From: Planctomycetia bacterium
GTDB taxonomy: Bacteria > Planctomycetota > Planctomycetia > Gemmatales > Gemmataceae
Assembly (NCBI GenBank): GCA_005808665.1
Contig: SYLG01000183.1
Location: 1-50,822, forward strand
Reading direction: 5' to 3'
DNA length: 50,822 nt
Shown: piece by piece, positions 1 through 50,822 of the stretch
Layout: the number at the start of each line of letters is the position of its first letter
Numbering within the stretch: position 1 is the stretch's first letter
The notes under the pieces: model-generated
What the model was told of the DNA's origin: nothing
The model's input: only the letters and a program-made list of their open reading frames with translations
Databases searched by the model: none
Made by a program: the position numbers and the translations under genes

Positions 1-2
1 AA

Positions 3-128
3 CTCAGGAAGGAAACCGAGGCATGGTACATCCACACAAATGCCAAAACCCGTAGGGTCGATTGGCAAATGTCCATTGGAGATGCCAGAATTAAACTAAA
101 GTCCGTTTATCCTGTATTTATTGAGTGA
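3..128 (+). CDS. C-terminal end of an unknown protein (partial)
   Basis: Frame 3 is open from the left edge of the window to a TGA at 126-128, giving 41 residues with an alternating polar/hydrophobic, beta-strand-like composition (it contains EAWYIHTNAK and ends in VYPVFIE). The other two plus-strand frames close earlier (near 57 and 106) and read like non-coding translation. I infer the tail of a gene that starts outside the window. There is too little sequence to name a family, and the coding call rests on composition only. Confidence 0.4.
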   Translation, partial: LRKETEAWYIHTNAKTRRVDWQMSIGDARIKLKSVYPVFIE

Positions 129-504
129 CAAAGCACTAGGTAATCCAATGGGCTGATTTGAAACTGGGGGGACCCAGGATTTGTTGGTTGCCAATTGGTC
201 CCCTTTGCCATGCACTTTACCAGCGTTTGAACGGGATCGGTTTTCCTTTTCAGGTTTTGATTTGGTCCAATTCAATTTTCTGTCGGTTTGCTTCTTTTCG
301 AAATATTTTGCTCCATTTCATAACCAGGCAGATTTTGAAGCCGGATAACTTCTCATTTATATCAGGCTTAAGCCCGGGATCCTTTTTAAAAAACGGGACA
401 TGAGCTTCATGACACCGGGCCCCGGTGGAAAGACTCTCCCCATGCAACTAAAATCCCTGAAACCCGGGCATGCGTTAACAAAAACCGACCGAAAAGGATT
501 CTGT
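129..504. other. Intergenic region with a possible promoter for the M28 peptidase
   Basis: No convincing gene. Short open frames here have no family features. A weak sigma-70-like pair, TTGAAG (335-340) and TATATC (358-363) with exactly 17 bases between them, would start transcription near 370, about 135 nt before the peptidase start at 505. Each hexamer matches consensus at four of six positions, so this is only a candidate. Confidence 0.3.
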
Positions 505-2151
505 ATGATTTTTCAATCCGGCAGGCTCATACTGGCTTTCTTACCCTGGATTTGTTTTCCCTTGGCAAACCTTTCCGCCCAAGGGAAACAAACCTCATTT
601 CCTCCGTTTTCCATTGACCGCATTCGAACGGATCTCCAATATCTGGCAAGTGAGCCACTTCAGGGCCGAGGGGTGGGAACGCGGGGTGAAGAATTGGCAA
701 CCGATTATATCGCCTCCCAATTGCAAAAGGCGGGCATCAAGGGTGCTGGAGAACGGGGTTCCTATTTCCAGAGCGTACCCCTGGTCCTTGTGACCTCGGG
801 ACCGGGTACAACGCTTCATATTTCCAAGGGTGCCTCAAACCTACCCTTAAAACTGGAAGAGGATTTTGCCGGGGTCAGCCACACCCAGAAATCGGAGGAT
901 TTTGAAGGCGAAGCCCTTTTCGTTGGCCATGGTATCTCGGCTCCTGAATTTGGCTGGGACGACTACAAGGGAATAGATGTCAAAGGCAAGGTTGTGGTCC
1001 TTTTCACTAATGAACCCACCTTAAGCGATCCGAAATTATTCAATGGAAATGCCCTTAGTTATTATGGGCGATGGACCTACAAATTTGAGGAAGCCAACAG
1101 GCGGGGAGCCAAGGCTGCCTTGATCATTCACACAAACGAAACCGCAGGGTATCCTTATTCCGTGGTAAAAACGGTCAAAGGAGCCCAACTTAAAAAAGAA
1201 CCAAACGCTGGGGCCCTGGCTTTTGCTGGCTGGGTTTCCTCCCGGGCGGGAGATAGAATTCTTGCCTCGATAGGACTAACCGTTTCTGAAGCTTTGAAAA
1301 AAGCGGACACTCCTGGGTTTACCCCTATTCCGTTAGGAACCGTGCTAAAAGGTCACATACCCACTTCGGTACAAGCCATCTCCTCGAAAAATGTGGCAGG
1401 AGTCATTCATGGAACCGACCCCCAAATGAAATCCGAAATTGTCCTATTTACGGCACACTGGGACCATTTGGGTGTGGGTCGATCCTCCCCTGGCAGAGAA
1501 GAGGTCTTTGCCGGGGCCTTGGACAATGCGAGTGGCTGTTCCCTTCTTTTGGAATTGGCCAGAGCATGGGCAGTATTGGATCCAAAACCCAAACGATCCG
1601 CCCTGTTCCTATTTACAACGGCCGAGGAGACCGGATTATTGGGAGCCTCCTTTTATGCCACCCATCCGCTAGTGCCATTGGGCAAAACAGCCATGAATTT
1701 CAATTTTGACACGGTTTCGCCCATAGGCATACCTGAATCCATTGTTTTGAATGGATCGGAACGAACGACTGGTTGGGATCTGTTGAAGGAAACGGCAAAT
1801 GCGCACTCCTTGCAAATCGAACCGGATCGACGCGGCCACCTTGGCTATTTTTACCGATCCGATCATTTTGCCTTGGCTCGGGGTGGGGTTCCGGCATTTT
1901 CCGTGGGTCGTGGAGAAAAGGTCAAAGGCAAAACGGCCGACTTCACCAAAAAATTATCCGAGGATTTTATCGCCAACATTTACCACACCCCAAACGACAA
2001 ATATCGCCCGGATTGGGATTTTGAAGGGTACCCGGTATTGCTCCGATTTACGCTCGATGCAGCCAGGAAAATTGCCAATGCTCCCACTATGCCGACATGG
2101 AATGTGGGGGATGAATTCCGTGCAGCCAGGAAAAAAAGCGGAGTGAAATAA
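505..2151 (+). CDS. Secreted M28-family zinc aminopeptidase with PA domain
   Basis: 548-residue exported metallopeptidase. The N-terminus (MIFQSGRLILAFLPWICF...LSAQ) is a signal peptide. The frame is open back to 400, but the ATG at 505 sits right before the signal peptide and follows GAAAAGG. The middle third is a protease-associated (PA) insert. The co-catalytic zinc set of family M28 is complete: His318 (AHWDH), Asp340 (ALDNASG), the Glu374-Glu375 pair (AEETG), Asp402 (NFDTVS) and His454 (RSDHFAL). The family removes N-terminal residues from peptides, so a role in extracellular or periplasmic peptide degradation is expected; substrate specificity cannot be read. It stands alone, convergent with the minus-strand run that ends at 2306. 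Family assignment is firm. Confidence 0.93.
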   Translation: MIFQSGRLILAFLPWICFPLANLSAQGKQTSFPPFSIDRIRTDLQYLASEPLQGRGVGTRGEELATDYIASQLQKAGIKGAGERGSYFQSVPLVLVTSGPGTTLHISKGASNLPLKLEEDFAGVSHTQKSEDFEGEALFVGHGISAPEFGWDDYKGIDVKGKVVVLFTNEPTLSDPKLFNGNALSYYGRWTYKFEEANRRGAKAALIIHTNETAGYPYSVVKTVKGAQLKKEPNAGALAFAGWVSSRAGDRILASIGLTVSEALKKADTPGFTPIPLGTVLKGHIPTSVQAISSKNVAGVIHGTDPQMKSEIVLFTAHWDHLGVGRSSPGREEVFAGALDNASGCSLLLELARAWAVLDPKPKRSALFLFTTAEETGLLGASFYATHPLVPLGKTAMNFNFDTVSPIGIPESIVLNGSERTTGWDLLKETANAHSLQIEPDRRGHLGYFYRSDHFALARGGVPAFSVGRGEKVKGKTADFTKKLSEDFIANIYHTPNDKYRPDWDFEGYPVLLRFTLDAARKIANAPTMPTWNVGDEFRAARKKSGVK

Positions 2152-2305
2152 ACGGTTATTGGACCCCGAATAAACCCCATAAAAAGTTCAAACATGATCC
2201 ACCTTTACCTTCCCTGCCCCGCTTCGATAATCCTGTGGCTCAATGAACTTTTGGAAAAATGAGCTGGAGGGTCCCGCCCTTTCCTACACCTAACCCACCC
2301 AAGTA

Positions 2306-2917
2306 TTATTTCATGGAAAAAGCCAAATCGGCTAAATCATGGCCAACCCCTGGCACCATGGTTGCTCCAAGGTGATTAACAAGATACGCTGGGTCAACAA
2401 GAGGGTCATTTTCACCAACAAGTATCTTGATATTCCTTGATACTAAAGAATCAACAACCTGATTTATTTTCAGTTTCAAAGATGCCAAATGAGCCAATTC
2501 ACTTGCCCATACCGGAAAATTTCCCTGGTTGTATTGACAAAAGGGGGTTGAAAGGCCAGCTCTTTGGTAAAAATCTGTCAAAGCTGCAACGGGGTCCCGT
2601 TTCATCCATCGAATCAGGTATTTAACCTGTATCCTTGAAGACTTTCCTCCAAGGCAATCCTCTTTGCAAAAACCAATTATGGGAGCGAAAAGGACAATAG
2701 GAGGTGTTTTTTGTCTGTTTTCTACATACCGGATCCATTCCAAAACCCGGAATCCTCCCCAGCTCCAACCTAAAATCCGGTCATATCCCTCCTGAAATCC
2801 ATCCGTCAGGGAAAGGGGAAGGATAACCCTGTGGAATACAGCCGGGTAAGCCAGATTTGCCCAATCGGTTAAGGACTTTGGATCCACTCCCCATCCGCAT
2901 ACCCAAAGCCATTTCAA
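2306..2917 (-). CDS. BioH/BioG-like alpha/beta hydrolase (probable pimeloyl-ACP methyl ester esterase)
   Basis: 203-residue small alpha/beta hydrolase. The nucleophile elbow is GWSWGG with Ser52; Asp171 (GENDPLVD) and His193 (GVGHDL) complete a catalytic triad. It begins inside the stop codon of bioF (ATGA overlap at 2914-2917), so the two are translationally coupled. Esterases encoded directly after bioF usually belong to the BioH/BioG group, which hydrolyse the methyl ester of pimeloyl-ACP to give the BioF substrate. The length (about 200) is closer to BioG than to E. coli BioH (256). Function is inferred from fold plus position; the exact subtype is not resolved. No signal peptide, so cytoplasmic. 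Confidence 0.75.
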   Translation of the reverse strand: MKWLWVCGWGVDPKSLTDWANLAYPAVFHRVILPLSLTDGFQEGYDRILGWSWGGFRVLEWIRYVENRQKTPPIVLFAPIIGFCKEDCLGGKSSRIQVKYLIRWMKRDPVAALTDFYQRAGLSTPFCQYNQGNFPVWASELAHLASLKLKINQVVDSLVSRNIKILVGENDPLVDPAYLVNHLGATMVPGVGHDLADLAFSMK

Positions 2918-4071
2918 TCCTTTTTCTCCCAGGCAAAGACAAATTTATCCCAATCCACATCCGTCAGGTTCCGATTCAGGGAAAGACGCAACCGGGCCGT
3001 TCCATTGGGGACTGTCGGTGGGCGAATGGAAGATACAAGGATGCCTTGTTCTGCCAATTTTCCCGCCTTTTCCAAGGTCTTTTTTTCATCCCCTAAAAGT
3101 ATCGGGATAATGGGTGAATTGTCATTCAAAACCTGAACACCCAATGCACCCAATCGTTTCCGCCATTGCCTTGAAAGTTGGTGCCACTGGGATCTTTCCC
3201 CGGCAAGTTCTTTTAGTCGATCCAAGGCACCCAAGGCCGCCCCTGCCAAAACCGGGGACATAAAAGTGGAATAAATGTATTCACCAGCATGGTTAATTAG
3301 TTGGTCCATAACGGCTTCATGATGGGACAGGATAAATGCCCCTTGGGAGCCAAGGGCCTTTCCCAGAGTTCCGATTACAATATCGGCGGCGGCCTTTATC
3401 CCGGATTCCTCCAACATTCCTGCCCCCTGGTCCCCGTGCCAACCCACGGCATGGGCTTCATCCAAAATCCAGACAAAACCGTATTTGTCCCTCAAATTTG
3501 CCATTTCAACCAAATTGGGGCCATCTCCATCCATGGAAAACACCGACTCTGTAACCACATATATATTGCGGAAGTGTCCTTTTTTTTGGACAATATCCGA
3601 TTCCAGCCTTTCGAGATCGTTATGGGGAAAGCGGTGAAATTTTGCACCCGAAGATTGCATGCCGGAAAGGATGCTATGGTGGGCCAAGCGGTCGGCAAGG
3701 ATCAAATCCCCGGAGCCAGGCAAACACCGAAGGATCGAACAATTGGCGGCATACCCGGAGGTCATCAAAAGGGCATGAGGATAGCCAAGGAGGTTCGCCA
3801 GTCGCCCCTCCAACTCTTCATGAATAGGTAAATAGCCTGATATCAAAGGGGATGCTGAGGCAGAAGCACCATATTCTTCCAAGGCCCAATTCGCTTTTGC
3901 AAGGACAATGGGATCCTTGGCAAGGGAAAGGTAGTCATTGTTCCTGAGGTCAAGAACCATTTTTTTTGCCATTCCGTTCCTGGAACGAAATAGCAAAGCA
4001 TCCCGCCTTAGCCCAAGGTCATGGTTTAACCTTTCGACCAATGGCAAAGGCAATTGGGGATGGTTGGTCAT
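2914..4071 (-). CDS. bioF: 8-amino-7-oxononanoate synthase (biotin synthesis)
   Basis: 385-residue PLP enzyme of the alpha-oxoamine synthase family, condensing pimeloyl-ACP/CoA with L-alanine in the first committed step of biotin ring assembly. The PLP lysine is Lys238 in GTLGKALGSQG; Asp204 (LDEAHAVGWHG) contacts the pyridine nitrogen and His132 (RLAHHS) stacks on the ring. 2-Amino-3-ketobutyrate CoA ligase is the close paralogue, but coupling to a BioH-like esterase favours BioF. The start overlaps the stop of the large haem-binding gene upstream (4068-4071), and its own stop overlaps the start of the esterase, so all three look co-translated. BioA, BioB, BioC and BioD are not in the window. 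Confidence 0.88.
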   Translation of the reverse strand: MTNHPQLPLPLVERLNHDLGLRRDALLFRSRNGMAKKMVLDLRNNDYLSLAKDPIVLAKANWALEEYGASASASPLISGYLPIHEELEGRLANLLGYPHALLMTSGYAANCSILRCLPGSGDLILADRLAHHSILSGMQSSGAKFHRFPHNDLERLESDIVQKKGHFRNIYVVTESVFSMDGDGPNLVEMANLRDKYGFVWILDEAHAVGWHGDQGAGMLEESGIKAAADIVIGTLGKALGSQGAFILSHHEAVMDQLINHAGEYIYSTFMSPVLAGAALGALDRLKELAGERSQWHQLSRQWRKRLGALGVQVLNDNSPIIPILLGDEKKTLEKAGKLAEQGILVSSIRPPTVPNGTARLRLSLNRNLTDVDWDKFVFAWEKKD

Positions 4072-7000
4072 GGAGCAATGGATCTCACCCGACCGGGACT
4101 GTTCGGGGCTTCCATCAACAAAACTTGAGGCAAAGCTCCCTCCCGCTCTCCGGTTTCGGTCAAAAGGAAGGTAACCTTTCCGCTCCCAAGGGGAAAAGGC
4201 TTTCCATTGAGAACCATTTTTTCGCCTGCAACAAAAACCTGAAGGTTCCCAGGTGCCTCCACAATCAAGACAAATTCTCCCGCAACGCTCACCTCAAAAT
4301 CTGCCCGAAGGATTTTTGCCCCGCTACGAAAACCGTAAATGGGCTTCACTTCGTTCAACGGAATTGCTCCCGAAACTTTGGGGACAATTGTCTGCCAAAT
4401 CAAACCTGGTTCATCCGGTTTTCGGGAGAAAGCCACCGGACCACTATGAGACATCATTTCGCCCGAAAGGGGCGTTTGCAAAAGCACCCGAAGGTTTCGG
4501 ACCCAGTTGCGCCGGGGCAAACTCCAATTGGGATCCTTCCCCAAATCCGACAAAAAACGAACCAAATCCGACAACTCACCATCGGTCAATTCTTCCACCA
4601 AACCGGCAGGCATCAGGGACTGCCCAATGCCTATTTCCTCCACCTCGGACCGCCGAAGCACAACGAGTTGGTTTTCTGCATTGCGAAGAACCAATTCCCG
4701 ATCATCCAACCTGACCTTGATTCCGGCAAAAATCTTGCCATCCTTGGTAGTTGCCACGGTGGTATGATAGTTTTCCTTCACCGCTTTATTAGGTAGCAAA
4801 AAGGACTCAACGATGTAGTCGGGTTGGGCACTCCCGCCAAGAGATCCCAATTCAGGGCCAACCTGCCCCCCCGCACTGCCAATGGCGTGGCACTTGATGC
4901 ATTGGAGGTTGGCTCGTCGAAAAACAGATTCTCCGCGGGCTGGGTCCCCGGAGGATTTGGCCATGGCAACAAACTTCTGGATTTCCTCAGGAGATCCGTT
5001 CCTGCTGGAGGCATCCAGCTTGGCCGATTTTTTCACAACATCCCTAAGTTTCTCTGTTCCCGGGATATTGGAAAGTTCCCGGACCAAAAGCCTGGCACCA
5101 TCCTTGGGAAAAGTAGCCTTTTCCAGCGCCTTCGCCAGAATGTCAGCGTTGCCTTTTCTGCCTCCATATATTTGTGCCACCTTGGCAAAGTCTCCGGCAT
5201 CCTGGGATTTTGCCAGGTAAGCCAAAATGCCCGGTGCAGCTTTGGTGGCATTCAGGGTCGCAGATGCAAACAAGGCGGATTTACCCATTGGGTCGGAAGG
5301 TCGATTGGCAAGTTCTTCCAACAAAATGCCCGTTTGCAACCCACCCAATTCAACAAGTCCATCCACGGCGATCGACCGCAGAGCAATCGGTTGGGTTTGG
5401 TCCTTGGCCCATAGGGTCAAGGCACTTCTCAAGGCCTCCAGGCGATAGGTTCCAACGATCCCAATGGCCGCAACCCGAGTACTGGGATCCTCCAAATAGG
5501 CTTGAATATCTTTCATCTCAAGCTTCCCCAACCTGCCCCGCACCCTTGGACCTGCCGCATTCAAAACGGTCAAAAGCCGATTGGCCAAATCAGGGTTTTT
5601 GGCAAAAAGCCCTATCCGGCCCCAAACCATGGCGACATCTTGCACTTCGCCAACATCCGCCAAAACTTCCAGGATTCCACAAGCCACTTTTGGATCGTCC
5701 GTCTTCTCCGCCAGCCCCCGAACGGCCGCCCCCAAGGCAGGATCGTTGCTGGCTTTCATGGCATAAACAAGGGACTTGCTATCAAAACCGGATAATCCTC
5801 CTTGGCTCGTAATGGGGCCCCATTGGTCTTTGAGGTCATTTACAGTAAGCCAAAGGGCATATTCCTCAAACCGATCCAGGCCACCTGCCAGGAAACCCAA
5901 AGCTCCCTTTAACGCTTCAAGGGTGGGGATCGATCCCAGGGACCTGATCACTTCCAAACGGACCTTGGGACTAGGGTCTTTCAGGGTGGATTGAAGGATT
6001 TCCCAGCGTTTTGCCTCACCTACCTTGGCCCAGGAAAATGCGCGCAAAGCTCCCGCCCGAATCTTCGGCGAGGACGATTGCAATAGTTTTTGAATCAAAT
6101 CCACGGAATGATCCTGAAGGGCCAACCGTGCCCATTGTATTTGCATAAGCAAATCATCCCCTGCCCCATTTTCCAATTGGGCAAGTTCGCGAAGCAATCC
6201 GGCAGGCTCCCTGTCCCGCATGACCATTCGGGCATGGTGCCTTGTCCATTCAAGGTCTGCTCCCAAGGCTTTTACCAATGCGGAATCCGACAACTGGTAA
6301 AGATTGGGTTTGGTCCGGGCTGCCTTGCCAGAAGGGCTAACCCGCCAAATACGGCCATGGGTTTTGTCCCTTCTGGGATCGCGAAAATCGACTTCCCCGT
6401 GTTGAATGATTGGATTGAACCAATCCGCCAAATATATGGCACCATCGGGCCCTTGCCTGACATCAATGGGCCGAAATGCAGGGTGGTTACTCCGGATTAG
6501 TTCAACCGATTCCTTGGCTTGAAACCCTGCCCCATCTTCGGAGAGGCGAAACCCGCAAACCCGGTGCCCCCTGAAATCGTTGGTTATGAGGGCCCCATTC
6601 CAACCCTCGGGCAGGTGATTACCTGTGATACGCTCCAATCCACAATACTTTGGCGAGCCTGGATTCAGTCCGGGAAAAGTGCGCCTTGCCCCCACAGCAG
6701 TAAAATACCAGCCTCCCTGGAAGATATAATTGATTCCCTCCCCGCCTGCCCCGTCCGTTTCAAAAACCTGACCATTTTCGTCCCAACAAAGGCCCCAGGC
6801 ATTCACCAAGCCCCTCATGAGAATGTCTAGTTCCAAAGATTTGGTTCGCATGGCCCAGGTACCCCCGCCACCAAGCCGTTTTGGCCCGTGGGGAGTTTCG
6901 AGGTGACTATGAATGTAGATCGACTGGTTGAAATAGAGCCTGCAATCGGGGCCAAAGCGGATGGTGTGGAGCAAATGGTGGGTGTCCTCCGTTCCAAAAC

Positions 7001-7481
7001 CGGAAAGGACCACCGTGCGTTTATCTGCCTTGCCATCCCCATTGGTATCCTGGAGGTAAACAAGCTCCGTACTATCGGCAACATAGACACCGTTGCCATC
7101 CGGTTCGATCCCGGTAGGAATAAGCAAACCATCCGCAAAAACAGTCGTTTTGTCTGCTTTTCCGTCACCATCTGTGTCTTCAAGGACCACAATTTTGTCA
7201 TTGGCTGTTTGACCTGGTTTGATCTGGGGATAGGTTTCCGAACAGGCAACCCACAGGCGCCCTTTGCTGTCCCAAGCCATTTGAATGGGTTTGGCAAGAA
7301 TGGGATCCGCGGCAAACAGGTTGACCTGGAAACCCGGGGCCACCTGAAAAGTGGCCCTCTCTTTTTCAGGGTCTGTTTCCACCTGAAGGGGTGCGTTTCG
7401 TTGGGCCAAAATGGGATTTACAGCCAGCACAACAAAACAAAAAACGGTTGAAAAAAGCTTTGTCAAAAACTTTGGATCCAT
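4068..7481 (-). CDS. Large secreted PVC-type haem-binding, dehydrogenase-like protein with HEAT repeats
   Basis: 1137-residue exported protein. A signal peptide (about 1-26, ending VNPILAQ) is followed by a six-bladed propeller region (about 30-400) like the planctomycete membrane-bound dehydrogenase domain, with repeated calcium-type DTDGDGKAD and DTNGDGKAD motifs. An alpha-helical HEAT-like region (about 400-800) follows, then a c-type cytochrome domain with CIKCH at 861-865, and a C-terminal beta domain. Proteins of this architecture are abundant in Planctomycetes and Verrucomicrobia and are thought to be periplasmic, possibly in polysaccharide or sugar oxidation; the substrate is unknown. 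RBS GGAG lies nine bases before the ATG. Its coupling by ATGA to bioF is unusual, since nothing suggests a biotin role for this protein. Confidence 0.9.
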   Translation of the reverse strand: MDPKFLTKLFSTVFCFVVLAVNPILAQRNAPLQVETDPEKERATFQVAPGFQVNLFAADPILAKPIQMAWDSKGRLWVACSETYPQIKPGQTANDKIVVLEDTDGDGKADKTTVFADGLLIPTGIEPDGNGVYVADSTELVYLQDTNGDGKADKRTVVLSGFGTEDTHHLLHTIRFGPDCRLYFNQSIYIHSHLETPHGPKRLGGGGTWAMRTKSLELDILMRGLVNAWGLCWDENGQVFETDGAGGEGINYIFQGGWYFTAVGARRTFPGLNPGSPKYCGLERITGNHLPEGWNGALITNDFRGHRVCGFRLSEDGAGFQAKESVELIRSNHPAFRPIDVRQGPDGAIYLADWFNPIIQHGEVDFRDPRRDKTHGRIWRVSPSGKAARTKPNLYQLSDSALVKALGADLEWTRHHARMVMRDREPAGLLRELAQLENGAGDDLLMQIQWARLALQDHSVDLIQKLLQSSSPKIRAGALRAFSWAKVGEAKRWEILQSTLKDPSPKVRLEVIRSLGSIPTLEALKGALGFLAGGLDRFEEYALWLTVNDLKDQWGPITSQGGLSGFDSKSLVYAMKASNDPALGAAVRGLAEKTDDPKVACGILEVLADVGEVQDVAMVWGRIGLFAKNPDLANRLLTVLNAAGPRVRGRLGKLEMKDIQAYLEDPSTRVAAIGIVGTYRLEALRSALTLWAKDQTQPIALRSIAVDGLVELGGLQTGILLEELANRPSDPMGKSALFASATLNATKAAPGILAYLAKSQDAGDFAKVAQIYGGRKGNADILAKALEKATFPKDGARLLVRELSNIPGTEKLRDVVKKSAKLDASSRNGSPEEIQKFVAMAKSSGDPARGESVFRRANLQCIKCHAIGSAGGQVGPELGSLGGSAQPDYIVESFLLPNKAVKENYHTTVATTKDGKIFAGIKVRLDDRELVLRNAENQLVVLRRSEVEEIGIGQSLMPAGLVEELTDGELSDLVRFLSDLGKDPNWSLPRRNWVRNLRVLLQTPLSGEMMSHSGPVAFSRKPDEPGLIWQTIVPKVSGAIPLNEVKPIYGFRSGAKILRADFEVSVAGEFVLIVEAPGNLQVFVAGEKMVLNGKPFPLGSGKVTFLLTETGEREGALPQVLLMEAPNSPGRVRSIAP

Positions 7482-7533
7482 GGCAAACTACTCCATTTTT
7501 ATAAATATCAAGATAGAATGAATTTATTTAAAA

Positions 7534-8685
7534 TCAGTCCTTTAAGCTTAACGAAAGGGAATGGGTTTTGGGTTGGGAATATTGGAGAACCTTTTTTTCC
7601 AATGCCTCAATATGAGGATCGAATTGGGGTATTTCTATAGAGTTATTCCCCTGTTCATGTTTGCGGAATCCAAATAAGTAGGTTTCATTTTGAGGCCGCC
7701 ATCTGTAGAAAAATTGCTGGTTTTTGGCCGCCACCACTTTACGGAGTGCCTCCATTTGGGCGTTATCTCCCGGCAAGGTAATCGGGACGCCTTTGGCCCA
7801 ATCCCCTGACTTTGCGACAGCAATCACTGTCTTTCCTTCCCGGAGGACCCAAGTCCCTTGTCCCAAATCGGCTACCAACAATTCCCCTTGGGACATGGTT
7901 CCAAGGGGCAATCGGTCCGATTGAAGGTTAAAAGTCAAGGTCCCTTCCTTGGGGTAATTGATTTCAGTCAAGACACAGCCTTTCAATTCTTTGGAATTGG
8001 GGGTAAGGTTGGCCCGAAACCCCACAGCTTGGGAATTCAATCCCAGCATTTTGATCCATCCGGGAATTAGATGCCGATACCCATCGGGAGTAAGGTGAAT
8101 CCCGTTGGACGAGAAGTTTGGCGAGGTCAAAACAAGGGAGGTGGTTGTCAAAAAACCAACCCCGGCATCATGGGCTATTTCCTGAATGGCAAGATTGTAC
8201 TGTTTTTGTTGGGTATCCAAGGCATCTGTAGAAACCAATTCGGGCGGGTGGTTAACAACCGGTTGGAGGCCCGTGAGGTGGATTTTGGCACCCAATGGTT
8301 TAAGGTCCTTCAGCAACCTGGCATATTTGGTTTTGAAGTTTGAAATCCCTTTGGCACTCTCAAAGGCTTCATTAAAGCCATAACTCACCAAAATAAGGTT
8401 GGGTTTCAAATCCCTGATATTTTTGAGGAGTTCCTTGTAGCCATCCTCGACAGAACCAAACCCTGCACGGGACTCCCCGGAAACATTGTCCCCGGACCAT
8501 CCAAGGTTGCGCCAAACGATTTTTTTGCCCGGAAAAAGGGCATGGACGGAGGCTTCCCAATGGGAGGATTGCTGCTCCCTTTCCACCCAGGTGGACCCGA
8601 CCCAAACAACCCGTGTTTGGTCCCCCATTGTAACCTGTCCGGAAACGGCACAAAGGGTGGTTAAAAGCGGTAATAAGGAAAGCAT
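7534..8685 (-). CDS. Secreted SGNH/GDSL-like hydrolase of the planctomycete type
   Basis: About 383 residues with an N-terminal export signal. A TTG at 8760 extends the same frame by 25 residues; I prefer the ATG at 8683-8685, preceded by GGGG, but the longer form is possible and has an arginine before the hydrophobic stretch. Block I reads WVGSTWVERE rather than GDS, block III reads SYGFNEAF, and block V reads NGIHLTPDGY where DGxHL is usual. The fold is that of SGNH hydrolases, but the catalytic Ser and Asp positions are atypical, as in many PVC proteins adjacent to haem-binding dehydrogenase-like genes. It could be an acyl/acetyl esterase on sugars or a degenerate binding protein. It lies 52 bp upstream of the haem protein, on the same strand. 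Confidence 0.8.
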   Translation of the reverse strand: MLSLLPLLTTLCAVSGQVTMGDQTRVVWVGSTWVEREQQSSHWEASVHALFPGKKIVWRNLGWSGDNVSGESRAGFGSVEDGYKELLKNIRDLKPNLILVSYGFNEAFESAKGISNFKTKYARLLKDLKPLGAKIHLTGLQPVVNHPPELVSTDALDTQQKQYNLAIQEIAHDAGVGFLTTTSLVLTSPNFSSNGIHLTPDGYRHLIPGWIKMLGLNSQAVGFRANLTPNSKELKGCVLTEINYPKEGTLTFNLQSDRLPLGTMSQGELLVADLGQGTWVLREGKTVIAVAKSGDWAKGVPITLPGDNAQMEALRKVVAAKNQQFFYRWRPQNETYLFGFRKHEQGNNSIEIPQFDPHIEALEKKVLQYSQPKTHSLSLSLKD

Positions 8686-8782
8686 AAAAACCCCAAATAA
8701 AACGGTCCTGGAAACATCGAGGTGGGAGGAATTTCCATTGGCGAAAGGGCCCAATCGCAAAAACGAAGCATTGCAAACCAGG

Positions 8783-8995
8783 TCATTCTGACTTACGCTT
8801 TTTTTGTTTTATGAACTGGTACCACCTGAAGGCATTCCAAAGAGCCAGGAGAAATGCAAACCACGCCGCTCTTTGCGGGGTTTGACCCAGGGGCAAAGTT
8901 AAGCCCGGCGAACCATCGTCCCCGGATTTTACCAATAATGCCAATCCAAGCACAAACCAAATGCCCATCATGACCGGGCGGATCCATTGCCCCAT
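8783..8995 (-). CDS. Small two-helix membrane protein, unknown function
   Basis: 70 residues with two predicted TM helices (about 8-23 and 43-58) and a very basic tail (KQKKRKS). The ATG follows GGAAACGGAAGGGTCT, a strong purine-rich RBS. It sits 27 bp after the FGGY kinase and about 97 bp before the hydrolase, all on one strand. I do not recognise a family. The RBS, the tight spacing and the clear TM pattern favour a real gene. Confidence 0.55.
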   Translation of the reverse strand: MGQWIRPVMMGIWFVLGLALLVKSGDDGSPGLTLPLGQTPQRAAWFAFLLALWNAFRWYQFIKQKKRKSE

Positions 8996-9022
8996 AGACC
9001 CTTCCGTTTCCTTGAAAAGCCC

Positions 9023-10525
9023 TTAACGGATTCCATAAACCCGTTTGTAAAGGTCCTGTTGTTCGGCCATCATTACGGCAAAAGCAGCGGAGCGATTTGG
9101 ATCCGGATCCACAGTAGAATCAAAATCGGGATCAGGAAAGGGTTTCGTTGAACTGAAAACCCCTAACGCCTCGAGGGCAAGAAGTGCCATGCCTCTGCTG
9201 GTGGTTTCGCTAATGCGGCAAGGCTTGATGGAGTGACCTAAAGCATCCGCCATTCGGGAAACCCAAAACGGGCTGGAAAGGAATCCCCCCCCCGCCACAA
9301 TTTCAATTTCGGCTTTTCCAAGGAAGCTACCCATGGAACCAAAAATAAGGGCCAACCGGCAGGAAACGGCCTCGAGTGAAGCCTGCATCAAATCCAGGGG
9401 GCTTGTATCCAGGGTGATTCCGGAGATAAGGCCTTTGGCTTTGTCATTCCAATTGGGGGCCCTTTCACCCGCCCAAAAGGGAAGGATGGTAAGGCCATGG
9501 ATGCCGACCTCCCTTTCGGATAGCCGTTCTTCCAGATGGGAAAATTCCTGGATGTTTTGCCTCATCCAAGCAAAAATGTTTCCGCCTTCGGTGGTGGCAC
9601 CGCCGATAAGGGGCCTATTCTTGTCGATCCGGTAATTCCAAAGTCCTTTGGGTAAGGTTGAGGGAACCCGCTTGGGTACGGTTCGAATGGCAGCGGTGGT
9701 TCCGATGGTCAGGGCAACTCTTCCTGGCTTATGGGCTCCACTTCCGACATTTGCGGCCGCCCCATCGGAAATAGGCAGGAACCATGGGATGTCGGCAAGG
9801 GAAGGCCAACGCCTGGCCCATTTGGCGGATAATCCACAAAGAGCATCGCTAAAATCCCCTAATGGTGCCATCCGGTTGGGTTCAAGGCTGGCCCGGTCCA
9901 ATCCCACCTGGTCCCATCCCAGCGATCTTCGATCAAGCAATCCTGTCCATGACGCAAGGGAAAGGCTTGTACGGATGGTTCCAAACCATTGACTCAACAA
10001 CCAATCGGTCCAGGAACAAATGGTTCGGGCCTTTTTCCACAAATCCCCCTGATTCCCGGATAGCCAAGCCAATCTCGCAGGCCAATAACTGCAATGGGTC
10101 ATGCAGCCTGTCCTATCGTGGTCCTGTGTTTGGTTGAACTTTTCGCGAAGCAATTCTGCCTCTGCCTGGCACTGATTGTCGGCATAGGTGAAAATTTCGG
10201 TGATGGGTTGTCCACGACCATCCAAAACAAGCATACTGCTGGCAAACGAATCGCAGGCAACCGCACGGATCTTGGAAGACAGGCTCCCAAGGCTTTCCAA
10301 AGCCTGGTCGATGACATTTCCGGCGGCCAAAAGCAAACGGTTGGGAGGAAATGTTCCCTCACCATTCCGACCTGTTTGAAGGACAACCACCTCCTTGCCT
10401 TGGACCCTATCCGGATGAAGCAACCTGGCCTGGGCATCATAAACCAAGGCACGAATGGAACTGGTCCCAATATCCAGAGTCAAAACAAGGGGGCCAACCG
10501 CCTCATCAGGAAGGACAAAGGCCAT
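9023..10525 (-). CDS. FGGY-family carbohydrate kinase (gluconokinase-like)
   Basis: 500-residue cytoplasmic sugar kinase. The N-terminal ATPase domain starts with TLDIGTSSIRALVYD (phosphate-1 loop at 18-23); the C-terminal domain carries the FGGY signature as VAGGGFLSSPFWVSRMADALG, plus TIGTTAAIR for nucleotide binding. The SSIRA version of the first motif is typical of gluconokinase/xylulokinase-like members; the true sugar cannot be decided from sequence. The family phosphorylates sugars or sugar acids using ATP. Only three bases separate it from the stop of pyrB, so the two are almost certainly co-transcribed despite unrelated pathways. Confidence 0.87.
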   Translation of the reverse strand: MAFVLPDEAVGPLVLTLDIGTSSIRALVYDAQARLLHPDRVQGKEVVVLQTGRNGEGTFPPNRLLLAAGNVIDQALESLGSLSSKIRAVACDSFASSMLVLDGRGQPITEIFTYADNQCQAEAELLREKFNQTQDHDRTGCMTHCSYWPARLAWLSGNQGDLWKKARTICSWTDWLLSQWFGTIRTSLSLASWTGLLDRRSLGWDQVGLDRASLEPNRMAPLGDFSDALCGLSAKWARRWPSLADIPWFLPISDGAAANVGSGAHKPGRVALTIGTTAAIRTVPKRVPSTLPKGLWNYRIDKNRPLIGGATTEGGNIFAWMRQNIQEFSHLEERLSEREVGIHGLTILPFWAGERAPNWNDKAKGLISGITLDTSPLDLMQASLEAVSCRLALIFGSMGSFLGKAEIEIVAGGGFLSSPFWVSRMADALGHSIKPCRISETTSRGMALLALEALGVFSSTKPFPDPDFDSTVDPDPNRSAAFAVMMAEQQDLYKRVYGIR

Positions 10526-10528
10526 AAA

Positions 10529-11503
10529 TCAGGCGCTCCCCTGGGATTCAACCTGCCTGGCTTGGGCCAGAAGGGACAAGATCGCCATCCTTACTCCCAG
10601 GCCGTTAGCCACTTGGTCAAAAATGGCGGAATTCGGTCCATCCGCCACCTCGGGAGTTAACTCCACGCCCCGATTGATCGGTCCTGGAGCCAGCAAAAGA
10701 AGGCACTTTTTGGCACGGGCCATTCGGGCGGCAGTCATCCCAAAAAGCCGATAATATTCACGAATGGAAGGGAAAAGGCCAACCCGTTGCCGTTCAAACT
10801 GGATCCTTAGCACATTGACGACATCCAGTTCAGGAAGGATTTCATCAAGGGAATAACCGATTTCGACCCCCATTTGGGTAACCTCGGCGGGAATAAGGGT
10901 TGGAGGGCCGCAAACAATCACCCGGGCTCCCATTTTTAAAAGGCCGTGAATATTCGACCGAGCCACCCGACTATGGGCAATGTCTCCCACCAGGCCTACT
11001 GATAATCCCTCCAACTTTTGAAACCGTTGGCGAATGGTAAGGATGTCAAGCAGTGCTTGGGTGGGATGTTCATGGGCTCCATCACCAGCGTTAATGATTC
11101 CCGCTTTGATGTGGTGGGTTAAAAGGTGTGGTGTGCCGGGAACACTATGGCGAACCACCGCAAAATCCATTCCTAACGCTTCCATGTTTCGGGCGGTGTC
11201 TATGAAGGATTCCCCTTTGGAAACACTGGAACCAGACGAAGAAAAATCGGTAACATCCGCCCCTAAACGCCTTGCTGCCTGGGCAAAACTAACCCTTGTC
11301 CGCGTGGAAGGCTCATAAAAAAGGTTTACCACCATCCGTCCAACAAGGGTTTGTAATTTGGATGATCCTGGCTTGCTATTGGGCAACATCCGTTGCGCTT
11401 CATCCAGGATATGGTGAATTTCCCAAGGAAATAGCTCTTCCAAACCCAACAAATGCTTCCGAGTCCAAACCCTATTTCCATTTTCATGAACCAAGGGAGG
11501 CAC
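10529..11503 (-). CDS. pyrB: Aspartate carbamoyltransferase catalytic subunit
   Basis: 324-residue enzyme of pyrimidine synthesis, joining carbamoyl phosphate and aspartate. The carbamoyl-phosphate loop FYEPSTRTR (62-70) is intact, as are [10 protein letters not shown] (146-155) and the C-terminal [11 protein letters not shown] aspartate-binding region. The start is GTG at 11503: GGAG lies six bases upstream and the frame has no ATG near the N-terminus. No pyrI or pyrC neighbour is present, but many bacteria pair PyrB with a distant PyrC. It heads the seven-gene minus-strand run; the 250 bp upstream contain the terminator of the adhesin gene. Confidence 0.95.
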
Positions 11504-11689
11504 GACCTACTCCGGAAACCAAAAGGAAAACCGATTTTTCCCTACTTGGCAGGTTTGGAATGCCAAATGGGACCCTATTCCATTTTAAGAAAAATTCGTT
11601 CCGTTCATGAAAAATTTAAGGGATACGCCATGTTTCCAAGCCAGGCAAAATGGGATTTGAAGCTAATGGCAAACCTAGGCAAGTTGCCA

Positions 11690-11725
11690 AAAAAATAGGT
11701 AAGAGCCTTTAACGGCCTTACCTAT
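11690..11725 (-). terminator. Intrinsic terminator after the surface-protein gene
   Basis: On the minus strand an inverted repeat TAGGTAAG / CTTACCTA plus inner GCC/GGC pairs encloses a six-base loop (with one unpaired base) and is followed by a run of T (complement of AAAAAA at 11690-11695). It lies about 30 bp beyond the stop at 11757, as expected for the end of that transcript, and insulates pyrB downstream. Confidence 0.8.
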
Positions 11726-11756
11726 TGGACCAATTGTATTTATTTGAAACAGGGTT

Positions 11757-14522
11757 TTAGATCGTGGTCGCCTTTTGATACGCCTCTTCACTGGAAAGGA
11801 TTCCAATTGCAGCCACCGCTTGGGTTCCCGCCTTTTTCGCGGAAGAAACCCAAAAGGTCAATCCGGATTGGCCAGCCAAACGGCCCAAATAGGTTGCATA
11901 AAACCCTTGTACCGTTTGGCCCAGGTATTCGTTGCTAAAAAGGAAAGCATTGACGACATTGGCCCGGGAGGTGCCTGAAAGCATAATGTTGGACCAGTTG
12001 GTCAATTCCTGAGGGGTTGGTGCCCGATAGAGCAGGTTTTGGAACAAGGAATTGACATAGGCCGTAACGGGAGGGTTTTTCAGTTGATATTCCGGACTAA
12101 TCAGGATTTGGGTCATCACTGTTTCTTGTGATTTTCCCGATAGAAGTTGGTTAACATAATTGTTAAGTCCGGGCAAATCGGCAGAACGACCCAAAAATTT
12201 GGTGTACCAGGATTGGACTTGTTTGACCCTATGCTCGGCGGAGTTCCAAATTGCTGTAACAACCGATTGGCGAGCCGCTCCCCCGTCCAAAAGCCCGACA
12301 TAATTGGTTAAGCCAGCCGGATCGGCTGCCCGATTGAGGATGGTTGAATAAAGGTAATTGACATATCCAGTATTACCTACACCTGTATTAATGGTGGTGA
12401 CAACCACATCATTGCCATCCCCCCCCGCATAGGTAATTACAAAACTGGCTCCCCCTGCGGAAAAAGTGCTACCTTCAGGTAGGCCAAAAAATGTTCCGGA
12501 AACCGGGGTGGAACTTCCGTTATTGATAATCGTGTATTTGGATCCATTGAGAGGGAAATATTGCCTCGCCAAGCTAACTTGGAGCGATGCGCCTGACAAT
12601 ATCACACCTGTACTGGCGGCAATTCTATCGTTGTTAAGTTGGCCGGGAGTTTGCAAATCAAATTGGGCGGTCGTTGAGGGACCAAGGTTTACCGTACTTA
12701 CCCGGAGTGTACCCACCGCATTGGGGGGAGCTCCCGGATTGACTACCTTGGCCGCTGCCGTTGCCGTCGTCACCGCCCCGACTGTTCCCAGGCCTGTGAA
12801 AACACCCCCGTTGACAACCACGGAGGTCGAGGGGAAGGACTCATTGATCTGCAATATTCCGTTACTTACGGAAAATGACCCGATGTAGTTGGAACCGGAT
12901 TGACCATTGGCAATGGTAAGGGTGGTGTTACCCGAACTTCCAGTTCCACCTTTGTTAATATCAACAGCACCAAAAAGGGGCCCGGAGACTGCTGCTTTTT
13001 GTTGGAAATTGATCATTGCATTTGTGGTTTTACTGGATTGAATTTGACCAACTACAGCCGTGTTTTGAAAATTGATATTTCCATTTGGTTGTTGAATGTT
13101 CAAATTGGTTATATTAACCTTACCTTGAAAATTGGTGGTCGCTGAATTCTGAACTATAACCTGAGCCAAATTTGCAACCGCAGGAACCACGGTGGTTGTT
13201 CCTGCTGACCCGGAATTTAACGATAAACTAACAAGGTTATTGATACCAGAAATAGACCCATTGTTTTGTCCCAAGGAGATATTGGCACCCAAAGGGGCAA
13301 CACCTTTATTCGTGGTGTCGATTCCTCCATTCGTTTGCAAAACGAGATTCCCAATGGAGATCGGTTGACCAAGGCTTGCTATGGTCCCACTGAGGTTTAT
13401 ATCCGAAAGCGTCGTAGGCGCATTAAAGCCACCCCCAAAAACATAATAATCGGTGGGGCCAGCTCCCATTGTCAGGGAACCATTGTTATCCAGGATGGTT
13501 GGCCCGGCAGTCGTGATATTCAGGATATTGGCCCCGCCTCCCATGGTCAGGTTGAAATTGGGGTTCAAGGGATCAATGAGAATGGAATCCGCAGTAATTT
13601 TGGAATTGATTGAAATGTCACCAGGGCCGGACAGCAGAAGTTGGCCAATAGGTGCCAATCCACCCAAGTCGCCCAAAGGAGCGTTTACCACCACTCCGGT
13701 ATTGGATTGAAGGTTTAATCCGGTATTGTTAAGGCTTTGAACCCCACCTCCAACGGTTATTTGACCTGAGGCCGTGAGCAGGTAATTGGTATTGTTCAAA
13801 ATATCAATATTAGTGCTACCTTGGAGGGTAATCATTCCCAAAATAGAGGGTGTATTCCCGGCTATCAATCCATCAATCAAATTGATTGAATTGGCAGTGA
13901 TGGTGATTGATCCATTAGCTTGAATCTGGTTTACTTCAATTCCATCATAGGCAGTAACATTTAAGTTAGTAATCCCATTATCCAATTGTCCGATTGACAT
14001 TCGGTAAAGTGAGGGTGGTGGGGTAACATCCGTAGGATCGCCGACCAAGTTCAAAGTAATGCTGTTTAATGCATTACCGGAGATGGAATAATCATCGATA
14101 TCCAGGACACCACCTTGGGTCGTGGTACTATGAACAAGGGAAATTTGCTTGTTCATGCCAAGACCGATTGCACTAAGGGTTCCACCTGTCCAAATAATAT
14201 CTCCCGCCTGGGCCCCGTTTGTGGAGTTTGGAATGATGATTTCGGTAATGGAAGGATTGGATAAATATCCTGATAGGTCGCTAATGCCAATGGTTGCATC
14301 ATTGGCATTCGGGGTTAAGGTAACCACCGATCCATTGATTGTGGGGGTAATGTTCGCCAGGGGCCCTACCCCAATGGCAATGTTGAACGCCGGGTTTTCC
14401 CGTTTCTCCAAGGATTCCAGACCCAATCGGGGTGAAAGGCGTTTGGATTTTCCATTGGAAGGATTTGAGCAAATCCATGCCCCAACCCATTTGCTCAAAA
14501 AACTACGATTCTTGGCGGTCAT
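11757..14522 (-). CDS. Secreted beta-strand-repeat surface protein with C-terminal DUF4214 domains
   Basis: About 921 residues from the ATG at 14520-14522 (the frame is open to 14675, but the extension looks non-coding). The N-terminus carries LGLESLEKRENPAF near residue 40, a motif shared by many large planctomycete exported proteins. A long Asn/Gly/Thr-rich beta-helix-like region of filamentous-adhesin or autotransporter style follows, with GGDGNDVVVTT near its end. The last ~220 residues hold two or three DUF4214 repeats (YLYSTILNRAADPAGLTNYV, then FLGRSADLPGLNNYV and LYRAPTPQELTNW). DUF4214 is typical of cell-surface and S-layer-like proteins. A role in adhesion or the extracellular matrix is inferred. 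It is transcribed alone with its own terminator. Confidence 0.8.
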   Translation of the reverse strand: MTAKNRSFLSKWVGAWICSNPSNGKSKRLSPRLGLESLEKRENPAFNIAIGVGPLANITPTINGSVVTLTPNANDATIGISDLSGYLSNPSITEIIIPNSTNGAQAGDIIWTGGTLSAIGLGMNKQISLVHSTTTQGGVLDIDDYSISGNALNSITLNLVGDPTDVTPPPSLYRMSIGQLDNGITNLNVTAYDGIEVNQIQANGSITITANSINLIDGLIAGNTPSILGMITLQGSTNIDILNNTNYLLTASGQITVGGGVQSLNNTGLNLQSNTGVVVNAPLGDLGGLAPIGQLLLSGPGDISINSKITADSILIDPLNPNFNLTMGGGANILNITTAGPTILDNNGSLTMGAGPTDYYVFGGGFNAPTTLSDINLSGTIASLGQPISIGNLVLQTNGGIDTTNKGVAPLGANISLGQNNGSISGINNLVSLSLNSGSAGTTTVVPAVANLAQVIVQNSATTNFQGKVNITNLNIQQPNGNINFQNTAVVGQIQSSKTTNAMINFQQKAAVSGPLFGAVDINKGGTGSSGNTTLTIANGQSGSNYIGSFSVSNGILQINESFPSTSVVVNGGVFTGLGTVGAVTTATAAAKVVNPGAPPNAVGTLRVSTVNLGPSTTAQFDLQTPGQLNNDRIAASTGVILSGASLQVSLARQYFPLNGSKYTIINNGSSTPVSGTFFGLPEGSTFSAGGASFVITYAGGDGNDVVVTTINTGVGNTGYVNYLYSTILNRAADPAGLTNYVGLLDGGAARQSVVTAIWNSAEHRVKQVQSWYTKFLGRSADLPGLNNYVNQLLSGKSQETVMTQILISPEYQLKNPPVTAYVNSLFQNLLYRAPTPQELTNWSNIMLSGTSRANVVNAFLFSNEYLGQTVQGFYATYLGRLAGQSGLTFWVSSAKKAGTQAVAAIGILSSEEAYQKATTI

Positions 14523-15103
14523 AATTCTTGGACCCTTTCGCTCAATGCCCGGGCCAGGGAGACAATTCTCTCCTACCACGGAAGGGAGTTCCATTGGGCC
14601 AATCGGCTCTTTTTCCCGACTAACCCATTGATAGCCAACGAGTTCCCAACAGCTTTTCAGGGGGGGACCCTTCAAATCCCCAATAACATCCCAATTACCC
14701 CATTTTTCCTCAACTTGGATTGAGTGGTTGGTTCTGTTAATAGGACGATCGAACCACTTTTCCCGATTGGCATAATCGGAAGGACCCTTTCCTTAGGCAG
14801 AATTAGCCCGGTCCCCAGGATTAGGAATGGGTCCAAATGGGTCTTTTTCGGCCCGGTGGTCCTACCCTTCATGATTCAAAAGAAACCATTTTTTTAGCAA
14901 GCAATTACCCCCCGGATTGCCATTTGAAATATTTGGGCTCCCAAGGACCCGGATGCTTTTTGAATAAATGGTTTATCCCGTTTGCAGGAAATCACTTTTG
15001 GGCATTTTTCATTCCCAAGGATGTTCCAAACCTTGAATGGACTTCCGGTGACAGGATCGGGTAATTAGTACCTTGGCAGGGATTCCACTCCAAGGGGCAA
15101 CGC
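14523..15103. other. Intergenic region between divergent genes
   Basis: About 580 bases separate the surface-protein start from the YdjM-like gene. Open frames here lack coding character. It must hold the divergent promoters of both neighbours, but I could not identify convincing -35/-10 pairs or an operator. AAGGGG seven bases before 15104 is the RBS of the plus-strand gene. Confidence 0.35.
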
Positions 15104-15964
15104 ATGGCCAGTTACCAGGGGCATTTCCGTTTCTCATCGGTATTGGCGGTTGGAACCGCTGCGGTAGCATGTATGTGGCTCCAATTTGATTGGGGCGCTA
15201 CCTTTCTGGTGATTGCCTTGACGATTATTGGGGGATTGGCCCCGGACCTGGATAGTGCATCGGGAATTCCGGTTCGGGAATTGTTTGGTTTGGCCTCAAT
15301 AGTTGCCCCCTTGTTTTTGGCTCCCAGGATCAAAGAACAACTTGGATTAACGATTGACCAACAGCTGGCCATGATCCTCATCCTGTATTTTTTTGTTAAA
15401 TACGGTTTATGCAACATTTTTAAACACTTTACGGTCCATAGAGGGATGTTTCACAGTATCCCCACCATGCTAATACTTGGCAGTTTAGTGTTTTTGGCTA
15501 CCAAGCATTCCACCGCCGAAGAAGAAACCATGATCCACCGCCTTACCTTTGCAATCTTTGCCATGGTAGGCTTTTTCGGTCACCTTGTTTTGGACGAATT
15601 CTATTCCATCAACCTTGATGGCATGGCCTTAAGTGTTAACCAATTTTCTGGGACTGCGGTGAAATTTATTGGCCCTTCCATGGGTTCCAATGTCTTTTGC
15701 TATGCCCTCCTTGGTGGCTGTGGTTACTGCGTTTATCACGACACAAAGGATCATTACGGGGAGGTAAAGGAAGCGGTCCAGACCATGCAAGGTAAAATGC
15801 TTTCTTCACCAAAAATGCCCCAATGGTTTGGTGGCAATAGCGGTGAAAAAATGGGGGTTGTCCCGGCTTTGGCGAATCCTGATTCAAAAACCACTCCATT
15901 GGTTTCCCCAACTAAAGCCAATGGGAACCTGATAACGGCCAGCTGGGATAATCCCGGAAAATAA
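15104..15964 (+). CDS. YdjM-like membrane-bound metal-dependent hydrolase (DUF457)
   Basis: 286-residue integral membrane protein with about five TM helices. The family's putative metal ligands are visible: an early His (QGH), LAPDLDSASG in the second helix region, HRGMFHS after the central helices, and HLVLDEFYS later. Members of the YdjM/DUF457 family are inner-membrane proteins annotated as metal-dependent hydrolases because of these conserved His/Asp residues; their substrate is unknown. The C-terminal ~70 residues are hydrophilic and probably cytoplasmic. RBS AAGGGGC precedes the ATG by a suitable distance. Convergent with the unknown gene at 15985. Confidence 0.82.
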   Translation: MASYQGHFRFSSVLAVGTAAVACMWLQFDWGATFLVIALTIIGGLAPDLDSASGIPVRELFGLASIVAPLFLAPRIKEQLGLTIDQQLAMILILYFFVKYGLCNIFKHFTVHRGMFHSIPTMLILGSLVFLATKHSTAEEETMIHRLTFAIFAMVGFFGHLVLDEFYSINLDGMALSVNQFSGTAVKFIGPSMGSNVFCYALLGGCGYCVYHDTKDHYGEVKEAVQTMQGKMLSSPKMPQWFGGNSGEKMGVVPALANPDSKTTPLVSPTKANGNLITASWDNPGK

Positions 15965-15984
15965 TTTTCGATGAGGATTTTTCA

Positions 15985-16425
15985 CTAGGTAAATTGGACC
16001 TTCATTTCACCATTTGAAAGTATCATGGCTACCATTTCTCCTTCCACGGTGACCCCTTGAGAGGATAAGGCCTCCGACCCGTTGATTCGAATGACCTCCC
16101 CTTGGCTTTCGACCCCTGGCAACCCCTTTAACAGGACATGAACCTGTTCCAAAACCAAAGATTTCAGGAAGGGTATGGGTAACGATTTTCCCAGTTTTAT
16201 TTGTATTAGTTTCGACAAAACAACCTTTCCCTCAAAGGAAAGAGCCCATTTCATTTCAAATCCCAGGGAACCTAGTGGAGTTTTAATGCTCCCCCGGGTT
16301 AATACCCCCTCAGAGGTAAACTCCGCCTCCTGGAGGATCAGGTCAACCCTTGAGTTGGTTACCCAAGCCAGAAGCTTTAACAAATCGGCGTTGGTTAAAA
16401 CCATTTCTTTAAGGGAAACCTTCAT
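15985..16425 (-). CDS. Hypothetical 146-residue protein, LmeA/DUF2993-like composition
   Basis: I do not recognise a firm family. The protein has no signal peptide or TM helix and alternates beta strands with amphipathic segments (SLKEMVLTNADLLKLLA, then EGVLTRGSIKTPLG, then a Lys/Leu-rich middle). This resembles lipid-binding DUF2993-type beta-barrel proteins, but the similarity is impressionistic. It is divergent from the oxidoreductase gene at 16507 with about 80 bp between them, and convergent with the YdjM-like gene. The ATG at 16423-16425 has only a weak GGAA upstream. Confidence 0.6.
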   Translation of the reverse strand: MKVSLKEMVLTNADLLKLLAWVTNSRVDLILQEAEFTSEGVLTRGSIKTPLGSLGFEMKWALSFEGKVVLSKLIQIKLGKSLPIPFLKSLVLEQVHVLLKGLPGVESQGEVIRINGSEALSSQGVTVEGEMVAMILSNGEMKVQFT

Positions 16426-16506
16426 TATTTAATTCCAAATGTGCCTTTGATACCCAGCCCCAAGGCATTAGGTTCCATAAAAAAGGAATAGGAAATGAGG
16501 TGCTTC

Positions 16507-17511
16507 ATGGTTCCAAAAAAAATTCGGTTTGGGGTTTTAGGAGTTGCGAAAATCAATGACCGGGTCTTTCCCTCATTTGAGCGAACCCAACATGCGGAAT
16601 TGGCCGGTATTGCCAGCCGCGACCCCCAAAAAAGCGAAAAAGCTGCCCAATTGTGGAACATTCCGAAGCATTTTGGTTCTTATGAAGACTTGATTGCCGA
16701 CCCTGCCATTGATGTCATTTATAACCCACTTCCCAACCACTTGCATGACAAGTATACCCGGCTTGCCGCGGAAAAGGGCAAGCACATCCTTTGTGAGAAG
16801 CCCCTTTGTCCTTCCGCCCAAGAATCGAAATCCCTTTTTGATTATTGCAAAGCCCAAAAGGTCATCCTGATGGATGGTTTCATGTGGCCTCACCATCCAA
16901 GGACGAAAAAACTTCGCGATATTCTGGATTCGGGTCGATTGGGGAAGGTTCGGCGAGCTCATGGCTCCTTTACTTATCCCATGGATCCCCTTGATCCGGA
17001 TAATATCCGGCTCAAACCTGAAATGGGGGGAGGAGGATTATTGGATGTTGGCTGCTATCCGATCTATGGCATTCGCTGGGCGTTTGGCGAGGAACCGGTT
17101 CGAGCGTACGCCTCTGCGGAATGGAAATACGGGGTGGATATTGAAATGGCAGGGGTCTTGGAGTTTGCCGATGGCCGGACGGCGACCTTTGATTGTGGGT
17201 TCACCCAACCCCTCCGCATGAACCTGGAAATCGTGTGCGAAAAAGGAGTTGTCCGGATTCCCAAAATGTGGCTTCCGGAACCGGAAGCGAGCTATCACAT
17301 CGAGTTTAGCGACGGCGGCCACGAGCAGGGCACCTTGCCTGGGATGGATCAAATCGCCTGCATGTTGGATAACATGGCAAAAAAGATTAAGGGTCTTCCC
17401 AATGATGTCCCGTGTGGCAGAAACGCTTTCCGAACAGTTGCGGTGCTGGATGCCTTGGCAAAATCCGCTGTGGATCATCGACCTGTTGAAATAACCAAAT
17501 GGGAAGATTAG
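16507..17511 (+). CDS. Gfo/Idh/MocA-family NAD(P)-dependent oxidoreductase
   Basis: About 334 residues. The N-terminal Rossmann fold starts at KIRFGVLGVAKI and the catalytic EKP motif (ILCEKPLC) is present near residue 100. The C-terminal alpha/beta domain carries GGGGLLDVGCYPI, the usual Asp of the substrate site. The closest visible type is the dTDP-3-amino-sugar/glucose-fructose oxidoreductase or dimeric dihydrodiol dehydrogenase-like branch, which oxidises or reduces sugars or diols; the substrate is not readable. ATG at 16495 is an alternative start four codons upstream; ATG at 16507 has GAGG six bases before it. No signal peptide, so cytoplasmic. It ends six bases from the convergent U32 gene. 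Confidence 0.88.
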   Translation: MVPKKIRFGVLGVAKINDRVFPSFERTQHAELAGIASRDPQKSEKAAQLWNIPKHFGSYEDLIADPAIDVIYNPLPNHLHDKYTRLAAEKGKHILCEKPLCPSAQESKSLFDYCKAQKVILMDGFMWPHHPRTKKLRDILDSGRLGKVRRAHGSFTYPMDPLDPDNIRLKPEMGGGGLLDVGCYPIYGIRWAFGEEPVRAYASAEWKYGVDIEMAGVLEFADGRTATFDCGFTQPLRMNLEIVCEKGVVRIPKMWLPEPEASYHIEFSDGGHEQGTLPGMDQIACMLDNMAKKIKGLPNDVPCGRNAFRTVAVLDALAKSAVDHRPVEITKWED

Positions 17512-17517
17512 TCTTTC

Positions 17518-20064
17518 TCAAAGCAACCGGAGCGTTCCTCGGGTCAAACCAAATTGGTTGTTTGCCCTAATCTCCCGCCAGGCAGATTTAGGGTCTTTTT
17601 TCCCGGATAAAACCTCCCGGTAGGTCGCCATTGTTTTGAAAACAATGGGGGAGGATTCGTGTAAAAACTCGAGCCGAAACCACTCCACTCCCAAGCGCTT
17701 CATACCTGGAATATATTCCAGTGCGGATTGGGCAACTTCGTTGTAAACCGTGTTTCGACACCCTGCGTCGACCAACACGGGAAAATCCGAATGGGCCCAA
17801 TCGCGAAGCCTGACTTTATGAACCTCACAGGGTCGGCCGCAATTGGTGTGGTCTGTTCCCTTGGAAAGAAATGCCGCATAAACACAATGCTCCATGTGAA
17901 ACATGGGCATGGGAAAATGAACGACCGCCTCGATTCGAAATCCGCCAATCGCTTCCGCCAGGGCAGACCATTCTCCAAAATGCAAATCATGGGCCGCTAC
18001 AATTCTGGCCATCCCCATGTTCAAAAACCTGTCTGCGGCAATGGGATTTGCCAAGTTAAGGGAAAAGTCCGCCACAAGGTCCTTGCAACCCATTTCCTGG
18101 GCAATTTCCCAGGTAGCCAGATTTCGCACCAACACAGGACGCTTTGGATCTTGTAGCACCGATCGAATCAAGCCTTCCTCACCGGGCTTAATGATTCTGG
18201 GTCCCGCGACCCCCAGGGGAAGTCCTGCCAAGGCCCTATCCTCGAGAAGGGCCCGCAGGTCCTTGGCATGTTCCATATCGAGCCAAATTCGGTCGGGCCA
18301 AAAATCAGAGGGTAGGGTTGCAATGGCCCGAACTTGTTCCGGATTGCGAAGCAGGATTGCCAAAAGGGGGCCGGAAGGGATATGAAGGGAATGGGCCTTA
18401 TCACGCCGTACACATATTTCGGCTTTTATTTTTGCCAAGGCACCCTCATCGGCCCCTTCCATGTTGGGACAAGCGGAGGCAACCAGTTGGTTCATCACCT
18501 CGCGGCGAAGGCGATTCAATTGGCTGGCAGGCAGGTGCAACCCATCCACGGCATGGGCTTGGATGGTGCCTAGTGAAAAGGGAGTATCTCCAACCCGTCC
18601 CAAGGTTTTGACAAGGGCATCATTTACCGGAGCTTTTTGGGATTTAAGGAGGGGTCCTTCCCAAATTGCCTTTGCGATTGTCCCCAAGCGGGTGGTTGCC
18701 AATACCTCAAGTGGACCGCCCTCGGACCCTGTCAGGATAAAATCTACAGGAGGTCTAAGGTCATTGTCCCTGTTTTTGTTTTCGAGGTCGTTTGAAAGTC
18801 GAGCCTGAACCTTCTGGCGAAAGCGGGGATCATCGGTTTTCCAAATGGGAGTACCGGGTAAAATCACCTTATCTCCAAAATTGGGTCGATCCAGCCGCAT
18901 TTCGACCAACCCATCCAATCGGCGCCGAAGGAATCCAACCCTGCCACCCGGTTCCCTGGTTTGTGGCAATGCCAAATCAAAAACGATACCATCCCCGGCC
19001 GCCAAGTCCGGATCATCCTTGGCAAGACGGACCAAATAGGAGGTTCCGTGTGTCTCGACGAGTTCACCAACGAACACGCCCCGTGCCTTGGGAAACCGGC
19101 CCCGAACAAGGCGCTGATGATTGACACCTTCGAGAAAACCTGGAACAAATCCTCGGGAAAACGCCAAGGATAGGTCCCTCGTTTCTTCCCAGGGAGGGGC
19201 CCAAGGGACTTCATCCGTGGCGTGAAACCGGGCATTACGGTAGGCGTTAACAGTGGTTGTTACATATTCAGGTCCTTTAAGGCGACCCTCTATTTTCAGG
19301 GAAACCACGCCCAATTGGGTTAATCCTGCGACCAAATGCCGGGCATCCAAATCTTGTGGACTGAGGAGATAGGTTTTATCTCCGAGATCCTTTTGAACCC
19401 CATCCACAAGCATTTCATAGGGGAGCCTACAAGCTTGCGCGCATTGGCCCCGGTTTGCACTCCTCCCCCCCAAGGCCTCGCTCGTCAGACATTGCCCACT
19501 ATAGGCAACACAGAGGGCTCCATGGACAAAGACCTCGAGGGGAACGGATGTATCTTTGCGTATTTTGGCGATGTCCAAAAGGGATAATTCGCGCCCCACG
19601 ACAACCCTTTTGACTCCCCAGGAAGCGATAAGCCTTATTCCTCTCGATTCGGTTTGACTCATTTGGGTGGAACCGTGGATCTCAATCCCGGGCACCATCT
19701 TCCTGAGGAGATCGACAATTCCCCAGTCCTGGACAATTACCGCATCCACTCCAGCCTTCGATGCCTTCCAAAGGCATTTTGCGGCCGAATCCAGCTCCGA
19801 GGAAAAAATCAGGGTGTTAAAGGCCAGAAAACCCTTGATCCCATGCCGATGAAGGTAGCGCATCATTTCGGGAAGCTCGGCAAGCTCGAAATTTGCAGCC
19901 CGATGCCTGGCACTAAATTCTTTCAATCCGAAGTAGACCGCATCCGCTTTGGCAGCAACCGCGGCAACCAGGGATTCACGGCTTCCTACCGGGGCCAATA
20001 TTTCAGGACCTACATTGGCCCAAGTGGAGGGCTTGAATCCAATTGCATGGTCAACCCTTGTCAT
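17518..20064 (-). CDS. U32-family peptidase-like Fe-S protein (RlhA/TrhP type)
   Basis: 848 residues. The U32 signature VFVHGALCVAYSGQCLTSEA is intact, and cysteines 185, 192, 208 and 212 (C-x6-C-x15-C-x3-C) match the 4Fe-4S ligand pattern of the family. A C-terminal part has a second cysteine-rich stretch (HCVYAAF, NCGRPCEVHK, DAGCRN). Although named peptidases, characterised members RlhA and TrhP hydroxylate rRNA or tRNA using prephenate-derived chemistry, and others act in ubiquinone hydroxylation; an RNA-hydroxylation role is the best guess. It is longer than E. coli RlhA (about 650). The start overlaps the hemC stop as ATGA (20061-20064), so the two are coupled. Confidence 0.87.
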   Translation of the reverse strand: MTRVDHAIGFKPSTWANVGPEILAPVGSRESLVAAVAAKADAVYFGLKEFSARHRAANFELAELPEMMRYLHRHGIKGFLAFNTLIFSSELDSAAKCLWKASKAGVDAVIVQDWGIVDLLRKMVPGIEIHGSTQMSQTESRGIRLIASWGVKRVVVGRELSLLDIAKIRKDTSVPLEVFVHGALCVAYSGQCLTSEALGGRSANRGQCAQACRLPYEMLVDGVQKDLGDKTYLLSPQDLDARHLVAGLTQLGVVSLKIEGRLKGPEYVTTTVNAYRNARFHATDEVPWAPPWEETRDLSLAFSRGFVPGFLEGVNHQRLVRGRFPKARGVFVGELVETHGTSYLVRLAKDDPDLAAGDGIVFDLALPQTREPGGRVGFLRRRLDGLVEMRLDRPNFGDKVILPGTPIWKTDDPRFRQKVQARLSNDLENKNRDNDLRPPVDFILTGSEGGPLEVLATTRLGTIAKAIWEGPLLKSQKAPVNDALVKTLGRVGDTPFSLGTIQAHAVDGLHLPASQLNRLRREVMNQLVASACPNMEGADEGALAKIKAEICVRRDKAHSLHIPSGPLLAILLRNPEQVRAIATLPSDFWPDRIWLDMEHAKDLRALLEDRALAGLPLGVAGPRIIKPGEEGLIRSVLQDPKRPVLVRNLATWEIAQEMGCKDLVADFSLNLANPIAADRFLNMGMARIVAAHDLHFGEWSALAEAIGGFRIEAVVHFPMPMFHMEHCVYAAFLSKGTDHTNCGRPCEVHKVRLRDWAHSDFPVLVDAGCRNTVYNEVAQSALEYIPGMKRLGVEWFRLEFLHESSPIVFKTMATYREVLSGKKDPKSAWREIRANNQFGLTRGTLRLL

Positions 20065-20969
20065 AATGCCAAAATCTCCCCTGCACCCATATCCAGGAGC
20101 TGCCGTCCCAATTCAGAGCCCAGGGCGACCGGATCCGCCAACACCCCAGAAAGGGAGGCTTCCAGGCGCCTCTTCCCGTCACAGGCAATCACCACTCCGC
20201 GCAGGTGCATTTCCATTCCAAAAACCGTGGTGTCGATTCCGACAGGAATCAAACACCCCCCTCCCAGTTCGACCAAAAACGCCCGTTCCGCCAAAACTTC
20301 GGCAAGGGATTGGGAATCACTTGTGGATTCAATCGCCTGGGCTTCGAGTGTATTTGGGATTCCCACCTCAATCCCAATGGCCCCTTGCCCCACAGCAGGA
20401 AGCATCCAATTACGATCGAGAATCTCGGTGATATTTGCTCCCAACCCCAATCGTTCCAGTCCAGCCTCGGCAAGAATTATCCCGTCGAGGTCCTGATCCA
20501 CCAGTTTTTTTAACCGGGTATCCACATTTCCCCGGAGGTCAACAATATCCAAGTCAGGCCGATTCCAAAGTAATTGGGCCTTTCGCCTGATACTGCTTGT
20601 TCCTACCCGGGCCCTTTTGGGGAGGTCATCAAAGGATTTATGTTTGATGGAAACAAAGGCATCGCCGGTGGGGCCCCTGGTAGGAACGGAACCAAGTTTC
20701 AACCCTAAAACGGGAGCAGTGGGAAGGTCTTTCAGGCTGTGCACGGCACCATGTGCTTGGCCTTCCAACACGACAGCCTGGATTTCCTTGGTGAAAAGTC
20801 CATCTCCCCCGATTTGGCCCAGAGGGCGATCCTGGATCCGGTCGCCCTTGGATTCAACCCCAACCTCCACCACCTGAATGTTGGGATCTCCCAAACGCAA
20901 CAGCCCGGCTACATGCCGGGCTTGCCATAGGGCCAACGGGCTGGTCCTGGTTGCCAAACGAATTATCAT
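20061..20969 (-). CDS. hemC: Porphobilinogen deaminase (hydroxymethylbilane synthase)
   Basis: 302 residues from ATG at 20967-20969 (MIIRLATRTSPLALWQA). The open frame extends to 21086 but that part is the antisense of the Gly-rich tail of the upstream gene and is not coding. The enzyme polymerises four porphobilinogens into hydroxymethylbilane. The dipyrromethane-cofactor cysteine is Cys239 in LGGGCLIPVG, and the catalytic Asp81 lies in HSLKDLP. No Shine-Dalgarno is visible upstream; the start lies 22 bp after the TPM gene stop, so translation may rely on upstream ribosomes. Coupled to the U32 gene. Haem supply fits a genome rich in c-type cytochromes. Confidence 0.93.
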   Translation of the reverse strand: MIIRLATRTSPLALWQARHVAGLLRLGDPNIQVVEVGVESKGDRIQDRPLGQIGGDGLFTKEIQAVVLEGQAHGAVHSLKDLPTAPVLGLKLGSVPTRGPTGDAFVSIKHKSFDDLPKRARVGTSSIRRKAQLLWNRPDLDIVDLRGNVDTRLKKLVDQDLDGIILAEAGLERLGLGANITEILDRNWMLPAVGQGAIGIEVGIPNTLEAQAIESTSDSQSLAEVLAERAFLVELGGGCLIPVGIDTTVFGMEMHLRGVVIACDGKRRLEASLSGVLADPVALGSELGRQLLDMGAGEILAL

Positions 20970-20991
20970 TTCTAAAGGAGGGACTGTATTA

Positions 20992-21978
20992 TTAGTCCCC
21001 ACCGCCCCCACCAAAATCCCCGCCACCACCACCCCAATCACCACCGCCTCCACCAAAATCTCCTCCGCCGCCACCCCAATCGCCACCCGAGCCGGAATAA
21101 TCGGTATCCTGGCCTGAGGAAGAATCTCCCCCTACACCGGTATCACCAGTACCGCCACCAGAACCCCAAGCTTGGTGACCACTGTTCCCAAAGAAATGGT
21201 CATACATCCACATACCAGCGGCGGCCCCAAACATCCCACCCAGCATATTACTCATGAAACCACCGCCACCATATCCCGAACCCATGCCAGGTGCCCCTGC
21301 ACCGCCACCACCCCCGCCACCGGTCATTCCACGAAAAATACCCATAACCAGCATGATGGCGGCAATTGCCAATGCGCCTATACAAAGGTAGCCTAAAATG
21401 GGATTCATTTTTTCGTCTTCAACGGGACCAGCCTTTGCCGGTTTCCCTTGGGCAACCGCCCTGCCGGATTGTCCTTGATGCAACTTGACCTTGGTGCTGA
21501 TAAAACCCACGAGGGTCTCCAAAGCCTCATCCATTTTTTTCGCCTTCAAAAGGGGTTGGATGATTTTAATAACCTCATCCCGATCACTTATTGTGAACTC
21601 CTTTTGAAGGGTATTTTTCCCAATTTCAAATTGGAATTTGGCCGGATCCTTAACCAACAATAAATAGACCCCGTTAACGGACTGGGCTTTGGCCCTTCCC
21701 AGGGCATATTCATTCACCCATTTTGAGGTACCCTGTTTGTCCGTCAGGTCTGGACCACCCTTTTCCTTTGCGGGGAGATTTTCCAGCGTTTCAACCAGAA
21801 TTTCCTTTTTGTGGGAATTCCGAAGGTTTTGAATTTGGTCTTCCGCTTTGCGGACAGCCTCTGGACTAAACAGCTTGGCAGCGTCCTGGACCCCGCCATT
21901 AGCCAAGACCGAACCTGAACCCAAAGCGGCCCAAGCAAAGGCCACTGCGGCCGTAAAAATCTGCAAATAACGCTTCAT
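20992..21978 (-). CDS. TPM-domain secreted/membrane protein with Gly-Asp repeat tail
   Basis: 328 residues. ATG at 21976-21978 is preceded by GGGGGAGAAAACC, a good RBS, and followed by a signal peptide (KRYLQIFTAAVAFAWAALGSGSVLA). Residues ~30-180 form a TPM (YgcG/Psb32-like) domain, with the typical start of AAKLFSPEAVRKAEDQI and a domain ending in SDRDEVIKIIQPLLKAKKMDEAL. A single TM helix (about 207-225) follows, then a Gly/Met-rich region and a C-terminal repeat of D-[WF]-GGGGG units. TPM domains occur in proteins of membrane-protein quality control and photosystem repair. The extreme tail is low-complexity. First gene of the hemC-U32 run. Confidence 0.85.
   Translation of the reverse strand: MKRYLQIFTAAVAFAWAALGSGSVLANGGVQDAAKLFSPEAVRKAEDQIQNLRNSHKKEILVETLENLPAKEKGGPDLTDKQGTSKWVNEYALGRAKAQSVNGVYLLLVKDPAKFQFEIGKNTLQKEFTISDRDEVIKIIQPLLKAKKMDEALETLVGFISTKVKLHQGQSGRAVAQGKPAKAGPVEDEKMNPILGYLCIGALAIAAIMLVMGIFRGMTGGGGGGGAGAPGMGSGYGGGGFMSNMLGGMFGAAAGMWMYDHFFGNSGHQAWGSGGGTGDTGVGGDSSSGQDTDYSGSGGDWGGGGGDFGGGGGDWGGGGGDFGGGGGD
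20995..21087 (-). repeat. In-frame 21-bp repeats encoding D-[WF]-G5
   Basis: The last ~31 codons of the TPM gene are four copies of a seven-residue unit, GDW or GDF followed by five glycines. On the plus strand this appears as CCACC-rich sequence alternating CCCAATC and AAAATC. This is a sequence prone to slipped-strand length change. Confidence 0.85.
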
Positions 21979-22090
21979 GGTTTTCTCCCCCATCGGAACA
22001 ACCATTTTTTCATCCTGATGGCTGAACCTAACCTCTTTTATTTTACCGAATGACCCGCATTTTGGTTCGTAAAAACCAGGAATTGGTGGT

Positions 22091-22120
22091 AAAAAAAAGC
22101 CAACCCTAATGGGGCTGGCT
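22091..22120 (-). terminator. Intrinsic terminator after the alpha/beta hydrolase
   Basis: On the minus strand AGCCA...TGGCT with inner CCC/GGG pairs forms a compact hairpin, followed by seven T (plus-strand AAAAAAA at 22091-22097). It lies about 50 bp past the stop at 22167 and upstream of the TPM gene. Confidence 0.8.
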
Positions 22121-22166
22121 ACTTACCTAGCTTGAATAAATCCTGTATTTCACTTATTTCTTATCC

Positions 22167-22895
22167 TTACCCTAACATTTCATCATCCCGGACAATCCAA
22201 TCAACAATCCAAGCGTTTAGATCACGAAGCATGTCCTCATGAATGCGATGGTTGGTAGGATAGGTACGGGAGGTAACCATCATTCCCGCATTAACCAATA
22301 GTTTTTGATCTCGTTGGGCTTGCCCTAATGTTGCAATGGAATTGACCAAGCCATGCGCATGAAAAAGGGATTTGCCACGCAATTCGTTGAGTTTGGAAAG
22401 AATCCGGCACCCTTGGGGAATAAGTCCATTTAATGAGGCAACCCCGGCAAATTTGTCCGGATGGGAAAGTCCAATCCGATAGGCTTGGCTTGCTCCTTCA
22501 CAAAAACCGGTCAAAAAGATCCGCTCAGAATGGATGTGAAATTGCCGCCTTGCCATTTCCACGGCCTTGAAAATGTATTCTTCCAAACACGCATCCTGAT
22601 CATGACCCATACCCCAGGAAAATCCTTGCTGGAATTCCTGATTGGTCAACGATTTTGTGCCCCGAAGGCCAATACAGATAAAATTCCGACGGCTAATCTT
22701 GGGTGCCAACTTGATGATTTTTTCCTCATCACCCCCCTTTCCGTGGAGCATAACCACAAGGGGATAGGGGTACCGGGATTCGTATCCATGGGGCAAGAAA
22801 ACCCGAACGGGAAACGCATCGGAACCCAAGACCTTGGTCGAATAAAACCCTTCCTTGGGTTTTTCAACCTTGGGCAGGACTTCGGTGGGAAGCAT
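22167..22895 (-). CDS. Alpha/beta hydrolase (phospholipase/carboxylesterase-like) with Cys nucleophile
   Basis: 242 residues with no signal peptide. The oxyanion strand LVVMLHGKGGDEE and the elbow GFCEGA (Cys132 in the nucleophile position) place it in the esterase/dienelactone hydrolase superfamily. A His is supplied by NHRIHEDML (216 or 219). Where a triad Asp is expected (usually HGxxDxxV) the sequence reads HGLVNSI, so Asp is replaced by Asn. Dienelactone hydrolase shows that Cys can replace Ser in this fold. It could be an esterase with altered chemistry or a binding protein. Single gene with its own terminator. Confidence 0.8.
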   Translation of the reverse strand: MLPTEVLPKVEKPKEGFYSTKVLGSDAFPVRVFLPHGYESRYPYPLVVMLHGKGGDEEKIIKLAPKISRRNFICIGLRGTKSLTNQEFQQGFSWGMGHDQDACLEEYIFKAVEMARRQFHIHSERIFLTGFCEGASQAYRIGLSHPDKFAGVASLNGLIPQGCRILSKLNELRGKSLFHAHGLVNSIATLGQAQRDQKLLVNAGMMVTSRTYPTNHRIHEDMLRDLNAWIVDWIVRDDEMLG

Positions 22896-23427
22896 GAGGC
22901 TTTTCCGCCTTTACCGTTTTCGATGAGTTTTCCAGAAAATCAGGCACCCTGCCTGCCTGGTCCCTCAAAATGGCAAATTTGCCTAAAGTTTCATCCTCAA
23001 TTTTAGAGTCCAAGACAATTCAGTGTCAACATCCGCGTTCCCTTACCCAGGGCAAAAAGCCAATGGAACCTTGCCAAGGGTAAGGTCCTAGGGATTGCAT
23101 AGGACCTGACAAAAGAGATGATATGGACGACAAGGGTGATTTGGATAACTTAGGTGGTTTTTTTAGCCTAGATAGGTCTAAGGAAACCGGATAAAATGGC
23201 ATTACCCATGGCATAATCCAAAAAGTCATCCAAAAATATTCAATTGCTCAATCCGTTCCACACTTCGTTTTTTCGACAATACCGGGCCCGGGAAAATTAA
23301 TTATGCAGCTGGGAAAAACCATTCCTTTTCCGTTGTTTTATTGGCACACCGCTCCCGATATGTCCTTTATTGATGTGCGGAACCCGTCCCTTCCATCGGG
23401 TTTATGGTTTTTCCTTTAAGGCAAATT
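22896..23427. other. Intergenic region with an 8-bp inverted repeat
   Basis: About 530 bases between two minus-strand genes. I see no convincing coding sequence. A perfect inverted repeat AGGTCCTA / TAGGACCT (23083-23090 and 23100-23107, nine bases between) stands out; it has no T-run, so is not a simple terminator. It could be an operator for the hydrolase gene about 190 bp downstream or part of an RNA structure. Confidence 0.4.
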
Positions 23428-24462
23428 TTAAAAAGAATGGATGGGTGGGGCACTTTTTTCAAGGATTGCCCCACTGTTACGACTCTGGGTACATTGGATT
23501 TCTTGTGCGGTTCCAAACCCTTTTGCAACCCATGCCTGAACCAGGAAATCCGCCTGATCCTGGTTTTGGCAAATGGCAAACAGGGTCGGTCCCCAACTAC
23601 TTTGTCCAACCCCCATAATCCCATTTTCCCGGCAAAAACCAAACCAATCCTCTGAGCCCTCCCGATGATCCCCACCCTGCCATAAGGCGAAAGGCTCCCC
23701 GGCAAGCCGATTGAAATCCCCAATGGCCTCTCCGAAACTTTGCCAATCCACCGATTGCAAAGCAGGAAGGACACCCAATAGGGCCAATTTGCAAAGCCTG
23801 TCCCGGCGAATGGCTTCCACATTCGATGGATTGGGCTTCATCAATGCCTCAAAAACTTTCCATTCCTTGTTTCCACTTAGCCCTGGGGCAGTGGTCCGCC
23901 TACACAAAACAATGGGCCATTGGGTAGGAAACGGAATTCGTAAAAGCATTTGACCCAATGACGCCATCGGGTTAGGGGGCGTATTTTCACCTAACAGGTG
24001 ACCAGCATCCACTAAAAAACCACCCTTTTCAAAGCCGTGGGATCCAATGGCACTGCGCAATCCCCTGTTGGAAACGCGACAAAGGGCATCCAAAGCCATT
24101 TGGTGCCCGGAAAGGGAACTGGCCAATTGGGTTAGGCCCAAGGCCATTTGGGTTCCACTTCCCAAACCTGAATGTTCCGGGAGTCCCCTTAAAATCCGAA
24201 AAGCAATGGGACAAAAGGCCGCTTGATCGGCTCCCAACATTCTAATTAAGCTCCCAAATCGATCGCATCCCTGCCCCTCTATGGACCAAAGAGAGGCCCT
24301 TTGGGCTGATATTTCCCAGGAAGGGCCATCAATCATCATTCCTAATCCGCCATAAACCCGTTCGCCACCAGGCCCTTGCTCGATGCGGGTGGAAAAGAGG
24401 CCAAAATGCAAGCGGCTTCCTCCTTGAATCCGCAAGATTTCGCTACTTTGGGGTTGGTTCAT
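23428..24462 (-). CDS. Beta-ribofuranosylaminobenzene 5'-phosphate synthase (methanopterin pathway)
   Basis: About 344 residues of the GHMP-kinase-fold beta-RFAP synthase family, which condenses PRPP with 4-hydroxybenzoate or 4-aminobenzoate at the first committed step of (tetrahydro)methanopterin synthesis. Recognisable features are GGSRLHFGLFSTR at the N-terminus, the GHMP-type glycine loop EHSGLGSGTQMALG, and RGLRSAIGSHGFEKGGFLVDAG. ATG at 24460-24462 lies five bases after the stop of the DUF447 gene; an in-frame ATG at 24508-24510 overlaps that gene and is preceded by AAAAGGAGG, but only one base away. I choose the shorter form with low certainty. The pathway supports formaldehyde/C1 transfer in Planctomycetes. 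Confidence 0.87.
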   Translation of the reverse strand: MNQPQSSEILRIQGGSRLHFGLFSTRIEQGPGGERVYGGLGMMIDGPSWEISAQRASLWSIEGQGCDRFGSLIRMLGADQAAFCPIAFRILRGLPEHSGLGSGTQMALGLTQLASSLSGHQMALDALCRVSNRGLRSAIGSHGFEKGGFLVDAGHLLGENTPPNPMASLGQMLLRIPFPTQWPIVLCRRTTAPGLSGNKEWKVFEALMKPNPSNVEAIRRDRLCKLALLGVLPALQSVDWQSFGEAIGDFNRLAGEPFALWQGGDHREGSEDWFGFCRENGIMGVGQSSWGPTLFAICQNQDQADFLVQAWVAKGFGTAQEIQCTQSRNSGAILEKSAPPIHSF

Positions 24463-24467
24463 GGGAG

Positions 24468-25031
24468 TCAAGCCAATCGCCTTGTTAGGTGGTTTACCAA
24501 CAGGTCCCATGCCTCCTTTTCACGAGGTCCTCCGGTTTTTTGGACAAGCAAGGCGAGGGGACCAATGGCTTGTTGAATTTCTTCCTTGGCGAGAATTTCC
24601 ACCCGGCTATTCAGAATGGCCAATTCCAAAATGGCGAATTGGGCCCGGTTCCACCCACCAAAGGGGTAAAGATTATGGGTTCCAACGACCCGGCATCGGA
24701 TCGTTGCCCTGACTTGACTTGTGTCGATATGGTCGACTTCAAATTCGAAGGCCTTGCAGGCTCCGGAAATGATCCAGCCTTGGATCATCCGGGCCGGTAT
24801 TACATTGATTGTTTCCCTTTGGCCCACGGCCGCTTTTGCCAAAAGCAGCGAATCATCCAAAAGGTGAAAAACGCCAATCCCAGCCCGCGAGAGGTTTTCA
24901 AGGGTTTTTGAACCCTTGAACGGCTTAAGGAGGAATCCCTGTTCCAGGGAACCTTGGCATTCCGGGCCCATAGGTGACAAATGGGCTCCCCCCCGTTCAT
25001 CGAGCGTCGAAACAATACCTTCTAGAATCAA
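24468..25031 (-). CDS. DUF447 family protein (methanopterin-associated)
   Basis: 187 residues. The N-terminus ILEGIVSTLDERGGAHLSPMGP is typical of DUF447, a flavin-reductase-like split-barrel family common in methanogens and in methanopterin gene clusters of bacteria. TTG at 25029-25031 is the only start that fits the family's N-terminus; no ATG or GTG is in frame nearby. Biochemical function is unknown; residues such as GCRVVGTHNLYPFGGWNRAQ form a conserved patch (seen as RCRVVGTHNLYPFGGWNRA). Followed at once by beta-RFAP synthase, which supports a role in the same pathway. Divergent from the MBL gene with an 80-bp shared promoter region. Confidence 0.8.
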   Translation of the reverse strand: MILEGIVSTLDERGGAHLSPMGPECQGSLEQGFLLKPFKGSKTLENLSRAGIGVFHLLDDSLLLAKAAVGQRETINVIPARMIQGWIISGACKAFEFEVDHIDTSQVRATIRCRVVGTHNLYPFGGWNRAQFAILELAILNSRVEILAKEEIQQAIGPLALLVQKTGGPREKEAWDLLVNHLTRRLA

Positions 25032-25113
25032 AGGGGTAATCCATAGGGTGCTGGTGACATTCCTTCCAAGGTCGTTATAGTGGTCCCTTGGCGGTCAATG
25101 TCGAGGGATGTGC

Positions 25114-25953
25114 ATGCTTGAAAATGTTCCTATAAGGCAAATTGTCCACGGAGGCCTTACCGTTGAGGGGTACAGCCGTGCCGCCGTCCAGAGTTATTGG
25201 CGGATTCCGGAATTGAAAATTGGCTTCGATTTGGGTGCCCACCCCTGGGATTTCATGAGCACCCCTAACTGGTTTATCACCCATATGCACCTTGACCATT
25301 TCGCTGCCTTACCGGTCTATGTGGCCCGAAGGCGGATGATGAAAATGGAACCACCCATCATTCACCTTCCCGCTTACGCTATTGAGGATGTCCGGCGAAT
25401 CCTTCACCTTTTCCAGAAACTTGATCGTGGCAGAATGAATTATGAATTGGTTCCGGTGGAAGCAGGCATGGAATTTCCGGTCTCCAAGGAGCTTGTCGTA
25501 ACCACATTTGCCACGACCCATACCATCCCCTCCACCGGCTACATCATTTGGGATCGACGCCACAAATTGAAGGAAGAATATATCGGTTTACCCGGTATAA
25601 AAATTCGGGACCTTCGGCATTCAGGGGTCGAGGTAACCCGTGAAATTCGTACACCGCTGGTCGCTTACACCGGTGACACCAATCCAGCCGGTTTGGATGC
25701 CTGCGAGGATGTTTTCAAGGCAAAGGTTCTAATTACCGAAATGAGCTTCATTCGCAAAAAACATACCAAGGACAAAATCCATAAATTTGGCCACATGCAT
25801 CTGGACGATTTCATCGAACGGGCGGATCGTTTCCAAAATGAACTGATCATTTGTGCGCATGCAAGTACCCGTTACCACAATGATGAAATTGCCCGGACGG
25901 TGGAAAAACGGCTTCCGGAAAGCTTGCGGTCCCGATTGCAACTTTGGCTGTAA
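25114..25953 (+). CDS. MBL-fold metal-dependent hydrolase (RNase Z-like)
   Basis: 279 residues. The metal motif [11 protein letters not shown] supplies His57, His59, Asp61 and His62; later ligands are expected from [18 protein letters not shown] (Asp bridging) and CAHASTRYH. The overall layout and early [17 protein letters not shown] are RNase Z/ElaC-like but the flexible exosite arm is not evident, so tRNA 3' processing is possible but not proven. ATG at 25114 has GAGGG six bases upstream; an ATG at 25108 is in frame. Cytoplasmic. It is divergent from DUF447 and followed, after 180 bp, by htpG. Confidence 0.85.
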
Positions 25954-26133
25954 TAGGCCTTGAAAATATGGTTTTGAAACCATTCCTGGGTGCCAAAACA
26001 ACCGCGAGGCCTTTCGTTGGCTGGTTTAGCCCAAACTTTGCCCCATAATAACCAAAAGGAACCAAAGCAATTTTGGGGGTAGTCCCTAAAGTTTTTCCCA
26101 TTTAGTTTTTTACGATTCCGAGGTAATGGCAAG

Positions 26134-28014
26134 ATGTCCGAGACGATGGAATTCAAGGCCGAACTTAAGCAGCTTCTTCACCTAATTACCCATTCCCTTT
26201 ATTCGGATAGGGAGATTTTCCTCCGCGAATTGATTTCCAACGCCAGTGATGCCATCAACAAGGCAAAATTCGACTCCCTGGAAAAAGACCACCTCCTGCA
26301 AAACGACAAGGATTGGCGGATTACCATCCGGGTGGACAAGGATCTGAACACCCTGACGGTGACCGACAACGGGGTGGGAATGAACCAGGAGGAGGTTATT
26401 CAGAACCTTGGCACAATTGCCCATTCGGGAACCAAAGCCTTTCTGGAACGGTCCAAAGAAGCCATGGCGTCCAATCGTCCCGACCTCATCGGCCAATTCG
26501 GGGTCGGTTTCTATTCGTCCTTCATGGTGGCAGACAAGGTGACGGTGATCACCAGGCAAATCGGCTTGAACGAGTCTGATGCCATTTCCTGGACCTCCGA
26601 CGGTCAAGGATCCTACTCGCTTGAAAAAACCACTCGGTCCCGGCGCGGAACGGATGTGATCCTTCACCTCAAAGAGGATGCTCGCGAAAATTTTCTCGAA
26701 CCCTACACCATCCAGAATCTGGTTCGGAAGTTTTCGGATTTTCTGGAAAACCCGGTATTCCTGGAAAATCAGGTTACCGAAAAAGAGGAAACCAAATGGG
26801 AATCCAAACAAATCAACAGTTCCAAGGCAATCTGGCTTCGTTCGAAATCGGAGGTTTCCACCGAGGAATACAATGAGTTTTACAAACAGGTGGGAAGTGA
26901 CTTTGAACCTCCCGCCAAAGTAATCCACTATTCGGGAGAGGGAATAGCCGAATTCAAAGTGTTGCTATTCATTCCCAGGCAACAGCCCTATGATTTCGAA
27001 TTTTACAATCCGAAATTTGGTCCCAAACTTTATGTTCAACGGGTCCTCATCCAGGATAATTGCACAGACCTCCTGCCACCATACCTCCGGTTTGTCAAAG
27101 GTGTGGTCGATTGTCCAGACCTTCCTTTGAATGTTTCCCGCGAGATCCTGCAAGACAATGTGACCATCCAGAAAATCAAAAAAGACATTACCAAAGAAGT
27201 TCTCAAGTCCTTGAAGGATCTCAAATCTTCTGAACCGGAAGTCTACCAGAAATTTTTCCAGGCTTTGGGTCAGGTCCTGAAGGAAGGATTAAGGATTGAT
27301 TTTGAACACAAAGAAAAAATCATGGACCTTATGCTCTTTGAAAGCCTGTTAGGGGAGGCGGATAAACCCACGGATTTTGCGGATTATGTGGCAAAAATGT
27401 CCTTGGAGCAGAAGGATATTTTTCACCTGGGTGCGGAAAACAGGCAAGTCGCCCTCGCCAGCCCGGTTTTGGAGGCCTTCCGGAAGCACTCCATCAATGT
27501 CCTTTTTTTCACAGACCCGGTGGATCAATTCATCCTTCCCTACATGAACGAATACAAAGGGAGGAAACTTGTTGGCGCGGACCAGGGAGCCATCCCCGGC
27601 CTGGAATCGGTCGCCAAAGAGGATGAGGATTCCTTCGCCGATTTATTGGGTAAATGGAAGGATTGGGTCCCTGAGGTTGGAAATGCCCGCCTGAGTACCC
27701 GGCTTGAACAGAGTCCCGCCTGCCTTGTTTCCGAAGATGGCCAATCTTCCGCCCATATGGAACGATTGCTCAAGCGTATGGGCCGATCCGAAGGAATGCC
27801 TGCAACCGTTCGGACCATCGAGTTGAATCCCAAACATCCGTTTGTAAAAGCAATGAATACACTTTATAAAACCGACCCGAATTCCCCCAAATTGATCGAT
27901 TCCGCTAATGTATTAACAGATTTGGCAACCATCGGCGAAGGGGGGCGGATTGAAAACCCGCTTTCCCTGGTTCAACGGGTAGTTACGATGATGGAGGCAG
28001 GGCTCAAGTCGTGA
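26134..28014 (+). CDS. htpG: Molecular chaperone HtpG (bacterial Hsp90)
   Basis: 626 residues, normal for bacterial Hsp90. The GHKL ATPase motifs are intact: ELISNASDAINK with catalytic Glu and Asn, DNGVGM, GQFGVGFYSSF, and GTDVILHL. The middle and C-terminal dimerisation domains follow with no gap; the protein lacks the charged linker and MEEVD of eukaryotic forms. It refolds or stabilises client proteins in the cytoplasm in an ATP-driven cycle. RBS GAGG lies about 10 bases before the ATG. No CIRCE operator (TTAGCACTC-N9-GAGTGCTAA) is visible upstream. The stop overlaps the GTG start of a histidine phosphatase gene. Confidence 0.96.
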   Translation: MSETMEFKAELKQLLHLITHSLYSDREIFLRELISNASDAINKAKFDSLEKDHLLQNDKDWRITIRVDKDLNTLTVTDNGVGMNQEEVIQNLGTIAHSGTKAFLERSKEAMASNRPDLIGQFGVGFYSSFMVADKVTVITRQIGLNESDAISWTSDGQGSYSLEKTTRSRRGTDVILHLKEDARENFLEPYTIQNLVRKFSDFLENPVFLENQVTEKEETKWESKQINSSKAIWLRSKSEVSTEEYNEFYKQVGSDFEPPAKVIHYSGEGIAEFKVLLFIPRQQPYDFEFYNPKFGPKLYVQRVLIQDNCTDLLPPYLRFVKGVVDCPDLPLNVSREILQDNVTIQKIKKDITKEVLKSLKDLKSSEPEVYQKFFQALGQVLKEGLRIDFEHKEKIMDLMLFESLLGEADKPTDFADYVAKMSLEQKDIFHLGAENRQVALASPVLEAFRKHSINVLFFTDPVDQFILPYMNEYKGRKLVGADQGAIPGLESVAKEDEDSFADLLGKWKDWVPEVGNARLSTRLEQSPACLVSEDGQSSAHMERLLKRMGRSEGMPATVRTIELNPKHPFVKAMNTLYKTDPNSPKLIDSANVLTDLATIGEGGRIENPLSLVQRVVTMMEAGLKS

Positions 28015-28679
28015 TCCCCTTTGATCACACTTTACCCAGGTTTCCCCACACACTTTTTATTGCCCGCCATGCTCAATCCTTTGATCCGACCGTTTTCCAT
28101 GGATTCGAGTCGGATATCCACCTTGGGGCCATTGGTGATGCCCAAGCCTTGGCTTTTTCAAAACGCCCAGACTTGGCAGAAATCGACCTGTTGGTAAGTT
28201 CCGGCCAACGGCGATCCATGCAAACCCTTGAGCCTTTGGCAAAAAAACTTGGGCTACCAATTCACTCGATTCCCGGGTTTCACGAAAGGCGGGTTGGCAT
28301 ACTCCAGGGTACACCCGTTTCCTCGTCCGCAAGCCTTTTTTCCCAAACACGAAAGGAATGGGCCCTTGGAAACAAGGACCACACAACCGAGGGAGCAGAG
28401 TCCTATTTCCAGGTTCGCAAAAGAGTTTTGGGAGCAATCGACCACCTCTTTGATCTTTGTCATCAATTGGGATCCAACCAACCCTTGGTGGTTTCCCATG
28501 GACTAACCATGAAAATCCTGTTATTAGAGCGAATGCTTGAAGGAAACGCATCGCGGTGGGATGAACTTGGACCCATTGAAAACACCTCCCTTTGGGCCAT
28601 TGACTTTCCCCATCAAACCAGTTGGAATCCCAGAATCCATGGTTGTTTGTCCCATTTGGACCAAAAACCATTTATTTAG
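28011..28679 (+). CDS. Histidine phosphatase superfamily protein
   Basis: 222 residues of the phosphoglycerate-mutase-like fold. The nucleophile motif is FIARHAQSFD, with the second His in VSHGLTMKI and the acid in FHERRVGILQG. Members dephosphorylate sugar phosphates, nucleotides or proteins; this one is not assignable further. The start is GTG at 28011, overlapping the htpG stop by four bases (GTGA), so the two are translationally coupled. Downstream, 150 bp separate it from PPi-PFK. Confidence 0.85.
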   Translation: MIPFDHTLPRFPHTLFIARHAQSFDPTVFHGFESDIHLGAIGDAQALAFSKRPDLAEIDLLVSSGQRRSMQTLEPLAKKLGLPIHSIPGFHERRVGILQGTPVSSSASLFSQTRKEWALGNKDHTTEGAESYFQVRKRVLGAIDHLFDLCHQLGSNQPLVVSHGLTMKILLLERMLEGNASRWDELGPIENTSLWAIDFPHQTSWNPRIHGCLSHLDQKPFI

Positions 28680-28829
28680 AATGACCTCAGGCCCAACCAA
28701 ATGTTCTTGCCATGGGTGGCACACTTGGCCTACCGTTGGCATTCCTTAAGATTGACTTGGAATACTTTTTTGGGAAAAAAGGAAGCCGAATCCTTTAGCG
28801 GTTGGTTTTTTGGACGGGATGGTTTTGAA

Positions 28830-30122
28830 ATGAATGAAGAGAATGGAAAAAAGAGGTTGGGTATCGTTGTAGGCGGGGGCCCTGCCCCGGGTATCAATGG
28901 AGTCATCAGTGCGGTAACCCTTGAAGCCATCAACCACGGTTGGGAAGTAATTGGTTTTTTGGAAGGATTTCGCCACCTTGTCAAAGGAAGCACCACCCAA
29001 AACCGTCTAATGACGGTGGAGGAGGCAGAGTCGATTGCCTTAAAAGGGGGATCCTGCCTGAGTACCGCAAGAGTCAACCCTGCCAAATCACCTGAGGATA
29101 TGGCCCGGGTTTTGGGGGCTTTCAAAACCCTTGGCCTTGATTATTTGGTAACCATTGGGGGGGATGACACAGCGTTTTCAGGATCGCGAGTTTATAAAGA
29201 AGCCAAGGGGACCATTCGCGTTGCCCATGTTCCCAAAACCATTGATAACGACCTCCCCCTGCCCCCTTCCGTTCCCACCTTTGGCTATGAAACAGCCCGC
29301 CAAATCGGTGCCAACATTGTTAAAAATCTTGCCGAAGATGCCCGCACTTCCAGGCGTTGGTTCATTGTTGTTTCCATGGGCCGGGCCGCAGGGCACTTGG
29401 CTCTGGGTATAGGAAAAGCAGCTACTTCCGAGATTTCCATTATCCCTGAAGAGTTTCGGGGCAAAGAAGTCAGCCTCGACCTTATTTGTGACATCCTTGT
29501 CGGCAGCGTCCTTAAAAACCTGGCGAAAGGCAGAAACTATGGGGTCGCAGTCCTTGCCGAGGGTCTTGTCGAATCGATCGGGGAAAATGGCTTGTTGGCC
29601 ATGGGTGAAACAGAATTGGGGAAATATGGCAACATCGTTCATGATGAACATGGTCACCTCCGGATAGCAGAAATTGATTTTGGCCGGATGATCACAGATC
29701 AGGTTGCGAAAAGGCTTAAATCCCATGGAATATCGTTAACCCTTACGGAAAAAACCATCGGGTATGAACTCCGTTGTGCGGACCCCATTTCATTCGATGT
29801 CGAATACACCCGGGATATGGGGTATGCTGCCGTTCAATTCCTGATCAGTGAGGAGTCCGAAAAATTTGGAGCCATCATTTGCATGGCAAACGGGAAATCC
29901 CAAGCCCTTGAGTTTGAAAAAATGATCGTCCCCGAAACGGGTCGGCTTCAAAATCGCCGTGTCGATGTGGAGGGGGAAGCTTTTCAGGTGGCAAGCCGGT
30001 TTATGACCCGCCTCACCAAATCGGATATGGGCTGCGAAGCAACGGTGGCCAAACTTGCCAGCCTGATCAAGTTGAGCCCCAAGGAATTCAAAGCCCGCTT
30101 TGATCCTGTTGTTTCCCTTTGA
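28830..30122 (+). CDS. Pyrophosphate-dependent 6-phosphofructokinase
   Basis: 430 residues from ATG at 28830 (the open frame reaches 28701, but that part has no family features). The N-terminus GIVVGGGPAPGINGVI is typical of the PFK family. Two positions mark PPi use: GGDDT (110-114), where ATP enzymes carry GGDGS, and PKTIDNDL (135-142), where ATP enzymes usually carry PGTIDND. This supports phosphorylation of fructose 6-phosphate with PPi, a reversible reaction usable in glycolysis and gluconeogenesis. GGACGGG and GGATGG lie upstream of the start. It is convergent with the ion-motor operon. Confidence 0.92.
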   Translation: MNEENGKKRLGIVVGGGPAPGINGVISAVTLEAINHGWEVIGFLEGFRHLVKGSTTQNRLMTVEEAESIALKGGSCLSTARVNPAKSPEDMARVLGAFKTLGLDYLVTIGGDDTAFSGSRVYKEAKGTIRVAHVPKTIDNDLPLPPSVPTFGYETARQIGANIVKNLAEDARTSRRWFIVVSMGRAAGHLALGIGKAATSEISIIPEEFRGKEVSLDLICDILVGSVLKNLAKGRNYGVAVLAEGLVESIGENGLLAMGETELGKYGNIVHDEHGHLRIAEIDFGRMITDQVAKRLKSHGISLTLTEKTIGYELRCADPISFDVEYTRDMGYAAVQFLISEESEKFGAIICMANGKSQALEFEKMIVPETGRLQNRRVDVEGEAFQVASRFMTRLTKSDMGCEATVAKLASLIKLSPKEFKARFDPVVSL

Positions 30123-30159
30123 TCCAAACCACCAAACGATCTTTCAAAGGACAAAATCC

Positions 30160-31239
30160 TTATTGCCCCCTGGAGGCTGAACCTTTTCTTGAATCCATGG
30201 CAATTGGGGCATCGTCGGGAAGTGGTCGCCCTGCCACAACGATGTCTTTTTCATGCAAATAATCGCGTAAGGCCCGGTAAATGGCAAAACTGTCCGGGTA
30301 AACGCAAAAACTAATGGCGGTTTGGTTACTTTCGAGCCGGTCGGTGATGGCCCGAAACCGGGAGCCTGGTTTCAGGGCATCCTCTTTATTTTCCCCGCGG
30401 TACGGATCGATTGGAATCAATTCCCAGGCCATGAGTCCATAACGAAAACTCCCCAAATCATCCGGTCTCGCCCCACCTACCTCCTCCAGGGGATTTTTTT
30501 CCCTTTCGATGGTGTAACGCAACCGAAACGGGCCGGCCGGCCTGGTTGTGTCTTCAATTTTCCATTGGTTCCTTAAAACCTCACCCCGCTCCTTCATGCC
30601 CCGTTGGATTTCATCGATCATAACTCCCAAATCCACGCCGGTTACCCTCCCTTTCCGGCACTCAAAAATCAACTCTTCGGTTTGGAGAACCTGACTTATT
30701 GGTGTTTTCCAGGTGTGGGTTTTCCTGACGGTTGGCACCTTTTTAAAGGCACTAATTTTTTCCGCAATGTCCTTTGCCTCTTTTTCCAATTGCAAACGAT
30801 TTGCTACAAAAAGGGGTTCATCCACAACTCTAATAACGGCAGCTTGTTTATCCCGTTCGTGGGCTATTACCGCCAACCGGATATCCACCTTGGATTCCTC
30901 TTTTTTTTGCTCCCCGGTTTCCCTTTCCAACAATTTCGAATTGGCAAGAATCCCGGCAAGCTGGGATTCGAGGAGGGCAATCTGGTTTTGTAAAGTATTA
31001 TTTTTGGTTTGAGCCTTTATGGATTCCTCACCATAATCATTGACATGGGAAACCGATTGGATTTCCGGAAGGTCGGGCAAATTGGCAAGCACAGGCAATC
31101 CTTTGTAGGATTTGGCACCCACCCAGGCAATCAGGATCAACCGCAGAATAATTCCAACGACATTCGCTACCAGATCCAAAAAAGAATCAAAACTAAATTG
31201 AATCTGGCTTACTGGGCGTCTTCGTCTTCGAATGGCCAT
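30160..31239 (-). CDS. ExbD/MotB-like single-TM partner with TM aspartate (third gene of ion-motor operon)
   Basis: 359 residues. A basic N-terminus (RRRRRP) is followed by a single TM segment around 17-40 that begins SFDSFLDLVANVVGII and carries Asp22 near the start of the helix, as in ExbD, TolR and MotB, where such an Asp conducts protons. Coiled coil follows (about 65-170). The C-terminal half contains IFECRKGRVTGVD (190-203) and FCVYPDSFAIYRALRDY (311-327), which match motifs in both soluble domains of the neighbour protein. No OmpA-type peptidoglycan-binding domain is seen. It is 34 bp after the partner gene and convergent with PPi-PFK. Confidence 0.75.
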   Translation of the reverse strand: MAIRRRRRPVSQIQFSFDSFLDLVANVVGIILRLILIAWVGAKSYKGLPVLANLPDLPEIQSVSHVNDYGEESIKAQTKNNTLQNQIALLESQLAGILANSKLLERETGEQKKEESKVDIRLAVIAHERDKQAAVIRVVDEPLFVANRLQLEKEAKDIAEKISAFKKVPTVRKTHTWKTPISQVLQTEELIFECRKGRVTGVDLGVMIDEIQRGMKERGEVLRNQWKIEDTTRPAGPFRLRYTIEREKNPLEEVGGARPDDLGSFRYGLMAWELIPIDPYRGENKEDALKPGSRFRAITDRLESNQTAISFCVYPDSFAIYRALRDYLHEKDIVVAGRPLPDDAPIAMDSRKGSASRGQ

Positions 31240-31273
31240 TTCTATTGATTTCCCTGGGTCCTGATTTTTGTGT

Positions 31274-33445
31274 TTACCGCCCCAACAAAATGTCCCGGAT
31301 ACTGTCCTCCGGGTCTAAATTTTGCCGCACCTTAACAATATCCAACCCCTCCACCAGCGGGAAACTGGCGTGAAACCAGCGCACCCCGTCCCCCCAAACC
31401 AAAAACTTCAACTTTCCCCGGGAGGGTGGTTCACCCTCCCGATTGCCTCTGGTTTTTTTGTCGATTTGACGGCGAATCAACTCCACAAATCGCCTGGCCC
31501 CTTCTTCGGTTTCCAAATCAAGTCCGGGAATCACAACCCCTTCAGGCTGCAAAACCAATCCTTTGGCCCGACATTCAACAAAAAGGGTGTATTCCCTTTC
31601 CCCCTCAAGGCGACCAATCCGAAGTGGTCGAGGTTCCGGTTTCTCCCCGGAACCGGAGCTGGGTAGTGGGATCATTACCCGGGCAAAAGGATTGGGGGGA
31701 TCCCCATCAGTATTGCCACCTGAAGATACCCCACCCTTTGGGGACTCCTGTTTTTCCAGATTTTTCCTCTCCTTTTTAGGGGATTCATTGGTTACATTGG
31801 AGGACTGGTCAGGAACCAAACGGGGATCAAAACCAATTCCTCCACCCTTCACCAAATCCCCCTCCTGACTTGAGCTTGGATTAGCACTATTTGAATGGTC
31901 GGCGTCTGAGGAATTTCCCGGTTGGCCACCTTGTTGTCCTGGGGGCCTGGCATTTGTCATTTTTCCACCAGCGGATTCAAATCCAGGGGAATCCACTCCT
32001 CCCGGTCCCGTTCCATTGGTCAGGTTTTGGCCCATAATTCCCTGTGGGGCCAGGCTACCCGCAAGGTTGCCTGCCAGCCCTACTTGTCCTGCTACTAACC
32101 CTTGTCCCGTTAGGGTCCCCTGGCCCCCCAGGGAATTTAGCCCAGTTCCAAAACCGCCATCCATTGGTCTTGGAAGGCCTCGAATCCCTGGCAATCCAGC
32201 AGGGTCTTCAGGCTCACCATGGGGCCCTGTTCCACCCGCCCTGCTGCCTCCAACCCCAAGTCGACCCGGACCAACTCCATAATTTTCAGGAACCACGGAA
32301 TTGCCACCTTTGGATTTTTTTTCTCCTCCATTTTCCAAGCCCCCTCCCCCAACCAAAGCCCCACGATTTGGGTTCTCCGCACCCAGGCCTGTCCTCAAAC
32401 CGTTGCCATTCCCTGATCCTCCAGGGGTTGACTTTTTATTGGCATCCCCACCTTGGCCAACCAAACCGACCGAAGAGCTGCCAAGGCCACTTCCCATAAC
32501 CGGCCTTGGAAAGGAACTGGGCCGCCCTTTAACAAGCCTGGCATCATCCGGGAAATCCAGCTTCCAATCTCCATCGATTAACTCATAGCCAAAATCCACT
32601 TTGTCGGATCGTAAAAGTTTTTGAAGTTTCCAATAGGACTCAATCCCCTCGGGACGGACAAGTAATAGCAGAAACGGGGCTGGTGGAACCGAACCATTGG
32701 GTGTATCGTTTTCCTGAAGCAACCTGGCCCGATTGTTTAACTCCTCACGAATGGCAGATCCTTCTTCCGCACTAAAGGCAACAACACCTGGATGAAATAC
32801 AATTCCACCCTGGGCACATTCCACATAGATAGGCTTCCGGGCTTCCCCCCTCTTTCCAAAATAGGGCACAATGGAATACGACTCTGCGGGTTTCACCCCC
32901 CCCGCTTTTAGGTCCAAAAGAAGCTTTTTCAAGGCAACCAGCCGGAAGTTTATTTCCGCCAATTCCCTTTCTTTTTCGGTAAGTTTTTTGAGTGCCTCCT
33001 GGTTTTCATGGCGTTCCAATTCCAAATGTTTTGTCAAGGAATGATTCCGCTCTTTTTTGCCGTCCACCCTTACTTTTGATTCCCGAATCCATTTGTCCAA
33101 TGCCTCCCACTGCCGCTGGGTTTGCAGCAATCGATTGCGAATCTCCTTTTCCCTGGACTCAAGCGTTAAGCCCTTGGCAACCAAATCCTCAAACTTGCCC
33201 TTGGCAAGGTTGGATTGTTCAACCGAAACCAATTGGGCATTCTGGTGGGTTCGGTTAAGCAAATGAATCTCCCCATTACGCTCCCGTTTTTTTTCCTCGA
33301 ATGCCACCCGGTTGCGCTCATTTGCCGCCAATTTGGCCCGACGATCAAATACCATCAAAATTAGTATCAGCGATCCCATGGCGCAAAGGAGCACCGCCAG
33401 GAAAGGAAAGGTGGAGACCTCAAGTTTATTGCGGGGACGCCTCAT
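31274..33445 (-). CDS. Single-TM coiled-coil protein with duplicated soluble domain and Gly-rich linker
   Basis: 723 residues. TM helix about 11-33 with no acidic residue inside it, then coiled coil (about 37-185), a first copy of a small domain (192-300: PIYVEC at 205-210, LLVRPEGIESYW at 261-272, DFGYELI at 284-290), a ~300-residue Gly/Asn/Pro-rich low-complexity linker, and a second copy (605-712: TLFVEC at 620-625, FLVWGDGVRWFH at 681-692, LDIVKVRQNL at 701-710). The start overlaps the stop of the channel gene (ATGA at 33442-33445). The low-complexity part is probably periplasmic. No known name; the topology resembles ExbD/MotB-type proteins. Confidence 0.75.
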   Translation of the reverse strand: MRRPRNKLEVSTFPFLAVLLCAMGSLILILMVFDRRAKLAANERNRVAFEEKKRERNGEIHLLNRTHQNAQLVSVEQSNLAKGKFEDLVAKGLTLESREKEIRNRLLQTQRQWEALDKWIRESKVRVDGKKERNHSLTKHLELERHENQEALKKLTEKERELAEINFRLVALKKLLLDLKAGGVKPAESYSIVPYFGKRGEARKPIYVECAQGGIVFHPGVVAFSAEEGSAIREELNNRARLLQENDTPNGSVPPAPFLLLLVRPEGIESYWKLQKLLRSDKVDFGYELIDGDWKLDFPDDARLVKGRPSSFPRPVMGSGLGSSSVGLVGQGGDANKKSTPGGSGNGNGLRTGLGAENPNRGALVGGGGLENGGEKKSKGGNSVVPENYGVGPGRLGVGGSRAGGTGPHGEPEDPAGLPGIRGLPRPMDGGFGTGLNSLGGQGTLTGQGLVAGQVGLAGNLAGSLAPQGIMGQNLTNGTGPGGVDSPGFESAGGKMTNARPPGQQGGQPGNSSDADHSNSANPSSSQEGDLVKGGGIGFDPRLVPDQSSNVTNESPKKERKNLEKQESPKGGVSSGGNTDGDPPNPFARVMIPLPSSGSGEKPEPRPLRIGRLEGEREYTLFVECRAKGLVLQPEGVVIPGLDLETEEGARRFVELIRRQIDKKTRGNREGEPPSRGKLKFLVWGDGVRWFHASFPLVEGLDIVKVRQNLDPEDSIRDILLGR

Positions 33446-34764
33446 GTAACCGGCTGCCCGGTGAGCCTTGAAACGGCCGGGCCACGGTTGGATTCATGGG
33501 ATTCATGCCAATTCGTTCCAAATTGGCCCGCCCGGGCGGTAAGCAAATGGATAGCCCCAATCAACGAATGCATGGCCTGATCAAATGCACCTAGCCCAGC
33601 CAAAGAGCTCAGGTTTTGTTGGAGGATTTGTTGGGTGTGCAATAAACTCTGGGCGGTTTGTCCCATCGACTGCATTTCGCGCATCTGTTGAAGAATGCCT
33701 TCGGTATGCTGATCCATGTGTGCGGCAAACAAATTGACACGCTTCGAGGCGGCCTCCTCCGCCATTTGCAGCCTTTGCATTTGGGCGGCCTCCAAAGTGC
33801 CTAATCGGTTCCCCATTTGGTCTTGCCAGGCGTTCATCCATTGGCCCATGGATTGGGCGGATTGGTTGCGAAGTTCCCCCAACATTTGCTCAAATTGGGT
33901 ACGCAATTCCTGGGCACTATTTGCGGAAAGTTGAACCAGGCCAAGGCCAGCATTGGCCAAAGCGTTTTGGATCGGCATGGGATCAAATGCCATTTCCTGG
34001 GACCTTGGTTGTCCTTTGCGGAGGAATCGGTTCGACAAATGTTTCTCCACAAAACGATCCACCACCTCCATATGTCCCTGTTCCGCCTTTTCGATCAGCA
34101 AACTGAGGAACATTGTGACCATGGTTAACCCCAAGGCCAAGGCGGTGGTGTCAAACGCCAAGGCCAACCCGTCCGTAACCGAGGACATCGATTTTTCAAG
34201 GACCTCCGGGGTTACCCCGGCAATGGCTCCGGTAATGCCCAAAACGGTACCCAGAAAACCCAAAATGGGGACCGCCCAGGTTATGAATCGGGTTAGGCCG
34301 TAAGAACTATCCAATGAAAAGGCATCCACATCCGAAAGAGATCTCAGCTGGTCATCAAAACCGTCGGTAGATTTCCTTTGCTTGAGGTAATCCAAAGCGG
34401 AGCCCAACCTTTGCCCCAGCCAGGTATTTTTTTGCCGAGAAGCTTTTGCCAAAAGTACCCTAAGCAACCGGGGTGCTTCCTCAACCTCTTCCGGAGTGCC
34501 ATGCCAAGGAGCCAAAAGACCGGCGTCAAGGCTGTTTTTCTCACGCCGGAGCACGATCAATTTGGCCAAAAAAGCCCCCATGGCCACGCAAAACATCACA
34601 ATTTCCACGGCTTCCACGGGATGGGAAAAATATCGCCTCACCTCCGTATGGGCCAAGGGAGTTTCCATGACCAACCCCCAGCAAAGGCCGGCCAAGGGCA
34701 ATCCCAAAACATACGGCAACCATGGATTGACCTTGCGTTGGGGAAGGTGGGTTTCGTCCGCCAT
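33442..34764 (-). CDS. MotA/TolQ/ExbB-type proton-channel protein with long helical tail
   Basis: 440 residues from ATG at 34762-34764 (GGAG nine bases upstream; the frame is open to 34803). Four TM helices: about 13-32, 50-70, then the pair around 165-190 and 215-240. The last pair shows FLGTVLGITGAI and AFDTTALALGLTMV, the polar-lined signature of ExbB/TolQ/MotA inner helices. An unusual 180-200 residue Gln/Met-rich helical tail follows (LQMAEEAASKRVNLFAAHM, LLHTQQILQQNL), longer than in ExbB/TolQ and reminiscent of the cytoplasmic tail of ZorA. It should form the pentameric stator around the two single-TM partners encoded next. First gene of the operon. Confidence 0.85.
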   Translation of the reverse strand: MADETHLPQRKVNPWLPYVLGLPLAGLCWGLVMETPLAHTEVRRYFSHPVEAVEIVMFCVAMGAFLAKLIVLRREKNSLDAGLLAPWHGTPEEVEEAPRLLRVLLAKASRQKNTWLGQRLGSALDYLKQRKSTDGFDDQLRSLSDVDAFSLDSSYGLTRFITWAVPILGFLGTVLGITGAIAGVTPEVLEKSMSSVTDGLALAFDTTALALGLTMVTMFLSLLIEKAEQGHMEVVDRFVEKHLSNRFLRKGQPRSQEMAFDPMPIQNALANAGLGLVQLSANSAQELRTQFEQMLGELRNQSAQSMGQWMNAWQDQMGNRLGTLEAAQMQRLQMAEEAASKRVNLFAAHMDQHTEGILQQMREMQSMGQTAQSLLHTQQILQQNLSSLAGLGAFDQAMHSLIGAIHLLTARAGQFGTNWHESHESNRGPAVSRLTGQPVT

Positions 34765-34939
34765 AATCGGTTCTCCGTTTCCTAAAATCTGAAAAGGGCC
34801 CATACCCTTGGCCCATCACAAAAAGCCAGTCGAATTGGACTCAAAATCCCTATTCACCCTACATTTCCACCAATTCCAAAATCCCCTTGCCATGGAATCG
34901 GCATTCGGAACAGGATGAGGGTAATGGGAGGATATTGTT

Positions 34940-37900
34940 ATGCTTTGGTGCAACCGTTTGGGGCAAATTGGGGTTGTTTGGGTTACCGCCTGGGCAACCG
35001 TTTTCATTGCCCCACTTTTTGGCCAAACTTCCTCAATCCAGCCACTCGATAATGAATTCCATTCCATTGCCATTGAGGCAGAACAATTTGCAAATAAAGG
35101 GCCTTGGAAGGTAGTCGCCAACGGCCAAGGCAACCTGATGGTGGATATCCTTGGATTTAATCATATATCCGGTGAAAAACTACTTAGCCTCCCCTTCGAT
35201 TCCCATGGGACTGCAGAAACTTCGGTAAACATCCCCAAGGAGGGCAATTACCGCCTTTGGGTCCGGTACGAATATCCTGGTTTTTGTGATGCCAGTTTCG
35301 AAGTGGAAATTCAGCAAAAGGGGTTGAAGCCGACCCGGTTTCCGCTGGGAACGCTTTCCTCCCAACGCTATTCCCTGGGGAATGATAAACCCAAGGCTCA
35401 AAGCGACCCGGCCCATGGATCGGAAGGGTTGGTGGAGGAAGCATTTACCCTTGAAGGACTCAAACCAGGTAAAGCCAATATCCTCCTTCATGGCAAAAAA
35501 ATTGACGCCAAGCCCGGTCGGGCTGCTCCCCGAAATATTGACCTGATTTGGCTCACTTCGGATACGGAGGATCATTGGCGAAAAAAATATGGGCGGGCCA
35601 ATGGTCTTTATCCCATCCTGGATGCTTTTCGCGACTCCATCGGTGCCCGTTGGGAAGCAAGGGTCAAAAATCTTGGCACAAGTCCTGCATCCTACACCAT
35701 CAATCACACCTACAACCGACTCCCTTGGGGAGCCAATGAAGCCAGCTTCGCCAACGATGTTCCCGCCGCCAGTTGGAGTACCTGGTATCCCTTATCGCTA
35801 CAGGACACTTGCCATTTTCATATGTCCACAATCCGGTCGGGGCAACCGGGACCATTTGTTCTGGAATTACGGCCCAACCAAAAACCAAAGGGTGGTTCAA
35901 ACGATCCTATTTGCCATTCCTTTCAAGGTCAGAATCTGGTGCGGATTTTTATCCCTCCCTACCCTGAACCTTCGCTGAAACCATTCACAGCAGAGAGCAG
36001 GCTGGATGAAATTGTAAAAACCCTGAATGCCAATGATGTTGGGGGTAAAGCCCCTTCCCAGCCCTTTTGTTATGGTGGATGGCTCCCCCTTGGACAAAGC
36101 GATGACTATGGGTTGCTTTACGCCAAACTATACCAAGCCTTGGGAATGCGATCGTGGCACCCTTCGCTAAGTGGCCCAAAGGTGATGGAAAACCTTGTTT
36201 CTGTAGGAATTGAACCAGGCAGGACACTGTCTATTTCGCAATTTCGAAATCCCCCAACAAGTGCCAATATTGACCGGGCCAAAATCCGGCTCAAAAATGC
36301 AAGGCAAGACAAAAATGTGCTCTGGTATGACTATGGTGACGAGATCGAATTCACCGAGTGGATTGACTGGGTTTTACAGAATGAGCTTGAGAGGCTAAAC
36401 CGGGAAAACAAGCGTCCTCCGGAAAAAGAAGTCCTTTCCGAAATTTGGAAAGCCTGGCTCGAAAAAAGGCGCAAAGGCATTCCTGTCACGGAATTCTGGA
36501 TTGGGGACTGGGGCCCATTCAACCCTTTACGATTGCGACCGGATACATCGCCTCGTATTGCCGAGGTCAACCCAAGGCTTTATATCGATTCGCAGATCTT
36601 TTATGAAGAAATAGCCATGGCGTTTGCCGCCGAGGGTTCCCGCAAAGTGAAAACCGCTTTTGGGCAGGATACCCTTTGTGGTTGCAACTGGTCCCTGAAT
36701 CCCTTTTACTTGCCATCCCTGACCAGGACCATGAAATGGTTCAAAAGTGGAGCTGCTGATTTTGGTCGCCATTCCGGATTTTTTTGGCAGGTTGGCCAAG
36801 CCGGTCCTTTGGTTAATGGTTTCATCGCCGAACACTTTCGACAGGGTCTTTCCAATCGGAGTGGGGGCGTCCTTCGCCAATATGTAATGCCCCATGCCCC
36901 GGGAAATACGGACAAGGATTTCCTTCGCACAGGGTATACCCAACTTGCCCACGGGGCCACCATGCTCGATTTTTTTGGCATCGGGTTAAACGAAACATTT
37001 ACCGAAAACTACATCGATCACAGGCAAATTGGCCGATTTAGGGCAATAAAAGAGCTGACCCATGCCGTCGGTTTCGTGGAAGACCTGCTACCAGGGGCCA
37101 AGCCTGTATCCACCCGCGCCGCCATTATCGCCAGCTCCTCTACCGAACGGTGGGATTTGGCACCAATCACCCGAGACAGGCTTGTTACCGAATCCAGCGG
37201 GCCATCACTTCGTAAAACCCGGCTTCACCACCACCTCGACCGGCTGGGGCTTTGGACCGGACTCACCCTGTTGGGATCGTCGCCGGACATACTCGAGGAA
37301 GGGGATTGTACACCGGAAAAACTGATGGAGTACAAGTTGATTGTCCTGGTGGGAGACAGTTTGCCTCCCGGGTTGGCCGTAACTCTCACAGATTGGACCT
37401 CCCAGGGGGGCACGCTTGTCGCCACCGCAGGAACGGGCCGGTTCGATCCCTATAAAGAGCGCCAAAATACTTTTCACCAACTCCTTGGAATCGAATCCCG
37501 GGCAAGTGAAACGACCAACACCTACCTCCGCCCACGACCTGACCTTGCTTTTGAAACACCCCATGATTTCGCCACTGGAGAGGGATTCCAAATCCCCTGT
37601 TTTGCAACTCGTGAACAAATCACACCTTCGGAAAACTCCACCGTTTTGGCCCGGGCTGACTCGGACAAATCCCCTTTATTGATCGTCACAAAAAAGGATA
37701 AAGGCAAAGTTTACTATTGTGGTTTTCACCCGGGAATTGCCCTTTTATGGAAGGCACTCCAACCGGCCATTGTACCCGATGGCGGACCCAATTCCCACGC
37801 AGAGGTTACAGGATATGACCCTGCCACCCTGGATCTGCTTCGCAGCATACTTGCCGAATCCAGCCTGCCCGCTTTGGTTGAATCGGACAATATCCTGATA

Positions 37901-38119
37901 GACCGGAGATTACTAAAGTCAACGGAAGGATTTTTTATCCCGCTTGCCAATTATTCCACAATAAACAGTCCGTTTACTCTTTTAATTCGAACTGGTTTTC
38001 CGGTAAAACGCATTTCCAGTTCAAGGCATGGTGCCCTTACCTTTGCCATTACCCCAAGCGGCATCAAAGTGACCCACCCAGGCACCCCAACAGGGGACAT
38101 CCTTCGCCTTGATCCCTAG
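34940..38119 (+). CDS. Large secreted protein, putative glycoside-hydrolase-like with GATase-like domain
   Basis: 1059 residues with a signal peptide (ending APLFGQ) and a good RBS (GGGAGG eight bases upstream). N-terminal ~40-200 is a beta-sandwich carbohydrate-binding-like domain opening with IAIEAEQFANKGPW. The central ~350-700 looks like an alpha/beta barrel catalytic region containing YDYGDEIEFTEW. Near 800-880, LIVLVGDSLPPGLAVTLTDW and GGTLVATAGTGRFD resemble the trimerisation/GATase-like domain of GH42 beta-galactosidase relatives. Export and a polysaccharide-related role are supported; enzyme class is uncertain. Divergent from the ion-motor operon. Confidence 0.65.
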   Translation: MLWCNRLGQIGVVWVTAWATVFIAPLFGQTSSIQPLDNEFHSIAIEAEQFANKGPWKVVANGQGNLMVDILGFNHISGEKLLSLPFDSHGTAETSVNIPKEGNYRLWVRYEYPGFCDASFEVEIQQKGLKPTRFPLGTLSSQRYSLGNDKPKAQSDPAHGSEGLVEEAFTLEGLKPGKANILLHGKKIDAKPGRAAPRNIDLIWLTSDTEDHWRKKYGRANGLYPILDAFRDSIGARWEARVKNLGTSPASYTINHTYNRLPWGANEASFANDVPAASWSTWYPLSLQDTCHFHMSTIRSGQPGPFVLELRPNQKPKGGSNDPICHSFQGQNLVRIFIPPYPEPSLKPFTAESRLDEIVKTLNANDVGGKAPSQPFCYGGWLPLGQSDDYGLLYAKLYQALGMRSWHPSLSGPKVMENLVSVGIEPGRTLSISQFRNPPTSANIDRAKIRLKNARQDKNVLWYDYGDEIEFTEWIDWVLQNELERLNRENKRPPEKEVLSEIWKAWLEKRRKGIPVTEFWIGDWGPFNPLRLRPDTSPRIAEVNPRLYIDSQIFYEEIAMAFAAEGSRKVKTAFGQDTLCGCNWSLNPFYLPSLTRTMKWFKSGAADFGRHSGFFWQVGQAGPLVNGFIAEHFRQGLSNRSGGVLRQYVMPHAPGNTDKDFLRTGYTQLAHGATMLDFFGIGLNETFTENYIDHRQIGRFRAIKELTHAVGFVEDLLPGAKPVSTRAAIIASSSTERWDLAPITRDRLVTESSGPSLRKTRLHHHLDRLGLWTGLTLLGSSPDILEEGDCTPEKLMEYKLIVLVGDSLPPGLAVTLTDWTSQGGTLVATAGTGRFDPYKERQNTFHQLLGIESRASETTNTYLRPRPDLAFETPHDFATGEGFQIPCFATREQITPSENSTVLARADSDKSPLLIVTKKDKGKVYYCGFHPGIALLWKALQPAIVPDGGPNSHAEVTGYDPATLDLLRSILAESSLPALVESDNILIDRRLLKSTEGFFIPLANYSTINSPFTLLIRTGFPVKRISSSRHGALTFAITPSGIKVTHPGTPTGDILRLDP

Positions 38120-38272
38120 CCTTCTGAAACGGATGGAAACCGTATTTTTGGTGCCACTTGATCCCAATGGAAAGTGTCCGTCGGCATTTTTCGCCCACGG
38201 ACCCTTTCCCAAATGTCCCAAGGGGTGTAGGATTGAAATGCCCCCTTCCCTTTTCCCAAAAGGAACTTTTCC

Positions 38273-39274
38273 ATGCTTAACCATCCCGATCGCCGTGATT
38301 TCCTTCGTGTGGGTGCCACCGTTATTCCTGCGGTCCTTGCTTCGGCTTCCCTGGGGGGTCCCACACCAACCAGCCCCGCCGAAACGGCTGTAAAAGCCCT
38401 TTACGAATCCCTGAATGGGGACCAAAAGAAAATCATCTGCTTTGACTGGGACCACCAGGACAAGGATCGGGGGCTTTTGCGCACTTTTGTATCGAACAAT
38501 TGGCAAATCACCAAACCGACCATTTCGGGCACTTTTTACACCAAAAAACAACAAGATCTGGTCCATGAAATCTTCAAGGGAGTCATCAACCCGAAATGGT
38601 ATCCCAAATTCCTCAAGCAACTCAAAGAGGATACCGGGGGCAAAGCGTGGGGGGCCGACCAAAGCATTGCTATTTTTGGCAAACCCGGAAACGGAAAGTT
38701 TGAATTCGTGATGACCGGCCGCCACATGACCTTACGGGCGGATGGCAATTCCGAAGATAATGTTGCCTTTGGCGGGCCCATTTTTTATGGCCATGCCTCC
38801 ATGGGTTTCAATGAAAAACCAGGCCACGAAGGCAATGTCTTCTGGAATCAGGCGGTCCTTGCCAACAAGGTTTTCCAGCTGATCGATCCCAAGGAACAAA
38901 AACGCGCCTTGGTGGCGGTTCGCCCCGAAGAATCGGCCGTTGCTTTTCGGGGCCCCAAAGGTTTGTTTACCGGAATTCCCGTTTGTGATTTGGCCTCGGA
39001 TCAGCAAACAGAACTCCAAACCGCACTCAATGGCCTCATTGAACCATTCCGCAAGGAGGACCAAGCCGAGGCATTGGCTTGCCTGAACAAGCAAGGTGGA
39101 CTAAAAGAGTGCTACCTTACCTACTACAAAGAGGGCAATATCACCGATGGCACATGGGATAATTGGCGGCTGGAGGGCCCTTCCTTTGTCTGGTATTTCC
39201 GGGGCACGCCGCATGTCCATGTTTGGGTAAATGTTGCGGATTCACCTTCCGTCAAGTTAAACGCCAAGGGCTAA
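38273..39274 (+). CDS. Tat-exported DUF3500 protein
   Basis: 333 residues. Twin-arginine signal RRDFLRVGA at 7-15 is followed by a hydrophobic stretch, so export in a folded state is likely. The body is recognisably DUF3500: FDWDHQDKDR early, GRHMTLRADG and FYGHASMGFNEKPGHEGN in the middle, and WYFRGTPHVHVWVNV at the end, with many conserved His that could bind metal. The family is common in Planctomycetes and of unknown function. It lies 150 bp after the large secreted protein on the same strand; I see no terminator between them. Confidence 0.85.
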   Translation: MLNHPDRRDFLRVGATVIPAVLASASLGGPTPTSPAETAVKALYESLNGDQKKIICFDWDHQDKDRGLLRTFVSNNWQITKPTISGTFYTKKQQDLVHEIFKGVINPKWYPKFLKQLKEDTGGKAWGADQSIAIFGKPGNGKFEFVMTGRHMTLRADGNSEDNVAFGGPIFYGHASMGFNEKPGHEGNVFWNQAVLANKVFQLIDPKEQKRALVAVRPEESAVAFRGPKGLFTGIPVCDLASDQQTELQTALNGLIEPFRKEDQAEALACLNKQGGLKECYLTYYKEGNITDGTWDNWRLEGPSFVWYFRGTPHVHVWVNVADSPSVKLNAKG

Positions 39275-39372
39275 ACCCTTTTTGCCTTGACCCGGATTCC
39301 ATCCCATGGCCGATGTGACCCTAAATGCCGGTCGAAGGGATCCCTTTAGTCCGGACTGTAACAGGGCCTGGA

Positions 39373-39729
39373 TTATAGTTGCTTGAGAATATGCGCCATT
39401 TTCGTTTGGGAAAGGGCTGCTTTTCCAAACCCTTCCATGGCCCCCAAGGCAACCGCCTTGGCTTGAGCATCCGGATAATTACTTACCAACATTACCGGAA
39501 TTCCTTTGGCTTTTAACATCGCACAGTGGTTTTGAAGGAAGGAAAGGCCACTGGCCCCATCCTCATCAAATGTCCTGTTCACCAACATCAAATCAAAGGA
39601 GGTATTGGCCAAAACCGCAAGGGCTTCCAGTTCATTTCCTACTGCCAATACCTGAGTACCTGGGCCAAAGGCACGGGCAATTTGTTCATGATCATACGAA
39701 CATTGACCAAGGCTTAAAATTGTTTTCAT
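39373..39729 (-). CDS. Pseudo-receiver (CheY-like) protein lacking the phosphoacceptor Asp
   Basis: 118 residues from ATG at 39727-39729 (MKTILSLGQCSYDH). It has the receiver-domain layout beta1-alpha1...beta5, with FDLMLVN at beta3 where the phosphoacceptor Asp is replaced by Asn51, followed by RTFDEDGASGL. Ser83 (LVSNYPD) and Lys103 (GFGKAAL) keep the switch positions. No output domain. The Asn and the RxxDxDG stretch suggest a deliberate, non-phosphorylated member rather than decay. Possible partners are not encoded nearby; the divergent neighbour is the DNA-binding protein at 40066. Confidence 0.75.
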   Translation of the reverse strand: MKTILSLGQCSYDHEQIARAFGPGTQVLAVGNELEALAVLANTSFDLMLVNRTFDEDGASGLSFLQNHCAMLKAKGIPVMLVSNYPDAQAKAVALGAMEGFGKAALSQTKMAHILKQL

Positions 39730-40065
39730 GATTGCCAAAATCCATTGAGGTCCCATTTCCATGTTGCAAACTGGGCCACTCTCGCCTTTCTTTTCTTGTG
39801 GATTAAAATGTCATTCGCAAAATACACAGGTTGAACCAAATGATTCCGTTTTTCTGGTTGTACGAATGATGGGTCTTGGGAAAAACAGGCAATGCATGGT
39901 ATTATAGGGGTTGTAGCGGTTGCATAGGTCGGGGAGAATTCCAGCCCGTTATATAAGGGAATGGTTCCTTGCGAAAAACCGTCTATCCATTACTCTTTTA
40001 GTGATGGATGGAAAGATTTCAATTCGCCCATCCATTTGGCAACCACCACATACGGGTTTTGCACC
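39730..40065. other. Intergenic region between divergent pseudo-receiver and HTH genes
   Basis: About 335 bases. No convincing gene; the upstream extension of the HTH frame to 39961 lacks family features. It should contain both divergent promoters, but I found no clear -35/-10 pair or operator dyad. Confidence 0.35.
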
Positions 40066-41319
40066 ATGGCTATGCTCACTCTCGAAGAAGCCGCAATTCG
40101 CTTGGGAATTACCCAGGATGAACTTCGGGCCAAGACGAAATCTGGCGCAATCCGATTCCTTAGGGATGGGGCCAATCTTTTGTTCAAGGAGGAGGAGATT
40201 AGCAAACATGTCCCTCCCCAAGCCTCTTCCAATCCCTTGGTGCCTGACTTTTCCCTTGATTTTGATTCCTCGGATCAACATTCCATTGCGGATAGTTCTC
40301 CTATCCAAGCCGGATCGAGTGATTCCCATCTGATTTCGGGATCTCCGGAAGAATCCCCTTTTGAGTTTTCCCTCCCGGATGATGTTGGCTTGGTTTCCCC
40401 CTCAAGGATTGTTGCTCACCAAGCCTCCGCCAAGGATGATTCGGAAGCGGATGCTTTTGAAATGCATTCCTCTCCAGGAGATCCTGGCTCCTCGGATATT
40501 CTGCATTTGGATCCGCTGGCCGACCAAGACGATTCCAGCTCCGATTTTGCCATTGAGGTCTCTCCCGACAGCGGCAGCAGCAGTGAGTTCATTGCTTCGG
40601 TTGGCAATGAAATCGAGAGCGGCCTGGTATCCGCTGAAATCGTTGGGGATGATGTTACCCAAATGGGGGACCTTTTCGAGCTAAGCGATTCAGGCAGTGA
40701 ACAAACCATTGCCTTTAACCCATCTCCTGATGATTCAAGCAGCGAGTTCGATTTGGGGATCTCTCCCCTGGATGGACAAAATGATGGGACAAGCAGTGAA
40801 TTTGACCTAAGCATCGACTCGGATGGGGTGGCAACCTCCGATTCCGCTGTTTTTGAAACCGATTATTCCGGCTTGGGTGATGCCGATTCCGGTTCAGAGG
40901 TGGTAGCTATCGATGGATTGGACTCTTCCCTGGAAGGATCCGCGGACGGAACGGGCAGTGAGGTTGTGCCTATTGATGAGGATGCGGACGATGCCGCCGC
41001 CACCATCCAACCCGGTGCGGACCTCGAAATGGATTACCCTGACCCGGGTGTTGAAGAATTAACCCCTATCGAAATGGATGAGGCCCAAGGGGAGGAAGAA
41101 AGGCAGGCCGGACCTCGATCGGTTTCCCCCGCCGTGGAAGCGCCATGGGGTCCGGTCCCAGCTTCCATCCTTCTCGTTACTGTTCCCCTGCTCTTTTTTG
41201 TCGCCCTTATTAGCGTTGAAATGCTCCGGAGCGTTTGGGCCTACAATCGTGGTTTTGCCGCCACCCGGCCCGTGATTCGTGCGGTTAGCGAATTGGTGGG
41301 CCAGCCACTCAAAGACTAG
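40066..41319 (+). CDS. HTH DNA-binding protein with acidic Ser-rich middle and C-terminal TM helix
   Basis: 417 residues. The N-terminal ~50 form an excisionase/MerR-type helix-turn-helix (MLTLEEAAIRLGITQDEL, then KSGAIRFLRDGANLLFKEEE). About 300 residues of very acidic, Ser-rich, probably disordered sequence follow, with repeated SSSEFDL, TSSEFDL and SSDFAIE units. A TM helix lies at about 366-388 (SILLVTVPLLFFVALISVEML), leaving a short ~28-residue C-terminal end. The DNA-binding domain would thus be tethered to the membrane. ATG at 40066 or 40072; the longer open frame begins at 39961. Similar proteins recur in Gemmataceae; function unknown. Confidence 0.75.
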   Translation: MAMLTLEEAAIRLGITQDELRAKTKSGAIRFLRDGANLLFKEEEISKHVPPQASSNPLVPDFSLDFDSSDQHSIADSSPIQAGSSDSHLISGSPEESPFEFSLPDDVGLVSPSRIVAHQASAKDDSEADAFEMHSSPGDPGSSDILHLDPLADQDDSSSDFAIEVSPDSGSSSEFIASVGNEIESGLVSAEIVGDDVTQMGDLFELSDSGSEQTIAFNPSPDDSSSEFDLGISPLDGQNDGTSSEFDLSIDSDGVATSDSAVFETDYSGLGDADSGSEVVAIDGLDSSLEGSADGTGSEVVPIDEDADDAAATIQPGADLEMDYPDPGVEELTPIEMDEAQGEEERQAGPRSVSPAVEAPWGPVPASILLVTVPLLFFVALISVEMLRSVWAYNRGFAATRPVIRAVSELVGQPLKD

Positions 41320-41380
41320 GGATAAAATCGATTTCCCGCCTGGAAGGGGGCTTTGGTTACCCCCCCGGTTGCCAATGAAA

Positions 41381-42655
41381 TTACCTGATTGCCGGGAAAA
41401 TGCGGGCGGGATTGTTTCTCAAAAGGTCCCTGGCAAGTTCCACCGCCTGATTTCGGGTCATGGCTCCGGGAGCTACATAATCCTGGGCTAAAACCCGGGC
41501 CAATACCTGTTTGAACATCAAATATTTAGGCGGCCCAAACTCCAATTTGTACATATCGCTGTAATACCCCAGGATTTTTTCCCGGGGAATTCCATGGAGC
41601 CTGGCCCTCAGGTCCTGTTCGATCAAGCCAGGGATATTGGCATACCACCAATGACCACTCGCAATCACATTGGGAAAGATCCAGGAATAGGCCACCAGCT
41701 CACTATTTTGGGCACTCGATAAAACAGACACAGGAAATTTTACCGAAGGAAACGCATTGAATATTGGCGCCAGTTGAATGAGTGAAAGGCGTTGATCAAA
41801 CAAATCGCAACCCTGATGGACACCCTTTGGGAACACATTCCGATTGACACCAAACATGAGATCAAACGGTAATCCAAACTCTGCGCAACAACGGGCAATT
41901 TCCCAGAATATTCCCTGGGAACGCCCCACGGATGGACCTCCTTTCAACAATTCCATGGTGAGGTCAGCTCCCTCCACAGGTTGAGCATGAAATGTGGGGG
42001 GAAGCGATATCGCACATGCCCTGGCCCCACGATTAAGGAAAAATTGAAATAGCTCCCTTAGTGCCTTTCCAAGGCTGGTTGCATCCACAACCTCCACCCC
42101 CGTTCGGCGCCAAAGTCGCTCCTTCACCCCCGCCTTTTGCCAATGAAAAACCATTTCATCGGTCCTTAGGCAGGGAACGAAACGGTCCGTGTCAAAACCG
42201 GTTAGGGGATCATCAAAATCATTGGTCAAAAACACCTGGTCAATCGGTCCCAGCTCAAGTGATTGCCGTTCCCACCCGGGGGCCTGGTAGATTTTCAGGG
42301 AGGCGTCAAAAAGCATATCCGCATCCCCTGGTTCAATGGCATTTTTGGTATACCCCAAAGTAGTTTTCAGAATCCATAATAGCCACGAATATTGAACCGT
42401 ATTGTCCATCCTGCAAACATAGCCAAGGACCTCACGACACCGATCCCGGGCGGGATAATCCAGGCCAAGGCATTCTTTGGGCATCCCCAGGGAATGAGCC
42501 AATTCGGTGTAGTAATGGTAGGAAAGCAAATCGTCGATGGATTTGGCAGCAGCAGCTTCCGGAGGAATATGAGAGTGGGGATCAATAATTCGAATTTGAT
42601 TGATCTCTTCAAGGATATCCATGGCTAAAGAACCGGCTACAGGTGAGGCAATCAT
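41381..42655 (-). CDS. Uronate isomerase-like amidohydrolase-superfamily protein
   Basis: 424 residues, slightly shorter than E. coli UxaC (470). The N-terminal IIDPHSHIPPEAAA supplies the paired metal His motif of the amidohydrolase fold, and the layout (helical region with YHYYTELAHSLG, later FDDPLTGFD and HWWYANIP) matches COG1904 uronate isomerases, which interconvert glucuronate/galacturonate and ketouronates. A hydrolase-like role is also possible. ATG at 42653-42655 has GGGGAA six bases upstream; an ATG at 42620-42622 is the alternative. A palindromic dyad lies about 40 bp upstream. Divergent from the sigma-54 RNA region. Confidence 0.75.
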   Translation of the reverse strand: MIASPVAGSLAMDILEEINQIRIIDPHSHIPPEAAAAKSIDDLLSYHYYTELAHSLGMPKECLGLDYPARDRCREVLGYVCRMDNTVQYSWLLWILKTTLGYTKNAIEPGDADMLFDASLKIYQAPGWERQSLELGPIDQVFLTNDFDDPLTGFDTDRFVPCLRTDEMVFHWQKAGVKERLWRRTGVEVVDATSLGKALRELFQFFLNRGARACAISLPPTFHAQPVEGADLTMELLKGGPSVGRSQGIFWEIARCCAEFGLPFDLMFGVNRNVFPKGVHQGCDLFDQRLSLIQLAPIFNAFPSVKFPVSVLSSAQNSELVAYSWIFPNVIASGHWWYANIPGLIEQDLRARLHGIPREKILGYYSDMYKLEFGPPKYLMFKQVLARVLAQDYVAPGAMTRNQAVELARDLLRNNPARIFPAIR

Positions 42656-42697
42656 CGAGTTCCCCAGTGGGTAATCCGTTTGGAATCAGGATTCTAA

Positions 42698-42719
42698 TGT
42701 AAAATGTGCAACTTTTACA
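42698..42719. promoter_or_regulatory. Inverted repeat TGTAAAA-N8-TTTTACA
   Basis: A perfect 7+7 dyad around TGTGCAAC, centred near 42708. It lies about 43 bp upstream of the uronate isomerase-like start and about 155 bp upstream of the -24 element at 42863. Both positions fit a regulator site: an operator for the minus-strand gene or an upstream activator site for the sigma-54 promoter. No known consensus is matched. Confidence 0.45.
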
Positions 42720-42862
42720 ATGTTGGACCAATCCGTTCCATGTAATTTTTTCACCACGCTCCTTTTTTGAAAAGGGCGACCTACCCCCGGCTTCCGTCTA
42801 TTAATACATAACCCCTTCCTTATTCTGTACTTAAGTTTGGAGATATTATTTTCTTGATGCTT

Positions 42863-42878
42863 TGGCACGGCATATGCT
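42863..42878 (+). promoter_or_regulatory. Sigma-54 (-24/-12) promoter
   Basis: The bases TTGGCACG (from 42862) then GCAT then ATGCT match the sigma-54 consensus YTGGCACG-N4-TTGCW at all but one position. The spacing of the GG (42864-42865) and GC (42876-42877) pairs is exact. Transcription would begin near 42889, at the start of the structured RNA. A second near-consensus match occurs by chance within a gene at 2351-2366, so this element alone is not proof. Confidence 0.7.
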
Positions 42879-42888
42879 TTCATTAACT

Positions 42889-43069
42889 TTTGTTGACAAC
42901 CGAAATTGGTAAGATTCCTCCCCAGGATCAAACCCGTCTCCCCGACGATTTGAATTGTCAACGCCTTGCAAAGATCGTCCCCCCGATCTGGCAAGGCAAA
43001 GTTGATGGTCGATTCCCATTGACCACCTTATCTTGCAACCCTCCTATCCCCCAGGAGGGTTGCTTTTTT
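42889..43069 (+). ncRNA. Candidate small RNA with four C-rich-loop hairpins
   Basis: About 181 nt from the predicted sigma-54 start to the terminator. Four hairpins follow each other. (1) TCCT/AGGA at 42916-42919 and 42924-42927, loop CCCC. (2) CAAA/TTTG plus CGTC/GACG at 42929-42952, loop TCCCC. (3) 42957-43006, with GTCAAC, GCCTTGC and AGATCG arms, loop TCCCCC. (4) the terminator at 43035-43063, loop ATCCCCC. No open frame with family features fills it. Loops of this kind base-pair with Shine-Dalgarno sequences in C-rich small RNAs of Staphylococcus (RsaE) and alphaproteobacteria (cuckoo RNAs). Function is inference; the structure is seen directly. Confidence 0.65.
43035..43069 (+). terminator. 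Strong intrinsic terminator of the small RNA
   Basis: An eleven-base perfect stem, GCAACCCTCCT (43035-43045) with AGGAGGGTTGC (43053-43063), loop ATCCCCC, followed by TTTTTT (43064-43069). It ends the C-loop RNA and precedes the lipoprotein gene by about 165 bp. Confidence 0.9.
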
Positions 43070-43236
43070 ATGGGGAGGTTTCCACCCCAAACGAATCCAT
43101 CTTTGATTACCAGACTACCATTTGGGTCGTTCTTACGAGGGAGGCGGTTGAGGGCATGGCTCTTGAAATGCTCTTTGGAACAACTAGGTTTCCCCTGTTC
43201 CCATTATTCATCAAAAACCTTTAAGGTGATTCCATC

Positions 43237-43419
43237 ATGAAACCAAACCGAATCCTGACCATGGCATCCATCTGTTTCGCCCTTGGGGTGGTCGGGTGTT
43301 CTGAGCCCAAGGTTGAAGTCCCCGCAGATAAGAAAGCCGCTCTGGACAGCGTTATTGGCGGCGATTTCAAAAATCAGACCAAAGGGGCCGAAGCCAAGAT
43401 GAAACAACCTGGCAAATAA
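43237..43419 (+). CDS. Small predicted lipoprotein, unknown function
   Basis: 60 residues: a signal peptide with lipobox VVGC (lipidation at about Cys21), then a short mature part of about 40 residues rich in Lys, Glu and Asp with no recognisable domain (ends AKMKQPGK). RBS AAGGTGA lies seven bases before the ATG. It is flanked by its own terminator at 43450 and the small-RNA terminator upstream, so it is monocistronic. I do not recognise the family. The lipobox and isolation with dedicated terminator support a real gene. Confidence 0.7.
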   Translation: MKPNRILTMASICFALGVVGCSEPKVEVPADKKAALDSVIGGDFKNQTKGAEAKMKQPGK

Positions 43420-43449
43420 GCCACAATCATCCTAAGCAACCGCTCATTC

Positions 43450-43484
43450 AAGGGCCGACCCCCTAACGGGATCGGCCCTTTTCG
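43450..43484 (+). terminator. Intrinsic terminator after the small lipoprotein gene
   Basis: AAGGGCCGA (43450-43458) pairs with TCGGCCCTT (43472-43480) over a loop that itself has some CCC/GGG pairing, followed by TTCGTTTTG. Located 30 bp beyond the stop at 43419. Confidence 0.8.
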
Positions 43485-43542
43485 TTTTGTTTTGTAACTT
43501 CATTGAACAGTTCAGGCCTCATGGGGGACAGAGGCCTTGAAA

Positions 43543-44460
43543 CTATGCCACAACCCGAACGGTAGTTAGCGAGGAAATCAAACGGTGGTCCGACCATTTC
43601 CAGACAACCTTTTTATCCCGGGTCACCTCAAAAGCGTGGGCCCCTTTTCCCTCCTGATTTCGGAGGAAATTGCCCACAATCAGGTTTCCGTTTGGTAAAA
43701 CCTGAATGCTCGATACCCAAGTGATGTTCAGTTCAGGTGCATCCTTGGTACCAAACTCCCAGGCAATTCGTTTTTCCGGAGTAACCTCAAGCACCCGTTT
43801 TTGCGTCCCACAGGAAATAAGCGTGTTTCCGTTCGCCAGGCGCTTGGCATCTCCCGCATTTTCTACCCCTGTATATTCCCAAACCATTTTGCCCACCGCA
43901 TCCACCTCACGAACCGCCCCTTCTCCCTCATGAGCGGAAAGAATATTGCCATTGGGCAACTGGCTGATGTTCCTTACCTGAAGGTGATACCCTTTTTCGG
44001 TGGTGGTTAATGGGGTAATGTGGACAATTTTACCCTGGGGATTTACCTCCACAGCCTGGCAAGGCCCCTGTTCGGCCAGCAAAGTATTGCCATTGGCAAG
44101 TCGCCTGCAACCCAAAACCTGAGGGCATTTACTGACATAACTCCATACCTCCTTTCCCATACGGGTGACCTCCCTGACACCGGTGGGTTTTCCTCCAAAA
44201 GCATATAGGATGTTTCCGTTTGCCAAAACTTCAAACATTACGGCAATACCTGGCGGTTTGTGTTCCCACACCAATTTGCCAAACCCATCCAGTTCGACCA
44301 ATCGATTGGGCCCTTTGCCATATTCAAAGAACATGATTTTATGGCGTTTAATCTCCTCGTTTTGGGATCTTGCATAAGGATTGACCAATAATGGTTCAAC
44401 CGCAAACCCCGCTATGGCCAAAGTGCCCATGCGGACAAAGGATCGACGGGAAACAGGCAT
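43543..44460 (-). CDS. Tat-exported beta-propeller protein (PQQ/arylsulfotransferase-like repeats)
   Basis: 305 residues from ATG at 44458-44460, preceded by AAAGGA (an in-frame TTG at 44475 is less likely). The Tat signal SRRSFVRMG is at 4-12, followed by a hydrophobic stretch. The rest is a run of blade-like units of 35-45 residues, each with the pattern ...LANGNILxA..., ...EVTRMGKEVWSY..., ...EVDAVGKMVWEYTG... and ...EVTRDKKVVWKW. This gives a six- or seven-bladed propeller. No catalytic motif is visible, so an extracytoplasmic binding role is likely. Divergent from the cytochrome operon at 44855. Confidence 0.8.
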   Translation of the reverse strand: MPVSRRSFVRMGTLAIAGFAVEPLLVNPYARSQNEEIKRHKIMFFEYGKGPNRLVELDGFGKLVWEHKPPGIAVMFEVLANGNILYAFGGKPTGVREVTRMGKEVWSYVSKCPQVLGCRRLANGNTLLAEQGPCQAVEVNPQGKIVHITPLTTTEKGYHLQVRNISQLPNGNILSAHEGEGAVREVDAVGKMVWEYTGVENAGDAKRLANGNTLISCGTQKRVLEVTPEKRIAWEFGTKDAPELNITWVSSIQVLPNGNLIVGNFLRNQEGKGAHAFEVTRDKKVVWKWSDHRLISSLTTVRVVA

Positions 44461-44657
44461 ACCGAATCCTTTCAAACCTTATTGGGATCGTCAAATGGTT
44501 TCAAAAAACGGATTGGAAAAAAGGGGACTCTTTCCTTGCGGTCTTGTTTCTGGCTACTTCATAAATCTTAGGTGGATGGTACTATCCAACCAGATTAGGT
44601 TTCGTGCCTGGTTGGTTCGGGATGACAAGACCAAGTCCAAATGGTGCATGGTTTGGC

Positions 44658-44686
44658 TTGAAATCCAGCTCAAAATGGCCTATCAT
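44658..44686 (+). promoter_or_regulatory. Candidate sigma-70 promoter for the PSCyt/DUF1501 operon
   Basis: TTGAAA (44658-44663) and TATCAT (44681-44686) with exactly 17 bases between, each five of six matches to consensus. The predicted start near 44693 gives a leader of about 160 nt to the ATG at 44855. The 394-bp gap (44461-44854) otherwise shows no gene; the frame there is open but without family features. Confidence 0.5.
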
Positions 44687-44854
44687 AATCATACTGCTTT
44701 GATCCTTCCTTTTTGCTTTTCTCCCGCTTTCCACCTGAATTGTCTTTGCACGATGGATCCAAGCCAAGGAGCAAAAAGTTCCCCCTCAAAAAAAACAGCC
44801 TTTCGCCAAGGGTCCAGGGCGGCACCTGGCCAAGACACGGAGATTCCCAATCCA

Positions 44855-47800
44855 ATGGTCCGCTTTTCTGGCCTTATTTCCGTAATCCTTGGGGCCTTTC
44901 CTGTATGGGCACAAACCCCGAGTGATCATTTCGAGTCAAAGGTTCGCCCGCTGTTATTGGCCAAATGTGCATCCTGCCACGGAACAGAAAAATCCAAAGG
45001 TGGCCTTCGCCTGGATGGGTCAGGGATTGCCAGGGGAGGCGAATCGGGACCGGTCCTCGTGCCAGGTATGCCGGACCAAAGCCTATTGATCAAGGCGGTG
45101 CGTCAAACGGGTGACTTGAAAATGCCCCCCAAGGGTCAGCTTAATGATCACGAAATAGCCAGCCTGGCCACCTGGATAAAGGACGGTGCGATTTGGCCCA
45201 TTGAACCCACCTCTCCATCCATGGAAAACAAGGCGGTAATACGCTCCCTCGAACCAAATGCGGTTCCCCTGCAAAAGCACCTCCAGGCCTGGTACCGGGC
45301 AGACACGCTTTTGGTGCCCGATGGCAAGCCGGTGGCCATTTGGCCAGACTCAAGCGGAAAGGGCCGTGACCTCACCGCGACCAGTGGGGTTCGGGTTGGA
45401 GGGGTGGGTCAACCAGGGACATTCCTGAAAAACGGTTCCATAAATGGTAGGCCCTCCGTTCGGTTTGACCCCGAAACAGGATTTTCTGGTTCCCCTGATT
45501 CCCCAGTCGATATCAAAGGCGATGCCGCCTTTACTCTTTTCGTGGTCATGAACCTCAAGCCGACCAATGTACCGCATATTCATGATGGGATTGTGGGAAT
45601 AGGAAACCCGGCAAACCCGACCGGAAACCCGGGAAAGCCCTTGGCGGCCCTTATTCAAATCACAAGGAATCCGGAACCGGAACTCAAACTGGCCGGTGGC
45701 TGGAATCATGATGCCACCCTCGGGAAAAACTCCTTTGAGTCACTCTGGAACCGCCCCGTTCTCTTAACCATTGTTAAAAATCCGGGTCCGTTACGATCTT
45801 CGACTCGCTTTTTTATTGATGGGGTCCCTTCGGAGGAACGCCCTATTAAGCTAAAGGTCGATGGCAGCGATGCCGTTCCGGACATCCGCCACCGGGATGA
45901 CATCGGGCTCTATATGGGGAAGGCCCTGGCCTGGTGCGGCAGCATCCGGGGAGATCTTGGGGAGGTACTCATTTACAACACCGCCCTGACGGACGAAGAC
46001 CGGAAAGGTGTTGAGGTGGGTTTGGCCGGGAAACATGGCTTCATTCACCCGGCAATCCTGGCCCAAAGCAAAGCCTCATTCACCCCCGAAGCCAAAGCAT
46101 TTTGGGCCTTCCAAAAAGTGAAATCCGGAGTCCCCCCCAAGGTACACAATGAACCCTGGATAAAATCCCCCCTGGATCGTTTTATCCTGGCCCGCCTTGA
46201 AGCAGCCGGCATCAAGCCTAGCCCACCAGCCGACAAAAAGACACTTATCCGCCGAGTTACTTTTGACCTGACCGGATTACCCCCAACACCTGACGAAATC
46301 GATTTGTTTATCAAGGACACCGGGCCCGATGCCTTCGAAAAGGTGGTGGACCGATTGCTCCAATCCCCTCATTATGGGGAGCGTTGGGGGCGACATTGGC
46401 TCGATATTGTCCGCTATGCGGAATCCACCGCCAATGACGCCAACGCTGTCCTGCGTTACGCATGGCGCTACCGCGATTATGTGGTGCGAGCATTCAACAC
46501 CGACAAGCCTTATGATCAATTCCTGATCGAACAGTTGGCGGGCGACCTGCTCACACCCAGCGGAAACCTCAACCGGGACGCCGAATCCATCATTGCCACC
46601 GGGTTCCTGATGATTGGACCAAAGGCCCTGGCAGAAACCGACAAGGAACAAAGTCGAAGGGACATCATTGATGATCAGATCGACACCACCGGCCGAGCCA
46701 TGCTTGGGATGACCCTTGGTTGTGCCCGCTGCCACGACCACAAGTTTGATCCGATCCCGGCGGTCGATTATTACTCCCTGGCCGGTATATTTCGTGGCAC
46801 CGAAGTGTTTCTCAATGAAAGCCGTAACGCCACGATGTGGCAGGAGTGGCCCCTGCTCCAGTTGCCCGGGGAACAACCGATCATGGTGATGGCTCCCAAA
46901 GAATCCCGCCCCACCAACCTGAATGTGGCTTTGCGGGGAAACTATCAGACCCCAGGGATCCTGGCACCCCGCCGATTTCTCCAAATCCTCGCCGGCGAGG
47001 GTCATCCACCTATCACTACAACCCAAAGCGGCCGTTTGGAGCTGGCCAGGTGGATCGGCTCCAAGGAAAACCCGCTCACTGCAAGGGTCATGGTCAATCG
47101 CATGTGGCAACATCACTTTGGCACAGGATTGGTGACCACCTCGGACAACTTTGGTGTGCGGGGCGATAAACCTTCGCATCCTGAATTGCTCGATTGGCTT
47201 GCTGCCGAGTTTATGGCAAACGATTGGTCCGTGAAAAAACTCCATCGCCTGATTCTCCTATCCAGTACCTATCAAACGGGAAACCTTTCCGGGGAAAATG
47301 CCCTTAAAACCGATCCCGCCAATCGGTTACTTGGCAGAACCACCCGAAAGCGTCTGGATGCCGAATCCGTTCGGGATTTCCTGTTGGCGGTAAGTGGTAA
47401 AATGGACCGGACCATTGGAGGCAACGATTCCGGAGAACTCCTTTACAAGGAAGCAGAGGATATTAACGCTCTCATTCGGCCCAATCGCCTTCAACCCTAT
47501 CACCCTGTTTACACTAATTCCGTCCGGAGGAGCATCTACCTCCCTGTGGTTCGTAACGCCATTCCGGACATTTTCTCCCTTTTTGACGGTGCCGATCCAA
47601 ATGGCGTAACCACTAAACGAAACGATACCACCGTAGCCTCCCAAGCCTTGTACCTACTCAATCATCCTTTTGTTCGCGAGCAATCGTTGCACTTTGCCAT
47701 TCACCTTTTGTCCGACCCAAAAATAAAGGATTCAGACCGGATCGCACTTGGATTTCGCCGTGCCTTGGGAAGACAGCCCCTCGTAAATGAGCTGAAAGAG

Positions 47801-47935
47801 GTTGTAGATTTCCTGGCAACCTACCAAAATCAGGCTTTGAAACTGGGCGTCGAAACCGGGGTTGCCCAAAGAAACGCATGGCAAAGTTTTTGTCAATCCC
47901 TCCTTTTACGAAACGAGTTTCTTTATGTCGATTAA
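44855..47935 (+). CDS. Planctomycete cytochrome C / DUF1549 / DUF1553 protein with LamG-like domain
   Basis: About 1026 residues from ATG at 44855 (signal peptide to PVWAQ; the frame is open to 44381, ORF start unlikely). A class-I-like haem motif CASCH lies at 38-42 (PSCyt1). LamG/concanavalin-like beta region about 130-400. PSCyt2/DUF1549 about 435-645 with KSPLDRFILARLEAAGI and a second CARCH motif at 623-627. DUF1553 about 725-1000 (LARWIGSKENPLTARVMVNRMWQ). Thought to act with the adjacent DUF1501 protein in the periplasm; substrate unknown. The DUF1501 gene starts 13 bp downstream. Confidence 0.95.
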   Translation: MVRFSGLISVILGAFPVWAQTPSDHFESKVRPLLLAKCASCHGTEKSKGGLRLDGSGIARGGESGPVLVPGMPDQSLLIKAVRQTGDLKMPPKGQLNDHEIASLATWIKDGAIWPIEPTSPSMENKAVIRSLEPNAVPLQKHLQAWYRADTLLVPDGKPVAIWPDSSGKGRDLTATSGVRVGGVGQPGTFLKNGSINGRPSVRFDPETGFSGSPDSPVDIKGDAAFTLFVVMNLKPTNVPHIHDGIVGIGNPANPTGNPGKPLAALIQITRNPEPELKLAGGWNHDATLGKNSFESLWNRPVLLTIVKNPGPLRSSTRFFIDGVPSEERPIKLKVDGSDAVPDIRHRDDIGLYMGKALAWCGSIRGDLGEVLIYNTALTDEDRKGVEVGLAGKHGFIHPAILAQSKASFTPEAKAFWAFQKVKSGVPPKVHNEPWIKSPLDRFILARLEAAGIKPSPPADKKTLIRRVTFDLTGLPPTPDEIDLFIKDTGPDAFEKVVDRLLQSPHYGERWGRHWLDIVRYAESTANDANAVLRYAWRYRDYVVRAFNTDKPYDQFLIEQLAGDLLTPSGNLNRDAESIIATGFLMIGPKALAETDKEQSRRDIIDDQIDTTGRAMLGMTLGCARCHDHKFDPIPAVDYYSLAGIFRGTEVFLNESRNATMWQEWPLLQLPGEQPIMVMAPKESRPTNLNVALRGNYQTPGILAPRRFLQILAGEGHPPITTTQSGRLELARWIGSKENPLTARVMVNRMWQHHFGTGLVTTSDNFGVRGDKPSHPELLDWLAAEFMANDWSVKKLHRLILLSSTYQTGNLSGENALKTDPANRLLGRTTRKRLDAESVRDFLLAVSGKMDRTIGGNDSGELLYKEAEDINALIRPNRLQPYHPVYTNSVRRSIYLPVVRNAIPDIFSLFDGADPNGVTTKRNDTTVASQALYLLNHPFVREQSLHFAIHLLSDPKIKDSDRIALGFRRALGRQPLVNELKEVVDFLATYQNQALKLGVETGVAQRNAWQSFCQSLLLRNEFLYVD

Positions 47936-47948
47936 CCCAAAGGATGCC

Positions 47949-49355
47949 ATGATCCCCTCGACCCGTCGTGAACTCATTTCCCAATGTGCCCTCGGTTTTG
48001 GTGGAATTTCCCTTGCTGGTCTCCTTGGGGACAAAGCCTATGGAGAAACGACTTTCCCGGATCCCTTGGCTCCCAAACCTCCGCACTTTCCCGCCAAGGC
48101 AAAGCATGTGATTTTTTTGTTTATGCACGGAGGTGTCTCTCATGTGGACACCTTCGACCCAAAACCCAAACTCACAGAATGGAATGGCAAACCCTTGCCA
48201 ATCGCCAAGCCAAAATTCGAGTTTGCTCCTACCGGGAATCTGCTTGCTTCCCCGTGGAAGTTCAAAAAATATGGTCAATCCGGTACGGAATTCAGCGAAT
48301 TATTCCCACAAGTTGCCACCCAAGCGGACGATATCTGCATCATCCGATCCATGAATGGAGGCAACGAAGTTTCCCATGGCCCGGCCTTACTGCGGATGAA
48401 TACCGGCGATGGCGTTTTCAATCGCCCAAGCCTGGGTGCCTGGACTCTTTATGGTCTTGGAACGCCAAACCGTGATTTGCCTGGTTTCGTCTCTTTCAGT
48501 CCCTCGCTCTACCATGGGGGTGCCCAAAACTATGGGTCCGCTTTTCTGCCCGCCTCTTTCCAAGGGACTCGCGTGGGGGATGGAAACACTCTTTTTCTCA
48601 ATGGGGGCTTGGCCAATACTTCGCCCTCAGACATGACAGGCCTTCAGCGCCTCCAGTTGAATTTGCTATCAAACGCCAACCGGGAGCATTCAAAAAACGC
48701 CGGGACTGACGGTCGTCTGAACGCCCGAACCGAAACCTTTGAATTGGCCTACCGCATGCAGGCAGCCGCCCCAAAAGTTTTTGATTTGTCCAAGGAAACC
48801 GACAAAGCAAAAGGACTTTATGGTATCGGCGAAGAACCCACCGATGAATTTGGCCGCCAATGCCTGCTCGCGCGACGGATGGTTGAGGCTGGAGTCCGTT
48901 TCATTCAGGTAAACCATGGCTATCCGCGAAACTATTGGGACGCCCATGGTGACCTGCGGGCAAATCACAGCTCGAGTGCCAGGAAAGTGGACAAACCTAT
49001 TGCCGGACTCCTTGCGGATTTGAAGGAAAGGGGACTGTTAAGGGAAACACTTGTTGTCTTTGGTACGGAGTTTGGTCGAACCCCTGCGGGTCAAGGAACG
49101 GATGGCAGGGATCACCACCCTCATGCCTTTTCGGTCTGGCTTGCGGGAGGGGGAGTCAAGGGGGGAATGACCTATGGCTTGACGGATGATTTCGGTTACT
49201 ATGTTGCCGAAAACAAGGTGACAATCCCGGACTTGCACGCCACGATTTTACACTTGCTCGGTTTGGACCATACCAAACTTACCTATCGTTATGCGGGCCG
49301 CGATTTCCGCCTGACCGATGTCCACGGCGAGGTGGTAAGGCCCATTTTGGCATGA
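47949..49355 (+). CDS. Tat-exported DUF1501 protein (sulfatase-like)
   Basis: 468 residues from ATG at 47949 (RBS AAAGGA just upstream; longer in-frame starts exist). Tat-type signal STRRELISQCALGFGG, then an alkaline-phosphatase-superfamily fold: HVIFLFMHGGVSHVDTFDPKP as the first metal-binding region, later FGTEFGRTPAGQGTDGRDHHP. DUF1501 proteins are nearly always encoded next to DUF1549/DUF1553 cytochrome proteins in Planctomycetes and are assumed to be partners. Start lies 13 bp past the previous stop, so they are co-transcribed. Biochemical activity is unproven. Confidence 0.95.
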   Translation: MIPSTRRELISQCALGFGGISLAGLLGDKAYGETTFPDPLAPKPPHFPAKAKHVIFLFMHGGVSHVDTFDPKPKLTEWNGKPLPIAKPKFEFAPTGNLLASPWKFKKYGQSGTEFSELFPQVATQADDICIIRSMNGGNEVSHGPALLRMNTGDGVFNRPSLGAWTLYGLGTPNRDLPGFVSFSPSLYHGGAQNYGSAFLPASFQGTRVGDGNTLFLNGGLANTSPSDMTGLQRLQLNLLSNANREHSKNAGTDGRLNARTETFELAYRMQAAAPKVFDLSKETDKAKGLYGIGEEPTDEFGRQCLLARRMVEAGVRFIQVNHGYPRNYWDAHGDLRANHSSSARKVDKPIAGLLADLKERGLLRETLVVFGTEFGRTPAGQGTDGRDHHPHAFSVWLAGGGVKGGMTYGLTDDFGYYVAENKVTIPDLHATILHLLGLDHTKLTYRYAGRDFRLTDVHGEVVRPILA

Positions 49356-49443
49356 ATCTTGGATTCCAAAAACAGGAACCGGTACGGGTATTTGTATTTT
49401 CAATGCCTAGGATTCCCATACAGCCTTCCCCAGAGTGAATTTC

Positions 49444-50727
49444 ATGAAAGTCATCTTCCTGGTTTGTTTCTCCCTTATCGGCTTGGGATGGTCTGCCAAA
49501 CATGGCAGGGCTGACGAGGCAATATCCGCCTTTTTTGAACAAACGGTTTGGGCAAAGGTCGGGGAACGGACTTGTTTGAAATGTCACAAAGTCGGTGGCG
49601 AAGCCGAGGAATCCAAATTTGTTTTGGCCGACCCCAAGCGAAGTCTGGATCAACCAGAAACGCTTCGAAACAATCAAGCCGTTTTCGCCAAGGTGGCTCG
49701 ACTGGAAGCAGGGGTACATCAATCAAGGATGCTCCTGAAGGTGGTCGGCAAACTCAATCACGGTGGGAAGGAGGTGTTCAAGGTTGATTCCCCGGAATAC
49801 CGGATACTTGCCGATTGGGTAAAACGCCAGAACACACGGCCGCCTGGACCCCGACCCAATGTTGTTAACAAAAATGCCCGCCCCTTTTTTGATGGGATAG
49901 TGATGCTGGATGACCGACGGTTGCTTCGCCGGGTTACCCTTTCCTTGGCAGGGCGATTACCCAGCGAGGCGGAAATTGCCGCGGTTGCCAAAGGTGGTTT
50001 CAAAGCCATTCCAAAGCTCCTGGATCAGGTTTTGGGTGAGGATGCCTTTTATGACCGGCTCCGGGAAGGATTCAATGACATCTTTCTCACCGAAGGATAC
50101 GATGATGTTCCTGAAAATGCCCTCTCCTATGAACATTTCAGTACGACAAGGGGTTGGACCCAAAATCATGATTTGAGCCACATCAAGGACGAAAAGGAAC
50201 GACGCCAAGCTGGTTACAAGCTTTCCAATGATTACAGGAAGGCAATGTTGGGTGAACCGATGAAGCTCATCGAACACATCGTTAAAAATGACCGGCCATT
50301 TACGGAAATCGTGACGGCGGATTACATCATGGTCACCCCCTACACCTCCCGGGGATATGGGATTTTTACCGAGCTGAAATCCCGGTTCAAAAACCCGGAG
50401 GACCCATTCGAATACATCCCTGTGAAACTCAAAGCCCTCGTGGGAAGGAATCGGGTGGAGGATCAGGACTCAGCCACCGGCTTCTATGCTCATGCCGGCC
50501 TTCTTAGCAACTTTCAATACCTGAAGCGTTTCCCTACCACCGAAACCAACCGCAACCGCCAAAGGTCCAGGGTCTATTTCCAACACTTCCTTGGCATTGA
50601 TGTTTTGGAGCTGGCGGCACGGGTTTCAGATGCGGCCGCGGTTACCGCAAAATATGAAAATCCCACCATGCAAGCCTCGGAATGTAAGGTGGACCCCAAA
50701 TGCTGGACAAAAAACGGGGTCAGCTAA
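49444..50727 (+). CDS. DUF1549-like secreted cytochrome-type protein with abrupt C-terminus
   Basis: About 427 residues from ATG at 49444 (GTG at 49435 is the alternative). Signal peptide to HGRADE; haem motif CLKCH at 44-48; DUF1549-like helical section about 155-220 (RRLLRRVTLSLAGRLPSE). The end reads NPTMQASECKVDPKCWTKNGVS. In the related proteins I know, a TMQAxEC segment starts a second CxxCH haem motif followed by about 100 more residues, which are absent here. A second reading frame starts at 50700 inside this end. Third gene of the operon, 88 bp after DUF1501. Confidence 0.85.
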   Translation: MKVIFLVCFSLIGLGWSAKHGRADEAISAFFEQTVWAKVGERTCLKCHKVGGEAEESKFVLADPKRSLDQPETLRNNQAVFAKVARLEAGVHQSRMLLKVVGKLNHGGKEVFKVDSPEYRILADWVKRQNTRPPGPRPNVVNKNARPFFDGIVMLDDRRLLRRVTLSLAGRLPSEAEIAAVAKGGFKAIPKLLDQVLGEDAFYDRLREGFNDIFLTEGYDDVPENALSYEHFSTTRGWTQNHDLSHIKDEKERRQAGYKLSNDYRKAMLGEPMKLIEHIVKNDRPFTEIVTADYIMVTPYTSRGYGIFTELKSRFKNPEDPFEYIPVKLKALVGRNRVEDQDSATGFYAHAGLLSNFQYLKRFPTTETNRNRQRSRVYFQHFLGIDVLELAARVSDAAAVTAKYENPTMQASECKVDPKCWTKNGVS

Positions 50728-50822
50728 GCTTTGAAATTCCCCCTGTTGAATCTTTCAATCCGTTAACCAAGCATGATTTTTCGGCACCGGACCCCTCACC
50801 AAAAGTGGGGGTTCGTGACGAA
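50700..50822 (+). CDS. Start of an unknown gene running off the window (partial)
   Basis: ATG at 50700 with AAGGTGG seven bases before opens a frame of 41 codons to the window edge (MLDKKRGQLSFEIPPVESFN...). It overlaps the preceding gene by 28 bases in another frame. A 9-bp hairpin, ACCCCTCAC over GTGGGGGT, sits near 50788-50812 inside it. No family is recognisable from so few residues. It could be a new gene that replaced the missing 3' end of its neighbour, or a normal overlapping next gene. Confidence 0.4.
   Translation, partial: MLDKKRGQLSFEIPPVESFNPLTKHDFSAPDPSPKVGVRDE

Follow-up and report, generated by a model that had tools for sequence, protein, structure and literature searches.

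Sequence comparisons point to a real, conserved and apparently undescribed family of small RNAs (sRNAs) in the Gemmataceae, one member of which lies in the window, that is, the whole 50,822-nt stretch of planctomycete DNA analyzed here. The first-pass annotation had proposed a stand-alone, sigma-54-driven, multi-hairpin sRNA at this locus, and this reading is supported by the conservation of the promoter, the fold and the C-rich loops across the family. Moreover, dozens of related genomes have such loci, often more than one each, which suggests that an entire network of regulation is involved. We consider these RNAs to be probably free-standing, sigma-54-activated and Hfq-independent, with C-run loops that pair with G-runs in selected mRNAs in the manner of sX13. 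To our knowledge, very little is known about regulatory RNA in planctomycetes. The features of the locus are as follows:

41381..42655, minus strand: divergent neighbor, an amidohydrolase with a weak UxaC/Amidohydro_2 match; the synteny partner; of the 95 Gemmataceae genomes, 82 have an ortholog.
42698..42719, no strand assigned: TGTAAAA-N8-TTTTACA, an inverted repeat that may be an enhancer (activator site) or else the divergent gene's operator.
42862..42878, plus strand: predicted sigma-54 (-24/-12) promoter TTGGCACGGCATATGCT, from the motif match; GGCA[CT]N6TGC in homologues.
42889..43069, plus strand: predicted small RNA, from the fold (z -8.28) and homologues; start placed about 12 nt after the -12 GC.
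42892..42962, plus strand: 5' domain closed by GTTGACA/TGTCAAC in the MFE structure, enclosing three hairpins, a small one at 42899-42910 and two with C-loops.
42916..42927, plus strand: hairpin 1, loop CCCC; MFE fold, kept in two congeners.
42928..42953, plus strand: hairpin 2, loop TCCCC; MFE fold and congener comparison.
42963..42997, plus strand: hairpin 3, loop TCCCCC; MFE fold and congener comparison.
42999..43034 (approximate), plus strand: hairpin 4, loop TCCC; MFE fold, TCCCCC in two congeners.
43035..43069, plus strand: intrinsic terminator with an 11-bp stem, loop ATCCCCC and TTTTTT.

The 181-nt stretch at 42889-43069 has a predicted folding energy of -70.4 kcal/mol, against -39.0 +/- 3.8 kcal/mol for dinucleotide shuffles, none of which (0/200) folds as stably. 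All four loops reported in the first-pass annotation (CCCC, TCCCC, TCCCCC and ATCCCCC) are present, and none of 500 shuffles of this RNA reached four CCCC-containing loops; that annotation had overlooked a fifth C-rich loop, TCCC, in the hairpin at about 42999-43034, as well as the long-range stem that pairs 42892-42898 with 42956-42962 to close the 5' domain. The 11-bp terminator hairpin with its six T, likewise reported earlier, was recovered at 43035-43063; one of its inner pairs is T-A in the window and C-G, with both sides changed, in the congeners.

The -24/-12 element noted upstream was also confirmed: TTGGCACG-GCAT-ATGCT (42862-42878) departs from YTGGCACGN4TTGCW by one mismatch and retains the exact spacing. 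It is among the five strict sigma-54 pattern matches in the 4.48-Mb genome, which encodes rpoN (PF04552, E 2.8e-61), the gene whose presence had been proposed as a check; an rpoN ortholog is found in 88 of the 95 Gemmataceae genomes. GGCA[CT]-N6-TGC is kept in 53/53 homologues while the inner promoter spacer varies. Because the homologues were selected with a looser promoter pattern together with at least four C-runs, GGCA and TGC are invariant in part by construction, and the freely varying spacer is the informative part. In the third species of the genus the promoter letters differ (GGCACACAAGTTGC) with the GG-to-GC spacing intact. Sigma-54 control of the sRNA family is strongly supported at the level of sequence comparison.

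Conservation extends well beyond the genus. Two genomes of same-genus relatives carry the sRNA at 88% and 79% identity, and covariation inside the genus of the window's genome is accordingly limited to three sequences. A second form, reached via a terminator-only match, occurs in other genera; every named record of it is a planctomycete MAG, and several carry the label Gemmataceae. In this second form (nine loci), CCGGAACAG in the first domain can pair with the downstream CCAGGTTCCGCG to give a possible pseudoknot, the sequences being too invariant for covariation. Upstream of the amidohydrolase orthologues, 53 of 78 regions (52 genomes) contain a sigma-54 element followed by a 180-300-nt string of C-loop hairpins; of the other regions, some lie at contig ends. 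The genus form is taken to be orthologous to the other forms on the grounds of synteny, the promoter, the upstream repeat, the terminator and the loops, and not of overall sequence similarity. The amidohydrolase-like protein itself (41381-42655) is an uncharacterized conserved enzyme, linked to the sRNA by synteny.

The first-pass annotation had held that stems lacking compensatory changes, or loops without C-runs in relatives, would count against the proposal, and both comparisons came out in its favor. Compensatory changes occur in 26 of the 49 consensus-fold pairs across 21 Gemmata-like sequences (shuffled mean 9.8; 0/500 reach 26), and the count falls to 2-6 when the pair partners are slid by 1-3 columns. 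Likewise, CCCC is present in 203 of 252 small hairpin loops from 46 homologues (81%), against 14% in dinucleotide shuffles. That last figure is what could be said for the view that C-rich DNA has formed a structure by chance, or that the locus is nothing more than an array of terminators, since C-rich intergenic sequence does yield some C-loops; the fold z-score, the covariation and the conservation across many genera already refute such an account, and we give it next to no credence. Read on the opposite strand, the loops contain GGA, and so a functional minus strand with GGGGA loops binding CsrA, like CsrB/RsmZ, can be envisaged. However, in the homologues it is the plus strand that carries the promoter and the T-run terminator, and the wobbles number 60 G-U against 15 A-C (40 against 15 without one near-invariant pair), an excess that favors the plus strand; on these grounds a CsrB-like minus-strand RNA was rejected as most improbable.

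Another possible reading is that the RNA forms the 5' leader of the downstream gene at 43237 and acts on it as an attenuator or riboswitch. In keeping with such a leader, the RNA ends in a terminator and shows a very weak similarity to the PyrR binding site (RF00515; 29.6 bits against a cut-off of 54). Yet conservation does not extend to the downstream gene: 28 of the 49 homologues have no downstream protein in common with any other, and in one congener the next gene is oriented the other way. As the downstream genes differ among homologues, a leader or attenuator was rejected, and we regard it as very unlikely. The gene just downstream of the sRNA in the window (43237-43419) encodes a 60-aa predicted lipoprotein without a Pfam match.

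The family appears to be concentrated in the Gemmataceae. A pattern of TTGGCAY-N6-TGC followed by two CCCCC runs matches 55 of 95 genomes of the family, whereas the reversed pattern, used as a control, matches three; the window's own genome is missed because its first loops are shorter. Outside the family, the pattern is found in 7/302 genomes of the same class, and in a phylum-wide sample of 392 genomes, where Gemmataceae is represented by the window's genome alone, it matches five genomes outside Gemmataceae against about ten for the control, that is, with no excess. When synteny and DNA matches are added, at least one candidate is present in 73 of 95 Gemmataceae genomes, not all of which were checked by folding.

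Many of these genomes have two to four sRNA loci, and the unlinked paralogues have loops, promoter and terminator in common with the amidohydrolase-linked sRNA. A paralogue that recurs, about 140 nt long and located elsewhere in the genome, starts with UUCGUCG and has CCCCC loops and a C-loop terminator. Among nine loci of this paralogue in Gemmata-like genomes, some lie near a conserved gene whose product starts MEIAPA(E/D)LTRVRELYTQG. In the window's own genome, a relaxed pattern finds four other places, none with the family fold and loops. The control regions of the two kinds of locus are distinct. Of the 53 amidohydrolase-linked loci, 47 have TTGTAA/TTACAA half-sites at 90-200 bp upstream from the promoter (2.2 expected from shuffles), often arranged as an inverted repeat, in the stretch that separates the sRNA from the divergent gene. 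This is the position where a sigma-54 enhancer would sit, but the site may be one that the divergent gene uses. In most copies of the recurring paralogue, a different conserved palindrome, CTTACCGGTAAG, is found about 150 bp upstream; its difference from TTGTAA/TTACAA suggests a different activator.

Taking these features together, we consider the following course of events the most probable. Under an enhancer-binding activator, sigma-54 RNA polymerase would transcribe the sRNA, which its own terminator would end; stable stems would then display four- or five-C runs in hairpin loops, and these would pair, without Hfq or ProQ, with GGGG/GGGGG near the start codons of a restricted number of mRNAs. 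The main effect would be reduced translation, as with sX13 in Xanthomonas. Dose or redundancy could come from the multiple loops on each molecule and, in many relatives, from multiple sRNA genes in the same genome. An Hfq gene was found in 0 of the 95 Gemmataceae genomes, and a ProQ gene in 0 of 41 relatives.

The target set envisaged here is narrower than the general blocking of GGGGA- or AGGAG-type ribosome-binding sites proposed in the first-pass annotation, which finds no support here. In two genomes sampled with rough gene calls, the motif enriched before start codons, and hence the local Shine-Dalgarno sequence, is GGAG (51/219 and 55/243 genes), while GGGG/GGGGG show little or no enrichment. 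A C-run cannot form an uninterrupted duplex with AGGAG, so the blocking of such sites is unsupported; and given the lack of a bulk G-run enrichment, the targets, if the loops do pair with mRNAs, would be a minority. A strong candidate target is rpoN: its leader (minus strand), TGGGGGATAGG-TTTC-ATG, contains an 11-nt exact complement of the sRNA terminator loop CCTATCCCCCA, the longest among 265 leaders tested (control maximum 9), at a site that is possibly part-hidden in its own CCCCC-TT-GGGGG hairpin. This G-run is absent from the rpoN leaders of other species, the sister species included. The complementarity may reflect genus-specific feedback or chance; with the 11-nt complement confined to the window's genome, rpoN was ruled out as a conserved target. 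The mRNA of the divergent amidohydrolase was also set aside, there being no conserved G-run in its leader. Within the window, the ORF at 39961 has a leader (39925-39975) containing GTCGGGGAGA, a 10-nt complement of sRNA hairpin 2.

The main rival to loop-to-G-run pairing is that the RNA is a decoy for a protein recognizing the C-runs of the loops, like CrcZ or CsrB with a different motif, though we know of no bacterial protein with such specificity in this group. That each molecule carries three to seven nearly identical loops, kept while the stems change, and that the two sampled genomes lack a bulk G-run signal at start codons both speak for this, and CrcZ provides a precedent for a sigma-54-driven decoy (PMC8395346). 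Against it stand the failure to find Hfq in the 95 genomes or ProQ in the 41 relatives, and the existence of C-loop sRNAs with proven G-run targets, as documented for sX13 (PMC3771888). On balance, we consider a protein sponge unlikely. The use of the same loop currency by unlinked paralogues would also fit the titration of another RNA, such as a G-rich sRNA or an RNA fragment, with mRNAs not being direct targets, an arrangement that we hold to be improbable. Pairing of the loops with G-runs in mRNAs thus stands as the likeliest mechanism.

More broadly, and quite tentatively, we propose a lineage-wide sigma-54 RNA network in the Gemmataceae, for which our searches recovered no Hfq and no ProQ: unlinked sRNAs with different activator sites and the same C-run loops would allow different signals to feed into one shared loop ‘code’, possibly with negative feedback on rpoN in the genus of the window's genome. 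A family with sigma-54 promoters and so clear an anatomy makes chaperone-free base-pairing without Hfq directly testable, and it also opens a way into what sigma-54 controls in planctomycetes. Some of the Gemmata-like genomes are complete single contigs and hence perhaps come from cultured strains. The family also suggests an independent origin of C-run loops in distantly related bacteria, which would make them a common solution for structured chaperone-free sRNAs.

Among known RNAs, no Rfam family matches the window at gathering scores, including RsaE, Qrr and other sRNA families; the sRNA was therefore assigned to none, and the many miRNA matches look like chance products of long GC-rich inverted repeats. 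A limited search of the open-access literature likewise found no planctomycete sRNA of the C-loop sigma-54 kind, in agreement with the earlier remark that no planctomycete example had been described. The Vibrio Qrr sRNAs depend on both sigma-54 and Hfq. Like the present family, they are related multicopy sRNAs, under a two-component regulator (PMC4211561); they differ from it in having a conserved 32-nt core rather than C-loop hairpins. In Pseudomonas, NrsZ and CrcZ are RpoN-dependent sRNAs under NtrC or CbrB (PMC8395346). Neither has an Rfam match here, and CrcZ has A-rich sites for Hfq, which was not found in Gemmataceae. The RsaE-type RNAs and RNAIII of Staphylococcus resemble the family in their UCCC(C) loop motifs, which pair with ribosome-binding sites; in contrast, the Gemmataceae sRNAs have longer C-runs in nearly every loop, including that of the terminator, and the local Shine-Dalgarno sequence is GGAG and not a G-run. 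The alphaproteobacterial cuckoo RNAs (CcsR type) are also multicopy and have C-rich loops, with the loop motif CCUCCUCCC. This motif is absent from 42889-43069, and the promoters differ, as does the Rfam result, with no match above the cut-off.

The closest parallel is sX13 (RF02232, Xanthomonadaceae), likewise a compact hairpin sRNA with CCCC/CCCCC apical loops. According to the part of its description available to us, sX13 acts independently of Hfq on G-rich motifs near the start codons of its targets, and has three hairpins in about 115 nt, beside polA, with no sigma-54 promoter mentioned there (PMC3771888). The Gemmataceae sRNAs, by comparison, span 180-270 nt with typically four to seven C-loop hairpins, lie beside an amidohydrolase gene and are multicopy in relatives. 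The sX13 model is absent from the Rfam scans of the window; it is the only bacterial sRNA among the weak matches of the amidohydrolase-linked homologues, in one homologue at 26.2 bits (E 0.42, cut-off 50). With both the Rfam model and the genomic position failing to agree, the likeliest relationship is one of analogy: the Gemmataceae sRNA would work like sX13 without being a member of its family.
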